Positions 1 through 64,000 of a stretch of 64,000 nucleotides of DNA are shown one piece after another (position 1 is the stretch's first letter; every line of letters starts with the position of its first letter). Under the pieces are notes generated by a model that had not been told where the DNA came from, searched no databases, and saw only the letters and a list, made by a program, of their open reading frames with translations. The stretch comes from Fundidesulfovibrio putealis DSM 16056 (lineage in GTDB: Bacteria > Desulfobacterota > Desulfovibrionia > Desulfovibrionales > Desulfovibrionaceae): contig NZ_AUBQ01000004.1 of NCBI RefSeq assembly GCF_000429325.1, positions 310,001-374,000 on the forward strand, given 5' to 3'. Both the position numbers and the translations under genes were made by a program.

Positions 1-1872
1 GCGGGGCTGGAAGCCATCGTGGGCGGGGGCCTCAAGGCCTCCGCCTACCTGGCCGTCCTCCTCAAGCAGACGCCTGCATACGCCGCTGAAATGGTGGCCA
101 AGTTCCGCGAAGCCTACGGCCTGAGTGAGAACGAGCTGGTCAAGATGGCGGACCTGACCCAGAAGGCCAAGTTCGCCTTCGGCATGGCTCCAGACGAGAT
201 CAAGGCCGCCGCGTCCTATTCCGGTGCCATGCTCAACACGCTCAAGCTCACCGGAGCGGAGAACGCCAAGATGATGCTGGCGTTCCAGGGCGCTGCCAGC
301 CAGCGCATGCTGGAGGGCAGCCAGTTCGGCACCAACTTCTCCATGATGCTCTCCCAGATCGGCCAGCTGGACTCCAAGCTGGGGCGAAACTCCAAGGCGA
401 TGAAGCAGGTCAACGCGGAGCTTGATCACTACGGGATCAATCTCCAGTTCTTCAACAAGAAGGGAGAGTTCGGCGGCCTGGAAAACCTGTTCAAACAGAT
501 GGAAAAGCTCCGGGTGCTCTCCCAGGAAGAGCGGCTCCTGGTTCTGACCAAACTGTTCGGGCAGGAGGGCATGCGCCCGGCCAGCCTCGCCGTGGACATG
601 GGAGTGACGGGGCTGCACGAGGCGGTGGCCACCCTGGACCGGCAGGCCGACATCATGCAGCGCATCGACCACGCCACCAAGTCGGCCAAGAATACCTGGG
701 AGGCTTTCACCGGCACCCTCACGAACCTGGCGGCTGCCCTGGGCGGCCCCATGGTCACGGCCTTGTACCCCCTGCTGAACAAGCTCAACGAGCTGACTGG
801 AGGCCCGCTCATGCTTTGGGTGGAGCAGAACCAGGATCTTGTGAAGTGGTTGGGCATCGGCGCGCTGGCCACGGGAGTGCTGCTCATCGGCCTTGGCGGC
901 CTGGGCATCGCCGCATCGTTTGCGGCGCGCGGATTCGCGGTGGCCGCCGGGGGCCTCAAGCTGCTGGCTGGCGGCATCGGCTGGGCCGTCACGGCGGTCA
1001 GGGGGCTTTCCCTGGCCATGCTTTCCAACCCTGTCGGGCTGATTGTGGGCGCGCTGGTCGTGGGAGCGCTGCTCGTCTACAAGTACTGGGTTCCCATCAA
1101 GAACTTCTTCATCGGCTTCTGGGAAGGGCTCAAGCAGGGGCTCGCGCCGGTCCTGCCGCTTTTCGCGCGTCTGGGGGCGGTGTTGTCCTGGGCGGCCACG
1201 CCTCTCAAGATGCTGTGGCGGTGGTTCATGAACCTGCTCACGCCCGTTGACGATGCCGGAAACAAGGCGCTGGCGTTCGGCCAGAGAGTGGGTTTGGCCC
1301 TGGGAAAAATCGGCCACTACGCGATCGCCGCCGTGACCGGTCTGGCGGAGCTGCCGAAAGTGTTTTTCGAGGCTGGTTCGAACATCATCACCTCGATCTA
1401 TCAGGGTGTGCAGTCCAAGGCGCAGATGCTGCTGGACAAGGTCAAGGAGATCGCGGGCAAGGTCCGCGCGTACTTCCCGTTCAGCCCGGCCAAGGAAGGC
1501 CCGCTGCGCGACATCCACAAGATCAAGTTCGTGGAGACCATCGCCGCAGCCATGCAGCCCGGCCCGCTGGTCAAGGCCGCGTCCGGCGTGGCGGCTGCGG
1601 GCATGCTGGCCCTGGCCCCTCTTTCGACCCCGAACGCCCTGGCCATGCCGCGCCCGGCCCCGACGCTGGCCTCTGGCTCTGCGGCCCATGCCCCTGGAGC
1701 AGGCGGAGCTGGCGGACAGATCACCGTCAACTTCTCGCCCCAGATCACCGTGAACGGCCAGGGCGGGCAGGAAAGCGCCGACCAGGTGCTTGCCGCCCTG
1801 CGCTCCAAGATGCCCGAGCTTCTGCGCATGATCTCCCAGGCCCAGGCCGTCCGGGACAGGAGGGCCTTCTAA
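1..1872 (+). CDS. Phage tail tape measure protein (5' end cut by window)
   Basis: Tape measure proteins set tail length and sit inside the tail tube. The frame is open to the left edge; the first in-frame start is a GTG at 19, but the gene clearly begins outside the window. The visible 623 codons show an amphipathic N-terminal part, a long hydrophobic stretch about residues 280-360 with several Gly/Ala/Leu segments, and an Ala/Pro-rich C-terminus with a short QITVN repeat. This layout, and gpU/gpX/gpD homologues directly downstream, match the P2 gpT family (TP901 type). The stop is followed immediately by the next start, so translation is probably coupled. What is missing is the coiled-coil N-terminus. 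Confidence is high for the role and low for the true start. Confidence 0.88.
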   Translation, partial: AGLEAIVGGGLKASAYLAVLLKQTPAYAAEMVAKFREAYGLSENELVKMADLTQKAKFAFGMAPDEIKAAASYSGAMLNTLKLTGAENAKMMLAFQGAASQRMLEGSQFGTNFSMMLSQIGQLDSKLGRNSKAMKQVNAELDHYGINLQFFNKKGEFGGLENLFKQMEKLRVLSQEERLLVLTKLFGQEGMRPASLAVDMGVTGLHEAVATLDRQADIMQRIDHATKSAKNTWEAFTGTLTNLAAALGGPMVTALYPLLNKLNELTGGPLMLWVEQNQDLVKWLGIGALATGVLLIGLGGLGIAASFAARGFAVAAGGLKLLAGGIGWAVTAVRGLSLAMLSNPVGLIVGALVVGALLVYKYWVPIKNFFIGFWEGLKQGLAPVLPLFARLGAVLSWAATPLKMLWRWFMNLLTPVDDAGNKALAFGQRVGLALGKIGHYAIAAVTGLAELPKVFFEAGSNIITSIYQGVQSKAQMLLDKVKEIAGKVRAYFPFSPAKEGPLRDIHKIKFVETIAAAMQPGPLVKAASGVAAAGMLALAPLSTPNALAMPRPAPTLASGSAAHAPGAGGAGGQITVNFSPQITVNGQGGQESADQVLAALRSKMPELLRMISQAQAVRDRRAF

Positions 1873-2958
1873 ATGTGGGCGCAACTGGGCGAAGTCGTCT
1901 TCGACATCCTCACCGCGCCTGATTCGTTCGAAGGCTCGAACAGCTGGGACTACGCTGAGCACAAGGTCGTCGGGGGCAAGCCCAAACTTCAGAGCACCGG
2001 CCAGGGGTTGGAAGAGCTAAACCTCGGCTACAGCCTGCACGTCAGCTACGCGGACCCCAAGGCCAGCCTGGACCGCTTCAAGGAAGCCGCCGGGAAGAAA
2101 GAACCCCTGGCGCTGATGATGGGCAGCGGCGAATACCGGGGCCGGTACGTCATCACCGCGTTGTCCGAGACGTATGGCCACACGGCCCCGGACGGGCGCA
2201 TCCTGTCCATTTCCGGCAGGCTCACCCTCAAGGAGCATGTGGGGCAGACCGCCGCGCCCCTGGGCGAGGCGCAGATCCTGGCCGGGGAGTCCCCCGCCGT
2301 GGCGGTCAAGGCGCTGGCGGACGCCGTCCCCGAAACCGGGCAGGAGGATGGCGTCAAGCCCTGGGTCAACCCCAACCTTCTGCCGGAAGACGTGGAAGCC
2401 TCCCTGCATGATCTGGACATCACTCCGGTCGAATGGCCGGACGCCCGCAACGTCCTGGAGAAGGGCTCGGAGCTGTCCGGCTGGAAGTCCTCCACGTTCG
2501 TAAAGGGCGTGACCGAGGTGGCCAAGGCGGCGGCAGGCATCGGCGCGACCGGCGTAAACGGGCTGGCCACCTCCGCAGCCGGGCTGCTCACCGCCGGGAT
2601 GACCACGCGCGACCCGTCCCAGGCCGTGGGCATGACCAAGGGTTTTCTCAGCTCGGTCCCCACCACGGCCATCTGGCAGACCGTTCAGCCCGCCATGCAG
2701 GGCGACTTCTTCGGCACCGCAGCCACCGCTGCGAAGAAGCTGGCCGGAAACCGCCTGGACACCCTGGCCCAGCACTTCCCCACCCGCGAAGCCGAGCAGA
2801 TGGCCAGGACGCTCGTCACCCGCCTGCCGGTCTATACCAAAATGCGCGGGACGCTGCTTGAGGCCGCCAACCGGGAGTCGCCGGTGCCGCGCGACCTGTT
2901 CGGGCAGGGCCGCTCCTTCTCCTGGATGCGCGACCAGGTGAGGTTCCCCACGACATGA
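1873..2958 (+). CDS. Tail protein gpU family with long C-terminal extension
   Basis: P2 gpU is a small tail-completion protein. The first 130 residues fit the family: a start like MWAQLGEVVFDI, a W-D-Y/H segment, and GSGEYRGRYVI, similar to the family's conserved GSG-x-Y-G-x-Y-V-I stretch. Family members are usually about 130-170 residues; this one is 361, so about 200 C-terminal residues are extra. That part is rich in Ala, Gly and Thr and resembles no domain I recognise. The gene starts on the base after the tape measure stop and overlaps gpX by four bases (ATGA). The position between gpT and gpX is the P2 order. Confidence 0.75.
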   Translation: MWAQLGEVVFDILTAPDSFEGSNSWDYAEHKVVGGKPKLQSTGQGLEELNLGYSLHVSYADPKASLDRFKEAAGKKEPLALMMGSGEYRGRYVITALSETYGHTAPDGRILSISGRLTLKEHVGQTAAPLGEAQILAGESPAVAVKALADAVPETGQEDGVKPWVNPNLLPEDVEASLHDLDITPVEWPDARNVLEKGSELSGWKSSTFVKGVTEVAKAAAGIGATGVNGLATSAAGLLTAGMTTRDPSQAVGMTKGFLSSVPTTAIWQTVQPAMQGDFFGTAATAAKKLAGNRLDTLAQHFPTREAEQMARTLVTRLPVYTKMRGTLLEAANRESPVPRDLFGQGRSFSWMRDQVRFPTT

Positions 2959-3173
2959 CCACCTTCCTGGAACACCTGACCGTGGAGGGCGAACGCTGGG
3001 ACCTGCTGGCCTGGCGCTACTACCGCGACGCCCTGGCCTACGAGCGCATCATGGCCGCCAACCCGGACGTGCCCGTGTATCCCATCCTGCCCGGCGGCAT
3101 CATGCTGCTCATTCCCGTGGTCGAGGTCCAGACCGCCGCGCCCAAGGAGAAGCTGCCGCCATGGAAACGATAA
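2955..3173 (+). CDS. Tail protein gpX (LysM-like)
   Basis: A 72-residue protein of the phage tail protein X family, a small LysM-like baseplate or tube-completion component. It has the family's signature W-D-L-L-A-W-R-Y-Y segment near residue 20, then NPDVPVYPILPGG, equivalent to the usual NP...P.LP.G pattern ahead of a hydrophobic beta strand. The start overlaps the gpU stop (ATGA) and the 3' end overlaps gpD by 13 bases, typical of a coupled phage operon. The length equals the family norm. Confidence 0.85.
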   Translation: MTTFLEHLTVEGERWDLLAWRYYRDALAYERIMAANPDVPVYPILPGGIMLLIPVVEVQTAAPKEKLPPWKR

Positions 3174-4159
3174 GGGAAACGGTAAGGGAACCCGCCTGGT
3201 TCATCACCTGGTCGGGCCGCGAGGCGTCCACCGCGCTTGGGCCGTACCTCGAGAGCCTCACCTACACGGACGCGGCCCACGGCGAGTCCGACGAGCTGAC
3301 GCTCACCCTGGAGGACGCCGAGGGCGGCTTCATGAACGAATGGTACGTCACCAAAGGCGACGTGATCAGCGCCCGCATCGGCTACGTGGGCGAGGCCACG
3401 GTGGACTGCGGCCTGTTCGAGGTCGAAGAGGTGGGCTTCGACGGCCCGCCATCCATCGTGAACATCCGCGCCCTGGCCGCCGGGGTGTCCAAGACGCTTC
3501 GAACCGAGCGTTCAAAAGCCTACGAGGGCAAGACCCTGCGCCAGATCGCCCAGGAGATCGCGGGGCGGCACGGCTTCACGGTGGTGGGCGACGTGGCGGA
3601 CGTGGAGCTCAAGCGCGCCACGCAGAACCAGGAGAAGGATCTGTCCTTCCTCAAGCGTCTGGCCGAGCAGCATGGCCACCTGTTTTCGGTGAAGGGCGAC
3701 CAGCTGGTGTTCGCGCGCTCCGGAAGCCTCACCTCGCGCGCGCCGTCCTGCGTGTTCAATGAAAAGACCCAAGTCACCTGGAGCTTCAGGGACAAAGGCG
3801 TCCAGACCTACAAGTCCGCCCACGTGGCCTACCACGACCCGGCCACCAAGCGCGTCAACGAGCACACGCAGCGGGAAGACGCCCCGGACGGCGTAGCCGA
3901 CACCCTCAAGCTCACGAAGCGGGCCGAGAGCAAGGCCCACGCCGCACTCATGTCCAAGTCCGCCCTGGACGCCGCCAACGACTCCCGGTTCGAGGGAACG
4001 CTCACCATGGAAGGCGATCCCCTGGCCATGTCCGGCAACACCGTGGCCGTGGCCGGGTTCGGAAAGCTGGACGGGACCTGGTTCATCGACAAGTCCACCC
4101 ACACCATCACGCGCGGCGGGGGCTACTCCACCAGTCTGGAGGTGAAGCGTGGGGCTTAA
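3161..4159 (+). CDS. Baseplate hub protein gpD (late control D family)
   Basis: The 332-residue product matches the gpD/gp27-like hub family that forms the tip of the contractile tail and holds the spike. Visible markers are a beta-rich N-terminus with SGREAST, a central KTLRQIAQEIAGRHG segment, and EKDLSFLKRLAEQHGHLFSVKGDQLVF, the most conserved gpD block (residues about 155-180). The ATG at 3161 lies inside the end of gpX. The stop overlaps the downstream gpV gene. In P2 the late control protein D is a tail protein despite its name, so no regulatory role is claimed. Confidence 0.88.
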   Translation: METIRETVREPAWFITWSGREASTALGPYLESLTYTDAAHGESDELTLTLEDAEGGFMNEWYVTKGDVISARIGYVGEATVDCGLFEVEEVGFDGPPSIVNIRALAAGVSKTLRTERSKAYEGKTLRQIAQEIAGRHGFTVVGDVADVELKRATQNQEKDLSFLKRLAEQHGHLFSVKGDQLVFARSGSLTSRAPSCVFNEKTQVTWSFRDKGVQTYKSAHVAYHDPATKRVNEHTQREDAPDGVADTLKLTKRAESKAHAALMSKSALDAANDSRFEGTLTMEGDPLAMSGNTVAVAGFGKLDGTWFIDKSTHTITRGGGYSTSLEVKRGA

Positions 4160-4769
4160 GTTCGGCGTGGTCTGCGCCGTGGACGCGGCCCGCGCCGTTG
4201 TCCGCGTGAAGTTCGCGGACAACGAGGATCTGGAATCCTGGTGGCTGCCGGTGGCCGCGCCGTTCACCCTGGCCAACAAGGCGTACCTGCTGCCCCAGGA
4301 GGGCGAGCACGTGGCCTGCCTGATGGACGAGAACTGCGAGGCGGGCGTGGTGGTCGGCGCGATCTACTCGGAGGCGGACAAGCCGCCGGTGGACGAGGCC
4401 AGCAAGTTCCACATCCTGTTCGAGGACGGAACGGCGCTGGAATACGACACCAAGGCCCACCACCTGAAGGCGCTGGTGAAGGGTTCAGTGGAGCTGACAG
4501 CGGAGAAGTCTGTACGCGTGGAGTCGGAAACGGAGCTTGAGCTGGTGGGACGACGGCGCATCGTGATGCGCTCCCCGCGCATCGAATGGCTGCCGCTCGA
4601 AGGCGAGGAAGACTGCGAGGCCGAGGTGGCCGCCAACTTCCGCCTCCGGGGAACGCTCCGGCACGAAGGGCTTTACGACCACGTGGGCGATCAAGTCAAC
4701 GACGGCGACGTGAAGGTCACCGGAGAAATCAGGGACGAAAAGGGCAACACGAACCATCATGAGCATTGA
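4149..4769 (+). CDS. Baseplate assembly protein gpV (spike)
   Basis: The 206-residue product is a phage baseplate assembly protein V, the spike that punctures the outer membrane. The N-terminal OB-fold is visible: GVVCAVDAARAVVRVKF, then a W-W-L-P-V segment and a G-E-H-V-A-C-L-M-D block. The rest is the beta-helical repeat region. The start is a GTG at 4149 inside the gpD stop region. The end overlaps the gp25-like gene by 11 bases. A histidine pair lies at the very C-terminus (TNHHEH), as in metal-binding spike tips; that function is inferred. Confidence 0.85.
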   Translation: MGLKFGVVCAVDAARAVVRVKFADNEDLESWWLPVAAPFTLANKAYLLPQEGEHVACLMDENCEAGVVVGAIYSEADKPPVDEASKFHILFEDGTALEYDTKAHHLKALVKGSVELTAEKSVRVESETELELVGRRRIVMRSPRIEWLPLEGEEDCEAEVAANFRLRGTLRHEGLYDHVGDQVNDGDVKVTGEIRDEKGNTNHHEH

Positions 4770-5139
4770 CGCGCGCAGCATCAGATCGGCGGACTGGTCG
4801 CCGGAGGTTGGGAGCATCGGCCAGGTGGTCGAGGCCCTGAACGACATCCGCCAGGCCATCTCCATCCTGCTCAAGACGCCCAAGGGTTCCGACCCGCACC
4901 GCCCCGAATTCGGCTGCGACGCCTGGCGCTACCTGGACAAGCCCGTGACCGTGGCCGTGCCCAACGTGATCCGCGAATGCACCGACGCCGTGGAGCGCTG
5001 GGAGCCCCGCGCCAAGCTCAAACGCATCACCTGGAGCGTGGACGGCTCCACCCTGGAACTCACCCTGGAATGGACCGCCGCCCTGGCCGGACAGACGCAA
5101 ACCCAGCAGGTTTCCTATGGCTTCGTCGACGCTGCCTGA
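4759..5139 (+). CDS. Baseplate wedge protein gpW/gp25 family
   Basis: A 126-residue protein of the GPW/gp25 family, a lysozyme-like baseplate wedge component. The diagnostic stretch is ILLKTPKGSDPHRPEFGCD (residues about 37-55), equivalent to the family's I...L.T..GER.mrPeFGs. It overlaps gpV upstream and gpJ downstream, which is the canonical V-W-J order. Length is typical. Confidence 0.9.
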   Translation: MSIDARSIRSADWSPEVGSIGQVVEALNDIRQAISILLKTPKGSDPHRPEFGCDAWRYLDKPVTVAVPNVIRECTDAVERWEPRAKLKRITWSVDGSTLELTLEWTAALAGQTQTQQVSYGFVDAA

Positions 5140-6238
5140 ACCCTCCTTCGTGGACCGCGACGGCGCGTCCATCACGGCGGACGCGGTGGCCATGTACGAG
5201 GCCATGACCGGCAAGACGCTCTATCCCGCCCAGCCGGAGCGCCTGCTGGTGGACGTGGTGGCCTACCGCGAGCTGATCTGGCGCATCGCCCAGAACGAGG
5301 CGGCGAAGCTGAACCTCGTGCGCTACTCGCGCGGCCCCATCCTGGACTACCTGGGCGAGCTGGTGCGCGTCTACCGCTTGGAAGCCCAGCCCGCGCGCTG
5401 CACGGTTCGCGTGCGCCTAAAAGAGGCCCAGGCCGAAGCCGTGGTCATCCCGATGGGAACGGCCCTCACGGCCAAGGGCGGCGAGCTGACCTTCTCCACC
5501 ATGGCGGCGCTCTTGATCGAGCCGGGACTGATTACCGGGCAGGCGGAGGCCCGCGCCGATGCGGCGGGTACTTCGGGCAACGGCTTCATGGCCGGTGAAG
5601 TGGAGGCCGACGGCGTGCTGCCGGACGCGGTGGAATCCATCAGTTCGATCACCATGACCTACGGCGGCGCGGACGTGGAGGACGACGAGCGCCTGCGCCT
5701 GCGCATCCTGCTCGGGCCTGAAGGGTTCGCGGTGGCCGGTCCTTACGACGCCTACCGCGCAAACGCCCTGGCCGTGCATCAGGACATCGTGGACGTGGGA
5801 GTGTCCCAGCCCTGGCCGGGGCTTGTCGCGCTCTATCCGCTCATGAGGGCCGGGCAGCCCTCGCGGGAAATCCTGGATCTGGTGTTCGCGGCCTTGAACG
5901 ACCGCTCGGTGCGGCCCCTGTCGGACACGGTGTCCGTGCGTCAGCCGCGCCGGGTGGTCTTCGAGATCCGCGCCGGAATCACCCTGGCATCCTGGGCCGA
6001 TTCTGTTTCCGTGACCGCACAGGCCAAGGCTCTGCTGGAAGACCACGCCGCCGGGCTGCGTCTGAAGCTCGGCGGCGCGGTGGTGGCCAGCCGCATTCTC
6101 ACGCTGATCGGACAGGTGCCGGGCGTGCAGGACGTGGTCATGGAGGCCCCCGCTGCCAATATGACCCTGGCCGCCAACGAATACGCGGACTGCACGGCCA
6201 TCGCCGTGAACGTGACGGGGTTCGTCAATGCTGACTGA
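5117..6238 (+). CDS. Baseplate protein gpJ
   Basis: The 373-residue product is a baseplate J-like protein, an outer wedge component of contractile tails. Evidence is the N-terminal LPEPSFVDRDG, the central YGGADVEDDERLRLRI block around residue 180 (the most conserved J motif, E-D-D-x-x-x-R-x-R-I) and an alternating alpha/beta C-terminus. It overlaps gp25 by 23 bases and gpI by 11 bases. The order W-J-I supports the call. Confidence 0.9.
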   Translation: MASSTLPEPSFVDRDGASITADAVAMYEAMTGKTLYPAQPERLLVDVVAYRELIWRIAQNEAAKLNLVRYSRGPILDYLGELVRVYRLEAQPARCTVRVRLKEAQAEAVVIPMGTALTAKGGELTFSTMAALLIEPGLITGQAEARADAAGTSGNGFMAGEVEADGVLPDAVESISSITMTYGGADVEDDERLRLRILLGPEGFAVAGPYDAYRANALAVHQDIVDVGVSQPWPGLVALYPLMRAGQPSREILDLVFAALNDRSVRPLSDTVSVRQPRRVVFEIRAGITLASWADSVSVTAQAKALLEDHAAGLRLKLGGAVVASRILTLIGQVPGVQDVVMEAPAANMTLAANEYADCTAIAVNVTGFVNAD

Positions 6239-6839
6239 AGATCTGCTGCCGCCCGGCATCGCCGACGAATCGGGCAAGGCCCTGGCCGCCATCGTGGACG
6301 GGATCGAGCTGCTGGACCTGTCTGTGCCCCTGGTGAATCTGGTGGACCGGGCAGCCCCGGACATCCTGCCGCACCTGCTCGATCAGTTCCACGTGGACTT
6401 CATCCGCCCCGACGCCTCCGAGGAGGACAGACGGGAGAAGGTCAAGAATTCGGTGGACTGGCACCGCCGCAAGGGAACGCCCGCCCACCTGGAAGCCCTG
6501 GTCCGGGAGATGACCGGGCTCACGTCGCGCATCCGCGAGAAGAAGTATTTCCTGCTCGGACGCACCGGCCTGGGGCAGCCCCTGGCCCAGCCGCCCAGGT
6601 CGGGCTTTAGGCTGGGAAGCTCCAAGCTCGGCAGGGACGGCCTGGGCATGCCCGACCGCTGGTTCGAATTCGACATCAACCTGGACAGCCGCCAGGCCCG
6701 CGAGTCCGCCGTCGCCGCCCGCGACGTGGACGCCCTGGCCACGGCGGTCAAGCCCGCCCGCTGCCGCCACGTCACGCGCTTCGGCCCCATCCTGCTGGGA
6801 CATCCGCAGTACGCCCGGCTGGGCGTGGACACCTTTTAG
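6228..6839 (+). CDS. Tail protein gpI
   Basis: The 203-residue product fits the P2 gpI tail protein family, a baseplate component linking wedge to fibres. A characteristic segment is LPHLLDQFHVDFI near residue 45, followed by W-H-R-R-K-G-T-P, the family's signature G-T block. The gene overlaps the gpJ stop. Its stop lies eight bases ahead of the fibre gene, with an AGGAGA ribosome binding site in the gap. Confidence 0.85.
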   Translation: MLTEDLLPPGIADESGKALAAIVDGIELLDLSVPLVNLVDRAAPDILPHLLDQFHVDFIRPDASEEDRREKVKNSVDWHRRKGTPAHLEALVREMTGLTSRIREKKYFLLGRTGLGQPLAQPPRSGFRLGSSKLGRDGLGMPDRWFEFDINLDSRQARESAVAARDVDALATAVKPARCRHVTRFGPILLGHPQYARLGVDTF

Positions 6840-6847
6840 GAGACACT

Positions 6848-8179
6848 ATGCCGATACCCGCATTCGCCACCGGCCCCGGCTACATCAAAGGCCGTTCGCA
6901 CACGTTCGAACACGAGGAACCGTTGCCCGAGCAGATGGTCAACCTGCTCCAGGACGATCTTTCGCTGCTTTCGGGCGCGCTGACCACAACCATCGCCCAG
7001 CTGTTCATGCCCGCCGTGTTCACTACGGACCACAAGATGCCCTGCATCGCCGGGGCGGACCAGGTCACGGTGGAGGACAACGTGCTGTTCATGGTGGGCG
7101 GGGTGCTCTTCAACACCCGCGACCTGACCAGCCGGGTCTTCCAGGTGCCGGACTACGCCACACGCTTCCTGCGTGCCTCCGTTGCCCCAGAGTGCGGCGA
7201 GCTGGCGGCCTACGAGACCCTGCCCGGAGTCATCGCCGACCCGTTGGACCGGCAGCTCAAAGTCACCCTGGCCATGGTGAACGGCGACGAGACCGACCCG
7301 CCCGGCACCGGCGGCGGAGCCACCACGCGCACCAACATGCGCCTGCTCAAGGCCGTGAAGGGCGGGCCGGGCAGCATCCCGGCCATCACCCTCTACGCCA
7401 ACGCACCCAGCGAGGTGGCCCAGAGCGGAGGAGCGTCCGGGGCGCTGCCCGCCGGTCTCATCGTGCCCAGCACGAATCCCGTTGAACCGTGCGCCCTGCG
7501 CTGCAACGGCGGAGTCTACAGCCGGACCACGTATTCGGCGTTGTTCGAACGCCTGGGCACCATTGAGGGCGACATCCTGCCCGCCGATGGCGTGAGCGCC
7601 ATCTCCGTGGACTCCAGCTCAGACCGCGTCACCATCGACCGCGCCCTTCCGGTGGGTTCGGTCATCCGCCTGTCCAGCACCGGCAGCCTGCCGGGCGGGC
7701 TTCAGCCCGGCACGGACTACCATGTGCGCGAACAGTCCGGCGCGTCCTTCAAGGTGAGCGAGACGCCCAACGGCCTGATCGTGGACCTGACCAACAACGG
7801 TTCCGGCACGCTCACGGTGCTTTCATGGAGTTTCCGCACGCCGGTGCTGGGCGGCTACTTCCTGCGCGGCGTGGACGACGGCGCTGGCGTGGATCTCGGT
7901 GCCGAGACGCGCCAGGCGCGCGGCGACGGCCAGACCGGAGACAAGCCGCTCACCGTCCAGATGGACAGCCTGAAAAGCCACATCCACCCGCTCGACATGG
8001 GCCTGCAAGGCATTGGCGAGGGCAGCGCCTGGGCGTTCGGCGACCGCGAGGCGGGCCAGTGGGGCAACCCGAATCCCTGCCCCATGAACACCACGACCTG
8101 TCAGCCCACCGGGGGCGTGGAGAACCTGGTCCGCAACAAGAGCGTCTACTACCACATCACCCACGGACTGCCGTTCTAA
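6848..8179 (+). CDS. Tail fibre protein with collar-like C-terminus
   Basis: A 443-residue fibre candidate. The N-terminal 200 residues are not a family I recognise but probably attach to the baseplate, as this is the gpH position. The C-terminal third carries features of the phage tail-collar/microvirus fibre domain: P-V-L-G-G-Y-F-L-R-G-V-D-D-G, then a D-x-G-x-x-T-R-Q-A-R-G-D-G stretch and S-L-K-S-H-I-H-P, where histidines usually coordinate metal in the trimeric tip. The ATG at 6848 has AGGAG six bases upstream. It likely determines host range; which receptor is bound cannot be read from sequence. Confidence 0.75.
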   Translation: MPIPAFATGPGYIKGRSHTFEHEEPLPEQMVNLLQDDLSLLSGALTTTIAQLFMPAVFTTDHKMPCIAGADQVTVEDNVLFMVGGVLFNTRDLTSRVFQVPDYATRFLRASVAPECGELAAYETLPGVIADPLDRQLKVTLAMVNGDETDPPGTGGGATTRTNMRLLKAVKGGPGSIPAITLYANAPSEVAQSGGASGALPAGLIVPSTNPVEPCALRCNGGVYSRTTYSALFERLGTIEGDILPADGVSAISVDSSSDRVTIDRALPVGSVIRLSSTGSLPGGLQPGTDYHVREQSGASFKVSETPNGLIVDLTNNGSGTLTVLSWSFRTPVLGGYFLRGVDDGAGVDLGAETRQARGDGQTGDKPLTVQMDSLKSHIHPLDMGLQGIGEGSAWAFGDREAGQWGNPNPCPMNTTTCQPTGGVENLVRNKSVYYHITHGLPF

Positions 8180-8191
8180 GGAGGCGTTCGA

Positions 8192-8695
8192 ATGCTGTTC
8201 TATCGCTATCACCCGGTCACGAAGGAATACCTTGGCCCGGTCCAGGAATACCCGGACCCGCGCACCGGCGGCCACACCGCCCCGGCCAACGCGACCCATG
8301 TGGATCCTCCCGCCGTGGCGCGACGGCAGGTGGCCATCTTCGACGAGGTGCAGGGCAAGTGGTCCGTGGCCGCTGACTTCCGTGGCGTGCTCTTCTGGGA
8401 CATAACCTCCGGCGAGCAACTGGCCATCACGCAGATCGGCGTGACCCCGGACGCGGACATGACCGAGACGGCCCCGGCAGCGCCGGTCAAGACCGAAGCC
8501 GAGCTGGCCAGGGAGGCCCTGGCTCGTTCCGACTCCATGGACATGGCCCGCGTCTCCGAAGACCTTATCGACACGCTGGTGGCCAAGGGGGTGATCGCCA
8601 TGGCCGACCTTCCCCAGGCCGCCCAGGACAAGCTGATCGCCCGCAAGGCCGAGCGCGCCAAGCTCGCGCCCCAGCTCACGGGAGATGCGTCGTGA
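8192..8695 (+). CDS. Putative tail fibre assembly protein
   Basis: A 167-residue protein directly after the fibre gene, in the place where fibre chaperones are normally found. The first 70 residues (Y-H-P-V-T-K-E-Y-L-G, then P-P-A-V-A-R-R-Q-V-A-I-F-D-E) resemble the N-terminal pattern of Tfa/gp38-type chaperones, and the C-terminal half is a charged, probably helical tail. The family match is weak, so the call rests mainly on position. The GTGA overlap with the next gene indicates coupling; GGAGG lies eight to nine bases ahead of the start. Confidence 0.5.
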   Translation: MLFYRYHPVTKEYLGPVQEYPDPRTGGHTAPANATHVDPPAVARRQVAIFDEVQGKWSVAADFRGVLFWDITSGEQLAITQIGVTPDADMTETAPAAPVKTEAELAREALARSDSMDMARVSEDLIDTLVAKGVIAMADLPQAAQDKLIARKAERAKLAPQLTGDAS

Positions 8696-9015
8696 AGGAA
8701 CTGATCAACCGCTCAGATTACGTCCGCACGCTGCTCGGGGTCATCCCGACGCCCGACCACGTGGACAACCTGGTGCTGGCTGCGGACGTGTCGCAGACCG
8801 TTCCCGTACCCAGCGGCGCGGTCCACGTGCTGATGACCGGCGAGATGAACTACTTCGTCAAATACGGCCCCGGCCCCGCGCAGATCCCGGCGGAGTCGGT
8901 CACGAACGGAACCGGCCTGGAGTTGAACCCGCAGGGCAGGCGGCTGGAAGGCGTCACCCACATCACGGTGGCGGCCAGGGAGCCGGGCATCGTGCAGCTG
9001 GCGTTCTGGGGGTAA
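8692..9015 (+). CDS. Small prophage protein of unknown function
   Basis: A 107-residue product starting with GTG, overlapping the previous stop by four bases. I do not recognise the family. It has a short helical N-terminus, then a beta-rich body (V-P-V-P-S-G-A-V-H-V-L-M-T-G, and A-A-R-E-P-G-I-V-Q-L-A-F-W-G at the end), as in small fibre-decorating or receptor-tip proteins. The position inside the fibre cluster makes a structural role likely. Confidence 0.6.
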   Translation: MKELINRSDYVRTLLGVIPTPDHVDNLVLAADVSQTVPVPSGAVHVLMTGEMNYFVKYGPGPAQIPAESVTNGTGLELNPQGRRLEGVTHITVAAREPGIVQLAFWG

Positions 9016-9018
9016 ACC

Positions 9019-9243
9019 ATGGCGTACAACCACTTCCCACGCACCGGCAAGGCCGGGCCGCAAGGCGTCAAAGGGGACAGGGGCGACCCCGGCCAGCAGG
9101 GTGCCCAGGGGCCGCAGGGTCTTCAGGGTGCGCAGGGCGCTCCAGGCCCGGAAGGTCCGCAGGGGCCTCCCGGCCAGAACGCCTCGGGCGGCAGTGACCT
9201 CTTCTTCGCAACCATCCGAAAGCACTTCGGGGACTGGGGGTAA
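9019..9243 (+). CDS. Collagen-like small prophage protein
   Basis: A 74-residue protein whose centre is about 15 consecutive Gly-X-Y triplets (residues 10-54, for example [18 protein letters not shown]) with many prolines and glutamines. Such repeats form collagen triple helices and occur in phage fibres as rigid stalks. Short non-repeat ends (MAYNHFPRT and [16 protein letters not shown]) could be the trimerising caps. The start follows the preceding stop by three bases. It is too short to be a whole fibre and probably acts as a linker between baseplate and tip proteins. Confidence 0.75.
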
Positions 9244-9245
9244 TC

Positions 9246-9641
9246 ATGGCGACCGAAATCTCCTGGCCGGGCACTCCCCCGGTGTCCGTGGGCCTCGCCG
9301 TCACCAGCGCGGACAACGGAGCCTGGAAGAAGTTCTATGACAGCCCGGTGGACGGCAACGGCACGTTGCTCGGGCGCGTGCGCGCCGTCAGCGACGACAC
9401 GGCGGGCGTGAGCCTGCTCGCCGCCCGCAACATCGGCGGAACCTACTATCCCATCGGCTGCGTCACCGTGCCAGCGGGCGCGGGCAACAGCGCGGGCGTG
9501 GCCTGGAAGGACCTGCTGGCTGACCTGAACCTGGGCGAGTCCATGGCCCTGGCCCCGTCCGAAGGGCTGTACGTCAAGCCCGTGACCAACGTCACCGCCG
9601 CGAAGACCATCTGGCTGCACCTCGAAGGCGCGCCGCTCTAG
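9246..9641 (+). CDS. Small prophage protein, probable structural
   Basis: A 131-residue protein with no family I recognise. It looks like a soluble beta-sandwich: many short alternating hydrophobic strands, W-K-K-F-Y-D, A-A-R-N-I-G-G-T-Y-Y-P-I-G, and few charged residues. The start is two bases after the collagen-like gene, so the two are very likely co-translated and may act together as stalk and head of an accessory fibre. No signal peptide or membrane segment is present. Confidence 0.55.
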   Translation: MATEISWPGTPPVSVGLAVTSADNGAWKKFYDSPVDGNGTLLGRVRAVSDDTAGVSLLAARNIGGTYYPIGCVTVPAGAGNSAGVAWKDLLADLNLGESMALAPSEGLYVKPVTNVTAAKTIWLHLEGAPL

Positions 9642-9650
9642 GGGGATGGC

Positions 9651-10691
9651 ATGAGTCTCTATTCACTGAAAAAGGCGGGCGGGGCAGCCCAGACTTGGGC
9701 CTGGACCTGGACGCCAGGCGCGAATCTGGCGAACTTCTTCGCCCTCTATGATAGCCGAGGCGACGTGACTATCAGCGTGCCCACTTCCATCGCCACCAAT
9801 CTGGATGGCCCGATTCAGGTGGTCCGCTACGGGGCGCTCGTCGTAAACGCTGCTTTAACCGTCACGCAGCGCTGCCGGGGCCTGATGCCCATCGCAGACA
9901 GCCTCTCCATGGGGGCGTCCGGGTCCATATCCATGACCGGAATGGGCGCTCACGGGTCACGGCATTGGGCCGTCTCTCGGGATATATTCGTCCCGCAATC
10001 TATCACGTTCACCGGGCGCAACACATCGCTCAAGCAGTTCCTGGATTGGATTCGGGCCACCAGCTACTGCATTTTCGACCCATCCATGTATGCCGCGCCC
10101 CTGCCGGGAATGGGTGATGTGCAGTGCGACTGGGCAACGTGGACGCCGTTCGGCGGAACAATCATTTCGGTGTCCGGCTGCGGTGCACAAGTGAAGGTAA
10201 ACACTGGCGGAGCCGCAGTATCTGCCGGCAATGCCGGTGTAAACGCGCCTGGATCAGGAGCCACAGGATACACGCAGAATGGTGGCAGCGCAGGAGGCCC
10301 TGGACGTACATGGGGAGGTGGGTCTAGCGGCGGGTCATCATCGTATAGCGCCAGCGTAGCCGACCAATACGGAGGCCCAGGCGGAGAGTCCGTATATGCT
10401 GCGGGTGTGTCGCAGGGCGGCGGATTCCTATGTTGTATCGTTCGAGGAAATGTATCTCTCACTGCGGGGCACGTTTTTACCGCAAACGGGACAGCAGGCA
10501 TCCCTGGAAACTCTTATGCAAGTGGTGGATCAGGTGGTGGTAAGTGCGGTGTTTACTACCTTGGCACATTGACTGGCACATTTAACCAAATGGCTTCCGG
10601 TGGGCCTGGAGGTGTGAACGCCGGATTCAATGGTGCTGCTGGCGGTGCTGGGCATACTGAAAGCAAAACTTTCGCTGTTATGGGGTATTAA
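9651..10691 (+). CDS. Glycine-rich tail tip/adhesin-like protein
   Basis: The 346-residue product has an ordered N-terminal half and a C-terminal third dominated by Gly, Ser and Ala (G-S-A-G-G-P-G-R-T-W-G-G-G-S-S-G-G and similar blocks). Glycine-rich tips of this type are seen in phage receptor-binding proteins, where loops of polyglycine helices contact the host. From about 10100 to 10690 the coding sequence is less GC-biased in third positions than the flanking genes, suggesting a swapped module. GGGGG lies ahead of the ATG at 9651. Role is inferred from composition and position. Confidence 0.6.
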   Translation: MSLYSLKKAGGAAQTWAWTWTPGANLANFFALYDSRGDVTISVPTSIATNLDGPIQVVRYGALVVNAALTVTQRCRGLMPIADSLSMGASGSISMTGMGAHGSRHWAVSRDIFVPQSITFTGRNTSLKQFLDWIRATSYCIFDPSMYAAPLPGMGDVQCDWATWTPFGGTIISVSGCGAQVKVNTGGAAVSAGNAGVNAPGSGATGYTQNGGSAGGPGRTWGGGSSGGSSSYSASVADQYGGPGGESVYAAGVSQGGGFLCCIVRGNVSLTAGHVFTANGTAGIPGNSYASGGSGGGKCGVYYLGTLTGTFNQMASGGPGGVNAGFNGAAGGAGHTESKTFAVMGY

Positions 10692-10694
10692 TCC

Positions 10695-11210
10695 ATGATC
10701 TACATCCTTCTCCACGACCCCAACAATGCGGCCTCCCGAATCCTTATGGCAGAACTCGGCGGCGAACCTGCCGGAACCGACGTGAATATTATTTATGACG
10801 GGCGCGAGGTTCGCGTCATCTCCAAGCACACCTTGGCCGTGGCTGCCTGCCCGAACTTCAGCGCCTACCCGGCCATCGTGGTCCAGGACGGCGAGATCGT
10901 GCGGGTCAAATCCCCCGTGGTGTCCTGGGCGGACTGCCTGGACTTCATCGACAATCCGCCCGCGCCGTCGATCCCGACCCCGAAGATCGAGCACACCAAG
11001 CTCGAATTCTTAGCTCTGTTCACCGACGAAGAGAAAATACGCCTCAAGGCCCTGGAAGCCACGGACCCCACCGTGGGCCTGTTCTGGGAGGAGTACCGCA
11101 CGGCGGACTCCATCCGCCTGGACGATCCGCGCACCGTCCGGGCCGTAGAGTACCTGGCCGCCCAGGGCTACATCACGGCGGCGCGCAAGGCCGCGATCCT
11201 CGGCCTGTAG
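10695..11210 (+). CDS. Prophage protein of unknown function at end of tail operon
   Basis: A 171-residue product starting three bases after the tip gene. The first 80 residues read like a small alpha/beta domain (M-I-Y-I-L-L-H-D-P, then V-S-W-A-D-C-L-D-F-I); the last 70 are helical and charged and end A-A-R-K-A-A-I-L-G-L. Similar small proteins commonly close tail-fibre operons, but I cannot name the family. Base composition returns to the GC-rich norm of the tail genes. Confidence 0.55.
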   Translation: MIYILLHDPNNAASRILMAELGGEPAGTDVNIIYDGREVRVISKHTLAVAACPNFSAYPAIVVQDGEIVRVKSPVVSWADCLDFIDNPPAPSIPTPKIEHTKLEFLALFTDEEKIRLKALEATDPTVGLFWEEYRTADSIRLDDPRTVRAVEYLAAQGYITAARKAAILGL

Positions 11211-11229
11211 CAGTTCGGCTCTTTGACAT

Positions 11230-11249
11230 TGGCCGCGCATGTGCGGCCA
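11230..11249. other. Inverted repeat after last tail gene
   Basis: Seven-base arms TGGCCGC and GCGGCCA separated by six bases, 19 bases after the last tail-gene stop. It could be a weak transcription stop, although no T-run follows, or part of the structured stretch that begins just downstream. Confidence 0.4.
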
Positions 11250-11272
11250 CCATGAAGGGATTGTCCAGAAGT

Positions 11273-11347
11273 GGAGGAGGCGGGGCGCTACGAACGCCCC
11301 ACCGGCCCGGTGCGCTAACACCGGACCACGGCCAAGGCCGCTCCTCC
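11273..11347 (+). ncRNA. Candidate cloverleaf-like structured RNA in prophage
   Basis: A 75-base segment can fold as a closed multi-branch RNA. The closing stem pairs GGAGGAG (11273-11279) with CTCCTCC (11341-11347). Inside are three hairpins: GGGGCG/CGCCCC (11282-11287 and 11295-11300, loop of seven), CCGGTG/CACCGG (11307-11312 and 11319-11324, loop of six) and CGGC/GCCG (11329-11332 and 11337-11340, loop of four). The overall size and seven-pair closing stem recall a tRNA, but there is no T-loop consensus or standard D-arm, so it is not called as one. It lies in the 205-base gap between the last tail gene and com. Function unknown; could be a leader controlling com. Confidence 0.35.
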
Positions 11348-11415
11348 CTGCCCTTAACGTGTGGACGCGAAGGGTAGGGAGTTCTAGGCCAAGGCAAACC
11401 AATAAAGCAAGGAAG

Positions 11416-11616
11416 ATGCAGGAGATCAGATGCGCCAAGTGCAATAGGTTGTTGGCCAAAGGCAGCGCGGCGGAGCTTGAGATCAAATGTCCGCGCTGCG
11501 GCGTTTACAATCACTTGAGGGCCATGCCGAGCCCCGACCAAGAGCCCCAAGAGGCCATTCAGCCTGGAGGGGTTCGTGTATGTGGGAAGTCTGTTCAGCG
11601 GGGCGGGGCTTGGTGA
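11416..11616 (+). CDS. com: Mu Com-like zinc-finger translational activator
   Basis: A 66-residue protein aligned by eye to the Mu Com protein: M-Q-E-I-R-C-A-K-C-N-R-L-L against the Mu start M-K-S-I-R-C-K-N-C-N-K-L-L, with the second Cys pair in I-K-C-P-R-C. The four cysteines form the zinc site. Mu Com binds mom mRNA and opens its ribosome binding site. Here the overlapping downstream gene is a cytosine methyltransferase instead of mom. The ATG at 11416 was chosen because it aligns with Mu Com; the longer open frame upstream does not. The last 41 bases overlap the methyltransferase. Confidence 0.8.
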   Translation: MQEIRCAKCNRLLAKGSAAELEIKCPRCGVYNHLRAMPSPDQEPQEAIQPGGVRVCGKSVQRGGAW

Positions 11617-12343
11617 CCTTGGGTTGCACCGGGCGGGCCTCAAGCATCGGTGGTTCTGTGAGTGTGATCCGTATGCCCGGAAAATCCTGGCCGCACGGTG
11701 GCCGGGCGTGCCGATCCTGGAGGATGTAAGGGATGTCAGCGCAGAAACAGCCCATCCAGTCGACGTCCTCGCCGGAGGATTCCCGTGCCAGGACGTCAGT
11801 TCCGCAGGAAAGCGCAGAGGCGTCAAAGAGGGAACCAGGTCCGGCCTCTGGTTCGAGTACCTGCGTATCATTCGCGAGATTCGACCCCGCTACGTCATCG
11901 TGGAGAACGTCAAAGCCCTCCTCAGCAACGGAATGTCCACCGTACTCCAAGGCTTGGCCGAGAGCGGGTATGATGCGGAATGGGACGTGTTTCCGGCGGC
12001 CGCCTTCGGCGCCCCTCACCTGCGTGAGAGGGTTGTCATTGTTGCCTACCCCCACGGCCTTCGACAACCAGGGGCTGGCCCAATACTTGAGGCGGACGCA
12101 CACTTGGCAAAATGTGGGCGTCCTGACGGCCCGTCTGATTGGAATGGTCTACGGCTTGAAGGACCGCGAGCCCAGGCCGCCCTATCGGCTCATCCCGGAC
12201 CCGTCCTTCGTCGAGTGGATGATGGGGGTCCCTACTGGGTGGACCGACTGCGCTGTCTCGGAAACGGCATCGTGCCGGACCTGATGGAGCATGTGGGGCG
12301 GCTGGTTCTGGCGGCTGAAACATGCAGAGCAGCCAACCCATAG
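11576..12343 (+). CDS. C5-cytosine DNA methyltransferase (Dcm type)
   Basis: The 255-residue product methylates cytosine at C5. Ordered motifs: SLFSGAGLGDLGLHRAG (motif I, SAM binding), ECDPYARKIL (II), DVLAGGFPCQD (IV, catalytic Cys in PCQ), RYVIVENV (VI, catalytic Glu), APHLRERV (VIII), and near the C-terminus R-L-R-C-L-G-N-G-I-V-P (IX/X). The enzyme is short, with a target-recognition part of only about 70 residues. The start is a GTG at 11576 with GGAGG five bases upstream. No restriction enzyme is adjacent, so it is probably an orphan phage methyltransferase that protects phage DNA. It overlaps com and probably depends on it for translation (inference from Mu). Confidence 0.88.
   Translation: MYVGSLFSGAGLGDLGLHRAGLKHRWFCECDPYARKILAARWPGVPILEDVRDVSAETAHPVDVLAGGFPCQDVSSAGKRRGVKEGTRSGLWFEYLRIIREIRPRYVIVENVKALLSNGMSTVLQGLAESGYDAEWDVFPAAAFGAPHLRERVVIVAYPHGLRQPGAGPILEADAHLAKCGRPDGPSDWNGLRLEGPRAQAALSAHPGPVLRRVDDGGPYWVDRLRCLGNGIVPDLMEHVGRLVLAAETCRAANP
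11733..12284 (+). CDS. Overlapping frame inside the methyltransferase gene, possible second protein
   Basis: A 183-residue frame lies wholly inside the methyltransferase in the +1 phase, with ATG at 11733 and GGAGG nine bases upstream. Its text is not random-looking: S-P-E-D-S-R-A-R-T-S near the start, then F-D-P-A-T-S-S-W-R-T-S, W-P-R-A-G-M-M-R-N-G, and a C-terminal F-V-E-W-M-M-G-V-P-T-G-W-T-D. From memory, proteins with W-P-R-S-G-M and WLMGFPIGWTDL-like stretches recur next to or across phage cytosine methyltransferases. Such conservation could also be a by-product of constraint on the methyltransferase frame. I regard expression as possible, not shown. Confidence 0.4.
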   Translation: MSAQKQPIQSTSSPEDSRARTSVPQESAEASKREPGPASGSSTCVSFARFDPATSSWRTSKPSSATECPPYSKAWPRAGMMRNGTCFRRPPSAPLTCVRGLSLLPTPTAFDNQGLAQYLRRTHTWQNVGVLTARLIGMVYGLKDREPRPPYRLIPDPSFVEWMMGVPTGWTDCAVSETASCRT

Positions 12344-12356
12344 CAGCACAAAACAT

Positions 12357-12389
12357 AAGGGCCATCGGCGTCTCAGTCGATGGCCCTTT
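12357..12389 (+). terminator. Rho-independent terminator after methyltransferase
   Basis: An 11-pair perfect stem, AAGGGCCATCG with CGATGGCCCTT, loop of ten, then a short T run. It starts 13 bases after the methyltransferase stop and closes the prophage late transcript. Confidence 0.75.
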
Positions 12390-12427
12390 ACTGAAAGGGG
12401 TAAAGGTGGTTGGAACAAAGGACTACA

Positions 12428-12461
12428 TTGCCATAACAGTAGGATATTTGTATAATATCCT
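12428..12461 (+). promoter_or_regulatory. Sigma-70 promoter overlapped by a perfect palindrome
   Basis: TTGCCA (12428-12433), a 17-base spacer and a consensus TATAAT (12451-12456) form a strong promoter 44 bases ahead of the pentapeptide-channel gene. A perfect inverted repeat, AGGATATT-N5-AATATCCT (12441-12461), covers the -10 box, the usual position for a repressor operator. No candidate repressor is encoded next to it, but the rest of the prophage lies outside the window. Confidence 0.65.
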
Positions 12462-12499
12462 GGAATAATGAAAAAAATGCCCTTTAAAGTGAGGCCGTC

Positions 12500-13551
12500 A
12501 TGGCGAACCAAGAGCATCTGGACATACTGGCCAAAGGCGTTGAGGCCTGGAACGCATGGCGGGGAGAGAATCCCATCGTGGTTCCTGATCTTAGTTATGC
12601 GGAACTTGCTAACAGAGCCCTGGCGGTTAATGAACCTAACCTGGATAAAGTGGGGATTAATCTTTCTGGGGCCATCCTCAGGGGGGCCATTCTCGAGGGG
12701 GCCGTACTCGTTTTTGCCACTCTCAAGGGGGCCGATCTCACATGGGCCAACTGCAGTGTTACCAATCTCTATGAAGCCAATCTCGAAGGGGCCTTTCTCT
12801 TTGAAGCCAATCTCGAGAGGGCCTATCTCTTGAATGCCAATCTCAACGCGGCCTGTCTCGTTGGGGCCGATCTCAATTGTACCGATCTAAATTGTGCCAA
12901 CCTCAGTTGTGCCGATCTCAGGTGGGCCAATCTCAGGGGAGCCAATCTCTCGAGGGCCGATCTCAAAGAGGCCAATCTTAAGGGAGCTAATCTTTCAGAG
13001 GGCGATCTCGAGGGGGCTGACCTCAAAAACGCCGATTTAACATCAACTAACCTCGAAAACGCGAACGTCGCAGGCGTTAAATTCAACGGTAAAGCACTGT
13101 ATGAAGGCATCCGTGTTGATTCATGCTACGGAAGCCAGATGTTCAAAACCTTTGCAATGGATCAGAACTACATCGAAGAATTCCGCAATAAATCGAAATG
13201 GAACCGGTTTCTCTATCGTCTGTGGTTGGTTACTTCCAATTGCGGCAGATCGATGCTGCTGTGGGCAGCATGGTCCGCTGTGTTGTTGGCTATCTTCGCC
13301 TGGGTGTATCATCTGCTTGGCCACAACGCGTTTGTTCATCCCACCTCCGTCGGTTCCCCCCCACCCACACCTGGGACTGGCTCGCGCCGATCTACTTCAG
13401 CTTCGTCACCTTCTCCACTCTAGGGTTTGGTGATATTCATCCGGTAACCCCGGAAGCACGAATATGGGTCATGGCCGAAGTGATGCTCGGCTACATCATG
13501 CTCGGCGGGTTGATCTCCATCTTAGCCAATAAACTGGCCCGAAGGGCTTGA
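12500..13551 (+). CDS. Pentapeptide-repeat/two-TM potassium channel fusion, split by a -1 frameshift
   Basis: The first frame (12500-13423) encodes about 28 A(N/D)LXX pentapeptides, residues 50-190, a right-handed quadrilateral beta helix, then a membrane helix about residues 251-273. The K+ channel pore and second helix continue only in the -1 frame (read to 13551): P-I-Y-F-S-F-V-T-F-S-T-L-G-F-G-D-I-H-P includes a TLGFGD selectivity filter, followed by a helix ending K-L-A-R-R. The switch lies at a run of seven Cs (13356-13362), where C-CCC-CCA is also a classic slippery heptamer. One added C restores a 350-residue protein. Pentapeptide/ion-channel fusions are known in bacteria. It has its own promoter and lower GC than neighbours, like a prophage cargo gene. 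Whether the break is real, programmed or an assembly error cannot be told. Confidence 0.72.
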
Positions 13552-13676
13552 GCCTCGTTCCGAATCCTCGGGATTAACTTCCCGGCCCCCTTTTCCAACC
13601 ATGTCCCCAAAGGGCCAACAAGCCAGTCCGAGGCGCTGATCTCGGGACGCCGATACGCCTAGTGAAGCGTTCACCA

Positions 13677-13718
13677 GAATTCTCAAACTATCTTGCAGGA
13701 ATTCTCAAACTGTTTTGC
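13677..13718. repeat. Pair of imperfect 20-base direct repeats
   Basis: GAATTCTCAAACTATCTTGC at 13677 and GAATTCTCAAACTGTTTTGC at 13699, two mismatches, period 22. Tandem terminal repeats of this size occur at the ends of IS21-type elements, where the transposase binds. Here they may be what is left of one end. An alternative is a phage-encoded binding site. Confidence 0.45.
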
Positions 13719-13744
13719 GCGTTCTACCTGCCCCAAAATCCGCT

Positions 13745-13975
13745 TCACGGTACCGGACTCGTTGTCGCTTGCCTGGAGCTGCGTCCTGGTTGGGCCTTCC
13801 GAGCCTCGTACTTCTGCGCCCAGTGGCGAAAGGTCGCAAGCTTGATGCCGATGGTCCGGGGAAACCGGCCTGCTGCCCGTCGGGCTAACCATTCTGCCGG
13901 ATTTCTCCGGACTGATTCCATCCGGAAGGCCATGACGTCCTGCTGGGTTGACGTCCGGCTCGACCCTTCCCGCAC
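13745..13975 (-). pseudogene. Possible decayed IS66-type TnpA fragment
   Basis: A 76-codon minus-strand frame reads N-P-A-E-W-L-A-R-R-A-A-G, then G-I-K-L-A-T-F-R-H-W-A-Q-K-Y, which recalls the helix-turn-helix of IS66 accessory proteins (W...V...G.S...F...G+...TF..W). The frame breaks before any C-terminal domain appears. No tnpB, tnpC or clear terminal inverted repeats are present. The call is tentative; it may be chance coding in a GC-rich spacer. Confidence 0.25.
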
Positions 13976-14123
13976 GCCCGAGGGACTGCGACAGCAGACT
14001 TCTTGCGCATCGGCTGATCGTTACGATTGCACTCTTTTGCCGTTGTAGCTACTGCTGATCATTCGAACTTGATAGTCCTGTTTATTACGCCGTTGGGCTT
14101 CGCTCCACCCGGAAGGATCAGCA

Positions 14124-17100
14124 ATGAAAATCAACAACGTCAGTATTGGAACCCGCCTGGCTGTCGGATTCGGCCTGATGACCGCCATTACGGCGCTGAC
14201 CGGCCTTCTGGCGATCTTCCAGGCCTACCAGTTGTCCGGGTTGACGGACGCCCTGTACGACCATCCTTACACCGTTACGAATTCCATGCGCGACATTCGG
14301 GGCAATATCCGCATGGTCGAGACAGCCCTTGCGGACATGCTTGTGGACCCGAGCCCCGCCAAAATCGATCACATGAGATATGAAATCCTGGATGCGCAGA
14401 AGAACATCCGTCAGCTCTTTGCCATCGTCAACGAACGCTTCCTGGGCAACAAGGCCGACGTCGCTGCCGCCGAGGACGTCTTCAACGAATGGGTCGTCCT
14501 GCTGGACAAGGCGCTGGCGGCGCAACGCGACAACCTCAGCGACGCTGCCAAGAAAGCCGCCATCCAGGAAGCCAGGGCACTTACCACCCGACTGGTCCGC
14601 AAATCCCAGGTGATGATCGACTTCGCCACAAATAAAGCGGTCGAATTCAATGATGAAGCTGCGAAGCAAGGCCAGCGCGCCACTATTGTCCTCATCGTGA
14701 TTGTGGCTGCGGCCTGCCTGGCGGGACTGGTCGTCTCCAGGTTCATCTCCAACAGCATCACCGTCCCGCTCTCGGCCATGATCGCCCGGGTGAAAGGCGT
14801 CGCCCGGGGGGGCATCGGGCAGGATCTCGACTATTACAGCGAGGATGAAGTCGGCGATCTGGCCGATTCCTTCCGGCTCATGCGCAAGAATCTGCTCAGC
14901 AAAGTCCGTATTGCCGAAGCCGTGGCCGCAGGCGACTACAGCGTCTCCGTGGATACTGTCGGCGATGAGGATGTCTTGGGCAAATCGCTGGCCATAATGA
15001 CGAAATCCCTCAAGGATGCCGCCGATGCCAACACCAGGACGGACTGGATCAAATCCGGACGGAACAAGCTCAATGCCGTGATCGCTGGAGAGAACGACCT
15101 GCGCTCCCTGTGCTCGAACGTCATCAGCTTCCTGGCTGGCTACATGAACGCGCAGATCGGTGCCGTGTATGCCTTGTCGTCCGATGGCAGGCTCGTCCTT
15201 GCTGGCAGCTACGCCTTCACCAAACGAAAGGACCTGGCGGACTCCTACGCGTTGGGAGAGGGCATTGTCGGCCAGGCAGCCCTTGAAAAGAGCATGATAT
15301 CCTTAAGCAATATTCCCGATGATTACATCAGGATCAAATCGTCGCTCGGGGACGCCCATCCGCGCAACATCGTGGTCCTGCCGCTGCTGCACGTGGGCGA
15401 GCTCAAGGGTGTTATCGAGCTGGGTTCGCTCGAGGAATTTTCAGACACCAAGCTTGAGCTCCTCCAGGCCGTGTCGGAGACCATGGGCGTCGCCCTGCAA
15501 TCAGTGGACAGCCAGGACAAGCTGCGCGCCCTGCTGGAACAAACCCGCCTCCAGGCCGACAAGCTCCAGGCCCAGCAGGAGGAACTGCGGGTCAGCAACG
15601 AAGAGCTGGAGCAGCAATCTTCGGCACTGCGCAGCTCCGAGGAGGAACTCCGCCAGCAGCAGGAAGAGCTCCAAAGCATCAATGAGGAACTTGAGGAAAA
15701 GAACCATTTCCTCGAGCTGCAACGCGCGGAGATGGGCATCAAGAACACCGAGCTGAACAACATCCGAAAAGGGCTTGAGATAAAAGCCAGGGAGCTGGAG
15801 CTCACCACCAGGTACAAGTCCGAATTCCTGGCCAACATGTCCCACGAACTGCGCACTCCGCTCAACAGCCTGCTGCTGCTTTCGCGCAGCCTCATGGAGA
15901 ATTCTTCCGGCAACCTGAACGAGGCCCAGGTCGAGTATTCCCGCATCATCCACAGAAGCGGCAACGACCTGCTCTCGCTCATCAACGAGATTCTCGACCT
16001 CTCCAAGATAGAAGCTGGCAAGATGACCATCACGCCGGAAGATGTTCCGGTGCTCTCACTCGTGGAGGCCATGGCCGCCAGTTTCAAACCCCTGGCCGAA
16101 GAGAAGCAGCTGGCGCTCACCTTCCACGTCGACGAGCGGATTCCAGCGGTGATCCAGACCGACAGGCAACGCATCGAGCAGGTTCTGCGCAACCTGCTCT
16201 CCAATGCCATCAAGTTCAGCGATCAGGGCTCGGTAAGTCTTTCGCTGCGCCCCCCTACCCCTGAGGAATGCGTGAATCTCGATGGGCTTTCTGAAGCAAA
16301 CGCGTTGGCCGTGGCCGTGACCGATACGGGTGTGGGCATCGCAGCCGAGAAACAGCAGGAAATCTTCGAGGCCTTCCGGCAGGTGGATGGCGGCACCGAC
16401 CGAAAATACGGCGGAACGGGGCTCGGTCTGACCATCTCCCGGGAACTGGCGAAGCTGCTGCACGGCGCTTTGAGGCTCCAAAGCTCGCCCGGCCAGGGTT
16501 CCACCTTCACGCTGGTCATCCCGCAACGGCTCGACCAGGGCAGCGCGGACCAGCCGTTGGACGCCACAACAGGCCCTGCGCAGGGCGGCGGGGAGCCCCC
16601 CATCCCGGTTCAGGCCAAATTCATGGCATGCACTGCGGCTGCGCAACCGAAGCATCTGGCCGATGACCGCAACGGAGCTTCCGCCGGACCCGGCTATATC
16701 CTCATCATCGAGGACGACCCTGCCTTCGCCAGAATCCTCATGGACCAGTGCCGCTCAAAGGGCTTCGGCGTGCTCCACGCAGCCAGCGGCGAGGAAGGCA
16801 TCGAGCTCGCCCGCAAGTACGCAGTCGGCGGCATCGTGCTGGATATCCGCCTGCCCGGCATGAACGGCTGGCAGGTGCTGGAAGAGTTCAAGCAGGACCC
16901 TGAGCTGCGCCATATACCGGTTCACATCATGTCCGCCGAGGAGGCAACCCTGGACGCCCAGAAAAAGGGCGCGGTGGGTTTCCTGGCCAAGCCGGCTTCC
17001 CGCGAAAACCTGGACGAAGCCCTGGAACGGCTCGAAGGGTTCATGTCCAAGAAGGTCAAGGACCTGCTGGTCGTCGAGGACAACCAGGACATGCGCAAGG

Positions 17101-17885
17101 GCGTGCTCAGCCTTTTAGGCGACGCGAACATCCGCATCCAGGAAGCGGACACGGGCGTAAGAGCACTGGAAGCCATGCGCCAATGCCGGTTCGACTGCGT
17201 GATTCTCGACCTGGGGCTCCCGGACATGACCGGCTTCGAACTGCTGAACCTGATCGAGCAGGATAAAAATCTGCACATTCCGCCCATCATCGTCTACACC
17301 GGTCGTGAACTCACCCGGGAGGAGGAGCAGGCGCTGCACGGCCACGCCGAGTCGATCATCATCAAGGGCGTGAAGTCCGAAGAGCGCCTGATCGATGAAA
17401 CGGCGTTGTTCCTTCATCAGGTGGTCAAGGCCATGCCGGTGAAAAAGCGTGAGCTCATCGCCACCCTCTACGACAAGGACAAGGCCCTGCGCGACAAAGT
17501 CATCCTGCTGGTGGACGATGACATGCGCAACCTCTACGCCCTGTCCCATGTGCTTCAGGAGAAGGGCCTCAACGTGCTGAAAGCCGAAGACGGAGAGAAA
17601 GCACTGGAGATGCTCGAGGCCCGCCAGGATGTGAGCCTTGTCCTTCTGGATATCATGATGCCGGTGATGGACGGCTATGAGACGCTGGCGCGCATACGCG
17701 CCAACCCGCGCCTGTCGCGGCTGCCCGTCATCGCGCTGACCGCCAAGGCCATGCTCGAGGACAAGGAGCGGTGCATCGCGGCTGGAGCCAGCGATTACCT
17801 CTCCAAGCCCGTTGACCTGGACCGCCTGCTCTCCAAGCTGAGGGTCTGGCTGTACAACCAGGAGTCCGGAAGTCGGCGGACCTGA
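14124..17885 (+). CDS. Hybrid sensor histidine kinase with HAMP, GAF and three receiver domains
   Basis: The 1253-residue protein has a TM helix (residues about 12-33), a periplasmic four-helix sensor region, a second TM (about 185-207), HAMP (208-265), GAF (about 320-460), a long Gln/Glu-rich coiled coil (460-560), HisKA with the phospho-accepting His574 (SHELRTPLNS), and an ATPase domain with DTGVGI (from 734) and GGTGLGLT (from 763). Three receivers follow, with phospho-acceptor aspartates at 907, 1029 and 1176. The ATG at 14124 has GGAAGGA upstream. The gene overlaps CheR by one base (TGATG). The sensor resembles chemoreceptor-type four-helix bundles, and the link to CheR/CheB suggests a methylation-coupled phosphorelay. 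The signal is unknown. Confidence 0.9.
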   Translation: MKINNVSIGTRLAVGFGLMTAITALTGLLAIFQAYQLSGLTDALYDHPYTVTNSMRDIRGNIRMVETALADMLVDPSPAKIDHMRYEILDAQKNIRQLFAIVNERFLGNKADVAAAEDVFNEWVVLLDKALAAQRDNLSDAAKKAAIQEARALTTRLVRKSQVMIDFATNKAVEFNDEAAKQGQRATIVLIVIVAAACLAGLVVSRFISNSITVPLSAMIARVKGVARGGIGQDLDYYSEDEVGDLADSFRLMRKNLLSKVRIAEAVAAGDYSVSVDTVGDEDVLGKSLAIMTKSLKDAADANTRTDWIKSGRNKLNAVIAGENDLRSLCSNVISFLAGYMNAQIGAVYALSSDGRLVLAGSYAFTKRKDLADSYALGEGIVGQAALEKSMISLSNIPDDYIRIKSSLGDAHPRNIVVLPLLHVGELKGVIELGSLEEFSDTKLELLQAVSETMGVALQSVDSQDKLRALLEQTRLQADKLQAQQEELRVSNEELEQQSSALRSSEEELRQQQEELQSINEELEEKNHFLELQRAEMGIKNTELNNIRKGLEIKARELELTTRYKSEFLANMSHELRTPLNSLLLLSRSLMENSSGNLNEAQVEYSRIIHRSGNDLLSLINEILDLSKIEAGKMTITPEDVPVLSLVEAMAASFKPLAEEKQLALTFHVDERIPAVIQTDRQRIEQVLRNLLSNAIKFSDQGSVSLSLRPPTPEECVNLDGLSEANALAVAVTDTGVGIAAEKQQEIFEAFRQVDGGTDRKYGGTGLGLTISRELAKLLHGALRLQSSPGQGSTFTLVIPQRLDQGSADQPLDATTGPAQGGGEPPIPVQAKFMACTAAAQPKHLADDRNGASAGPGYILIIEDDPAFARILMDQCRSKGFGVLHAASGEEGIELARKYAVGGIVLDIRLPGMNGWQVLEEFKQDPELRHIPVHIMSAEEATLDAQKKGAVGFLAKPASRENLDEALERLEGFMSKKVKDLLVVEDNQDMRKGVLSLLGDANIRIQEADTGVRALEAMRQCRFDCVILDLGLPDMTGFELLNLIEQDKNLHIPPIIVYTGRELTREEEQALHGHAESIIIKGVKSEERLIDETALFLHQVVKAMPVKKRELIATLYDKDKALRDKVILLVDDDMRNLYALSHVLQEKGLNVLKAEDGEKALEMLEARQDVSLVLLDIMMPVMDGYETLARIRANPRLSRLPVIALTAKAMLEDKERCIAAGASDYLSKPVDLDRLLSKLRVWLYNQESGSRRT

Positions 17886-18745
17886 TGGAAGACCATGAGA
17901 TAGAGCACATAGAGATCGATCTCTTTCTGGAGGGCGTCTTCAGGCGATACGGGTACGATTTCCGCAACTATGCGCGGGCTTCGGTGCAACGGCGCATCAG
18001 GAGGCTCATGGAAATGACCGGGCACAAAAGCGTGGTGGCGATGCTTCCGCCCATGCTGCACGACCGCGCGTTCCTGTCCCAGGTGGTGGACGCGCTGTCC
18101 ATCAACGTGACCGAGATGTTCCGTGACCCCCAGTTCTTCCTGGCCCTGCGCCAGACAGTGATCCCCTACCTGAAGACCTATCCCTTCATCAAAGTATGGC
18201 ACGCCGGTTGCGCCAGCGGAGAGGAGGTCTACTCCCTGGCCATCCTCTTCAAGGAGGAAGGGCTCTACGACCGCACGACTTTTTTCGCCACCGACTTCAA
18301 CGCCACCACCCTGGAAAAAGCCAAAGCCGGGATATATCAATTGTGCTCCATGCGGGCGTTCACCGACAACTACCAGGCTGGAGGCGGCAGGGAGGCATTT
18401 TCCGACTATTTCCTCGCGGACTATGACAGCGTCATCATCCAAAACTCCCTGAAAAAGAACATCACCTTCGCGCTGCACAACCTGGCCACGGACGGCGTGT
18501 TCGGAGAAATGCATCTGATCCTGTGCCGCAATGTCCTCATCTATTTCGACAGGCGCCTCCAGGCCCGCGTGTTCAAGCTCTTTGACGACAGCCTCATCCA
18601 TGGCGGCGTGCTGGCGCTCGGCAGCAAGGAGAGCCTTCAGTTCGATGAAGTTGCCGAACGCTACGACATGATCGACGCCAAATGGCGGCTTTACAAGAAG
18701 CTCGGCCATACCGCAGTCAACATGCTGTGGGGGTCGCCGTCATGA
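17885..18745 (+). CDS. cheR: CheR-type protein glutamate methyltransferase
   Basis: The 286-residue product transfers methyl groups from SAM to glutamates of receptor-like proteins. A helical N-terminal domain (residues 10-80) is followed by a Rossmann domain with the SAM motif VWHAGCASGEEVYSLA (104-119), F-F-A-T-D-F-N-A-T-T-L-E-K-A, and the post-I stretch LILCRNVLIYFDRR (about 212-225). These fit CheR closely. It lies between the large kinase and CheB with one- and four-base overlaps, but no cheA, cheW or receptor gene is present here. Substrate could be the upstream kinase or a receptor elsewhere (inference). Confidence 0.9.
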   Translation: MEDHEIEHIEIDLFLEGVFRRYGYDFRNYARASVQRRIRRLMEMTGHKSVVAMLPPMLHDRAFLSQVVDALSINVTEMFRDPQFFLALRQTVIPYLKTYPFIKVWHAGCASGEEVYSLAILFKEEGLYDRTTFFATDFNATTLEKAKAGIYQLCSMRAFTDNYQAGGGREAFSDYFLADYDSVIIQNSLKKNITFALHNLATDGVFGEMHLILCRNVLIYFDRRLQARVFKLFDDSLIHGGVLALGSKESLQFDEVAERYDMIDAKWRLYKKLGHTAVNMLWGSPS

Positions 18746-19380
18746 GCATGCCCGGACGTAGGATCGAAGCCGTGGTCATGGGCGGTTCTGCCGGTGGTTG
18801 GGAGGCGATTTCCCTGATTCTGTCCAGGCTGCCAGAAGATTATCCGCTGCCCGTCGCAGTGGTTCTGCATGTCCACCCCGACCAGGGAGAGGACTTCGCG
18901 GAACGGCTGGGCCGGACATGCAAGGTCAGGGTCAGGCTGGCCGTCGAAAAGGACTCCATCCTTCCCGGCGTTGTCACGCTCGCGCCGCCGGACTACCATC
19001 TTCTGATCGAATGGGATAAGAGCTATGCGCTCTCTGCCGACCCAAAGGTGTGCTTTTCACGTCCCTCCATCGATGTGCTGTTTGAGAGCGCGGCATCGGT
19101 GTATGGTCCAGCGTTGGTGGGAGTCCTTCTTACGGGGGCCAGCCGCGACGGCAGCGCCGGAATCCTCAGGATCAAGGAACTCGGCGGCATAACCGTGGTC
19201 CAGGCCCCGGAAACCGCTGAACACCCCACCATGCCCCGCGCCGCTGTGGAAAAAGCGTCCCCCCTGCACGTGCTTTCGCTCGAAGAAATCGCCCTGTTCC
19301 TGCAGCGCTTGGGAGAAGAGGCCAGAAACGCAGCTGGCCTCACGCATCTGAACATTCTGTCCGAGGGGAACCCGCAGTGA
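18742..19380 (+). CDS. cheB: CheB-type methylesterase, catalytic domain only
   Basis: A 212-residue protein that consists of only the CheB esterase/deamidase domain. The catalytic triad is visible: Ser16 in G-G-S-A-G-G, His43 in V-L-H-V-H-P and Asp136 in L-L-T-G-A-S-R-D-G. The usual N-terminal receiver is absent, so its activity is not controlled by direct phosphorylation. The ATG at 18742 was chosen because it overlaps the cheR stop (ATGA) and places the GGSAGG motif at the expected distance; the open frame extends further upstream inside cheR. The C-terminal end overlaps the next kinase by four bases. Confidence 0.88.
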   Translation: MSMPGRRIEAVVMGGSAGGWEAISLILSRLPEDYPLPVAVVLHVHPDQGEDFAERLGRTCKVRVRLAVEKDSILPGVVTLAPPDYHLLIEWDKSYALSADPKVCFSRPSIDVLFESAASVYGPALVGVLLTGASRDGSAGILRIKELGGITVVQAPETAEHPTMPRAAVEKASPLHVLSLEEIALFLQRLGEEARNAAGLTHLNILSEGNPQ

Positions 19381-21059
19381 TATCCGTACCCAAAATCCTC
19401 ATCGTCGACGACAAGTCTGAGAACCTGATCGCCCTCGAAAGCGTGCTCAGCCGCCTGTCGGTAGAGATTCTCAAGGCCACCACAGGGGATGAGGCCCTGC
19501 GACTGGCCCTGCGCCACTCCTTTGCCCTGGCGATCCTCGACGTGCAGATGCCCGGCATGGACGGGTTTGAGATCGCACGGCTCATGCGTTTCGATGAATC
19601 GTCCAGGAATACGCCGATCATCTTCCTCTCGGCTGTCTACTCGGACGACTATCACCAGTTCCTGGGCTATAAATCGGGTGCCGTCGACTTCATAACCAAG
19701 CCGTTCAACCCGGAATTCCTCCTTCAGAAAGTCAATGTGTTTCTTGAAATATTCAAGAGCAGCCAGGCGTTGATATCCAGCAAGTTGCAGCTTGAGGAGG
19801 TTCTTCAGGCGCAGCGCCAGATGAACGAGGAACTGCAAAAGGAAATCGCCCAGCGCAAGGTCGTTGAATTCCAGCTCCAGGCCGCAAAGGAGCAGGCCGA
19901 AATATCGAGCAGCACCAAAAGCGAATTTCTGGCCACCATGAGCCACGAGATACGCACCCCGCTCAACGGCATCATGGGCATGCTCCAGCTGGCGCAGATG
20001 ATGCCCATGGACGAAGAATTGAAAGACTGCGTGGACAACGCCCTGTCCTCCAGCAGGAGCCTCCTGCGCATCCTGAGCGACATCCTGGACATCTCCAAGG
20101 TGGAGGCAGGCGCGCTGCGGCTGGTGATCGAGGATTTCGACATTGACGAGGTCCTACGCCCGATTATGGCGTCCTTCAGCGAAGTCGCCAGCCGTGCGGG
20201 GATAGAGTGCAAAGTGCTGGTGGACCCGGCGGTTCCCAGACGACTTACGGGCGATCCCAGCCGTCTGCGCCAGATTCTCTTCAATCTGGTGGGCAACGCC
20301 GTCAAATTCACGTCCTCCGGGTCGGTGGTGGTCGAAGTGTACATGCTGCCCTACTGCGCCAAGCCAGGGCACCGGAACATGCACTTCTCGGTGACGGACA
20401 CGGGCCTTGGCATCCCTCACGACAAGGTTGACGACATTTTCGGACTCTTCACCCAGGTAGAGGGGAGCTACAGCAGACGATACGGCGGAACCGGCCTTGG
20501 ACTGGCGATCGTCAAAAGGCTCGTCGACCTCATGGGGGGGAGCATCACCGTCTACAGCGAGCTGAAACAAGGCACCCAGATGCACGTCACCCTTCCCTTG
20601 ATGACACCATTCCAGAAAGAGACGTACCTGGAAATGCCTGGTGCGGGAAACATCTGCCAGCCTCCGAAAATGACCGGCAGGGTATTGGTGGTGGAAGACG
20701 AAAACACCAACCGCCTGACAGCGATCCGCTTTCTCCAGCGCCTGGGATTCGAGGCCGAAGGAGCCGCCGACGGCCTGCAAGCCCTGGAGATGCTCGGCGA
20801 GTCGCACTTCGACGCCGTCCTCATGGATATCCAGATGCCGGAGATGGATGGCCTGGAGGCAACGCAACGTATCCGGCAAAGCATCGGCGCTGCGTTCGAT
20901 CCGCGCATCCCGATAGTCGCGCTCACGGCCCACGCCATGGCTGGCGACCGGGAACGTTTTCTTACCGCCGGCATGGACGACTACCTGACAAAACCCCTGG
21001 AAATGGCGGCGCTGCGTTCGGTGCTTGCCAAGGTGCTGCCCGCCAGCGTCCCCTGCTGA
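19377..21059 (+). CDS. Hybrid histidine kinase with receivers at both ends
   Basis: A 560-residue soluble kinase. Order: N-terminal receiver (Asp55, I-L-D-V-Q-M-P), coiled coil 125-175, HisKA with His190 (MSHEIRTPLNG), an ATPase domain (D-T-G-L-G-I, G-G-T-G-L-G-L-A-I), and a C-terminal receiver with Asp484 (LMDIQMPEMDG). There is no TM segment. The start is a GTG at 19377 (GTGA overlap with cheB), with GAGGGG upstream. A likely flow is phosphate from the upstream hybrid kinase to Asp55, then to this kinase's own relay. The output gene is not visible in the cluster. Confidence 0.9.
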   Translation: MISVPKILIVDDKSENLIALESVLSRLSVEILKATTGDEALRLALRHSFALAILDVQMPGMDGFEIARLMRFDESSRNTPIIFLSAVYSDDYHQFLGYKSGAVDFITKPFNPEFLLQKVNVFLEIFKSSQALISSKLQLEEVLQAQRQMNEELQKEIAQRKVVEFQLQAAKEQAEISSSTKSEFLATMSHEIRTPLNGIMGMLQLAQMMPMDEELKDCVDNALSSSRSLLRILSDILDISKVEAGALRLVIEDFDIDEVLRPIMASFSEVASRAGIECKVLVDPAVPRRLTGDPSRLRQILFNLVGNAVKFTSSGSVVVEVYMLPYCAKPGHRNMHFSVTDTGLGIPHDKVDDIFGLFTQVEGSYSRRYGGTGLGLAIVKRLVDLMGGSITVYSELKQGTQMHVTLPLMTPFQKETYLEMPGAGNICQPPKMTGRVLVVEDENTNRLTAIRFLQRLGFEAEGAADGLQALEMLGESHFDAVLMDIQMPEMDGLEATQRIRQSIGAAFDPRIPIVALTAHAMAGDRERFLTAGMDDYLTKPLEMAALRSVLAKVLPASVPC

Positions 21060-21349
21060 TTATGGAATGTTGACAGCCAAGGCGCGCACTCCACAGGATA
21101 TCCCTGTGTGCAACGCCACTTCCTGGGCAGCCTTCTGGTTTCTTCCTCATGCTCCATATTGGAGTGAAACTTTTTACCTCGCCGCTCCCTCTATCCTCAA
21201 GGACCTCTTTGAATGTGCATGGTACTGCCCTGCCACCGCAGGCACGCTTCCTGCTTTTAATCCCGTGGGGAAATATTTTCCCAGTTTCTCACGAAACGGA
21301 CGCGCAGAAGCCCTGAATAATTATTGCACATACTTTCAAGGTGTTGACA
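21060..21349. promoter_or_regulatory. Leader region of the sigma factor gene with palindrome
   Basis: No gene in these 290 bases. A TTGACA (21070-21075) lies ahead of a perfect inverted repeat CACAGG-N5-CCTGTG (21092-21108), placed where a -10 box would be. The -10 itself is not convincing, so the promoter call is weak. A short CTCCA-TAT-TGGAG palindrome follows near 21153. Confidence 0.35.
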
Positions 21350-21916
21350 ATGTCTCAGAGTACGTTCCCGGTCGAGGATACCAATATTGACCTGGTGGTT
21401 TCGGGGGAAAAGGCCGCCTGGGATCATTTTGTGGAAAAATTTTCCGGGTTGCTCTTCGGCGTGACCATCAGGACTTTGCGGGCGCGTACCGCAAGCCTGG
21501 ACCAGGAAGACGCCAAAGACGTGGTGCAGGACATCTTCCTGCGCCTCGTCAAGGACGACTTCAAGCTGCTGCGCACATACGATCCCGAACGCGCTTCCCT
21601 CTCCACCTGGCTCACGGTCGTGGCCAGATCCATGGCCATCGATTATCTGCGCAGGCCCGAACGCAGCCGTGAAACAGTGGAGCTGGACGACACCATGGCC
21701 GCCGATGGCGACGCGCCATTCGGAGGACGGCTCGAACTTCCCCAGGGTCTCCTCTCCGAACGCCAGGCCCAGATACTGCGCCTGCTCTTCGACGAAGACA
21801 TGGAAGTCGCCGAAGTCGCGACGTTCCTGCGCGTCCAGGCCCAGACCGTGCGGAGCCTTAAGCACCAGGCCCTCACGAAACTTCGCGAGCACTACGGAGC
21901 GCTCCGCCCCGCCTAA
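21350..21916 (+). CDS. Sigma-70 family (ECF-like) RNA polymerase sigma factor
   Basis: A 188-residue product with region 2 and region 4 only. Region 2 shows L-D-Q-E-D-A-K-D-V-V-Q-D-I-F-L-R-L-V-K and then S-T-W-L-T-V-V-A-R-S-M-A-I-D-Y-L-R-R, the -10-binding helix of ECF sigmas. Region 4 is Q-I-L-R-L-L-F-D-E-D-M-E-V-A-E-V-A-T-F-L. The ATG at 21350 is preferred to the GTG nine bases earlier because AAGG lies seven to eight bases ahead of it. The downstream zinc-finger protein is probably its anti-sigma factor. Target promoters are unknown; nearness to the flagellar genes is suggestive only. Confidence 0.85.
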   Translation: MSQSTFPVEDTNIDLVVSGEKAAWDHFVEKFSGLLFGVTIRTLRARTASLDQEDAKDVVQDIFLRLVKDDFKLLRTYDPERASLSTWLTVVARSMAIDYLRRPERSRETVELDDTMAADGDAPFGGRLELPQGLLSERQAQILRLLFDEDMEVAEVATFLRVQAQTVRSLKHQALTKLREHYGALRPA

Positions 21917-22055
21917 CTTCCGCCCGCCCTCTAAAGTTACCGATCTGTCAGGTCGATAGTGTCTTGCGCCCTAGTTCTTGACCCTTAGGTGCACGCACGG
22001 TATTGAAATCCACCCAATAGTTGAAAATCGTACGATGTTTGGCACGGGAGCACGC

Positions 22056-22337
22056 ATGTCCATGGACTGCGGCACGAACGGACCAGACCCCAAGGAAGGG
22101 GTGAATCCCGAAGCTATGGAAAATTGCCCTGACGAAATGACCCTGGCGGCCTACCTGGACGCACGGCTGGACGCACAGGAGCTGTCGCGGATGGAGCTCC
22201 ATCTCGCCCGTTGCGAGAAGTGCGCGAAAAGCGTTCAGGAATTGCGTGACATCCTGGGCCAGGTGGAACTTGCCGAGGAAGACCCTGCCCTGTTGCGCGA
22301 GGTTGCCGAGCGCGCCAAGAAGATAATCGACCGCTGA
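22056..22337 (+). CDS. Zinc-finger anti-sigma factor-like protein
   Basis: A 93-residue soluble protein. The core L-A-A-Y-L-D-A-R-L-D and H-L-A-R-C-E-K-C (His-X3-Cys-X2-Cys) is the zinc anti-sigma (ZAS/putative zinc finger) signature. The ATG at 22056 has GGGAG five bases upstream; the open frame reaches further left but without a better site. No TM helix follows, so it would act in the cytoplasm, perhaps sensing redox state through its Cys pair. It lies 139 bases after the sigma gene, with GCGC-rich spacing between them. Confidence 0.7.
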   Translation: MSMDCGTNGPDPKEGVNPEAMENCPDEMTLAAYLDARLDAQELSRMELHLARCEKCAKSVQELRDILGQVELAEEDPALLREVAERAKKIIDR

Positions 22338-22461
22338 CGCGCAAGGGCTCTGTCCTTGACCCGGCGGGCTCCGCCCTGCACCCGCCAGGGGGATGATCCC
22401 CCTGGACCCTGCAATTAGCTTCGCGTAACGCCCTGCTACAAATTAGAATATTGGCAAACAA

Positions 22462-22502
22462 AAGCCCTGAAGCGCGCAAAGCCGCGCTTCAGGGCTTCTT
22501 TC
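22462..22502 (+). terminator. Bidirectional rho-independent terminator
   Basis: A perfect 15-pair stem AAGCCCTGAAGCGCG with CGCGCTTCAGGGCTT, loop of six, followed by CTTTCTT on the + strand and by a T-rich stretch on the - strand, so it can stop both the anti-sigma and the fliD transcripts. Confidence 0.85.
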
Positions 22503-22530
22503 TTGAAATCGCCGTATTGGACGAGCGCTG

Positions 22531-22634
22531 GCGCTGGGTGCTGTCACGGTCGGGTTCTGGCGGGCGGGCGACGAATCGTCTTCAAATCGGTTCTAGCCCG
22601 CCCGCCAGGACACGAACGGGACAGCACCCAGCGC
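22531..22634. repeat. 104-base imperfect inverted repeat downstream of fliD
   Basis: The outer arms GCGCTGGGTGCTGTC and GACAGCACCCAGCGC pair perfectly (15 bp), the inner arms CTGGCGGGCGGGC and GCCCGCCCGCCAG pair perfectly (13 bp), and about 7 of 11 bases between them also pair. The tip is a loop of about 26 bases. It could be an RNA stabiliser at the 3' end of the flagellar transcript or a REP/MITE-like element. It lies only 23 bases from the fliD stop. Confidence 0.65.
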
Positions 22635-22656
22635 CTGGCCCCAGCACTCAGCAGTG

Positions 22657-24336
22657 CTACGAATCAAGCTGGGCGATCTGCGACTCCAGGCTGGTCTGGA
22701 GCGCGTCGTATTGACCGAGCAACGTATCCAGGCGGGAGTATCTGTCTCGCAATCTGGTCTCCATGGTAGCTATTCTCTTGGTTTCATAATCAATCTTTTC
22801 CTGGATGTTGTCGGAGATCGTTGTGTAGTTATCCTCAAGAATTGCCAGAGGCCCGGTGTCGGCGTTGGTCAGGTCGGCCAGCCGGTCCACCAGCTCCCCC
22901 GCCTTGCCCTGGCGCAGGTTGACCTTGTGGGTGTAGGTCCCATCGGTCAGGTTGCCCACGGTGAGCACCATGCCTGCTTCCGCGAACCCGGACTGACCGG
23001 TGATGGTGGATGAATTGGAATAGAAGATCGCTGCGTGTCCGCCGATGCTGGCGGAAGTGATCTTGCCGTTCTGCACCGTGTAGCTCACGTCGTATACTCC
23101 GGCCTTGGTGATGCCGTCGATGTAGGAGGTGTAACTCACGTCGGCGCTGTCGGTGTCGCCGATGTACTGCGCTCCGAAAATTCTGCCCACCGCGTTGGCG
23201 TTGGAGGCCAGGGCCGCCTCAAGTATGTCCTCGTCCAGCAGGAGCTGGCCGAAGGTGCTGGAGCCTTCCGTGGCGTCTGTGCTTATTCCCAGGGACGACA
23301 GCGAGATGTATGTATCGCGCTCGGAACTGAACCCAACGCCTGGCGCCGACGTAATGCTCTTGATCATCGAGTCGATCATCTGCAGGCCGTAGTTTCCGGT
23401 CAGCAGGGAGCCGGTTTCGGTCGTGGAGTCGTACTCGGTCAACTCCTTCAGCATCGCCTTCACCTCGTTCACCTGGTCGATGAAGTTCTGCACGTTTTCG
23501 ACCACGGCGTCAGTGTCGGTCTCTACGGTTATGTTCCCCGAGCCTGTAGATTTCAAACTGAGGCTCAGCCCGTCGATCACGTCAGTCACGGTGTTGGTGG
23601 ACCTGCTGATCCAGGCGCCTGAAAGCGGCCAGCCGTTAATTTTCAGCTTGGCGTCCTGACATTCCTGCGTGACCATGAAGTCCGACCCTGTGAACCCGGA
23701 CAGGGTGCTGGCCCCCGAGATGACCAGATCATTGGCTTCACCGGTATCCAGGCCCCGCAGTTGCAGGTAGTAGTTGGAGCCGTCGTAGATGGTGGAGGCG
23801 CGCACCCCTGTGTTGGCCGAGTTGGTGTTCACGATGTTCACGATGTCCGTGAGGGTGGATCCCGCCGGGATGGCGTCGGACACGGTGACTCCCGCGTAGG
23901 TGTACACCAGCGACCGGGACGCGCCGGTGGAATTCACGACGGTTGTCAGCGATGAATACCCCGAGGTCGTGACCATCATCTTGTTCTTGGCCAACTGTCC
24001 CACGGTGAAGGAGTAGGAGCCCGTTTCGGCGTCTCCGTCCGCCGTGGCGGAAAGGACGTCCGTGTCTGAGGAACTGGCGCCCTTTTGCAGGAATTCGCTG
24101 ATGGTATCCATGCTTTGCAGCGCGGTACGCATGGACAGCATGGCGGTGTTCAGTTCCTGGAAGGCCGTTTTTTTGTCCTCCCAGGTCTGCTGCCAGGTCT
24201 TGTAGGTGGTCACACGGGACGACTCCACCTCCACGAGCTTGGTGATAAGGGTATCGAAGTCGGTACCGCTGCCGATGCCTGTGAAGTAGATGCCGCCCGA
24301 AGTGCTCATTCCCGATGTGACGTCGCCGATAGCCAT
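22657..24336 (-). CDS. fliD: Flagellar filament cap protein FliD
   Basis: The 559-residue product caps the growing filament and folds in flagellin subunits. The N-terminus I-Y-F-T-G-I-G-S-G-T-D-F-D-T-L-I-T-K-L-V-E-V-E is the FliD_N signature. The middle is beta-rich and Thr/Ser/Gly-rich. The C-terminal FliD_C has I-D-Y-E-T-K-R-I-A-T-M-E-T-R-L-R-D-R-Y and ends in a coiled coil. Length is somewhat greater than E. coli FliD. It lies 31 bases after flgL and is probably the last gene of the flgK-flgL-fliD unit. Confidence 0.92.
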   Translation of the reverse strand: MAIGDVTSGMSTSGGIYFTGIGSGTDFDTLITKLVEVESSRVTTYKTWQQTWEDKKTAFQELNTAMLSMRTALQSMDTISEFLQKGASSSDTDVLSATADGDAETGSYSFTVGQLAKNKMMVTTSGYSSLTTVVNSTGASRSLVYTYAGVTVSDAIPAGSTLTDIVNIVNTNSANTGVRASTIYDGSNYYLQLRGLDTGEANDLVISGASTLSGFTGSDFMVTQECQDAKLKINGWPLSGAWISRSTNTVTDVIDGLSLSLKSTGSGNITVETDTDAVVENVQNFIDQVNEVKAMLKELTEYDSTTETGSLLTGNYGLQMIDSMIKSITSAPGVGFSSERDTYISLSSLGISTDATEGSSTFGQLLLDEDILEAALASNANAVGRIFGAQYIGDTDSADVSYTSYIDGITKAGVYDVSYTVQNGKITSASIGGHAAIFYSNSSTITGQSGFAEAGMVLTVGNLTDGTYTHKVNLRQGKAGELVDRLADLTNADTGPLAILEDNYTTISDNIQEKIDYETKRIATMETRLRDRYSRLDTLLGQYDALQTSLESQIAQLDS

Positions 24337-24367
24337 GACTGATCCTCCCGTGAGGCCGGTTATCTTT

Positions 24368-25861
24368 TTAGATGTAGTCGAGAAGGCTCATGCTCATGAT
24401 CTTGGACGATGAGGACAGGACGCTCTGGTAGGCGTACTGGTACTTCGCGAGGTCCAGCAGCAGTTGCGAGAGGTCCGCGTCCTCCACGGCGGAGAGCCGG
24501 GTGTCCGCGTTGTCGCGCAGCACCTCGATGGTGTTCTCCGCGAAGTCCAGGCGGTTTTCGCGCGCTCCCACGTCTGCCGCGCAGGATTCCAGATGTTCCT
24601 GGGCGGTGGTCAGCTTCTCCAGGCAGTCGCCAACGCCGTCCATGTTGTTGGTTTCCAGGAAGCCGACCAGCTCGCCCACTGTCTCGAAGATGTTGATGTT
24701 TGCCCCGGCCCCGAACACGGGCGAGGCGTTGCTGGCTCCGGATTCTCTGTAGAGGCCGCCGAAAACGTCCTTGCCCACGTTGTTTATGACGATGCCCCCG
24801 CTGGGCGAGATGTTCACCGAGATGTCCGCCGTATTGGGGACGATGGTGAACTGGTCGCCGGCGGCCAGGGTGTTCCCCGCGCCGGAACTCAGTTCCAGGA
24901 AGCCGCCCGGCACGGGGAGCTTGGCGCCGCTGGCCACGTTGCCCCCGACCCAGGAGAGGCCGCCGTCGGTGCTGTAAGAGTAGGAATAGGGTCCGGGAAG
25001 ACTGGCGTTGGAATCCAGGCGGACGCTCACGTTGACCGAGAACACGCCGTCGGCTGCGGCGCTCACCTGGCCGCTCCCGTAGCTGCGCACCGTGGCTCCG
25101 TCCTGGTCGTCCCCCAGATAGACGGCCGAAGGGCGTACAACCAGGGAGGTGCCCTCCCCGCTTCCCGTTTCGGTGAGGTGCGACCCGCTCTTGAGCGTTA
25201 CGGAGCACCCGCCCAGGTCCAGGGTGTTCTCCCCGGCCGCGAGGGTCTTCACGGTCCAGGTGGTCCCGCCGTCAGAGGAATAGCGGTAGCCGATGTCGTC
25301 CGTTCCGCCCACGTCGCCGCTTTCGGTGAACTGCACCAGCACGCTGGTGTCGCTGCCGCCCTGCACCTTGACCACGGCGTCCTGGGTGAGGGTCTTGTCG
25401 GACACGGTGGCGAAAATCGTCTGGGTGAAAGCAGCCCCGCCGGTTTTCTGGCCCGCAAACAGGCTCTTTCCGGTCACAGAGGTGTTGGCCAGGGAGACCA
25501 TCTCCTCAAAATAACCCCGCACCTGCGCGGCGATCTGCTTGCGGTTTTCGTCGGAGAGCGTTCCCGTGGAGGCCTGTTCGGCCAGCTCCTTGATGCTGGT
25601 CATGAGCGTACTGGCCTCAAGCAGCGTGGAGTCGGCCTGACTCAGCCAGGACCTGGCCACGCCGATGTTGTCCGAATACTGGTCCAGCCCCTTGATGATG
25701 GAATCGATCCCACGGGCCTCGGCGTACCCGGAAGGGTCGTCCGAAGGGCGGTTGATCCTCTTCTGGCTGGCGTTCTGCTCGTTGGCCTCGGCAAGCTTGG
25801 ACAGGGAGCCGTTCATGTAGCCGATGGACGACGAATAGAGCATATTTTGCGAGATACGCAT
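24368..25861 (-). CDS. flgL: Hook-filament junction protein FlgL
   Basis: A 497-residue flagellar junction protein (HAP3). The flagellin-like N-terminus is clear: M-R-I-S-Q-N-M-L-Y-S-S-S, then R-I-N-R-P-S-D-D-P-S-G-Y-A-E-A-R, the hallmark of FlgL/flagellin D0-D1. The C-terminus is the matching helical domain (A-R-E-N-R-L-D-F-A-E-N-T-I-E). A long central insertion (about residues 150-350) makes it larger than the 317 residues of E. coli FlgL. Only ten bases separate it from flgK. Confidence 0.92.
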   Translation of the reverse strand: MRISQNMLYSSSIGYMNGSLSKLAEANEQNASQKRINRPSDDPSGYAEARGIDSIIKGLDQYSDNIGVARSWLSQADSTLLEASTLMTSIKELAEQASTGTLSDENRKQIAAQVRGYFEEMVSLANTSVTGKSLFAGQKTGGAAFTQTIFATVSDKTLTQDAVVKVQGGSDTSVLVQFTESGDVGGTDDIGYRYSSDGGTTWTVKTLAAGENTLDLGGCSVTLKSGSHLTETGSGEGTSLVVRPSAVYLGDDQDGATVRSYGSGQVSAAADGVFSVNVSVRLDSNASLPGPYSYSYSTDGGLSWVGGNVASGAKLPVPGGFLELSSGAGNTLAAGDQFTIVPNTADISVNISPSGGIVINNVGKDVFGGLYRESGASNASPVFGAGANINIFETVGELVGFLETNNMDGVGDCLEKLTTAQEHLESCAADVGARENRLDFAENTIEVLRDNADTRLSAVEDADLSQLLLDLAKYQYAYQSVLSSSSKIMSMSLLDYI

Positions 25862-25871
25862 GGGTTCCCCC

Positions 25872-27944
25872 CTACTTGAGGCTCATGACCACATCGAACA
25901 TTTCGCCTGCGGTCTGTATGAGTTTGGCCGCCGCCTGGTAGCACTGCTGGTACTGCATGACGCGGGTGAGCTCCTCGTCCAGGCTGACGCCGGAAACGGA
26001 TTCGCGTTGCGTGGTGAGGTCCTCGCTGAGTGTGGCGGCGTAGGTCTGCTGCGTCGCGGCCGCCGAGGTGTCGGAGCCCACTTTGGAGCAGAGCGAGTTC
26101 ATGTAGTCCTGGAGCGTGCCGCTGGTAGTTCCGCCCGCCTCCTTGAAGGAAACGGAGGTGCCTGCCAGGGCTGCCAGAGCCAGGGCCGTGGTGTTGTCTC
26201 CGGTGTTGACCTCGCCCGCGCCGTTGACGTGCCCTGCGCACAGCCTGGACGGATCGTTGGACACGGCGCTGGCCAGGTCCACGTTGGAGGCGTCCGTGCC
26301 CGAGAACAGCGTGTTGATGCCAAGCCCGGCCAGCAGTCCAGACGTGTCCTCCGCGAACTGGAATTCCACACCGCTGGCGGCTTGAAGCGAAAGCTGGCCG
26401 TTCTGGATGGAGGCCGTGAGCTGGCCGGGGTAGCTTGCGTTTATGGCGTCGCGCACGTCCTCCAGCGAGTGCACTGAGGGATCGAAGTTGGAGGTTCCGG
26501 GGGTGACCGAGCTGAAATCCAGGGCGGTCACGGAGAGGTTGTCCCCGGTGGTCGCGTCGTAGAGCGCGATGGAAATGTTGCCGGACTCCAGCCTGTCCGC
26601 CCAGTGCAGCCCGCTTTGCGCAAGCGGCAGGCTCTGGTTGTCCACCGCGTATTCACCCTGCGCCGAACTCATGTTGGTCAGGCCAGCGCCTTGGCTGTGC
26701 ACGCGGTTCATGTTCCAGATGAAGCTCTCGGCGAAGGCGTCCAGCTTGTCCTGGTATTCGCCCACGTACTCGTCGCGAAGCGTCAGCAGCGCGGCCAGCG
26801 ATCCGCCGGAAAGCCTGCCCGCCGAATCGTTCCCGGTGAGTGGGGTCACGTTCACGTCGCCGCCCGCGCTGGTCACCCAGTAGACGCCGTTTTTCGGCAT
26901 GATCGTGAACTTGTCACCGGCACTGATGGAGGTGCTTGGCGCGGTTTCCGCGTCCGTGGCCGTGCCGAACCAGATGGAGACGCCGTCCACGGTCTCTTTG
27001 TGGCTGGTGTCCCCGGCAGTGAAGACGCGTGTATTGCCGTCCTCGTCCTCCACCCAGGTCTTGCCGCCGTCGAGAGACACCTGGTAGGTGGCGGCTCCGG
27101 CCCCGCCGGACGTGTCGCCGCCGGTCACAAACCGCACGGTCATCTCGTTGGAGGACGCCCCCTCGAAGTAGATCTTCCCGTCGAAGCCGGAATCCGCGCT
27201 CAGGGCAGCCACGGACTTGGGGCCTTCCACCTTGAGCGTATAGGACGACGCGCCGTCCACCAGGGACTGGCCTTCGCCGGTCGTCACACGCACCTGGCCG
27301 TCGTCCTGGGTGACCACGTTTATGTCCACGTATTCGGCCAGGTCGCGCAGCAGCTGGTCGCGCTGGTCCAGCAGGCCGCTCGATTCGGAGCTCCCGGATA
27401 TGGACTTGTTCAGCGCGGCGATCTGCTTGGTCAGGCTGTTGACCGATGAAACCTGGCTGGCGATGGAGGCGTCCAGGGATTGGGTGATGGAGTTCAGGCT
27501 GTCATCCATGGACGCGAGCATTTCTGTCAGCGACCGCGCCGTTTCAATGGCCTCGGTGCGCACCGCGGCGTTGGATGACGTGGCCGAGAGGTTCTCCAGG
27601 CTGGCCATGAAGTCGTCCAGGACCGCTGATATGCCGGAATCGCTGGAGCTGTTGAACAGCGACTCCACCTGGGCCAGGTTGGTGGCGATGGTGTCGTAAT
27701 AGGACGTCTTCGAGGACTGCGTCAGGCAGCGCCGCTCCAGAAATGCGTCCAGCTCGCGCACGATGCCCTGGATGCTGGCCCCCACCCCGATCTTGCCTGT
27801 GGTGACGCCATCCGTGGCGAAATCCACGGTGCGGCGCACGTAGCCCGTGGTGGAGGCGTTGGCGATGTTGCCGCCGTGAACGTTCAAGGCAACCTGGAAA
27901 TTGGAGAGGGCCGATTGGCCTATGGTCAGCAGATTGTTCAGCAT
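25872..27944 (-). CDS. flgK: Hook-filament junction protein FlgK
   Basis: The 690-residue product connects hook and filament (HAP1). The N-terminus M-L-N-N-L-L-T-I-G-Q-S-A-L and H-G-G-N-I-A-N-A-S-T-T-G-Y are the rod/hook-family motifs. The C-terminus S-G-V-S-L-D-E-E-L-T-R-V-M-Q-Y-Q-Q-C-Y-Q-A-A is typical of FlgK. The ATG at 27944 was chosen because it aligns with family starts and has GGGAG nine bases upstream; 18 open codons precede it. The extra length beyond E. coli FlgK (547) is in beta-rich central domains repeated in related form in flgL here. Confidence 0.92.
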   Translation of the reverse strand: MLNNLLTIGQSALSNFQVALNVHGGNIANASTTGYVRRTVDFATDGVTTGKIGVGASIQGIVRELDAFLERRCLTQSSKTSYYDTIATNLAQVESLFNSSSDSGISAVLDDFMASLENLSATSSNAAVRTEAIETARSLTEMLASMDDSLNSITQSLDASIASQVSSVNSLTKQIAALNKSISGSSESSGLLDQRDQLLRDLAEYVDINVVTQDDGQVRVTTGEGQSLVDGASSYTLKVEGPKSVAALSADSGFDGKIYFEGASSNEMTVRFVTGGDTSGGAGAATYQVSLDGGKTWVEDEDGNTRVFTAGDTSHKETVDGVSIWFGTATDAETAPSTSISAGDKFTIMPKNGVYWVTSAGGDVNVTPLTGNDSAGRLSGGSLAALLTLRDEYVGEYQDKLDAFAESFIWNMNRVHSQGAGLTNMSSAQGEYAVDNQSLPLAQSGLHWADRLESGNISIALYDATTGDNLSVTALDFSSVTPGTSNFDPSVHSLEDVRDAINASYPGQLTASIQNGQLSLQAASGVEFQFAEDTSGLLAGLGINTLFSGTDASNVDLASAVSNDPSRLCAGHVNGAGEVNTGDNTTALALAALAGTSVSFKEAGGTTSGTLQDYMNSLCSKVGSDTSAAATQQTYAATLSEDLTTQRESVSGVSLDEELTRVMQYQQCYQAAAKLIQTAGEMFDVVMSLK

Positions 27945-28122
27945 GGCTTGCCGCTCCCTGCCGCGCAATGCGCGGCGGGTTTTGTGGTCTCGCCGCAACC
28001 GGACCGGCTGTCCCTGCCAGTGCGGTTGCGATGCTTCGCGTGTGCCGAAGCGTTCATGATCAATGCGTCCATGCTTTTCACCTGTTCGTATTCAAGGCAC
28101 TGTTGCGTTCTCAAATGATTGT

Positions 28123-28141
28123 GTTTGTGTTTTTCACAAAC
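28123..28141 (-). terminator. Hairpin between flgE and flgK, weak terminator
   Basis: GTTTGTG and CACAAAC pair perfectly with a five-base loop, seven bases beyond the flgE stop on the minus strand. There is little T-run after the stem, so it may act as a 3' stabiliser as much as a stop. A promoter for flgK would be expected between 27945 and 28120, but I cannot find a convincing sigma-28 or sigma-54 match. Confidence 0.35.
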
Positions 28142-28147
28142 GCGACA

Positions 28148-29716
28148 CTAGCGTTTGAGCTGAATGACTTCCTGGAGCATGGTGTCCACGGTGCTGATCA
28201 CTTTGCTGTTGGCCTGGAAGCCGCGCTGGTAGCTGATCATGTTGACCATCTCCGTGGCGGTATCCACGTTGGACTGCTCCAGCTTTCCCGAGGCGATGCT
28301 GCCCATGCCCGCGCTTCCGGCAGTGCCAATGCGCGGCTCGCCCGAGTCGATGGTCTTGCTGTAGAGGTTGCCGCCCTCGCGGCGCAGGCCCTGGAGGTTG
28401 GTGAAGTCGGCCATGCCCACCACGAAGAGGTTCTTGCTCTGGTTGTTGGAATAGGTTCCCACCACCACGCCTTCGGAAGTGACGGAGACTCCCTGGAGGA
28501 AACCGCTGGCGTAGCCGTCCTGGGCTTCATCGTTGATGCTGAAGGCGTCGGAGTAGCTGGTTGTGGTGGTGCTGCTGGTGGTGGACGCGTTCATTGTCGG
28601 CAGGTTCGTGATGTCCGTGCCAACCTGGGACGCGTTGGTGATGCTGCTGGTCCAGCCGCCGTAACTGTTCGTACTGTGGATGCCGAGGTCCAGCTTGATA
28701 TTGGCAGCGTTCGTCGACAACGATGAACTGGCGTTGGACGAGGCCGTGAAGTTGGCCGTCAGCTGCGGATAGCCGTCCTGGGAGAAGGTGGCGGGCACCC
28801 AGTTGGAAAGGTCCTTGTAGTTGCCGGAGGCGTTTGAACTCAGAACGAAGGAGGTCATGTTGGTGATGCGCCCGGCCGAATCGAAGCTCAGGGTGCCGGT
28901 CATGAGCAGGCCAGCCGAGGACGTGGTGGAAAGCTGGGTGCCGTTGATGGTCCGGCCGTCTTCGTCAGGGGCGCAGGCCACGACGTATTCCCAGACGTTC
29001 TTGCCTGCGGCGTTGCTCACCTTGTCGTAGTAGATGCTGACGTCGTGGGCGGTGCCGGACTCGTCGTACACCTTGATGGTGCTCTGATAGGAGTAGCTGG
29101 AATCCGACAGGGCAGTATCGGCCTGCCCGGACCAGCTCCCGAACAGGGCGAAGAAGGGGTTGGTGGCGTCGGTGGTCTTTTCGGTGGCGTTGGAGTTCAG
29201 GTTGGTGACCATGCGCAGCGTGGTGGTGGCCGAAGGCGCCAACTGGAAGCTGTCCAGCTTGATGTCGCCAAGCGAGCCGATGTTGGAGACCTCGCCGGTC
29301 TTGGTGTCGGTGGTGGCGCGCCAGCCCTGCACCGTGTAGCCGTTGGTGTCACGGAGGTAGCCGGTCTTGTCGAAGGTGAAGTTGCCGGCCCGGGTGTAGT
29401 AGATGTTCCCGGTGTTGTCGTTTTGCACCATGAACATGCCGTTGCCGGAAATGGCCATGTCGGTTGCGGAGTTGGTGTCAAGGAAGGCTCCCTGGGAGAA
29501 GTCGCCGTAGATGCTGGCGATGTTCGCCCCTAGGCCCACCTGGCCGAAGCTGTTGCCGGTGGCGATGTTCGAATAGAAGAAGTCCTCGAACTGGGTGCTG
29601 GAGCGCTTGAAGCCCATGGTGCTGGTGTTGGCCAGGTTGTTGCCGACCACGGACATGGCCTGGCTATGGATGCCCAGGCCGGAAATGCCGGTGTACATCG
29701 CGGACATGAGTGACAT
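28148..29716 (-). CDS. flgE: Flagellar hook protein FlgE
   Basis: The 522-residue product forms the hook. The N-terminus M-Y-T-G-I-S-G-L-G-I-H-S-Q and V-V-G-N-N-L-A-N-T-S-T-M-G-F-K-R-S are the rod/hook signatures, and the C-terminus Q-S-N-V-D-T-A-T-E-M-V-N-M-I-S-Y-Q-R-G-F matches the FlgE end. The ATG at 29716 has AAGGAG seven bases upstream; the much longer open frame to 29962 overlaps flgD and is rejected. The central region is rich in Ser, Thr and Asn. It follows flgD by 23 bases. Confidence 0.93.
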   Translation of the reverse strand: MSLMSAMYTGISGLGIHSQAMSVVGNNLANTSTMGFKRSSTQFEDFFYSNIATGNSFGQVGLGANIASIYGDFSQGAFLDTNSATDMAISGNGMFMVQNDNTGNIYYTRAGNFTFDKTGYLRDTNGYTVQGWRATTDTKTGEVSNIGSLGDIKLDSFQLAPSATTTLRMVTNLNSNATEKTTDATNPFFALFGSWSGQADTALSDSSYSYQSTIKVYDESGTAHDVSIYYDKVSNAAGKNVWEYVVACAPDEDGRTINGTQLSTTSSAGLLMTGTLSFDSAGRITNMTSFVLSSNASGNYKDLSNWVPATFSQDGYPQLTANFTASSNASSSLSTNAANIKLDLGIHSTNSYGGWTSSITNASQVGTDITNLPTMNASTTSSTTTTSYSDAFSINDEAQDGYASGFLQGVSVTSEGVVVGTYSNNQSKNLFVVGMADFTNLQGLRREGGNLYSKTIDSGEPRIGTAGSAGMGSIASGKLEQSNVDTATEMVNMISYQRGFQANSKVISTVDTMLQEVIQLKR

Positions 29717-29739
29717 GGCGAATCTCCTTTTGGCTTGGG

Positions 29740-30414
29740 TTAGGCGTCGACGTCTTTGACGCTGGAGACGTTGGCGAGGCTGACTTCCCTGCCGTCCTTG
29801 AGGGTCAGCATCACCACGCCGCTCTTCACCGCCACTCCGTTCACCACGCCGGATATGGTGGTGCTGGCCGTGAGTTCCGCTCCGTCCGTGCCGGTCCCGG
29901 CAATGGCGATGGAGTAGGTTCCGTCTTCCATCACGTCGCCGTCGTCGTCCTTGCCGTCCCACTGGTAGTCGTACTCGCCCGCCTTCTTGGCCCCGATGTT
30001 CTCGGTGCGCACCAGCGACCCGTCCTCGTCGTAGATGTAGGCCTTGAGGGTGGCCGCGTCGGATTCCAGCGTGTACGTGCTGGAAGATGCTTTTCCGTCC
30101 TCCACCGAGAGCGTGTAGCCCGAAGCCATGACTGTTTTGCCGATGTAGGAGACGGAGCTTGTGGCGGTCTGGAGGTTGAGCGCCGAGAGCCCTGTGGTGA
30201 GGGTCTCGTTCATGTTGGTCATCTGCTCCAGCATGGAGAACTGGGTCAGCTGGCCAATCATTTCCGCCGGATCTGTGGAGTTGAACGGGTCCTGGTTTTC
30301 GAGCTGGGCGACCAGGATGGCCAGGAAATCGTCCTTACCCATGGAGGAGGACGCCGTGTCAGACGAGCTGCTGGTCTTTATGCTGTTAAGATATGACGTG
30401 GTGTCGACGTACAT
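29740..30414 (-). CDS. flgD: Flagellar hook cap protein FlgD
   Basis: A 224-residue hook-capping scaffold. The conserved block D-D-F-L-A-I-L-V-A-Q-L-E-N-Q-D-P at residues about 29-44 and M-I-G-Q-L-T-Q-F-S-M-L-E-Q are diagnostic. The C-terminal FlgD-Ig domain has the Y-D-Y-Q-W-D-G-K-D-D-D-G-D stretch. It starts the leftward flgD-flgE unit; GGAGG lies nine bases ahead of the ATG. A promoter upstream could not be matched. Confidence 0.92.
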   Translation of the reverse strand: MYVDTTSYLNSIKTSSSSDTASSSMGKDDFLAILVAQLENQDPFNSTDPAEMIGQLTQFSMLEQMTNMNETLTTGLSALNLQTATSSVSYIGKTVMASGYTLSVEDGKASSSTYTLESDAATLKAYIYDEDGSLVRTENIGAKKAGEYDYQWDGKDDDGDVMEDGTYSIAIAGTGTDGAELTASTTISGVVNGVAVKSGVVMLTLKDGREVSLANVSSVKDVDA

Positions 30415-30594
30415 GATGATTGCCTCCTGCTCGCGAAAAGTGTTTCACCGTTCCAGACGCAACAATGTGCGGGAAAATCAATGCGACCTGGGATGCGAAG
30501 AAGACAATCGGCGTAAAATCATCTTTGCGTGTCGTCGCGATATGCGATGTTTTCTATGCTGTGCTTAGTTATGCGGCAGTGTTCTCCGTTTTCA
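30415..30594. other. Spacer upstream of flgD
   Basis: 180 bases between the zinc-finger protein and flgD on the minus strand, containing the flgD ribosome binding site. I see no match to sigma-54 (TGGCAC-N5-TTGC) or sigma-28 elements and no stable hairpin. Confidence 0.4.
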
Positions 30595-30912
30595 TCAGTT
30601 GCGTGTTCCAGGAACCCCGTAGCGAAACCCGTTTGCGTTGGTCTGGCGCGGATGGGAGCCGTCCACCAGAGACATGCTCCTGGTAAGGCACTCCTCGCCG
30701 GGATCGAGCGGTTCCAGGAGCAAAAGCATTTTCAGTTCTTCCAGATCCTTGCGGCATTTGAGGCACTGCCGGAAGTGGTCATCCCAGCGGATGCGCTCCG
30801 CGTGGGTTACGGCTCCGTCCAGATAGGCCGCCATTTCATTGGTTTCAGGACATCTCACGGCAACACTCCCTGTTGACTCGTCCGGCGATGCGAACAAGCG
30901 TGATTCCACCAT
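30595..30912 (-). CDS. Zinc-finger anti-sigma-like protein
   Basis: The 105-residue product (ATG at 30912 preferred) resembles the one at 22056: C-P-E-T-N-E-M-A-A-Y-L-D-G-A, then H-F-R-Q-C-L-K-C-R-K (His-X3-Cys-X2-Cys). No TM helix follows. It begins 51 bases after the adjoining sigma gene, so the two are presumably a pair. The start is uncertain: the frame is open for 38 codons more, part of it inside the sigma gene, and the ribosome binding site is poor (GGG). Confidence 0.6.
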   Translation of the reverse strand: MVESRLFASPDESTGSVAVRCPETNEMAAYLDGAVTHAERIRWDDHFRQCLKCRKDLEELKMLLLLEPLDPGEECLTRSMSLVDGSHPRQTNANGFRYGVPGTRN

Positions 30913-30962
30913 CCCGGATCGCGAACCGACGGATTGACCGGTGCGCGCCCTCCCCCACCGCT

Positions 30963-31526
30963 TCAGCAACGTCCGCCCTTGCGGAGCGTCAGCCATTCGT
31001 GCTGCAAAAGTTCCATGGCCTGCCATTGGAGCGTCTGAACCTCCTGCGGAGAAACGCCCAGCATTCCGGCAGCCTGGATGACCGTGCAGCCTTCACCGTA
31101 GATCAGGCGCAGCACGCAGCGCTGCGAGGGGGAAAACATCTGATCCAGACCGTCCAGGTACGGCCCCGCACCCTCCACATCCACGTTCATGGCCCTGAAG
31201 ATGTCCGCCAGAGAGGACTGCGCGTAATGGGCGCTGCGCACGTAGTTGAGCGTCACCTCGCGCGTCATGACCACGATGCAGGTCTGAACGGAGCAGCGCT
31301 CCACGTCCTCGTAGTAGGAAGGGTTGTCCACTTCCTGAATCAGGCGATTCAGGATGACTCTTTTGACGCGGTCAACGTCTTTGTGACTGTAACTGCCCAT
31401 ATGCTTTGTCAGACAGATGCGTGTCACACGGTCAATCATGGTCCATGCGTCCCGAGCTGTGTTCATGTTCACCATGAACACCTTCGTCAACAGGTCATGT
31501 GCGCAACTTTCGATAATGCTCTGCAT
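30963..31526 (-). CDS. Second sigma factor-like protein
   Basis: A 187-residue protein with the shape of an ECF-type sigma: an acidic, helical N-terminal part containing R-V-T-R-I-C-L-T-K and, after a linker, a region-4-like C-terminal segment, M-F-S-P-S-Q-R-C-V-L-R-L-I-Y-G-E-G-C-T-V-I-Q-A-A-G. Region 2 is far less conserved than in the sigma factor at 21350, so the call is weaker. The neighbouring zinc-finger gene supports it. Alternatively it is a sigma-like DNA-binding regulator that does not bind core polymerase. Confidence 0.6.
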   Translation of the reverse strand: MQSIIESCAHDLLTKVFMVNMNTARDAWTMIDRVTRICLTKHMGSYSHKDVDRVKRVILNRLIQEVDNPSYYEDVERCSVQTCIVVMTREVTLNYVRSAHYAQSSLADIFRAMNVDVEGAGPYLDGLDQMFSPSQRCVLRLIYGEGCTVIQAAGMLGVSPQEVQTLQWQAMELLQHEWLTLRKGGRC

Positions 31527-31649
31527 ACGATTAACCCCACTGAAAAGATGTATCCTCAGCCGGACAGATCACGCTAAAGACGCCGATTGTCTTTTTCGCA
31601 TCCCATGCATGAGATACGAGGGGAGATCGGCAAACATCCACGGAGGGCG

Positions 31650-31673
31650 AAAAAAAAGACGCCAAAGGGCGTC
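31650..31673 (-). terminator. Minus-strand terminator or attenuator ahead of the sigma gene
   Basis: On the minus strand, GACGCC-N4-GGCGTC is followed by eight Ts, a textbook terminator. No gene lies to its right on that strand, so it either ends a small untranslated RNA or acts as an attenuator in a leader about 125 bases ahead of the sigma gene at 31526. Confidence 0.7.
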
Positions 31674-31933
31674 CAAAAGTGTGGAATCTGGTGAAAATCA
31701 AGGCGATTTATGGCAATTATTTCATTTTATTTCATGTGATTACATGTACTTTAGGGGTGTTTTGAAAATATCTTTCCCAAGGCGGCCAAATTCCTCGTCT
31801 GAGGCTCTTCCAAAGAGCCTTTGGCCACCGACTCAGGACCTGTGAATCGAGCCTCCTGGACTTCGATGAGTTGGCATGCCCTTCTGCGCTTCGCGGCGCG
31901 TCCGTGAAGAACTGGACATATTTTTAACCAACA

Positions 31934-31948
31934 ATAACAAATTGTTAT
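31934..31948. promoter_or_regulatory. Operator-like palindrome ahead of the efflux genes
   Basis: ATAACAA followed at once by ATTGTTAT forms a 15-base near-perfect palindrome, the size bound by TetR or MarR repressors. No such repressor is adjacent. The link to the efflux genes (start at 32215) rests on position. Confidence 0.35.
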
Positions 31949-32214
31949 CTTCTCTTTGTTCAAAAATCATACGAACGAACCATGAGGACACTAAACGAGG
32001 GGCACGCCAGGCGTGCTTCACTGGACTGCGAAGAGAAAACCAACCGGAAGAACCTGGGGCAAGTCGTGTCCGGTAGTAGACCAATTCGGACTGAATACTT
32101 CCCGTGGTTGACTTCCCGCCTGTTTGCTTTCATGAAATTGTACAACTCTCGAACCATAGAGTTCCTGTTGGCCATCGCCGCATGCGCCAGCCTCACATAC
32201 ACCACGGGACACCC

Positions 32215-33449
32215 ATGATACGACGCCGCGTTTCCATCATTCTGCCGGTCTGCGCACTGCTCTGCCTCGCCCTTCTTCCCGGATGCGGCAAAGAGAGTCC
32301 GCCTGCTCCCAAAGCACGTACGATCACGGCAAAGACCCAGCAGATGCGCTCCGAGGAGGTGGTGGAATGTCGCTCGTTCCCGGCCCAGGTGGAGTCTCGA
32401 AACAGCGTGACCCTGGCCAGCAAGCTCTCGGGCAGCGTTGTGGAGGTCTTCGCCCAGGAAGGCGCGGCCCTTCGCGCAGGCGCGCCCATCCTGCGCATCG
32501 ACGACAAGGACCTGCAAAGCCGCGAACAGGGCCTCACGGCCACCGTGGCCCAGGCCGCGTCCGAGCGCCAAGCCGTGGCCGCCAAGGCCGCCCACGCCAA
32601 GGCCAACCTGGACCGGCTCCAGAAGCTCCTGACACAGAAGGTCATAAGCCAGGACGACTTCGAGCGGGCACGCACGGAATACCTGGCCCTCTCGCGCGAG
32701 GAAGAGGCCATCGCCGCGCGGGAGCGCTCCGTGGCCGCCCAAAAGGGCGAACTCAAGGCGCTCGGCGGTTACACCCGCATAAACGCACCCTTCGACGGCG
32801 TGCTGGCGCGGCGCTACGTGGATCTGGGCGCGTTCGTGAACGCAGGCCAGCCCCTTGCGCTCCTGGACGACGTTGCCAGCGGTTTCGACCTGACCGCCCA
32901 GGTGGACGAGAGCCTGCTGTCCAGCCTGAATGCTGGGCAGACCTTGATAGGCGTCGTCCCCTCGCTCTCGCGCGATCCGTTCGCCGCCAAGGTCAGCGCC
33001 GTAATCGGACGGGTGGACCCGGCCACGCGGACCTTTCGCGTGAAGGCCGAGCTGCCCAGGCAGGCTTGGGAGCGCGGAGCCGGTGACGCCGCCGGGCTTC
33101 AGGCCACCCCGCTCCCTAAGGCAGGCATGTTCGGACGCCTGTTCACCCCGGCCCGCATTTCCAAGAAGCTCCTGCTGCCTTCCGACTGCCTGCGCATGCG
33201 CGGCGACCTCCCCTCGGTGTTCACCGTTGACGGCGACGGGCTGGTCAGTTTCCGGGTGGTCAAGCCGGGCGGGCGCTTCATCAAGGTCGTGCTGGACGGC
33301 AAGCCGTTCCTCACCGACTCGGAAGCCTTCGAGGAGCCTGGGCGAGAGAGTTACCTGGAAATTCTCTCAGGTCTCTCCGACGGTGACCGCGTGGTCTGCT
33401 CTGCCACGGAAACCCTGCGCGAGGGCGACCGCATCGCCAAGGATAACCC

Positions 33450-33453
<4 letters not shown>
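32215..33453 (+). CDS. RND efflux membrane-fusion lipoprotein (MFP)
   Basis: The 412-residue product couples the inner-membrane pump to an outer-membrane channel. A hydrophobic signal (residues 5-21) ends at L-L-P-G-C (Cys24, probable lipid anchor, though the Pro is unusual in a lipobox). Next come a lipoyl/barrel part (V-T-L-A-S-K-L-S-G-S-V-V-E-V-F), a coiled-coil hairpin rich in Ala, Lys and Gln (about residues 100-175) and A-P-F-D-G-V-L-A-R-R-Y-V-D-L-G, the HlyD/AcrA signature. The ATG at 32215 has a GGGA weak site; an upstream open frame of 37 codons is less plausible because the signal peptide would be buried. Overlaps the transporter by four bases. Confidence 0.88.
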
Positions 33454-36740
<3,287 letters not shown>

Positions 36741-36748
36741 CGTGCGCC

Positions 36749-38089
36749 CTACTCCAGCCCGTATTCCAGAATCTTGCGGTAGAGAGTCTTGCGGCTGATG
36801 CCAAGCGACAGTGCAGCCAGTGAGCGGTTGCCGCCGTGGTACTGGAGCACGCGCTTGATGTGCGTGCGCTCCACGGAATCCAGCGACAGGACTCCCTGCT
36901 GCTCGTCTCCCTTGTCCAAAAGTTCGCGCGGCAGGGCCTGTTCGGTGATGAGCCTGTTCTCGGCCAGGATGATGCCACGCTCGATCACGTTTCGCAGCTC
37001 GCGCACGTTTCCCGGCCAGGAGTAGTTGAACAGGCAGCGCATGGCCCCCTCCACCACTGTGCAAGGGGTCTGACCGGCGCTCAGGCGGTTCAGGAAGTAC
37101 TGCACCAGCAGGGGGATGTCTTCGCGCCGCTCGGCCAGGGTGGGGATGTGTATCTTGAAGACGTTGATGCGGTGGTAGAGCGCCTCGTGGAAGCGCCCGG
37201 CCTCCACTTCGGTCTGCAAATTGCGGTTGGTTGCGAACACCAGCCGGATGTCGGTCTGGCGCTCGTCCTTTTCACCCACGCGGCGGTAGGTCTTGCTCTC
37301 CAGCACCCGCAGGAGCGACGCCTGCACCTCCAGGGGGAGTTCCCCTATCTCGTCCAGGAAGAGCGTGCCCTGGTGGGCGAAGGTCATGAGTCCTTCCTGG
37401 CTCTCGGTGGCTCCGGTGAAGGCCCCCCGGCAGTGGCCGAACAGCTCGCTGCGCGAAAGTTCTTTCTGCAAGGTGGCGCAGTTCTTGATGATGAGCGGCT
37501 TGTCGGCGCGCTTGCTGGAGGTATGGATGCCGTGGGCCACCACGTCCTTGCCCGCGCCGGACTCTCCGGTGATGAGCACAGGCACGTCCGTGGGGGCCAC
37601 CTTGTCGATAAGGTAGCGAATTTCCCTGACCGCCTGGGATTCTCCGATCAGCATGGGGGGCTTCACGCTCATCTGGGAATGCTTGAGGCTGCGGTTCTCG
37701 CGTTGGAGACACACCCGCTGCCAGGCCCGGTCCACGACGATCTCCACCTCGTCCAGCTTGAAGGGCTTGGTGATGTAGTCGTAAGCGCCAAGGCGCATGG
37801 CCTCCACGGCGCTGTCGATGTTGCCGTGCCCGGTGATCATGATCACTTCCAGGTCCGGGGTGCGGTGGCGGAAATCCACCAGCAGCTCAAGGCCGCCGCC
37901 GTCCGGCAGGCGAAGGTCCAGCACCACGACGTCGTAACGGGTCTTGCGGAACATCTCGCGAGCCTGTCGGGCGCTTCCGGCAGTGTGGATGGTGCGCTCA
38001 GGTGTGGTCAGTTCTTTCTTGAAGAGTTTCGTCAGGGACTGTTCGTCGTCCACCACCAGGACTGTATAAGGGCTATTCACTATCTTCAT
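36749..38089 (-). CDS. Sigma-54-dependent NtrC-type response regulator
   Basis: The 446-residue activator has a receiver (phospho-acceptor Asp58 in V-V-V-L-D-L-R-L-P), an AAA+ domain with Walker A G-E-S-G-A-G-K (175-181) and the sigma-54-contact G-A-F-T-G-A (222-227), and a C-terminal Fis helix-turn-helix (L-A-A-L-S-L-G-I-S-R-K-T-L-Y-R-K). The receiver and GAFTGA are intact. It overlaps the kinase by 17 bases. It is the best candidate to act at the sigma-54 promoter ahead of adh about 12 kb upstream; I recall that the homologous pair in D. vulgaris also flanks the adh-hdr-flx genes. Confidence 0.93.
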   Translation of the reverse strand: MKIVNSPYTVLVVDDEQSLTKLFKKELTTPERTIHTAGSARQAREMFRKTRYDVVVLDLRLPDGGGLELLVDFRHRTPDLEVIMITGHGNIDSAVEAMRLGAYDYITKPFKLDEVEIVVDRAWQRVCLQRENRSLKHSQMSVKPPMLIGESQAVREIRYLIDKVAPTDVPVLITGESGAGKDVVAHGIHTSSKRADKPLIIKNCATLQKELSRSELFGHCRGAFTGATESQEGLMTFAHQGTLFLDEIGELPLEVQASLLRVLESKTYRRVGEKDERQTDIRLVFATNRNLQTEVEAGRFHEALYHRINVFKIHIPTLAERREDIPLLVQYFLNRLSAGQTPCTVVEGAMRCLFNYSWPGNVRELRNVIERGIILAENRLITEQALPRELLDKGDEQQGVLSLDSVERTHIKRVLQYHGGNRSLAALSLGISRKTLYRKILEYGLE

Positions 38090-39290
38090 CCGGTGTTGAG
38101 GGGAGCCTGACTATGAAGCGCGACCCTTTCTGGGGTTCGCTGAAGGCGAGAATTTCGCCGCAATGTTCTTGCACTATTCCATAACAGGTCGAAAGTCCGA
38201 TGCCTATGCCCTTGCCGACAGGCTTCGTGGTGAAGAACGGCTCGAAGAGCTTGTCCAGGTGTTCCTTGGGGATGCCGCACCCCGTGTCGGACACCACCAG
38301 CCCCACCCCTTCGTCGTTCTCGGGATAGGTTCGGATGCAGATGGTTCCTTCGCCGCGCCCGGTCTGGTCCACTGCGTCCACTGCGTTGACCAGCAGGTTC
38401 AGCATCACCTGCTTGAGCTGGGGTTCGTCGCCGTAGATGATGGGCAGGTCCTCGGACAGGTCCGTCTTCAGGGTGAGGCGCAGGTCCTTTTGCTTCAGGT
38501 GGCTGCGCAGGAGCTTCAGGGTGTCTTCCACCACGGCGTTCATGTTGACCGGCGAGAACCCCGAGGAAACCGGGCGGCTGAAGGTGAGCAGCGTACGCAC
38601 GATGTCGCGGCAGCGCGTGCACTCCTTGAGGATGGTGTCCACGTAGTCCTTGATGTCGTCCAGGTCGGCTCCGGCGGGCAGGTCCATGCGGCCCAGGCGG
38701 CGCTGGATGCCCTCGGCGAAGCCGGAAATGGAGGCCAGGGGATTGTTCACCTCGTGGGCTACTCCTGCCGCCAGCATGCCCACGGTGGCCATCTTTTCGG
38801 CCTGGTAGAACTTGGCCTGGTACTCCTTCTCCATGGTCACGTCGCGCTTGAAGATGAGGATTCGGCGCTCGTCCTTGTCGGGGTCGCGGATGGGCGAGGC
38901 CACCATCTCGAACTGAAGGTTGCGGTCGCCGAGCTTGAAGATGGCCGTCTCCCGGCAGACGTCGCCGGTCAGGAAAGACCGGTGCGCCGGACACTCCGGG
39001 CAGGGCCTGGATTCGTTGCGGAAGATCTCGTAGCAGTAGCGGCCCTCGGGCTCCTCGATGCCGATAACCTCCTTGAACACGTGGTTCACGGAGATGATGC
39101 ACAGGTCCTCGGACAAGACCATCATGATGTCCGTGATCCCATCCAGCACTGCAGCGATCTCCCTGCGGTTCTGCTCGGACTCCCGGTTGCTCTCCTGGAG
39201 TTCCTCGAGCTTCAGGCGCAGTTCCTGGTAAAAACCCAGTTTGCAGTGCTCGATGCCGATCAGGTCTTCGACCGAGGGGTGATGCTTCAT
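38073..39290 (-). CDS. PAS-domain sensor histidine kinase (NtrB-like, soluble)
   Basis: A 405-residue kinase without TM segments. A coiled N-terminus (residues 20-45) leads into a PAS domain (about 45-155) with a Cys cluster (Cys86, Cys97, Cys100, Cys112) in C-Y-E-I-F-R-N-E and C-P-E-C. HisKA has His179 in A-A-G-V-A-H-E-V-N-N-P-L, and the ATPase domain shows V-N-A-V-D-A-V and D-T-G-C-G-I-P. The ATG at 39290 (TGATG overlap with adh) is preferred over the GTG one codon earlier. Four Cys could sense redox or bind metal or haem; this is inference. Confidence 0.9.
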   Translation of the reverse strand: MKHHPSVEDLIGIEHCKLGFYQELRLKLEELQESNRESEQNRREIAAVLDGITDIMMVLSEDLCIISVNHVFKEVIGIEEPEGRYCYEIFRNESRPCPECPAHRSFLTGDVCRETAIFKLGDRNLQFEMVASPIRDPDKDERRILIFKRDVTMEKEYQAKFYQAEKMATVGMLAAGVAHEVNNPLASISGFAEGIQRRLGRMDLPAGADLDDIKDYVDTILKECTRCRDIVRTLLTFSRPVSSGFSPVNMNAVVEDTLKLLRSHLKQKDLRLTLKTDLSEDLPIIYGDEPQLKQVMLNLLVNAVDAVDQTGRGEGTICIRTYPENDEGVGLVVSDTGCGIPKEHLDKLFEPFFTTKPVGKGIGIGLSTCYGIVQEHCGEILAFSEPQKGSRFIVRLPSTPDEDSE

Positions 39291-40432
39291 CACCAGGCCT
39301 CCTCGCAGATGCCCAGCAGGCTGTCTTCATCCGCCGTGCGCGGATTGGTCAGGTTGCAGGCGTCTCCCACGGCGGCCTTGGCCAGGGTGGCCAGGGTGGA
39401 ACGCTCGGGCAGGATGTCGCGCAGGCGCACCGGAACCCCGAACTCCCCGAAATACTGCTTGAGCTTGTCGATGCCGTCCAGGGCGGCTTCCTCGTCCGAG
39501 CGCGCGCCGGGGCCGAGAATCATCCTGCCGATGTTGCCGATCTTCGCGGTGCAGGCCGGAATGTTGAAGCTCATCACCGCAGGCAGCAGGATGGGGTGCA
39601 CCAGCCCGTGGAGCACGTCGAACATGCCGCCCAGGGAGTGCGCCAGGGCGTGGCCCGCGCCGAGACCGGCGTTGCTGAAGGACATGCCCGCCGCAGTGCT
39701 GGCGATGGAGAGCTGCTCCAGGGCGTGGATGGATTTCTTCTCCAGGGCGGGTTTCAGGTGGCGCAGGATGAGCTCCATGGCCCGCAGCGCCTGGATTTCC
39801 GTGAACGGCGACGCGATGCGTGACACGTAGGACTCCACGGCGTGGGCAAACGCATCCACGGCCGAGGCGATGATGAGCTCCTGGCTTTTTGTGAGCAGGA
39901 TGAGCGGGTCGATGATGGAGATGTTGGGCACCAGCGAGCGGCTGATGATGGACATCTTGAGCTGGCGCGCCACGTCGGTGATAATGCAGAACTGCGACAC
40001 GTCCGAGCCGCTGCCCGCCGTGGTGGGTAGGAAGATCATGGGCGGCAGGGGGCGCTCGATGCGGTTCGCGCCCTCATAGTCCGAGATGACCCCGCCGTTT
40101 CCGGCCAGGATGGCGATTCCCTTGGCCGCGTCGATGGGGCTTCCGCCGCCGATGGCGATGATGACGTCGGCCTTGGCTTCCAGGTACAGCTGCGCCCCGG
40201 TGTGCACCTGATGGTCGCGGGGGTTCGAGTTCACGTCCCCGTAATAGACCCACTCCAGGTTGTCCGCCTCAAGCAGCTCGGTGACCCGTTCCACCCAGCC
40301 GGACTGTTCCAACCCCTGGTCGCTGACCAGGAGGACCCGCTTCGCACCCAGCCTTCTGGCGCATTGACCAACGTGAACCATGGACCCGCGCCCGAAGATG
40401 ATCTCCGGGATCGCGAACTTCGTTACATTCAT
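39290..40432 (-). CDS. Iron-containing alcohol dehydrogenase (second copy)
   Basis: The 380-residue product oxidises an alcohol with NAD(P)+. It has the family III motifs: G-G-G-S-P-I-D-A-A-K (nucleotide binding), A-V-D-A-F-A-H-A-V-E-S-Y (metal ligands D/H), G-H-A-L-A-H-S-L-G-G and H-G-L-V-H-P (His ligands). It differs clearly from the first adh of the window (48704-49885), so it is not a recent duplicate. GGAGAC lies just ahead of the start. The stop overlaps the kinase start. Substrate preference cannot be read. Confidence 0.92.
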   Translation of the reverse strand: MNVTKFAIPEIIFGRGSMVHVGQCARRLGAKRVLLVSDQGLEQSGWVERVTELLEADNLEWVYYGDVNSNPRDHQVHTGAQLYLEAKADVIIAIGGGSPIDAAKGIAILAGNGGVISDYEGANRIERPLPPMIFLPTTAGSGSDVSQFCIITDVARQLKMSIISRSLVPNISIIDPLILLTKSQELIIASAVDAFAHAVESYVSRIASPFTEIQALRAMELILRHLKPALEKKSIHALEQLSIASTAAGMSFSNAGLGAGHALAHSLGGMFDVLHGLVHPILLPAVMSFNIPACTAKIGNIGRMILGPGARSDEEAALDGIDKLKQYFGEFGVPVRLRDILPERSTLATLAKAAVGDACNLTNPRTADEDSLLGICEEAW

Positions 40433-40441
40433 CCGGTCTCC

Positions 40442-41278
40442 TCACCAAACAAGCTGGCATTCGTTGGAGCGCGAGCGGCCAGGGCGGCTTTCGACCATCA
40501 CCCTGCCCTGCTCAAATTGCCCCACGCAATGAATGTACCCCATGTCCACAAGGGTGCTCAAGGCCGGAAGAGCCTGTCCGGCGAAAACCCTGGGAGGTAT
40601 TTTCTCCCTCCCGCACAGGATTCGCAGACGTTCCAGGTCCAGACGGCAGCTCTGACCGCCCAGGACGAACACCAGGCCAGCCAGCCATTTGGTGAGAGGT
40701 CTCGCTCCCAGGCTGAAGCGCACCCTGGCCAGCGCCTCGATGTCCCCCACGCCCTGGAACGCGGCCTTCACCTCGGGCGACACCTGGACGCGGCAAGCGC
40801 CGTACACCCTGTCCACCAGCACTGATTCCACCAGCTGGATGGAGCATCCGAAGCGCGAGTCGCCAAGCTCGATGCGGGCCGAGCCGAGCCTGAAGAGGCT
40901 GGCTTCCAGCCGCGCCATCTGCTCTGGGGTGTGCCTTCGCCCCATGGTGCGCAGAAGCTCTCGCATGGAGCGCCTCGCGGGCCTCTGCCCCCGGATCTCG
41001 CCCAACAGGCAGGCGATGAACACATCCTGATCGAACTGATCCAGGCTCTCGCCGCTGTAAAGCGCCGTCTGCCCCTGGGTCTGGACCGTGAGCGCGGCGC
41101 GTTCCAGATGACGCCTGCGCCGAAGCGAGCAGGCCGGAAACAGGTCGGAGGCCAGGAACAGCGGCGCCCCGCCGTCAATCATGCTCCGGGCGTAGGGAAG
41201 CGTCGGCCCCTCCGGGACCCGGAAAGTCTCCTGGGCAAACACGTTGGCCGCATTCAGGGAAAACTCTTCGAGGAACAT
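40442..41278 (-). CDS. TrfA-like replication-initiator-fold protein in the chromosome
   Basis: A 278-residue protein resembling the plasmid replication initiator TrfA: A-L-Y-S-G-E-S-L-D-Q-F-D-Q-D-V-F (residues 73-87) corresponds to the TrfA block Y-S-G-x-x-L-x-Q-x-D-x-D-V, followed by R-E-L-L-R-T-M-G, S-L-F-R-L-G-S-A-R-I-E-L and V-Q-V-S-P-E-V-K-A-A-F. There is no plasmid context: no iterons, no partition genes, and it sits in a metabolic operon nine bases from adh. The ATG at 41278 was chosen because GAGGAG lies five bases upstream. It may act as a DNA-binding regulator derived from an initiator. The family call is by eye. Confidence 0.6.
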   Translation of the reverse strand: MFLEEFSLNAANVFAQETFRVPEGPTLPYARSMIDGGAPLFLASDLFPACSLRRRRHLERAALTVQTQGQTALYSGESLDQFDQDVFIACLLGEIRGQRPARRSMRELLRTMGRRHTPEQMARLEASLFRLGSARIELGDSRFGCSIQLVESVLVDRVYGACRVQVSPEVKAAFQGVGDIEALARVRFSLGARPLTKWLAGLVFVLGGQSCRLDLERLRILCGREKIPPRVFAGQALPALSTLVDMGYIHCVGQFEQGRVMVESRPGRSRSNECQLVW

Positions 41279-41350
41279 GTGCACTCCTCATGCCCGATGT
41301 GATGGCCGGGACGAGCCCGCGAGCCGGGCTTGCCGGTCCTGGTCAGAGGC

Positions 41351-41827
41351 TCAGGTCTGGAGCATGGCCGCCAGCTGCCTCAGGTGCCTCCGCTCCTCCT
41401 CGATGCACTCCTGGATGAGGGGATGTTCCGAACCGGGCACCAGGTAGAGCATCTCCTGGAAAAAGAGCATGGAGTCCTTTTCCAGGCGCATGGCCTGGCG
41501 CACGGCGTCGTCCAGGTTTACCGAAGCCGCAGCCAGCGACTCCGTGAATCCGGGCGAAAACAGGGCGTGGGAATCGAGCAGCGCGCCAAGATAGGCGCTA
41601 TACTCCTCCATGGAACTCCAGGCGGGCAGCTCCGCCGGACCGATCCGTTCGGCCATTGCCTTGAACATCTCCTCGTGCCTGGCCTCTTCCACCGCCAGAT
41701 TCTCAAACAGACGCTTCACCTTGGGGTCCGTGGTCGCCTTGGCCGTCTGCCGGTAGGCCGCCTGGCCGCGCCGTTCCATCTCCACGGCAGCTCCGACCAC
41801 GTCGGACGCATTGAAGAATTCCGCCAT
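41351..41827 (-). CDS. Ferritin-like/rubrerythrin-domain protein
   Basis: The 158-residue product is a four-helix bundle of the ferritin-like superfamily. Ligand-like residues are E-M-E-R-R-G (helix A), E-E-A-R-H-E-E-M-F (helix B, E-x-x-H), R-L-E-K-D-S (helix C) and E-E-E-R-R-H-L-R-Q (helix D), so a di-iron site is plausible. It lacks the C-terminal rubredoxin domain of true rubrerythrins. It lies 20 bases after flxA, apparently in the same transcript, perhaps to protect the Fe-S enzyme from peroxide (inference). Confidence 0.8.
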   Translation of the reverse strand: MAEFFNASDVVGAAVEMERRGQAAYRQTAKATTDPKVKRLFENLAVEEARHEEMFKAMAERIGPAELPAWSSMEEYSAYLGALLDSHALFSPGFTESLAAASVNLDDAVRQAMRLEKDSMLFFQEMLYLVPGSEHPLIQECIEEERRHLRQLAAMLQT

Positions 41828-41847
41828 ATACTATCCCCGCTTGGCTT

Positions 41848-42684
41848 TTACAGTTCGTTGGGCAGCTCTTTCAGCTGCGCGTAAGTGAACACCGGCCCGT
41901 CCACGCAGACGTACTTGCCGCCGATGTTGCAGCGCCCGCACAGCCCCACGCCGCACTTCATGCGCTTCTCCAGGGTGGTGACGATCTGGTCGTCCGCAAA
42001 GCCTAGCTCCTTGAGCGCCTGGAGCGTGAATTTTATCATGATGGGCGGCCCGCAGGTGATGGCCACGCAGTTTTCCGCCTTGGGGGCCATCTCGCGCAGC
42101 ACGTTGGGGATGAGCCCCACCCGGTGCTCCCAGCCTGGAGCCTCGCGGTCGATGGTCAGCACGGTGTTCAGGTCCTTCCGGGAGAGCCACTCGGGCAGTT
42201 CGTCGCGAAAGGCCATGTCCTCCGGACTGCGCGCGCCGTAGAGAAGCGAGATGCTCCCGTAATCCTTGCGGTTGTCCAGCATGAACAGCAGGAGCGTGCG
42301 CAGCGGGGCCATGCCGATGCCGCCGCCGATGAACACCACGTCCTTTCCTTTCATGGACTCGTAGGGGAAATGGTTCCCCAGGGGGGCGCGCACGCCGACT
42401 TTGTCGCCGGCTTTCAGGCCATGCAGGCTGGAGGTCACCTCGCCCGCGCGCATCACGCTGAACTGGAGGTAGTCCATGCGGGTAGGGGGCGAGTTTATTA
42501 CGAAGGTGGACTCGCCAGCGCCGAATGAGGTCAGCTGCCCCACCTGCCCCGGCTGGAACCTGAAGGCCGCCATACGGTCGGGATTGTCCAGACGGACCCG
42601 GAAAGTCTTGATGTTGGGCGTCTCCTGGACCGTTTCAAGAATCGTTGCCATGTCCGGCAGATAGGGGTTCACTGAGCAGCTCAT
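41848..42684 (-). CDS. flxA: FlxA, NAD(P)H/FAD and [2Fe-2S] subunit of the Flx-Hdr complex
   Basis: The 278-residue product is the pyridine-nucleotide oxidoreductase subunit: FAD-binding barrel (R-F-Q-P-G-Q-V-G-Q-L), an NAD-binding domain (G-G-G-I-G-M-A-P-L-R), and a C-terminal [2Fe-2S] site in C-G-V-G-L-C-G-R-C-N-I-G-G, as in the dihydroorotate dehydrogenase electron-transfer family. The ATG at 42684 sits just after an AGGAG; it overlaps flxB by four bases (ATGA). The protein would pass electrons from NADH through FlxBCD to HdrA. Gene symbol follows the D. vulgaris literature I recall. Confidence 0.9.
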   Translation of the reverse strand: MSCSVNPYLPDMATILETVQETPNIKTFRVRLDNPDRMAAFRFQPGQVGQLTSFGAGESTFVINSPPTRMDYLQFSVMRAGEVTSSLHGLKAGDKVGVRAPLGNHFPYESMKGKDVVFIGGGIGMAPLRTLLLFMLDNRKDYGSISLLYGARSPEDMAFRDELPEWLSRKDLNTVLTIDREAPGWEHRVGLIPNVLREMAPKAENCVAITCGPPIMIKFTLQALKELGFADDQIVTTLEKRMKCGVGLCGRCNIGGKYVCVDGPVFTYAQLKELPNEL

Positions 42685-43763
42685 GCGCGTTCTCCTGTCG
42701 TGTTGCCCTGGCTTGTTGCCTTGGCGCGGTCCATGGCGGCGAGGACGATCTGGCGGATATCCACCCCGGCAGGACAGCTCTTGATGCAGCGTCCGCAGCC
42801 GCAACAGGCAATGGCCCCGCCATGCAGGCCCGGATAGTACGAGAACTTGTGCCCCACCCGGTTCTTCAGGCGGTGTGCCTTGGTGGGCCTGGGGTTGTGT
42901 CCGCTGGCTTCCAACGTGAACTGAAACGACATGCAGTTGTCCCAGGTGCGAAGACGCGAGCCTTCCATGCCTTTGTTCTCGTCGGTGATGTTGAAGCAGT
43001 AGCAGGTGGGGCACAGGTAGGTGCAGGCCCCGCAGCTGATGCACTTGGCTGACATGCGGTTCCAGAACTCCATGTCGTCGAAGACCGCCAGCAGCGATTC
43101 GGGAGCGGGCTTCAGGTCCGCTGCGGACTCCAGGGATTCCATGGCCTTGGCCTTGGCCGCCTTGGCCTCTCCGGCGTACTTGTCGCCAGGGGCCAAAAGC
43201 GGCGAGTCGAGAAGCTCGCGCCCCTTGTCGCTGACTCCCTCCGCCAGCCAGCCGCCCTTCACCGGGACCAGCAGCACGTCCGATCCTGAGGCGTCCGCCG
43301 GGCCTGACCCCACCCAGTGGCAGAAGCAGGCGCTGCCCGCCTCGGAGCAGGCCAGGGTCACGAACAGGGTATTCTGCCTGCGGGCCACGTAGTAGGGGTC
43401 ATGCATGGCCGGTGCGTCGAACACCCGGTCGTACACCGTGAAGCCGCGCGTCCCGCAGGGGCGCGCGCCAAAGACAACCCTGGACCCGGAAGGCATGACC
43501 TCCTCCATCCGGACCAGCGTCCTGGACGGGTCGTCGGCGTCCTTCACGGACGAATAGCGCATAAGCTCCTCGCAAGCCGGGAACACGGTCGACTTGGGAG
43601 GAGCCGTGGCGTCCCTGGATATATCCGGGGACACAGCCGGGTCGTAAGGCCCGAACACGATGGCGTCGCCCTCGCGCCTTGGAACGATGAGCTCGTGCGA
43701 GGACGCAAGCTCCCCGAGCCAGGCGTCCAGCGACGCTTCAGGAAGATACCTGGAGGATTCCAT
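42681..43763 (-). CDS. flxB: FlxB, iron-sulfur subunit
   Basis: The 360-residue product has two ferredoxin-like Cys sets: C-I-S-C-G-A-C-T-Y-L-C-P and C-C-G-C-G-R-C-I-K-S-C-P. The N-terminal 230 residues are the sulfite/hydrogenase beta-subunit-like domain (A-C-S-E-A-G-S-A-C-F). The ATG at 43763 overlaps the flxC stop (TGATG), so the two upstream GTG codons are not needed. In the Flx complex it relays electrons between FlxA and FlxC. It lacks any TM segment, fitting a cytoplasmic enzyme. Confidence 0.9.
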   Translation of the reverse strand: MESSRYLPEASLDAWLGELASSHELIVPRREGDAIVFGPYDPAVSPDISRDATAPPKSTVFPACEELMRYSSVKDADDPSRTLVRMEEVMPSGSRVVFGARPCGTRGFTVYDRVFDAPAMHDPYYVARRQNTLFVTLACSEAGSACFCHWVGSGPADASGSDVLLVPVKGGWLAEGVSDKGRELLDSPLLAPGDKYAGEAKAAKAKAMESLESAADLKPAPESLLAVFDDMEFWNRMSAKCISCGACTYLCPTCYCFNITDENKGMEGSRLRTWDNCMSFQFTLEASGHNPRPTKAHRLKNRVGHKFSYYPGLHGGAIACCGCGRCIKSCPAGVDIRQIVLAAMDRAKATSQGNTTGERA

Positions 43764-44722
43764 CACCACCCCCGCTCGTTGATTTTGGCCTCTTCCACCT
43801 GGAAGGTGAACAGGGGCGGCACGGCATTGGGATCAACCCCGGCCTGGTAGTCGAACAGGTTCTTCACCACGCTGCTCAGTTTTCGTCTGAGCGCCAGAAT
43901 GGGGATGTCCACCGGGCAGGCGCGCTGGCACTCGCCGCACTCGGTGCAGCGCCCGGCCAGATGCAGGGAATGTATCATCTGGAACATGAGCTTTTCCTTG
44001 ACCGTGTCGTCCTGGGATATCCAGTGCGGGTCGCGGGTCTGGGCGATGCAGTGATCCCGGCAGACGCACATGGGACAGGCGTTGCGGCAGGCGTAGCAGC
44101 GGATGCAGCGGTCCATGGCGTCCTTCCAGTGGGCGAAGAGTTCGGCGGGAGCCAGGGCCTCAAGAGCGGCCAACTGCTCGGCGGCGGGGTCCCGCCCAAG
44201 TGTGGGCGGCAGGGGATCGCCCTTGAAGTGGTCCGAGATGATCGCGTTGGGATACTGGCAGGACAGGCACTTGTCGGCGGCGGCCTCCTCCCAGGGGATG
44301 TCCAGGCTGCCTTCGTGCGTTGTGACGCTTAACGTGCCGTTGGTGCGCTTTGCCCCGCTAATCATGCCCAGGTCGCCCACCTTGCGGGCGATTTTGGTCG
44401 CGTCCACCACGCCCGTGCAGGGCATGCCGAACACGGTGAGGTCTTCGCGCCTGATGAGCTTTTCCTGGAGCAGCTGGACCACGGAGCGGCTGTCGCACCC
44501 CTTGACCACCACGCCGACCTTCTTGCCCTTGAGGGCCGACAGGTAGGTGGCGGGGTTGTTCACGTTGAACGGCCCCCAGGTGAGCTTGTCCACATCCTCT
44601 GGAGCGTACATGAAAAGCGGCGTGGCCAGCAGCGGATTCCAGCCGCTCTCCCAGCCGATCACGAAATCAAGGCCAGGCAGGGCTTCTTTGATAGCGGCCT
44701 TCAGGTCCTCAAGCGGCTGCAT
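43763..44722 (-). CDS. flxC: FlxC, iron-sulfur subunit (FrhB-like)
   Basis: A 319-residue protein with an F420-hydrogenase-beta-like N-terminus (V-V-K-G-C-D-S-R-S-V-V-Q-L-L), a C-L-S-C-Q-Y-P motif, and two [4Fe-4S] sets, C-I-R-C-Y-A-C-R-N-A-C-P and C-T-E-C-G-E-C-Q-R-A-C-P. FrhB-type domains normally bind a flavin. Overlaps flxD by 14 bases; GGAGG is placed seven bases before the ATG inside flxD. Confidence 0.9.
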   Translation of the reverse strand: MQPLEDLKAAIKEALPGLDFVIGWESGWNPLLATPLFMYAPEDVDKLTWGPFNVNNPATYLSALKGKKVGVVVKGCDSRSVVQLLQEKLIRREDLTVFGMPCTGVVDATKIARKVGDLGMISGAKRTNGTLSVTTHEGSLDIPWEEAAADKCLSCQYPNAIISDHFKGDPLPPTLGRDPAAEQLAALEALAPAELFAHWKDAMDRCIRCYACRNACPMCVCRDHCIAQTRDPHWISQDDTVKEKLMFQMIHSLHLAGRCTECGECQRACPVDIPILALRRKLSSVVKNLFDYQAGVDPNAVPPLFTFQVEEAKINERGW

Positions 44723-45194
44723 GTTTGCCTCCTTCCGGCATGGCCGACATGGCCGTGGTCATGCCCAGGCCGAAAGCCGTCTTGATCGGGGATGGCCCCA
44801 GCGTGTGAATCTGCTCCGTGAAGCTGGTGACCACATGCTGCCAGCGCTGGCCTTCCGAGGCCGAGACCCAGGTGTATTCGAAGCGTCCGGGTTCCAGGCC
44901 CAGTATGGGCAGCATGCCCTTGAGCACCTCCAGCCTGCGCCGTGCGTAGAAGTTGCCGCTGGCGTAGTGGCAGTCGCGCGGGTGGCAGCCCGACACCAGC
45001 ACGCCGTCCGCTCCGCCCAGAAGCGCCTTGACCACGAACAGCGGGTCGATGCGCCCCGAACACGGGACCCGGATGATGCGCAGGTCCGTGGGCTGGGTGA
45101 ACCGACCCACGCCTGCGGTGTCGGCCCCGCCGTACGAGCACCAGTTGCACAGAAATCCGACGATGCGCAGCTCCCTGCCTGCTAAAACTGGCAT
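44709..45194 (-). CDS. flxD: FlxD, MvhD-like electron carrier
   Basis: The 161-residue product is MvhD-like, with a [2Fe-2S] site. Conserved cysteines lie in F-L-C-N-W-C-S-Y-G-G-A-D, P-C-S-G-R and G-C-H-P-R-D-C-H-Y. MvhD hands electrons to HdrA. The ATG at 45194 has GGAGG upstream; the longer open frame to 45524 runs into hdrA and is rejected. It overlaps hdrA by 13 bases. Confidence 0.92.
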   Translation of the reverse strand: MPVLAGRELRIVGFLCNWCSYGGADTAGVGRFTQPTDLRIIRVPCSGRIDPLFVVKALLGGADGVLVSGCHPRDCHYASGNFYARRRLEVLKGMLPILGLEPGRFEYTWVSASEGQRWQHVVTSFTEQIHTLGPSPIKTAFGLGMTTAMSAMPEGGKHAAA

Positions 45195-47140
45195 AAGGCC
45201 TCCACCTCCGCGAGAATCTGATTGTCCGTGAAGTGTTCGAGCTGGATGGCTCCCTGCGGGCAGGTGACGGCGCAGATGCCGCAGCCCTGGCAGACCGTCT
45301 CGATGACCTCGGCCTTTTCCTGGCCCCTGAAGTCGATCATGTGGATGGCCCCGAATGGGCAGGTTGTCTCGCACTTGCCGCAACCCACGCACCGTTGCAG
45401 GTTCACCTGGGATATCTGCGGGTCGCTCTCCAGCTTCTGCTTGGAGAAGAGCCCCAACACCTTGGCCGCCGACGCGCTGCCCTGGGCCACCGAGGACGGG
45501 ATGTCTTTTGGCCCCTGGGCGCATCCGGCCAGATAGACGCCCGCCGTGTTGGTCTCCACCGGGCGCAGCTTGGGGTGGCTCTCCATGAAGTAGCCGTATT
45601 TGTCGTAGGAGATGCGCAGCTTCTCGGCCAGCTGGGGCGAGCCCACGGCGGCCTCGGCGCCCACGGCCAGCACCACCAGGTCGGCCTCGACCTCAAGCTG
45701 GCTGCCCATCAGGGTGTCTGCGCCGCGCACCAGGTACTTGCCATTCTGAGGCACTATCATGGACACGCGCCCGCGCACGTAGCGCGCGCCGTACTCTTCC
45801 ATGGCCCGGCGGGTGAACTCATCGTACATTTTGCCCGGCGCGCGGATGTCCATGTAGAACACGTAGGACTGCGAATCCGGGATGTGGTCCTTGGTGAGGA
45901 TGGCCTGCTTGGCCGTGTACATGCAGCAGAAGCCCGAGCAATACGGGCGGTCCACCGACTTGTCGCGCGAGCCCACGCACTGGATGAACACCACGGTTTT
46001 GGGCTCCTTGCCGTCCGAAGGTCGCTTCACGTGCCCGCCCGTGGGGCCGGAGGCCGAGAGCAGCCGCTCGTACTGGAGCGCGGTGATCACGTCGGGGTAG
46101 CGCCCGCCGCCGTATTCGCCGTACTTGGAGTGGTCGAACAGGTCGAAACCGGTGGCGGCCACGATGGCCCCGACCTTTTCCTCCACGACCTCGTCCTGCA
46201 TCTTGTAGTCGATTGCCCCGGTGGGGCAGATTTTGGCGCACACGCCGCACTTGCCCTTGATGAACTGGCGGCAGTACCCGGCGTCGATGACTGCTTTCTT
46301 GGGGATGGCCTGGGGGAAGGGAATGTTGATGGCCGGAGCGCCGCCGAGGGATTCGTTGAAGCGGTCCAGCGATTTCTTGCTGGGGCACTTCTCCATGCAG
46401 GCTCCGCAGCCGGTGCACTTGACCCAGTCCACATAGCTGGCTTTTTTGCGAATCTTCACGTTGAAATTGCCCACGTAACCGGCCACTTCCTCAACCTCGG
46501 CGTAGGCGTAGAGCGTGATGTTCGGGTGCTGGGCCACGTCCACCATCTTGGGTCCAAGAATGCAGCTGGAGCAGTCCACGGTGGGGAAGGTCTTGTCCAG
46601 CTTGGCCATCTTGCCGCCGATGGAGGAGGTCCTCTCCACGAGGACCACCTCCATGCCCCCATCTGCGCAGTCCAGGGCTGCCTGGATTCCCGCGACACCC
46701 CCGCCTATGACCAAAACCCGGCGCGTGATGTCGAAACTTTTAGGCGTGAGCGGCCTGTTGCGGCGAAGCTTCTCCACCGCGATGCGCACCAAGTCGGCGG
46801 CCTTGTTGGTGTTGGCCGTGCGGTCCTTGCCGATCCAGGAGACGTGCTCGCGAATGTTGGCCATCTCCAGCATGTAGCGGTTCAGGCCCGCGCGCTCCAC
46901 GGCGCGCCGGAAGGTCGGCTCGTGCATGCGCGGCGTGCAGGAGGCCACCACCACGCCGTCCAGGCCATGGGTGCGCACCGCGTCGATTATTGCCTCCTGC
47001 CCAGGCTCGGAGCAGGAATACATCACGTCCTCGGCGTGGCTTACCTCGGGAAAGAGCATGGACGCCCGCGCCACGGCGGCGGTGTCCACGGTGCCTTCGA
47101 TGTTGCTGCCGCAGTGGCAGACGAAAACTCCGATCTTCAT
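45182..47140 (-). CDS. hdrA: HdrA, flavin iron-sulfur subunit of heterodisulfide reductase
   Basis: The 652-residue product is the electron-bifurcating flavoprotein of the Hdr module. N-terminal C-H-C-G-S-N-I precedes the FAD motif G-G-G-V-A-G-I-Q-A-A-L. Four Fe-S sets are visible: C-T-G-C-G-A-C-M-E-K-C-P, C-G-V-C-A-K-I-C-P, C-V-G-C-G-K-C-E-T-T-C-P and C-Q-G-C-G-I-C-A-V-T-C-P. The ATG at 47140 overlaps hdrB by four bases. Length is typical of methanogen HdrA (about 650). The open frame extends farther upstream, but in the hdrB reading region. Confidence 0.95.
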   Translation of the reverse strand: MKIGVFVCHCGSNIEGTVDTAAVARASMLFPEVSHAEDVMYSCSEPGQEAIIDAVRTHGLDGVVVASCTPRMHEPTFRRAVERAGLNRYMLEMANIREHVSWIGKDRTANTNKAADLVRIAVEKLRRNRPLTPKSFDITRRVLVIGGGVAGIQAALDCADGGMEVVLVERTSSIGGKMAKLDKTFPTVDCSSCILGPKMVDVAQHPNITLYAYAEVEEVAGYVGNFNVKIRKKASYVDWVKCTGCGACMEKCPSKKSLDRFNESLGGAPAINIPFPQAIPKKAVIDAGYCRQFIKGKCGVCAKICPTGAIDYKMQDEVVEEKVGAIVAATGFDLFDHSKYGEYGGGRYPDVITALQYERLLSASGPTGGHVKRPSDGKEPKTVVFIQCVGSRDKSVDRPYCSGFCCMYTAKQAILTKDHIPDSQSYVFYMDIRAPGKMYDEFTRRAMEEYGARYVRGRVSMIVPQNGKYLVRGADTLMGSQLEVEADLVVLAVGAEAAVGSPQLAEKLRISYDKYGYFMESHPKLRPVETNTAGVYLAGCAQGPKDIPSSVAQGSASAAKVLGLFSKQKLESDPQISQVNLQRCVGCGKCETTCPFGAIHMIDFRGQEKAEVIETVCQGCGICAVTCPQGAIQLEHFTDNQILAEVEALCQF

Positions 47141-48054
47141 ACCCGGCTCCCGCGTTCGGTCTGCTTGTTGGCGACGGTCGATGCGGCCATGGCCTCGAAG
47201 GCCCGGGCCGGGCTCACGCAGAGCTTGTCGAATCCGAGCTCGGCCTCGGCCACGCCAAGCGCCATCCCCATAAGCTGGGTGAAATAGAGCACCGGCATGG
47301 AATAGGCCCTGCCGCTGTGCTGGGAGGCCTGCTCCTGGCGAAGGTCCAGGTTCATCTGGCACAGGGGGCAGGCCGTAGCCATCACGTCGGCCCCCAGGCT
47401 CACCGCCGTGTCCAGAAGCCTGCTGGAGAGCCTTGCCACCACATCCTTGCGGGCCACGCCGTAGGACGCGCCGCAGCACTCCACCTTCAGCGGGAAAGGG
47501 ACCACTTCCGCGCCCAGGGCCGCCAGGATGCGGTCCATGGCCATGGGGTTTTCGTGGTCGTCGAACTGCATGATTTCGGGCGGACGGTTCATGATGCAGC
47601 CGTAGTACGGCGCGACCTTGAGGCCCTTGAGCGGCTTCTGGACTGACGCCGCGATCATCTCCAGGCCCACGTCCTCAAACAGGATCTGAAGCACGGACTT
47701 GGCCTGGACGTCGCCCTTGCAGGGCGTGTCCAGGAGCGAGTTCACCCTGGCGCGAAATTCCGGCTTCTCCATGCGGTGCCCGGCGGTGCGCAGGTTGGTC
47801 AGGCAGCTTGGGCACGGGGTGATCACCGTCTCCCGGCCTGTGGATTCCACCTTGGCCAGGTTCCGGGCGGACAGCGCGGCGGAGAGCACGTGGTCCACGG
47901 TGTGCGCGGGCGAGGAGCCGCAACAGCTCCAGTCCGGAACGTCGTGAAGCTCCACGAACAGGGCCTTGCACACGGCCCGCGTGGAGCTGTCGTATTCCAT
48001 GGATGTGCCAAGCCCCGAGCAGCCGGGGTAATAGGCGAAGGAATGGCCCCTCAT
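47137..48054 (-). CDS. hdrB: HdrB, catalytic subunit of heterodisulfide reductase
   Basis: The 305-residue product carries two CCG domains, which bind the unusual non-cubane [4Fe-4S] clusters that reduce disulfides: Y-Y-P-G-C-S, C-C-G-S-S, P-C-P-S-C-L and, in the second half, G-C-I-M-N-R-P, E-C-C-G-A-S-Y-G and A-C-P-L-C-Q. It overlaps hdrC and hdrA by four bases each. The natural disulfide in sulfate reducers is not CoM-S-S-CoB; DsrC has been proposed. Confidence 0.93.
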   Translation of the reverse strand: MRGHSFAYYPGCSGLGTSMEYDSSTRAVCKALFVELHDVPDWSCCGSSPAHTVDHVLSAALSARNLAKVESTGRETVITPCPSCLTNLRTAGHRMEKPEFRARVNSLLDTPCKGDVQAKSVLQILFEDVGLEMIAASVQKPLKGLKVAPYYGCIMNRPPEIMQFDDHENPMAMDRILAALGAEVVPFPLKVECCGASYGVARKDVVARLSSRLLDTAVSLGADVMATACPLCQMNLDLRQEQASQHSGRAYSMPVLYFTQLMGMALGVAEAELGFDKLCVSPARAFEAMAASTVANKQTERGSRV

Positions 48055-48599
48055 AGACAGCCCCCCTGCTCCTCGAAGCGCTTGAAGATTTTCTCCATCT
48101 CCTGAAGGCCCTTCACAGGGTGCGGCTTGAGCGCCAGCTTGCCCTTGGGGATGATACGCGGGGCCAGATCGAAATCGGTCCAGACCCGGCCCGTGCGGGC
48201 CACGTACTTGGCCAGGAGCCCTGCCTCGAACACGCGCCCGTGCTTGCGAACCGACTCCAGGAAGCTGTCCCAGAACACCTTCACGGCCCGTTCCGGCGCG
48301 TGGCCCTCACATCTGGCCATGTGGCGCAGCACATCCATGATCCTGGCCACGTCGATGTCGTTGGGACAGCGGGTGGTGCAGGATTCGCAGGTGGCGCACA
48401 GCCAGAGCGACTTGCAGGTGAGGGTCTTGTGCTTCTGTCCAGCCTGCACCAGACGCATGATCTGGTTGACCGGAATGTCGTAGGCGAAGGTGTAGGGGCA
48501 TCCTGCCGTGCAGTTGCCGCACTGGTAGCAGAGCGCGAGGTTCTGCTCGCTGGCGGCCTGGACCTGGGCCACGAAGTCCGCGTCGAAAGACGCGCTCAT
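48051..48599 (-). CDS. hdrC: HdrC, ferredoxin-like subunit of heterodisulfide reductase
   Basis: The 182-residue product has two [4Fe-4S] sets, C-Y-Q-C-G-N-C-T-A-G-C-P and C-A-T-C-E-S-C-T-T-R-C-P, which pass electrons from HdrA to HdrB. The ATG at 48599 has GGAG eight bases upstream. The open frame extends to 49037 across the intergenic region, but those residues have no family support and would overlap adh. Confidence 0.92.
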   Translation of the reverse strand: MSASFDADFVAQVQAASEQNLALCYQCGNCTAGCPYTFAYDIPVNQIMRLVQAGQKHKTLTCKSLWLCATCESCTTRCPNDIDVARIMDVLRHMARCEGHAPERAVKVFWDSFLESVRKHGRVFEAGLLAKYVARTGRVWTDFDLAPRIIPKGKLALKPHPVKGLQEMEKIFKRFEEQGGCL

Positions 48600-48703
48600 G
48601 TTCACTCCATCCATGGGTATGATTCCAGTGCCATAGGCGTTTGCCGGACCGCTCCGGGAGGGCGCGAGCCCCCCCGGACGGCCGGATTTCGGGATGGATG
48701 ATG

Positions 48704-49885
48704 CTACAGGGCGGCGGTGTAGATGGCCGCTACGTCCTTGTCGGTGGGGCAGCGCGGGTTGGTGAAGCCACAGGCGTCCTTCTGGGCGTTCTTGGTCATG
48801 GTCTCGATGTCCTTGGCCTGAACGTCCTTGCCGTAGCGCTTGCCGAGCTCCACCAGGCCGGAGGGGATGCCCACGTCGGTGGACAGCTGGCGGATGGCGC
48901 AAAGGGCCTTCTCGGCGGCGGCGCGCAGCGGCATGCCTTCGATGTTCTCGCCCATGATCTCGGCCATCTTGGCGAAGCGCTCGACCTTGGCGATCAGGTT
49001 GAACTGCTCCACGTGAGGCAGCAGGATGGCGTTGCACTCGCCGTGGGGCAGGTCATAGAAGCCGCCCAACTGGTGCGCCATGGCGTGCACGTGGCCCAGG
49101 CTCGCGTTGTTGAAGGCCATGCCGGCCAGGTACTGGGCGAAACACATGCCTTCGCGGGCTTCCAGGTCGGAACCGTTGGCCACGGCCTTGCGCAGGTACT
49201 TGAAGATCAGCTCGAAGGCCTTTTCGGCGCAGGCGTCGGTCATGGGGTTGGCGATGGTGGACACGTAGGCTTCCACGGCGTGGGTCAGGGCGTCCATGCC
49301 GGTGGCGGCAGTCAGCGCGGGGGGCATGCCCACCATGAGCAGGGGATCGTCGATGGCGATGTTGGGGGTGACGCGCCAGTCCACGATGGCCATCTTCACC
49401 TTGCGGCTGGTGTCGGTGATGATGCAGAAGCGGGTCATTTCGGACGCGGTGCCTGCGGTGGTGTTCACGGCCAGGTACGGGGGCATGGGTTTGGTGGACT
49501 TGTCCACGCCTTCGAAGTCATGGATCTTGCCGCCATTGGCGACCACGAGGCCGACGCCCTTGCCGCAGTCGTGCGAGGAGCCGCCGCCCAGGGTGATCAG
49601 GCTGTCGCACTTGTTCTTCTTGTAGACTTCGACGCCTGCGTGGACGTTGTCGTCGGTGGGGTTGGGGATGGTGTCGTCGTAGACCACGTAGGACATCTTG
49701 GCCGCGTCGAGAAGGTCGGTGATCTGCTTGCAGATGCCAGCCTTCACGATACCCTTGTCGGTGACGATCAAGGGCTTGGAACCACCCAGGGCCTTGATTT
49801 TCTCGGGAATGGACTTGGCGGCGCCGATGCCGATCAGGGTGACGCTGGGGATGAAGAATCCGTAGACTTGTTCGATCACGGCCAT
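48704..49885 (-). CDS. adh: Iron-containing alcohol dehydrogenase, first gene of the adh-hdr-flx operon
   Basis: The 393-residue product oxidises ethanol with NAD+, feeding NADH to Flx-Hdr. It has G-G-G-S-S-H-D-C-G-K-G, T-T-A-G-T-A-S-E, D-A-L-T-H-A-V-E-A-Y, H-A-M-A-H-Q-L-G-G and L-P-H-G-E-C-N. The ATG at 49885 was chosen because AAGGAG lies nine bases upstream; the ATG three codons earlier is too close to that site. I recall this gene in D. vulgaris as highly expressed. It is separated from hdrC by 104 bases that may hold a small hairpin. Confidence 0.93.
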   Translation of the reverse strand: MAVIEQVYGFFIPSVTLIGIGAAKSIPEKIKALGGSKPLIVTDKGIVKAGICKQITDLLDAAKMSYVVYDDTIPNPTDDNVHAGVEVYKKNKCDSLITLGGGSSHDCGKGVGLVVANGGKIHDFEGVDKSTKPMPPYLAVNTTAGTASEMTRFCIITDTSRKVKMAIVDWRVTPNIAIDDPLLMVGMPPALTAATGMDALTHAVEAYVSTIANPMTDACAEKAFELIFKYLRKAVANGSDLEAREGMCFAQYLAGMAFNNASLGHVHAMAHQLGGFYDLPHGECNAILLPHVEQFNLIAKVERFAKMAEIMGENIEGMPLRAAAEKALCAIRQLSTDVGIPSGLVELGKRYGKDVQAKDIETMTKNAQKDACGFTNPRCPTDKDVAAIYTAAL

Positions 49886-49951
49886 GACTTCCATCTCCTT
49901 GGGTTGGGGGTTGTGGTCATGAGCATGCGCTCATCTGTTGCTCCTCCCCAA

Positions 49952-49967
49952 GGCAAGTTTCAGGCCA
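49952..49967 (-). promoter_or_regulatory. Sigma-54 promoter of the adh-hdr-flx operon
   Basis: On the minus strand TGGCCTGAAACTTGCC has TGGC and TTGC with the correct 5-base spacer and 12-base GG-to-GC distance (consensus TGGCAC-N5-TTGC). It is 67-82 bases ahead of the adh start, giving a leader of about 55 bases. Two positions differ from consensus (CT for AC). Confidence 0.75.
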
Positions 49968-50132
49968 AAATTATTGTCTTTAAATTTCAAAGTATTAACA
50001 CAGGGGACGTTGGTCGGAGGGAGAGAAAGGATGCACACGGGTTTTGCAGGATGCAGTACCCATGCTCCGAAAGCCTGCGACATCGCAGAAAAGTCTGAAT
50101 TTTAACGCAACAATTCAGAGTGTTAGAGTGGT

Positions 50133-50176
50133 GTGTGGCAAAATGACATCATTTTTAGCCGACGTGTGGCAAAATG
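50133..50176. repeat. Direct repeats upstream of the adh promoter, possible activator sites
   Basis: GTGTGGCAAAATG occurs at 50133-50145 and exactly again at 50164-50176, with starts 31 bases apart, close to three DNA turns. They lie about 190-235 bases upstream of the inferred adh start site, a usual distance for sigma-54 activators, and shortly after the stop of the integrase/Mop regulator. Which protein binds is unknown. Confidence 0.6.
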
Positions 50177-50209
50177 CCCCCTGCTCGTGAAGCGCGCGGG
50201 CAACACGTT

Positions 50210-51388
50210 TTATTCTACATTCAATATCACCGAAAAGGCCTTGAACAGGGCGCATATGTCGTCGCCAACCTTCAGGTCCAGCGCCCTGACGGACTCGTCG
50301 GTCACCAGGGAACATATCTTGGTGCCGTCGGCCAACTCCAGGATCACCTCGGCTGAAATCTGCCCCTCGTTCACCTTTATGATCTTCCCGCAGTACTTGT
50401 TGCGGGCGCTGGTTTTGAGCTTCATGTCCTCCTTGACCAGGATGACCCATGGAGCCTTTACCGTTGCGACGACCAGGGACCCGACCGATATGCCTAGAGC
50501 CCCGAGGCTGTCGTGGGTTATGACCGACGATACCTTGAGGCCACTCGGCGTGGTTACTTCAACCTCCGCCAGGATGTTGCCCGACCGGATGGACGTCACC
50601 TTGCCGGTGAACGAATTGCGGGCGCTGGTCTTCCTCTCCGTTTCCTTGAGGATGTAGAAGTTTACGATGCGCTGGATGTCGTCTTCGGAAAAATTGATGT
50701 ACTGGGCCGTGAGGTTCACGCTCTGGTGCCCCATGATGGCCTGAACAACCTTGAGCGGCACGCCCTCTCTCAGCAGTTCCACGGCCCGCGAATGCCTGAT
50801 GACCCTGGGGTTGGCCAGATCCCTGGGCAGGCCGCATTCGTCGGCGCGCTCATAGAATTTTCTGCGCACGAAGCCCTGGTCCAGCTTGAACACCTCTCCC
50901 CGAAGCGACGCCGCCATGGGTTCCTGAAGCAGGCATTCGATTTCCTGGGCTATTTCCTTGGGAAGTTGCACCCGGCGCTGGTGTTCGCCGCGCACCTCCA
51001 GTTCGGAGCGCTGGAAATCGAAGTCGCGATGGTCGTCCACGGCGATGGCCTCGCCGAGTTTCAACGCGCCGTAGCGGATCAGCAGGAACAGCAGCCAGAT
51101 GCGCGCGCGCGAGCGTCTGCGGGCCGGGCTTTCCACGGCTTCGTACCAGGAGCGGAACGCCTGGGTCAGTTCCATCAGCTGGACATGGTCCAGGTGCTTG
51201 ACGTCGGAGGGCACATCGAAGGTCTTCGCCGGACAGGGAGCTTTAACGTTGCGGCGTTGTCCTGCTGCGCTCTCCGCCGTGGGCGTATTCCCGTCCGTAA
51301 CGGGGCTGCCGCCGATTTTTTCCAGGACAAATCGGAGATCGTCGGAGCCGAGCGAGTTCAGAAATGTGACCAGATTGTCTCGAATCAT
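50210..51388 (-). CDS. Integrase-fold regulator with two Mop domains (TunR-like)
   Basis: The 392-residue protein joins a tyrosine-recombinase-like domain (about 60-250) to two Mop/TOBE oxyanion-binding domains (253-320, 325-392). Recombinase residues are partly lost: the first Arg position is Lys110 (Y-G-A-L-K), the His of HxxR is Arg195 (R-V-I-R), while Arg198, His221 (G-H-Q-S) and Tyr230 remain. Strand exchange is therefore unlikely. The two Mop domains repeat S-A-R-N-(S/K)-(F/Y)-x-G-K. The composition matches the tungstate-responsive regulators described in sulfate reducers (recalled, unchecked). No tungstate transporter is adjacent. Confidence 0.78.
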   Translation of the reverse strand: MIRDNLVTFLNSLGSDDLRFVLEKIGGSPVTDGNTPTAESAAGQRRNVKAPCPAKTFDVPSDVKHLDHVQLMELTQAFRSWYEAVESPARRRSRARIWLLFLLIRYGALKLGEAIAVDDHRDFDFQRSELEVRGEHQRRVQLPKEIAQEIECLLQEPMAASLRGEVFKLDQGFVRRKFYERADECGLPRDLANPRVIRHSRAVELLREGVPLKVVQAIMGHQSVNLTAQYINFSEDDIQRIVNFYILKETERKTSARNSFTGKVTSIRSGNILAEVEVTTPSGLKVSSVITHDSLGALGISVGSLVVATVKAPWVILVKEDMKLKTSARNKYCGKIIKVNEGQISAEVILELADGTKICSLVTDESVRALDLKVGDDICALFKAFSVILNVE

Positions 51389-51540
51389 GCTGAAGCACCT
51401 CAGGATTTCTTATTACCACCGAATTTCGCATTTGTCCCATTGTCACGAATCACTCAGAATACGTGTGTGGATTGGCGATGATGGCTCCAGGACGTATACG
51501 TGAAACTCCGGCTGGTATCTTTGGCCGGAAGGAGAACTCC

Positions 51541-51807
51541 ATGGAACTTGTCGTCATCCTGGCAGCCTGCTTCACGCTGCTCTTTATCGTAGAGGTTTTT
51601 CTGGGAGGCGCATTGCCCGCGCCGGAGATCGGCTGCAAGAGCGTTGGCGGCCGCATGAAGATGGGGGCATTCTTCGGACAGGCCCTGCCTCTCTCCTTAG
51701 CGGGAATCGGCCTGCCCATGTCCATCCAGCACGGCTGGGCTATCTGGCTGGTGGCGGGCGGGCTCATCCTGCACATGCTGGTCTGCCGTATCATGAAGGC
51801 CTGCTGA
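51541..51807 (+). CDS. Small two-TM membrane protein
   Basis: An 88-residue protein with TM segments at about residues 2-22 (V-V-I-L-A-A-C-F-T-L-L-F-I-V) and 67-84 (W-A-I-W-L-V-A-G-G-L-I-L-H-M-L), and a glycine-rich linker. The ATG has GGAGAA just upstream, placing the start better than the in-frame codon at 51463. I do not recognise the family. It is divergent from the integrase/Mop gene. Confidence 0.6.
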   Translation: MELVVILAACFTLLFIVEVFLGGALPAPEIGCKSVGGRMKMGAFFGQALPLSLAGIGLPMSIQHGWAIWLVAGGLILHMLVCRIMKAC

Positions 51808-51973
51808 GATGCGCCCCATAGCTGTGCCCATCGCCTTGCGGAAAACAACAGACGCCTAGCGGCTCCTGGCCTGTCTCGCGTCGCCGCAAGGACAGGCACT
51901 GCCTGCCTGATACGGGCACGGGAAACAGTAGCGCAACGCAGCCACCCGCCCCTTCCGTACAATTGCCGCAAAA

Positions 51974-52009
51974 TAGGGCAGCCTCGCTTTCGCGGGGCTG
52001 CCCTTCTGA
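51974..52009. terminator. Terminator between membrane protein and rhodanese genes
   Basis: A stem of AGGGCAGCC and GGGCTGCCCT with a short CG-rich loop. On the minus strand it is followed by ATTTTGC and lies 25 bases after the rhodanese stop; it may also stop the + strand transcript. Confidence 0.65.
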
Positions 52010-52028
52010 TTTCATGGAGAAAGCGAGA

Positions 52029-52616
52029 CTACTTGGTCCAGACCAGCTTGGGGTCCAGGGAGTAGGTCCAGGGCAGGCCGTAGTTTTTCCAGCCGTTCTT
52101 CATGCGTTTGTTGTTGTAGACGCTCTCCGGGTCGGTCACCATGTCTCCCTCGAAGCTGTCCACGATGTTGTATGCATTGGTGTATCCGGCCTGGGCGAGC
52201 AGGTTGACCGCTGCGGCGGCGCGCTGGCCGCTGCGGCACATCACCAGCACGGTGGCGTTCTTATCGACGGACTTGGCGACCTGGGCGACGAAATCCGGGT
52301 TGGCGGCCATGCCGTAGGTCTTCTTCTCTGCGTCGAAAATCCCCGAAAACAGTTGTACAGGAATGTTCACAGCCATCTCAGGGTGGCCCACAAAGCTGTA
52401 TTCCTCGGGGGTGCGCACATCCAGGATGACGACCTCCTTGGGTTTGCCGCGCCACATCAGGTAGGCTTCCATGGAGTTGCAGTACTTGCCCAGAGACGTC
52501 TGCTTGCGGGTGTCCGTGGGAACCGGAGTGCTGGGCGCGGGCTGCGCCAGGACCAGGGCGGCCCAAAGCATGGTGCTCGCGGCGACCGCAGTCAGGATGA
52601 TCGTGAGTTTCCTCAT
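52029..52616 (-). CDS. Secreted rhodanese-domain protein
   Basis: A 195-residue protein with an N-terminal signal peptide (L-T-I-I-L-T-A-V-A-A-S-T-M-L-W-A-A-L-V-L-A-Q, likely cut after A-L-V-L-A) and a rhodanese domain. The active-site loop reads V-M-C-R-S-G-Q-R-A, with the nucleophilic Cys, and there is D-V-R-T-P-E-E-Y. It probably acts in the periplasm in sulfur transfer. It is monocistronic, between two terminators or promoters. Confidence 0.88.
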   Translation of the reverse strand: MRKLTIILTAVAASTMLWAALVLAQPAPSTPVPTDTRKQTSLGKYCNSMEAYLMWRGKPKEVVILDVRTPEEYSFVGHPEMAVNIPVQLFSGIFDAEKKTYGMAANPDFVAQVAKSVDKNATVLVMCRSGQRAAAAVNLLAQAGYTNAYNIVDSFEGDMVTDPESVYNNKRMKNGWKNYGLPWTYSLDPKLVWTK

Positions 52617-52796
52617 AGTTATCCCTCTTCAGTAGTGGTTTCCGAATGAAATGAGCAGCTTTTCATTCCATACAGAAGCTTGTTGCAAAGGACAATGGGC
52701 AAATAATTCGACCATTTTACGACGAATTCCACTGATACCGGACAAAAATACGATGCATACTGGCAGACAACCCGCTTGTTCAGCAAAAGCTGATGA

Positions 52797-55601
52797 TCAT
52801 TGATCCCTGTCAAGCGGCGTGTAGGACCGGAAAAGCCCCTTGGGCGCCCAGAATCCTTTCTGCGGATCGAAGAAGACCCGCATTCCCACGCCGCCGAAGG
52901 CTTCGCGATAGTCGGCGGCGTTGCTGATCCCGCCAAAGACCCCTGCGGCAAAATAGGGAGACAGGAGCTTCAGGGCCTCGCCTTTGGCGGAATAGGCGAA
53001 TTTTGTCTCGCTCTTCCCGGAATAGTGTCCGGCGTACTCTTCAAGCTGCGCTGAGGAGAGCCCGAAGACCGACGCGCCCGCCAGGGGATACTTGGCCGCG
53101 CTGGCGGTCCGCTCGTACATGTAGCCCACCGAGCCTTCCAGATCGAACCAGTAATCCCGGCATTCGGGCGAACGCAGCCGCACGAATGGCCCGGTGATGA
53201 ACAGCAGGTCCGGACTGTAGTAGCCGCCGTTGCCGAAGGTGTAGAAGTTCAGGTTGCGGCTGTAGTGCTTGATGGTGGCGAAAACGCCCAGCGCCAGTTC
53301 GTTTTCCGCCAGCTTGAAGGTGCGCCCGGCGGACGCGTTGCCTTTCAGGCCCACGTTGTCGGCCACGTGCTCACCCCAGAGGTACTCCGCTCCGCCGCCA
53401 AGGCTCATGAACCAGTCGTCTGCCGGAGCGAACACGTACGAGCCCTGAGCGCCGCTTCGCATCACCCGGCCCCAGGTCTTCGAACTGTACGGATCGCGCT
53501 GGCCGATCCAGGACAGCATGGATTCCGTCACCGGCTTCTGGTGCAGTTGCAATTCCCAGGTGGGCGAAGAGACGTTGGCGCTGAAGGTCGGCATGACGGA
53601 CACGGGGCCGCCGATGGGGCTCGTGCCGGCAGTAAGCCGCCAGCGGTAAGGCCCTTCGATGTCCAGGGACAAGGTCGGCGTGTAGACAGTGGCCTCCGTG
53701 ATGAGCGAGTTGCGCGGAGCCACGCCCGATACGCGGGCGTAATAGGAACCGGCGTACGGATCGGCCGGGGCGCTCCCGCTGTTCAGGAAGCTGGGTGCGA
53801 CGGTCGCTCCCACTCTCCAGCCATTCTGGCTGGCCCAGGAATACCCCACGGGCGCGGTCCATTCGGTCAGTCTGGAGAAGCCACTGTCCCCGGTTTTGGA
53901 GCGCACGAAGGCTCGCACATCCACCATCTGGGTATCGGCATTGGCGCAGCAGTCGTCCGCGACGCCACCGGATTTCGCGGCTTGGGCTGCCAGGATGGGG
54001 GCGTTCTGCTCGCGATAGAACCGCGCGGCGGCCTTGTGCGATTCCGGGTTCTGGTCCGCAGCCATCCGGGCTGCGGTTTCAAAAGCCTTCACGCGCTGCC
54101 CGCTGTTGGAAAGCGACAGGACCATGGGGGAGAGAAAGCGCGAGTCGCCGGTCGCCTTGTAGCGTTCCTGGAACGCAGCGTAGGCGGTGGCGTAATCGCC
54201 TTTGCCGTAGGCCGTCCAGGCTTCGGCCTCCCGCACCTGGACGCCGTCCGGCCAGATGGCCCGCGCCTTGGCCGTAAATGCTCCGGCTGCGGCGTAGTCC
54301 TTGGCTTCCACGGCGGCAAACGCCTGCTGCACATAAGCCTGATAGGCAAGATCCTTCATCAAGGGATCATCGGTCTTGCCCGAAGCGGCCACAACGGAAA
54401 GCGCCTCGTCCGCCCGGCCCAGCTTGAGCAGGCTGTAGCCCAGCCCCAACTGCACGTCCTCGCGTTTGGGATATTGCCCGGCCAAGGTGCGGAAACTGTC
54501 GAGGGCCTTGGTGAAATCACCCTGGTTGAGGGCGTCCCAGGCCAGCATGGCGCGCGCGTCCGGGTCGGCAGGGTCGGCGTTCAGGATGGAGCGCGCCAGT
54601 TCCACTCGCGTGGCCTGGGAAACGCCCGGCCTGCCCATCTGCTTCTTGTCCAGCACCAGGGCCAGGTCACGCAGGGCCATCTGCTGGCGCGGGGTCAGGC
54701 CTCGGGCCGTCTCCTGGTAGCGGTGCAGGCTGTCGCGCACGATCTCCGGGTCCGTGATGGCTGCAAGATCGTAGAAAGCCCCCATGCGGACGCCGAAATC
54801 AAGCTTCGGACAGGACAGGAGCCGCGCGAATACCGGCTTGGCCTGGGCCTCAAGCCCCTGGCCGACCAGCCCCTGGGCAATCTTGAGATACACGTCCGCG
54901 TCGGCGCAGGCGGATAACCCGGTCGCGTGCTGCGAAAGGATGGCCTGAAGCCGCGAGGCCGACGGATTGTTCCCGGCCTGGGCAATCGCGGCACGAACGC
55001 CGCTCTCCGGGGCATCGGCAACCTGCCTGGGTGGCTCGACTGGCGCAAGCTGCGCCCACTGGGAGCGTTGGTTTTCGGGCAGCTTCTGAATGTAGCGCGC
55101 CAGGGTTTCCCTGTCGCCCTGAGCCTTCAGCACGGTCAGGAGCGCCGGGAGGGTTTCCTGCACGTTGTAGCCGGCGTCAAAAGCCTTCTGGAAGTTCTCG
55201 CGGGCCTTGGGAAGATCGCCCAGGCGAAGCGAGGCGTACCCCAGCCCGAGGCGCGCGCGCATCTGGGCGTCTGCGTTCCCGGAGGCAAGCGCCAGGGAGA
55301 AGGCCTCCTCGGCCTGCTTCCAGTCGCCTGCGCTGAAACGCTCCCAGCCCATGGAAAGGAGCTGCTCGGCGGACAGGGATACCCGCGAGGCCTGCCCGGA
55401 TTGTCCGGCCCCGCTGCGGCGGCCTTCCTGGACTGAACGCTCCACCGCCACGGGCTCCTGGGACTCCGTTCGCACCCCTGCGGATGGTTCACGGACCACG
55501 GAAGGTCCCTGCGCGCTCCGTTCCACGCTGCCCTGGGCCAGTGCGGAGGTTGCGCAGCCGAACAACATGGCTGCCAACATCAGGACGTACACGAGCTTCA
55601 T
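52797..55601 (-). CDS. bcsC: BcsC-like TPR and outer-membrane barrel protein
   Basis: The 934-residue product exports polysaccharide across the outer membrane. The hydrophobic start (V-Y-V-L-M-L-A-A-M-L-F-G-C-A-T-S) is a lipoprotein-like signal. TPR repeats span about residues 85-620 (E-R-F-S-A-G-D-W-K-Q-A-E-E-A-F, A-L-N-Q-G-D-F-T-K-A-L), then a C-terminal beta-barrel (G-G-G-A-E-Y-L-W-G-E-H to the end) that matches the BcsC C-terminal family. The ATG at 55601 overlaps the bcsZ stop (TAATG). Cellulose synthase genes bcsA and bcsB are not in the window, so the exported glucan is uncertain. Confidence 0.82.
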   Translation of the reverse strand: MKLVYVLMLAAMLFGCATSALAQGSVERSAQGPSVVREPSAGVRTESQEPVAVERSVQEGRRSGAGQSGQASRVSLSAEQLLSMGWERFSAGDWKQAEEAFSLALASGNADAQMRARLGLGYASLRLGDLPKARENFQKAFDAGYNVQETLPALLTVLKAQGDRETLARYIQKLPENQRSQWAQLAPVEPPRQVADAPESGVRAAIAQAGNNPSASRLQAILSQHATGLSACADADVYLKIAQGLVGQGLEAQAKPVFARLLSCPKLDFGVRMGAFYDLAAITDPEIVRDSLHRYQETARGLTPRQQMALRDLALVLDKKQMGRPGVSQATRVELARSILNADPADPDARAMLAWDALNQGDFTKALDSFRTLAGQYPKREDVQLGLGYSLLKLGRADEALSVVAASGKTDDPLMKDLAYQAYVQQAFAAVEAKDYAAAGAFTAKARAIWPDGVQVREAEAWTAYGKGDYATAYAAFQERYKATGDSRFLSPMVLSLSNSGQRVKAFETAARMAADQNPESHKAAARFYREQNAPILAAQAAKSGGVADDCCANADTQMVDVRAFVRSKTGDSGFSRLTEWTAPVGYSWASQNGWRVGATVAPSFLNSGSAPADPYAGSYYARVSGVAPRNSLITEATVYTPTLSLDIEGPYRWRLTAGTSPIGGPVSVMPTFSANVSSPTWELQLHQKPVTESMLSWIGQRDPYSSKTWGRVMRSGAQGSYVFAPADDWFMSLGGGAEYLWGEHVADNVGLKGNASAGRTFKLAENELALGVFATIKHYSRNLNFYTFGNGGYYSPDLLFITGPFVRLRSPECRDYWFDLEGSVGYMYERTASAAKYPLAGASVFGLSSAQLEEYAGHYSGKSETKFAYSAKGEALKLLSPYFAAGVFGGISNAADYREAFGGVGMRVFFDPQKGFWAPKGLFRSYTPLDRDQ

Positions 55602-56659
55602 TACAGACCTCGCGTTTTGGCCATCAGGAACAGAACGTAGGAATAGTAGTTCTGCTTTTCGTTGGGGAGAACGGACTCTGCCTTGCGCCACAGGTCCGAG
55701 GCGGTCTGGCCGTCGCCCAGCGTCTGCGCCGCGCGGGCCAGGATCGCGTAGAAACCGGCTGAGGCGTCACCTCCGTTCCCAACTCCCGGAGCGACCCCGA
55801 TACTGGCGGGCAACGCGCCCTTTTCCCTGAACATGTCCAGGAGCGCAGTGAACCCGGCCAGACTTTTGCGGTCCAGGTCCCAGGCCAGATACAGGGGCAC
55901 GCGGATGGCATCGTAGGAGAAGGCGCGCCCCTTCTCTCCCCAGGGAGAGAAGACGCCCTTGGCCAGAAGCACCCAGTCCGGCGGCAGCTTGAGCGGTCCG
56001 GCCAGGGATTTCGACAAGAGCTCCCGGCAGGAGGCGTGCAGCGCCCGCCAGAAGTCGGCGTCGCCGGTGCGGGCCAGGTCGTAAAAGGCCGGGAAGATGA
56101 AGTACGAGGGGTTGAAGGCCACTTCGCCCTGGTCGACGAACCCTTCACGACCAGGCAGCAGGATGGTGTAGCCGCCGGACGCGACGGTCAGGCGCGCCCG
56201 GATGGCCTGGGCGATGGCCTTCGAAGCGTCGACATACTCATGCCGCTTCCAACGCTCCCCGGCGCGAAGGAGCGTCCAGGCCAGGAAGATGTCCGCGTCG
56301 GTGGCGTTGTTCGCGTCCAGCACGCCCCAGGAACCGTCTTCGCGCCTGCCCCAGGACCATGCAAACAGCCCATCCGATTGCGACGTGGACAGATTGTTGC
56401 GGGTCCACGTCCAGACTGTGTCGAAAAGTTCAGGCTCGTCGAAGGACAGGGCCAGATACATGGTAAAGCTCTGGCCTTCGGAATGGCTCATCTGTTTATT
56501 GAAGAAATCGATGACCCGGCCATCCTTCTGGACGAAGGTCGCCTTGTAGTATGTCCATTCCGGAGGCGCATCGGCAGCCTGGATGGAATCGGGTGAGGCC
56601 AGCAAGAGCGCTGCCAGGGCGCATAATCCGGCCAGACGGGTTGCGCGGAAAAGACTCAT
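55601..56659 (-). CDS. bcsZ: GH8 endoglucanase (BcsZ-like)
   Basis: A 352-residue secreted glycosidase (signal peptide residues 1-28, cleaved near S-I-Q-A-A). GH8 marks are H-S-E-G-Q-S-F-T-M-Y-L-A-L (catalytic Glu) and N-N-A-T-D-A-D-I-F-L-A-W (catalytic Asp). BcsZ trims nascent cellulose. Immediate coupling to the BcsC-like gene implies a polysaccharide export pair. GAGG is four bases ahead of the ATG. Confidence 0.88.
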   Translation of the reverse strand: MSLFRATRLAGLCALAALLLASPDSIQAADAPPEWTYYKATFVQKDGRVIDFFNKQMSHSEGQSFTMYLALSFDEPELFDTVWTWTRNNLSTSQSDGLFAWSWGRREDGSWGVLDANNATDADIFLAWTLLRAGERWKRHEYVDASKAIAQAIRARLTVASGGYTILLPGREGFVDQGEVAFNPSYFIFPAFYDLARTGDADFWRALHASCRELLSKSLAGPLKLPPDWVLLAKGVFSPWGEKGRAFSYDAIRVPLYLAWDLDRKSLAGFTALLDMFREKGALPASIGVAPGVGNGGDASAGFYAILARAAQTLGDGQTASDLWRKAESVLPNEKQNYYSYVLFLMAKTRGL

Positions 56660-57041
56660 GACACCTCATTGGCGAATGTCGCGTTGCTGCCGCAGGGAAG
56701 GCAGCCGGATGCAATCCATTCGAACGGCCCAGGCACATTGAGAACCGCTTTATACATGCTCTGTCAAGTGTCAATGACGCGATTTGTTTTAATTTGTCAT
56801 TGAACATCTTGGCCAGCCATAATGGCTGTTCCAAAATCAGCACAAAATTCCTGACGCGAGGCGACCCGTTGCCTCGGATAATCCCCATCGCAAAGCCGTA
56901 CGGCTCATGTCGACGCGCGCCGATAGCCTGAAGAAATGCGACGGTCCGGCCCGACACGGCAGGTAATCTTCGTAATTTTGTCATGCAGAAGGAGGAAAAG
57001 TGCGCTAGAGTTCTCCAACGTTTGAATACTGGAGGCTGAAC
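56660..57041. other. 382-base region ahead of bcsZ
   Basis: It separates two divergent genes and is AT-richer than its surroundings. It holds an inverted repeat (56769-56806) and the amphi-Trp gene's leader with GGAGG. No other gene is supported. Confidence 0.5.
56769..56806. promoter_or_regulatory. Inverted repeat 110 bases ahead of bcsZ
   Basis: TGTCAATGAC (56769-56778) and GTCATTGAACA (56796-56806) form nine pairs after one bulge, with an AT-rich spacer. It could be an operator for a dimeric regulator acting on bcsZ, or a stem in its leader. Confidence 0.4.
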
Positions 57042-57278
57042 ATGGGAGAGAAAACCGTTCTCATGGATGTTGAGGAGACCGTCCTGCGCTACGACGCGGC
57101 CGTCATGCTGAGGAAAATCGCGGACGACCTGGCTCAGGGCAAGCTGGTGACGCCCGACGGCGAAGTGGAAGTGGGCGGGCAGATCGAAGTGGAGTGCAAA
57201 GGCAAGATCAAAGCCAAGGAAAACGGCCAGAAGGGTTCCATCAAAATAGAATTGTCCTGGTGCGTCCCGACCGCCTAG
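57042..57278 (+). CDS. Amphi-Trp domain protein
   Basis: A 78-residue protein of the small amphi-Trp family: residues 18-33 form an amphipathic helix (A-A-V-M-L-R-K-I-A-D-D-L-A-Q-G), and the C-terminal strand E-V-E-C-K-G-K-I and I-E-L-S-W ends with the conserved Trp. Function unknown. GGAGG lies nine bases ahead of the ATG. Confidence 0.72.
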   Translation: MGEKTVLMDVEETVLRYDAAVMLRKIADDLAQGKLVTPDGEVEVGGQIEVECKGKIKAKENGQKGSIKIELSWCVPTA

Positions 57279-57315
57279 CCTTGCGGACTGGATGACCAGT
57301 TCCCGTTTGTCCACC

Positions 57316-57352
57316 GGTCCGTGCCGCAAGGCACGGGCCGCTGTTGTTTTGG
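57316..57352 (+). terminator. Terminator of the amphi-Trp gene
   Basis: CCGTGCC and GGCACGG pair perfectly around a GCAA tetraloop, 41 bases after the stop, and a TTGTTTT run follows on the + strand. Confidence 0.6.
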
Positions 57353-57374
57353 AAGAAGGCGCCTTGCCGCCCTG

Positions 57375-57791
57375 CTACGCGTCCGTGCGGTTGGCCGCCA
57401 GCCAGTCGAAGAATTCCCGGTCCTGCACCTTGACGTGCTTCACCAGCCAGACCAGCAGGAAGCGCAGCAGATCAAGCGATGTCCACTCGCTGTCGATGAG
57501 GGCCTCGCCGCCGAACATGCTGGTCTTTTGCAGAAATTCGCCGTGCAGACATTGATGCTGGGCAAGCTTCGGCCATCCGGCCCTGGCCATGAAATGCTCC
57601 TCGGCGGCGAAGTGTGAAGCCGCGTAGCTCTTCATGCCCTGCAACGCGTCCAGCACCCCCTGGCCGAACTCACCCTTGGAAACGCGCCTGTCCAGTTCGA
57701 GGATCATGTCGAAAAGTGCCCTGTGCTGCTTGTCGGTGAGGTCATGCCCCAAATTCAGGCTCGGATCCCATTCGGCAGGCGCATTGATCAT
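57375..57791 (-). CDS. Bacteriohemerythrin
   Basis: The 138-residue product binds O2 at a di-iron site. Ligands are spaced as usual: H-D (residue about 16), H at D-L-T-D-K-Q-H, H-x-x-x-E in H-F-A-A-E-E-H-F, H-Q-C-L-H, and H-V-K-V-Q-D-R. It begins inside the preceding gene (four-base overlap). In anaerobes it is thought to carry or sense oxygen. Confidence 0.92.
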   Translation of the reverse strand: MINAPAEWDPSLNLGHDLTDKQHRALFDMILELDRRVSKGEFGQGVLDALQGMKSYAASHFAAEEHFMARAGWPKLAQHQCLHGEFLQKTSMFGGEALIDSEWTSLDLLRFLLVWLVKHVKVQDREFFDWLAANRTDA

Positions 57792-58201
57792 TTATGAGCT
57801 CTCCTGAGTTCCTTGATGAACGTGTTCACGTTCTTGTCGCCTTTGATCTGGCGGGCAACCACCCAGGTCCCCCAGAAAATCGGGATGTTTCGATTGGCGG
57901 CGTCTTCATAGAACGTATCCAGGCCGGTCGCGAGCTGTGCGGTGGTCACGTTGTCCATGTATTTCGCGGTCTGCGCCATGATGCTTTCGATCACGTCGGA
58001 ACAAACCGAATAGTTCTCACGGATTACAATGTGGATGAGGCTTTCGGAAAGGGCCATGCCGTCGAACAGCCCCAGCAGGATGTCCAGCTTTTCGGTTTCG
58101 GGGATGGCACGCCAATAGTGCCCGTCGCGCTTGTCTTGCGCACTGAGCGGCTGGATCAGCGCCGACAGCAGGACCAGCACGAACGTCGAGCATAGGACCA
58201 T
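57788..58201 (-). CDS. Small secreted protein of unknown function
   Basis: A 137-residue product with a signal peptide (M-V-L-C-S-T-F-V-L-V-L-L-S-A-L, cleavage after Q-P-L-S-A). Its mature part has a helical shape and a motif Y-W-R-A-I-P-E-T-E-K-L-D. No known family. The ATG at 58201 was preferred because the frame opens much farther left without a better site. It overlaps the hemerythrin start by four bases. Confidence 0.55.
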   Translation of the reverse strand: MVLCSTFVLVLLSALIQPLSAQDKRDGHYWRAIPETEKLDILLGLFDGMALSESLIHIVIRENYSVCSDVIESIMAQTAKYMDNVTTAQLATGLDTFYEDAANRNIPIFWGTWVVARQIKGDKNVNTFIKELRRAHK

Positions 58202-58298
58202 GCGCCGAATTACAAGCGCGATACCGCTTCGAGGACAGGCGCTATGCGCCACCGCCACATTCGTCACCGTCACCCCTCCAACATCGAACTCTATATAG

Positions 58299-58337
58299 AA
58301 AAAGGCCGTGCCCCCGTCCAGGGGCACGGCCTTTTTT
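58299..58337. terminator. Bidirectional terminator downstream of ilvC
   Basis: AAAAAGGCCGTGCCCC pairs perfectly with GGGGCACGGCCTTTTT, seven-base loop. On the minus strand the stem is followed by T residues, 18 bases after the ilvC stop. Confidence 0.9.
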
Positions 58338-58354
58338 TAAGGCATTTCGGCGAA

Positions 58355-59485
<1,131 letters not shown>

Positions 59486-59965
59486 CTACTGCATGGAGCG
59501 GCGCATGGCCACCGCGCCGGTGCGCGCGATCTCTTTTATGCCGAAGCGCTGCATCAGGTTGATGAGCGCGGTCAGCTTGTCCTGCGTGCCGGTGATCTCG
59601 ATGGTCAGCTCGTCGAAGCCCACGTCCACCACCTTGCAACGGAACACGTCCACGATGCGCAGTATTTCCGCGCGCTTGCCCTCTTCTGCGGACACCTTGA
59701 GGAGCATCATCTCGCGTTCGACGTTCTTCACCTCGGTCAGGTCCACGACCTTGATCACGGTGACCAGCTTGCGAAGCTGCTTAATTATCTGTTCTATGAT
59801 CTGCTCATCCCCAGTGGTGGAGATGGTCATGATGGACACCCCTTCCTCGAGGGTGGGGGCCACGTTCAGGGTCTCGATGTTGAAGCCTCTGCCGGAAAAC
59901 AGGCCCGAAACGCGCGAGAGGACGCCCGGCTCGTTTTCCACGAGAATGGAGAGAATGTGGCGCAC
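59486..59965 (-). CDS. ilvN: Acetolactate synthase small subunit
   Basis: The 159-residue regulatory subunit begins with an ACT domain (H-I-L-S-I-L-V-E-N-E-P-G-V-L-S-R-V) that binds valine for feedback control. Start is GTG with AAGGAGG six bases upstream. Length matches IlvH/IlvN of the long type. Follows ilvB by ten bases. Confidence 0.94.
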   Translation of the reverse strand: MRHILSILVENEPGVLSRVSGLFSGRGFNIETLNVAPTLEEGVSIMTISTTGDEQIIEQIIKQLRKLVTVIKVVDLTEVKNVEREMMLLKVSAEEGKRAEILRIVDVFRCKVVDVGFDELTIEITGTQDKLTALINLMQRFGIKEIARTGAVAMRRSMQ

Positions 59966-59975
59966 GGCGTCCTCC

Positions 59976-61676
59976 TTAAACCAGGATCATTTCAGTGAGG
60001 GATTTGCCGGCAGGGACCATGGGATAGACGTTCTCCTCAGGGTCCACGACCACATCCACAATGCAGGGCTTGGGCGTCGCGAAAGCCTCTTTGAGCGTGG
60101 CTTCCAGGTCCTTGGCCTGCGTGACGCGGAAACCCGCCGCGCCGTAGGCCTCGGCCAGCTTCACGAAGTCCGGGGCAACGTCCATGCAGGTGTTGCAGTA
60201 GTTCTTCTCGTAGAAGAGTTCCTGCCACTGGCGCACCATGCCCAGGTAGCCGTTGTTCAGGATGACGATCTTCACGGGCAGGTTGTAGCACACGGCAGTG
60301 GCCAGCTCCTGGATGCACATCTGGATGGAGCCGTCGCCCGCCACGTCTATGACCAGCTTCTCCGGGAAGGCCGCCTGCGCGCCTATGGCCGCAGGGAAGC
60401 CGTAGCCCATGGTGCCAAGTCCCCCCGACGTCAGCAGGGTCCGGGGCTTTTTGTAGTTGAAGAACTGGGCGGCCCACATCTGGTTCTGCCCCACCTCGGT
60501 GGCGATGATACAGTCGCCCTTGGTGATCTTGTACAGGGCTTCCACCACGGACTGGGGCTTTATCATGCCGCCCTTGGCAGCAGGCTTGTACTTGAGCGGA
60601 TGCTTGGCCTTCCATTCGGCGGTCTGCTCAAGCCACTTGGTCTTTGGCGGACACCCCTCGCCCTCTTCCACGATGGCCGCCATCTCCTTGTTGAGGGCTT
60701 CCATGAACAGGCGGCAGTCGGCCACGATGGGCACATGCACGTGCACGTTCTTCTGGATGGAGGTGGGGTCGATGTCGATGTGGACCATGGTGGCCTTGGT
60801 GGCGAACTCCGAGAGCTTGCCGGTGACCCGGTCGTCGAAGCGCGCCCCCACCGCCAGGATGAGGTCCGCGTTGGATATCGAGTGGTTGGCCGCGTAGGTG
60901 CCGTGCATGCCGAGCATGCCGAGCCACATGGGGTCGTCGCCAGGGAAGCAGCCCAGGCCCATGAGCGTGGCCGTAACCGGGACGCCGTAGGTCTGGGCCA
61001 GCTTGGTGACTTCCTTGGACGCGCCGGAGCTTATGACGCCGCCTCCGGCATAGATGACGGGATGCTTGGACTTGCAGAGCAGCTCAGCAACCTTGCGCAC
61101 CTGCTTGACGTTGGGATCGTAGTGCGGGTTGTAACCCCGCATGGAGACCTTTTTGGGATAGCTGTAGGTGCACTTTTGCTGCTGGAGATCCTTGGGCAGG
61201 TCGATGAGCACAGGCCCGGGGCGGCCTGACTGGGCAAGGAAGAAGGCTTCCTTGATGGTCTTGGCCAGCTTGGTGATGTCCTTCACCAGGTAGTTGTGCT
61301 TGGTGCAGGGCCGGGTGATGCCCACGATGTCCACTTCCTGGAAGGCGTCGTTGCCGATGAGCGGCGTGGGCACCTGCCCGGTGATGATCACCACGGGGAT
61401 GGAATCCATGTAGGCCGTGGCGATGCCCGTGACGGTATTTGTGGCGCCGGGACCCGACGTTACCAGGCATACCCCTACCTTGCCCGTGGCGCGCGCATAG
61501 CCGTCGGCCATGTGGATAGCGCCTTGCTCATGGCGTACCAGCACGTGCTTCAAGTTGGGATAGTTGGGGATCTGGTGGTAAATGTCTATCACCGCGCCCC
61601 CGGGGAAGCCGAAAAGAACGTCCACTCCCTCGCGTCCCAAGGACTCGAGGAGTATCTGGGCCCCGGTCAGTTCCAT
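59976..61676 (-). CDS. ilvB: Acetolactate synthase large subunit
   Basis: The 566-residue TPP enzyme condenses two pyruvates. N-terminal G-F-P-G-G-A-V-I-D-I-Y, catalytic Glu in V-R-H-E-Q-G-A, the FAD region, and the TPP motif G-D-G-S-I-Q-M-C-I-Q-E-L are in place. The ATG overlaps the end of the DUF465 gene. No leader peptide is visible, so control is probably not by classical attenuation. Confidence 0.95.
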   Translation of the reverse strand: MELTGAQILLESLGREGVDVLFGFPGGAVIDIYHQIPNYPNLKHVLVRHEQGAIHMADGYARATGKVGVCLVTSGPGATNTVTGIATAYMDSIPVVIITGQVPTPLIGNDAFQEVDIVGITRPCTKHNYLVKDITKLAKTIKEAFFLAQSGRPGPVLIDLPKDLQQQKCTYSYPKKVSMRGYNPHYDPNVKQVRKVAELLCKSKHPVIYAGGGVISSGASKEVTKLAQTYGVPVTATLMGLGCFPGDDPMWLGMLGMHGTYAANHSISNADLILAVGARFDDRVTGKLSEFATKATMVHIDIDPTSIQKNVHVHVPIVADCRLFMEALNKEMAAIVEEGEGCPPKTKWLEQTAEWKAKHPLKYKPAAKGGMIKPQSVVEALYKITKGDCIIATEVGQNQMWAAQFFNYKKPRTLLTSGGLGTMGYGFPAAIGAQAAFPEKLVIDVAGDGSIQMCIQELATAVCYNLPVKIVILNNGYLGMVRQWQELFYEKNYCNTCMDVAPDFVKLAEAYGAAGFRVTQAKDLEATLKEAFATPKPCIVDVVVDPEENVYPMVPAGKSLTEMILV

Positions 61677-61679
61677 AAA

Positions 61680-61913
61680 TTAATTAGCCTCCGCCTGACG
61701 GTATTTATCCAGGATGGTTTGGATACGGGTTTTGCCTGCCAGCTTCTTTTTCTTGAGTTCCTTGATTTCCAGGTCCTCGGTGGCATTGAGGAAAGATTTG
61801 CCTTCCAGCTTGTCGATAAGCTTGTCGAAGGCCACGTGTTCGCTGTAAAGCGCCCTGAGCTCCACGTCCGACTCGCTGTGCTTGGCGATAAGCTCCAGAT
61901 CGCGACTGTCCAT
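61680..61913 (-). CDS. DUF465 (YdcH-like) small protein
   Basis: A 77-residue helical, highly charged protein with the typical H-x-x-F-D-x-L-x-D-K-L core (H-V-A-F-D-K-L-I-D-K-L-E) and K-K-K-L-A-G-K-T end. Function unknown. AGGAGG is nine bases ahead of the start. Ends next to ilvB and is probably cotranscribed. Confidence 0.8.
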   Translation of the reverse strand: MDSRDLELIAKHSESDVELRALYSEHVAFDKLIDKLEGKSFLNATEDLEIKELKKKKLAGKTRIQTILDKYRQAEAN

Positions 61914-61934
61914 GGCCGTTGCCTCCTGTTAAGG

Positions 61935-62249
61935 TTACTCCGAATCCTCCATTGCCTGTTCCATTGCGCCCCATCCGGGCGTGTAGCCCGATGATACGCG
62001 TATCGTCTTTTTCCTGCCGGTCTGGCCAGCGGAAATTTCCAGGGCGCTTCTGGGAAGCCCCCAATACTTCGAGAGAAAGAGCACCAGCGCCGCATTGGCC
62101 TTGTTGTCCACGGCGGGGGCGCGCAGCTTCAGTTTGAGCCTGCCGTCCACCACGCCAAGGGCGGCGTCCTGTTTGGCCCCCGGCTGCACCCACACCCGGA
62201 CGCGGTATCCGCCGTCCTTGGCCGCCTCGGCATAGGACGGAGTGTCCAT
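61935..62249 (-). CDS. DUF167/YggU family protein
   Basis: A 104-residue protein: V-W-V-Q-P-G-A-K-Q-D near the start and L-K-L-K-L-R-A-P-A-V-D-N-K-A-N-A-A-L-V are the YggU hallmarks. Function unknown, though it is widely conserved. The ribosome binding site is poor. Confidence 0.85.
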   Translation of the reverse strand: MDTPSYAEAAKDGGYRVRVWVQPGAKQDAALGVVDGRLKLKLRAPAVDNKANAALVLFLSKYWGLPRSALEISAGQTGRKKTIRVSSGYTPGWGAMEQAMEDSE

Positions 62250-62353
62250 GGCCTAGTGCCGCGCCCTCAAAATTCGTTCATACTGCATATAAGCCTAACC
62301 AAAGAGAATTATAAACCCGTGAAAACATACTCATGTCTTTCAAAGACGTTACG

Positions 62354-62872
62354 CTATTCCCGCCCTTCGACGAAGGTGAACTCCCCGTCGGACTGGCCCG
62401 AAGCCGAAGAGGTCTCGGAGGACTCCAGCAGCCGGAAATGGTCTTCGAGGAGCTTTCGCAGCTCCTGCTCGAAGGCTTCGCGCTGGGCGCGCATCTCGGC
62501 GATTTCCTCGAAGATGCGGGCCTTCATGAGGTTGGCGTCGGCTTTTATACGCGCGGCCTCCAGGCGGGCGTCCTCGAGAATGCGCTGCGCGTCGCGCCGG
62601 GCGTTGCCGTGGATTTCCTCCACGATCTTGCGTCCGGCGGCCAGGGTGCCGCGCATGTCCGAAGCTGGCTGGGAGAGGGCAGGGTCCGGGCTGCGCGAAG
62701 CCTGCACGCGTTCGAGCTCCACCAGACGCTCCATGAGCCTGCGGTTCTCGTCGGCGGCCTCGCCCAGCGCCTCGGCGGCGTCGTGCATGACCAGGTCCAC
62801 CTCTTCGGTGCAGTACCCGCGCATGCAGCGGTTGAATTTCTTTCCCAGGAGGTCGATCTTGGAGACCGTCAC
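62354..62872 (-). CDS. DivIVA-like septum/polar protein
   Basis: A 172-residue coiled-coil protein. N-terminal V-S-K-I-D-L-L-G-K-K-F-N-R-C-M-R-G-Y-C-T-E-E-V-D resembles the DivIVA membrane-binding head I-x-x-K-x-F-x-x-x-x-R-G-Y-x-x-x-E-V-D. A long coiled coil follows. The start is GTG with GGGAG nearby. It follows yggT by 13 bases, a common pairing. Confidence 0.85.
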   Translation of the reverse strand: MTVSKIDLLGKKFNRCMRGYCTEEVDLVMHDAAEALGEAADENRRLMERLVELERVQASRSPDPALSQPASDMRGTLAAGRKIVEEIHGNARRDAQRILEDARLEAARIKADANLMKARIFEEIAEMRAQREAFEQELRKLLEDHFRLLESSETSSASGQSDGEFTFVEGRE

Positions 62873-62885
62873 GCAGTTCTCCCGG

Positions 62886-63191
62886 TTAACGCACCATGAA
62901 GGCCAGTTGGAACAACGACTCGACGATGAACACCTGTCCGATGAACTGCAAGGCCAGAATGACCACTACAGGGGAGAGGTCCATCCCGCCGACCATGACG
63001 AAGGGCATCATTCGACGCACCCGGTAGAGCACGGGCTCCGTGGCGGAGTAGAGAAAGCGGACGATCGGATGATACGGATCGGGCCGGATCCAGGAAATCA
63101 CGGCGGCGATGATGAACACCCACTTGTACGCACCGAAAGCGAAGTCCAGAATCATGGCCAAAGTCTTGATCAACGGTCCCACGAAAGGCAT
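62886..63191 (-). CDS. YggT family membrane protein
   Basis: A 101-residue protein with two TM parts, residues 5-30 and 65-95. Typical is S-W-I-R-P-D-P-Y-H-P-I-V-R-F-L and the P-V-L-Y-R-V-R-R stretch. YggT-family proteins are linked to cell division or osmotic balance. The ATG has GGGGA upstream. Confidence 0.88.
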   Translation of the reverse strand: MPFVGPLIKTLAMILDFAFGAYKWVFIIAAVISWIRPDPYHPIVRFLYSATEPVLYRVRRMMPFVMVGGMDLSPVVVILALQFIGQVFIVESLFQLAFMVR

Positions 63192-63311
63192 GTCGTTCCC
63201 CGTATTGCAGGCTAGGCCGGATTTTTCACGGCTAGGTTAGAGTCTCACACGTTGCCCTGCGAATCAAGGGCTTTTCCCCTACCGTTTTGCTCCGCAAAGC
63301 TCCGGAACGGC

Positions 63312-63974
63312 CTAGCAGGGCCCGTCCAGAAAGCATGCGTGCAGGCTTTCAAAGCTCGTCACGTGATGGTGTGCGGCAAGCCTGGAATTCTTGTAGGCCC
63401 AGAAGGCCACCCCGGCGGCGCGGGCGGTCTGCTCGTCCACGATGGAGTCTCCGATGTAGGCCACCTCGTGCCGGGTGAGGTTCCAGTGTTTCAGGATGCT
63501 GTGGACGCCCTCCGGGTTGGGCTTGGGATGGCTGACCTTGCCCGCAGTGATCACCGGGGAGAAGTATCCTTCCAGTTCGAAGTTCTCCAGCAGCATCTCC
63601 ATGGAGTCCGTGCGGTTGGTGTTCACGGCCAGCAGGTACTTCTTCGCCCGCAGCATATCCAGGAACTCGACCAGACCGGACTCCAGATACGTGAACGGCA
63701 TGATCTCGGAATAGTCGATCTCGCGCCGGATGGCCTCGGCCTCCGCCAGACGCTCCACCGGAACGATGTGCGCGATGGAGGCCATGACCGCGTGGGCGTG
63801 GACAAAGTCCTCTTCGTCGGGGGTCATGGGCAGCATGCCGAGCCTCTGGCGCACCAGATTGTAGTACATGCGGTTGGCGTCCTTGGAATCGACCAGAACG
63901 CCGTCGCAATCGAAGATGATGCCTTTGATGCCGTGCAGCAAAGACTCGCGGATGACAGTTATGCTCTCGGACAT
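63312..63974 (-). CDS. HAD-superfamily phosphatase
   Basis: The 220-residue HAD hydrolase has D-C-D-G-V-L-V-D-S (motif I, nucleophile and acid Asp), N-T-N-R-T-D-S (motif II), K-P-N-P-E-G (III) and Y-I-G-D-S-I-V-D (IV). The cap is helical. It resembles phosphoglycolate phosphatase or pyrophosphatase, but substrate cannot be set. It is the last complete gene before the window's right edge. Confidence 0.9.
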   Translation of the reverse strand: MSESITVIRESLLHGIKGIIFDCDGVLVDSKDANRMYYNLVRQRLGMLPMTPDEEDFVHAHAVMASIAHIVPVERLAEAEAIRREIDYSEIMPFTYLESGLVEFLDMLRAKKYLLAVNTNRTDSMEMLLENFELEGYFSPVITAGKVSHPKPNPEGVHSILKHWNLTRHEVAYIGDSIVDEQTARAAGVAFWAYKNSRLAAHHHVTSFESLHACFLDGPC

Positions 63975-64000
63975 GAATCAGACCTCGCTGGGGGCGACAA

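Follow-up and report, generated by a model that had tools for sequence, protein, structure and literature searches.

How a gene for a membrane channel came to be divided between two reading frames, and whether the division serves any purpose, is the question raised by a locus in Fundidesulfovibrio putealis DSM 16056. The window, that is, the whole stretch of DNA analysed, comprises 64,000 nucleotides and corresponds to positions 310001-374000 of contig C2 (NZ_AUBQ01000004.1) in a draft assembly of 4.7 Mb and 29 contigs. Positions given below are those of the window unless the contig is named. The answer depends on where the gene lies, on how its relatives are built, and on what can be said of a run of seven C residues at which the two frames meet.

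One channel in two frames

The first-pass annotation proposed that a single channel architecture is split here over two frames, and profile matches bear this out. ORF1 (307 aa) matches the Pentapeptide family PF00805 over four stretches (123.3 bits), and a second ORF (13198-13551), which overlaps ORF1 in the -1 frame, matches the Ion_trans_2 family PF07885 with 54.9 bits against a cut-off of 22.5. The parts of the gene are as follows.

12500-13423, + strand: ORF1, with an HLDIL-GVEAWNAWR-NP N-terminal motif, pentapeptide repeats, linker, TM1 and then about 20 out-of-frame codons
13253-13318, + strand: TM1 in the zero frame, MLLWAAWSAVLLAIFAWVYHLL, placed by homologue comparison and corresponding to the TM1 helix in the homologue model
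13356-13362, + strand: C7 run, within the frame-break interval 13334-13371 and in the overlap of the two ORFs
13363-13551, + strand: -1 frame part, with pore helix, filter, TM2 and stop (the PF07885 match)
13417-13434, + strand: selectivity filter TLGFGD in the -1 frame
about 13465-13536, + strand: TM2 in the -1 frame

ORF1 contains consecutive A(D/N)LXX repeats of the kind that form a beta-helix, as judged from the bit score and from the regular strand pattern in the model of a homologue, and its linker carries a CGRS motif. The AlphaFold2 model of homologue L104, from Desulfovibrio sp. UBA6079 (327 residues; mean pLDDT 89.9), has the beta-helix, TM1 at residues 235-256, a pore helix at 270-281 and TM2 at 294-326. 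In the window, the filter has a pore helix before it and TM2 after it, as in potassium channels. TM1 lies in a different frame from the pore and TM2, so that in this allele the three are not part of one polypeptide.

The position of the break follows from an alignment with six homologues of the same family, to which the pore half in the -1 frame is 55-67% identical. Homology in the zero frame reaches at least to 13333 and homology in the -1 frame begins at 13372. The alignment thus brackets the break to about 38 nucleotides that hold the C7 run, without fixing the exact nucleotide within the bracket. In the L104 model the interval falls in the loop that joins TM1 to the pore helix and whose length varies among homologues. 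The heptamer C-CCC-CCA is in register with the zero frame, and the -1 relation of the frames at 13356-13362, also claimed earlier, is confirmed. Between the break and 13551 there is no stop, and the filter and TM2 are intact.

The right end of a Mu-like prophage

The prophage setting suspected in the first-pass annotation can now be delimited to a Mu-like prophage, with the channel gene beside its right end, from repeats, a target duplication and phage genes. Within the part of the ORFs that was scanned, the upstream genes form a Mu-type set: a Mu-type transposase, a transposition protein as its partner, Gam, a late activator, and the structural genes for portal, head, tape measure and tail. 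Near the right end the order is Com, C5 methylase, channel and prophage end.

11239-11616, + strand: Com-like zinc-ribbon protein of Mu-like phages (PF10122, 66.9 bits; phrog_6417, translational regulator)
11576-12343, + strand: C5 cytosine methyltransferase (PF00145, 154.6 bits; phrog_363 over residues 1-250)
13680-13712, + strand: two transposase-binding-like repeats TTCTCAAACT, 22 bp apart (starts 13680 and 13702), at the right end
13726, no strand: right terminus, uncertain by a few nucleotides; the left terminus is at C2:281628
13727-13731, no strand: target duplication CCTGC, matching C2:281623-281627

The methyltransferase occupies what we take to be the position of mom in Mu. An ORF of 183 aa (11733-12284) overlaps it out of frame and matches phrog_1008, a phage methyltransferase (E 7e-24). 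By tblastn this ORF matches 93 phage records, and most of the 20 listed are annotated as methylase or methyltransferase; both frames of the overlapping pair resemble methylase C-terminal types.

The ends of the element are those of a Mu-like phage, bearing repeats and bordered by a 5-bp target duplication. Inverted copies of the repeat lie at C2:281642 and 281724, at the left end. CCTGC is the only symmetric 5-bp match in 41 offsets and stands 14 nucleotides outward from the outer repeat at both ends. The prophage is 42,099 bp long and ends, on the right, with the channel as last gene; the Mu-transpos_C match of the prophage is the only one in the genome. Among 288 genomes of the family, four further copies of this right end, each with no more than one mismatch, were found: two in this genome, on contigs C12 and C5, and the others in G002 and G006. 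All four right-end alignments stop at C2:323724-323733, within a few nucleotides of the terminus at 323726. Candidates that differed from the pattern at two positions (G041, G174 and G252) were dropped, because at that tolerance the reversed control gave seven hits and the true pattern was not the commoner of the two. The left flank had no DNA match at the kinase loci of G001-G003. Since an empty site was not found in these relatives, the placement of the prophage ends relies on three things: the duplication, the repeats and the right ends shared with other loci.

No second Mu transposase was found in this genome behind the right ends on C12 and C5, and for this reason we read the two as scars; they look like scars that kept cargo after the prophage was lost. 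These solo ends (G000:C12:45431-45478 and G000:C5:136736) adjoin a methylase fragment and a umuC-like gene, names that come from reading the sequence. The tandem, 22-bp-spaced TTCTCAAACT motif is also present in nine IMG/VR viral contigs (L241-L250), several of them with termini near CTACA or TTATA, and it could serve to locate the ends of this group of transposable phages.

The channel gene as cargo

Low GC, a promoter of its own and an upstream terminator are the usual marks of a moron. GC content is 52.5% in the channel gene and 64.4% in the part of the window that belongs to the prophage, and three features precede the gene.

12359-12389, + strand: terminator-like hairpin GGGCCATCG...CGATGGCCC followed by TTT, found by eye and unscored, separating the channel from the upstream operon
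12428-12456, + strand: sigma-70-like promoter TTGCCA-17-TATAAT with 11 of 12 consensus matches, predicted by consensus only
12441-12461, no strand: perfect inverted repeat AGGATATT-TGTAT-AATATCCT with 8-bp arms, over the -10 box, operator-like

The loop of the hairpin is longer than the terminator scan permits, and downstream of the channel that scan found nothing. The promoter scan gave two sites with at least 9 matches in the region; shuffled sequence gave 1.0 on average. Even with one mismatch allowed, the 7-bp-arm motif of the inverted repeat occurs nowhere else in the 1.42 Mb of the genome that was examined, and the repeat suggests control by a regulator. The control region of the cargo starts near 12428, outside the interval 12500-13551 that holds the two ORFs. 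By its low GC, its own promoter-like site, the inverted repeat and the upstream hairpin, the channel gene looks like a moron.

A related arrangement is seen in G006, a genome of another species of the same genus that is 66% complete. An alignment of 219 columns is 73% identical to window positions 13511-13728. The G006 segment (L254:11482-11695, on G006:C45) comprises the last 13 codons of the channel (12 of 13 residues identical), the 3' flank and the right end. It follows directly after a histidine-kinase gene, and the rest of the channel gene is absent in front. We read the segment as a probable scar, the remnant of a related prophage that had the channel in the same place.

Homologues of the channel

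Homologues were sought by a profile scan of genome contigs, with a query alignment of the unique part of the gene, from linker to TM2. The scan confirmed 312 stretches, of which the best 80 were kept, representing 79 distinct loci. The junction of TM1, pore and TM2 is in one frame in all 79 kept loci. The judgment was made by script for 77 of them, with at least 75 codons before and at least 30 after the pore motif, and by translation for L053 and L100, whose filter region departs from the search pattern and which were excluded from the measurement of runs. Over the 45 codons that precede the pore, the longest G/C run in the 77 measured homologues is 6, reached in three loci; runs of at least 7 are absent from all of them. 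A/T runs of 7 are present near the junction without a break in L008, L042, L059, L096 and L099.

The six homologues of the same family (L006-L011) are also all uninterrupted; four of them appear to be the same as L046, L061, L081 and L104 among the 79, to judge from ORFs of identical sequence or length and from the lengths of the contigs. They come from a search that gave 13 matches, one being the window itself; these six, which also match the piece from linker to TM1, were kept. The remaining L012-L017 were set aside as other channels, and one of these, L013, shows repeat-like sequence by eye. In L061 (and L010) no repeats are visible in any frame over about 340 bases upstream of the linker, after which the contig ends, and the repeats are therefore not established for every kept locus. 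In L073:4636-6333, from an uncultured Woeseiaceae, the gene is in a single frame with about 37 residues fewer between the CGRS motif and the pore, and TM1 looks shortened.

The channel is absent from six other genomes of the same genus (E 1e-6). Close relatives were sought in phage records with no DNA match and two weak tblastn matches, and none of five stretches was confirmed when the N-terminal part was compared with viral contigs. Judged by the profile matches, the family, in which a pentapeptide beta-helix is combined with a potassium pore, is widespread.

Origin of the frame break

In the window, C7 is rarer than expected, with 4 observed against 29 expected from shuffles. G/C runs of at least 7 number 150 in 1.42 Mb of this genome, about 1 per 9.5 kb, and from this density the chance of such a run in a 38-nucleotide interval is about 0.5%. 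Because a chance coincidence is so improbable, the break very probably arose at the C7 run, and the two are probably causally linked. Such a link is expected from slippage in the cell and from sequencing error alike.

The explanation we favor, and consider reasonably likely, is that the moron potassium channel of a Mu-like prophage was inactivated by ordinary, recent slippage at C7. The prophage would carry at its right end a self-contained gene for a two-TM potassium channel, with the pentapeptide beta-helix as the N-terminal and presumably cytoplasmic part. The -1 change at C7, between TM1 and the pore helix, would leave a 307-residue protein that has the beta-helix and TM1 but lacks the pore, so that no channel functions; the ordinary mutation responsible would be slippage of the strands at the homopolymer. 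The break would be recent because the filter, TM2 and the stop are preserved and no stop follows the break. The intact protein would be a tetrameric channel with the beta-helix as sensor or anchor, and might conduct K+ once something binds to the repeat domain, perhaps as a membrane effector or in ion homeostasis during lysogeny. The C7 tract can slip back, and the loss is not necessarily permanent. If the channel were costly, its loss may have been favored, by analogy with RexAB in Pseudomonas putida, for which prophage loss or mutations are reported in suppressors of RexA overexpression (PMC12894663).

The break would look the same if the assembly or the sequencing were at fault, the true tract being in one frame and the channel of the prophage intact. 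The coincidence with a homopolymer, the lack of a stop before the end of the channel and the draft state of the genome, with its 29 contigs, all agree with such an error. The assembly was examined through homology, a run being counted as covered when it lay wholly inside one homology match with 45 nucleotides on either side. All 28 covered G/C runs of at least 7 are in frame (122 of the 150 runs are without coverage). None of 32 apparent frame changes touches a run of at least 7 and one touches a run of 6; many of the 32 are antisense or sit at gene edges. With 28 of 28 in frame, the error rate has an upper 95% bound of about 10%, with which a single error is compatible. The assembly thus appears to be without a general fault at G/C runs of at least 7, as represented by the 28 covered of 150. 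Homology was used in place of a frame-continuity test based on codon composition, whose three versions disagreed and left 68-86% of the runs of at least 7 unclear. Two earlier versions gave 1/20 against 43/1424 and 1/10 against 40/1184. In the third, 147 runs of at least 7 and 3000 random places were examined; of the informative ones, 8 of 37 runs, this one among them, and 71 of 707 random places showed frame changes, with a like excess at runs of 6 (22/97). This excess at G/C runs favors an error to some extent; it may be due to gene edges, yet the assembly is not cleared by it. With the covered runs all in frame and no apparent frame change at a run of at least 7, we regard an error as unlikely.

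Three further explanations give the tract a function. Phase variation, in which the channel would alternate between on and off as the C tract slips, the off state being the one that was assembled, would accord with the intact frames on both sides of the tract. The tract exceeds the 6-base cut-off of a Neisseria survey, which reports C5/C6 alternation (PMC5084427). Prophage membrane cargo can be costly; for Pseudomonas putida, the RexA suppressors noted above are reported (PMC12894663). Against a switch, no G/C run of at least 7 is found there in the 77 measured homologues, runs of C7 or longer occur about every 9.5 kb in the genome, so that this one is not special, and the single assembly has only one tract length. 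That the homologues examined lack the tract and read straight through, an outcome that the first-pass annotation had itself named as refuting its proposal, counts against the idea of a conserved switch, and phase variation seems to us quite improbable. Still less can be said for a composite of these ideas, that a recurrent prophage channel cargo acts as an exclusion or membrane-potential effector, ligand-gated through the beta-helix and toggled here by C-tract slippage in the pore turret; we hold it to be very improbable. Programmed -1 ribosomal frameshifting on C-CCC-CCA, as raised in the first-pass annotation, would yield some full-length channel, and both the register of the slippery heptamer and the direction of the shift, into the right frame, are as it demands. 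The site is not conserved, with 0 of 79 homologues interrupted at the junction and 0 of 77 measured carrying a G/C run of at least 7. No stable structure is predicted downstream (z -0.41, with 73 of 200 shuffled sequences folding equally well, in a model without pseudoknots), and by eye there is no purine-rich, Shine-Dalgarno-like stretch just upstream. The suggestion of a programmed shift has therefore fared poorly, and we give it hardly any credence.

Relation to known systems

The repeat fold and the channel fold, as recognized here by sequence matches, are each already known. Channels of PF07885, K2P and MthK being among the solved matches, have the same pore helix, T-L-G-F-G-D filter and TM2, and the homologue model has the order TM1-pore-TM2. 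They differ from the protein here, which has a pentapeptide beta-helix before TM1 and whose pore, in this allele, is out of frame with TM1. MthK has an RCK domain at its C-terminus. HetL, Qnr, MfpA and Alr5209 are pentapeptide-repeat proteins with the same repeat, to which a channel is added here. None of the 17 NCBIfam matches of ORF1 reaches its cut-off, and the protein is not filed as Qnr or MfpA. A sequence search with L104 gave matches to 23 solved sequences (E 1e-5), every one of them confined to the repeat part (residues 7-155), and thus no solved chain that unites repeats and channel. No paper on the combination of pentapeptide repeats and potassium channel was found among those listed in the literature searches. 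The pair of pentapeptide repeat and Ion_trans_2 is presumably a listed Pfam architecture.

As right-end cargo, the gene has a counterpart in mom of Mu, with the same Com, methylase, cargo and right end with 22-bp-spaced repeats. Unlike other Mu-like right-end cargo, the cargo here is a potassium channel with its own promoter-like site. RexB of lambda belongs to a fold family different from that of the channel. From the annotation of neighbours, the channel has Com and the methylase upstream and the prophage end downstream, and no RexA-like partner is evident. Like the channel, RexB of the RexAB systems is a prophage-borne membrane protein, proposed as an ion channel (PMC12894663). PADLOC gave no match for either ORF, and the part in exclusion or defence that the first-pass annotation put forward is a candidate role.

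Phage linkage and significance of the family

At four other loci, relatives of the channel have phage genes beside them. L006, the intact homologue in G050, is less than 5 kb from a CII-like activator, a repressor-like gene and a phage-type helicase (of four submitted proteins, three matched). In G053, L008 is near tail, tape-measure, DnaB-like and Rha-like genes (all six submitted proteins match phage families, the function being clearly named for four). Of eight IMG/VR loci, the two whose channels were scanned with Pfam (L121 and L123) have both Pfam parts, and their neighbours are a Mu-type transposase and S24 repressor, or an integrase and lysozyme. The channel of L121 (3341-5035; 564 aa, with pentapeptide repeats, on a viral contig) is on the repressor side of the transposase and not at the right end.

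Recurrent neighbours were sought by scanning 64 of 98 listed proteins, from 25 of the 79 loci, and no Pfam family was found in more than 4 of the 64. The families shown, 25 of 97, are housekeeping or signalling families. The loci in G019, G037, G008 and G028 look chromosomal by eye. The neighbour scan and these chromosomal-looking loci count against a general phage-linked role.

A more useful result than the broken frame is that a widespread channel family is carried as terminal cargo by a Mu-like prophage. Should it prove that phages carry ligand-gated potassium channels again and again, what such channels do in lysogeny or exclusion would become a concrete, testable question.
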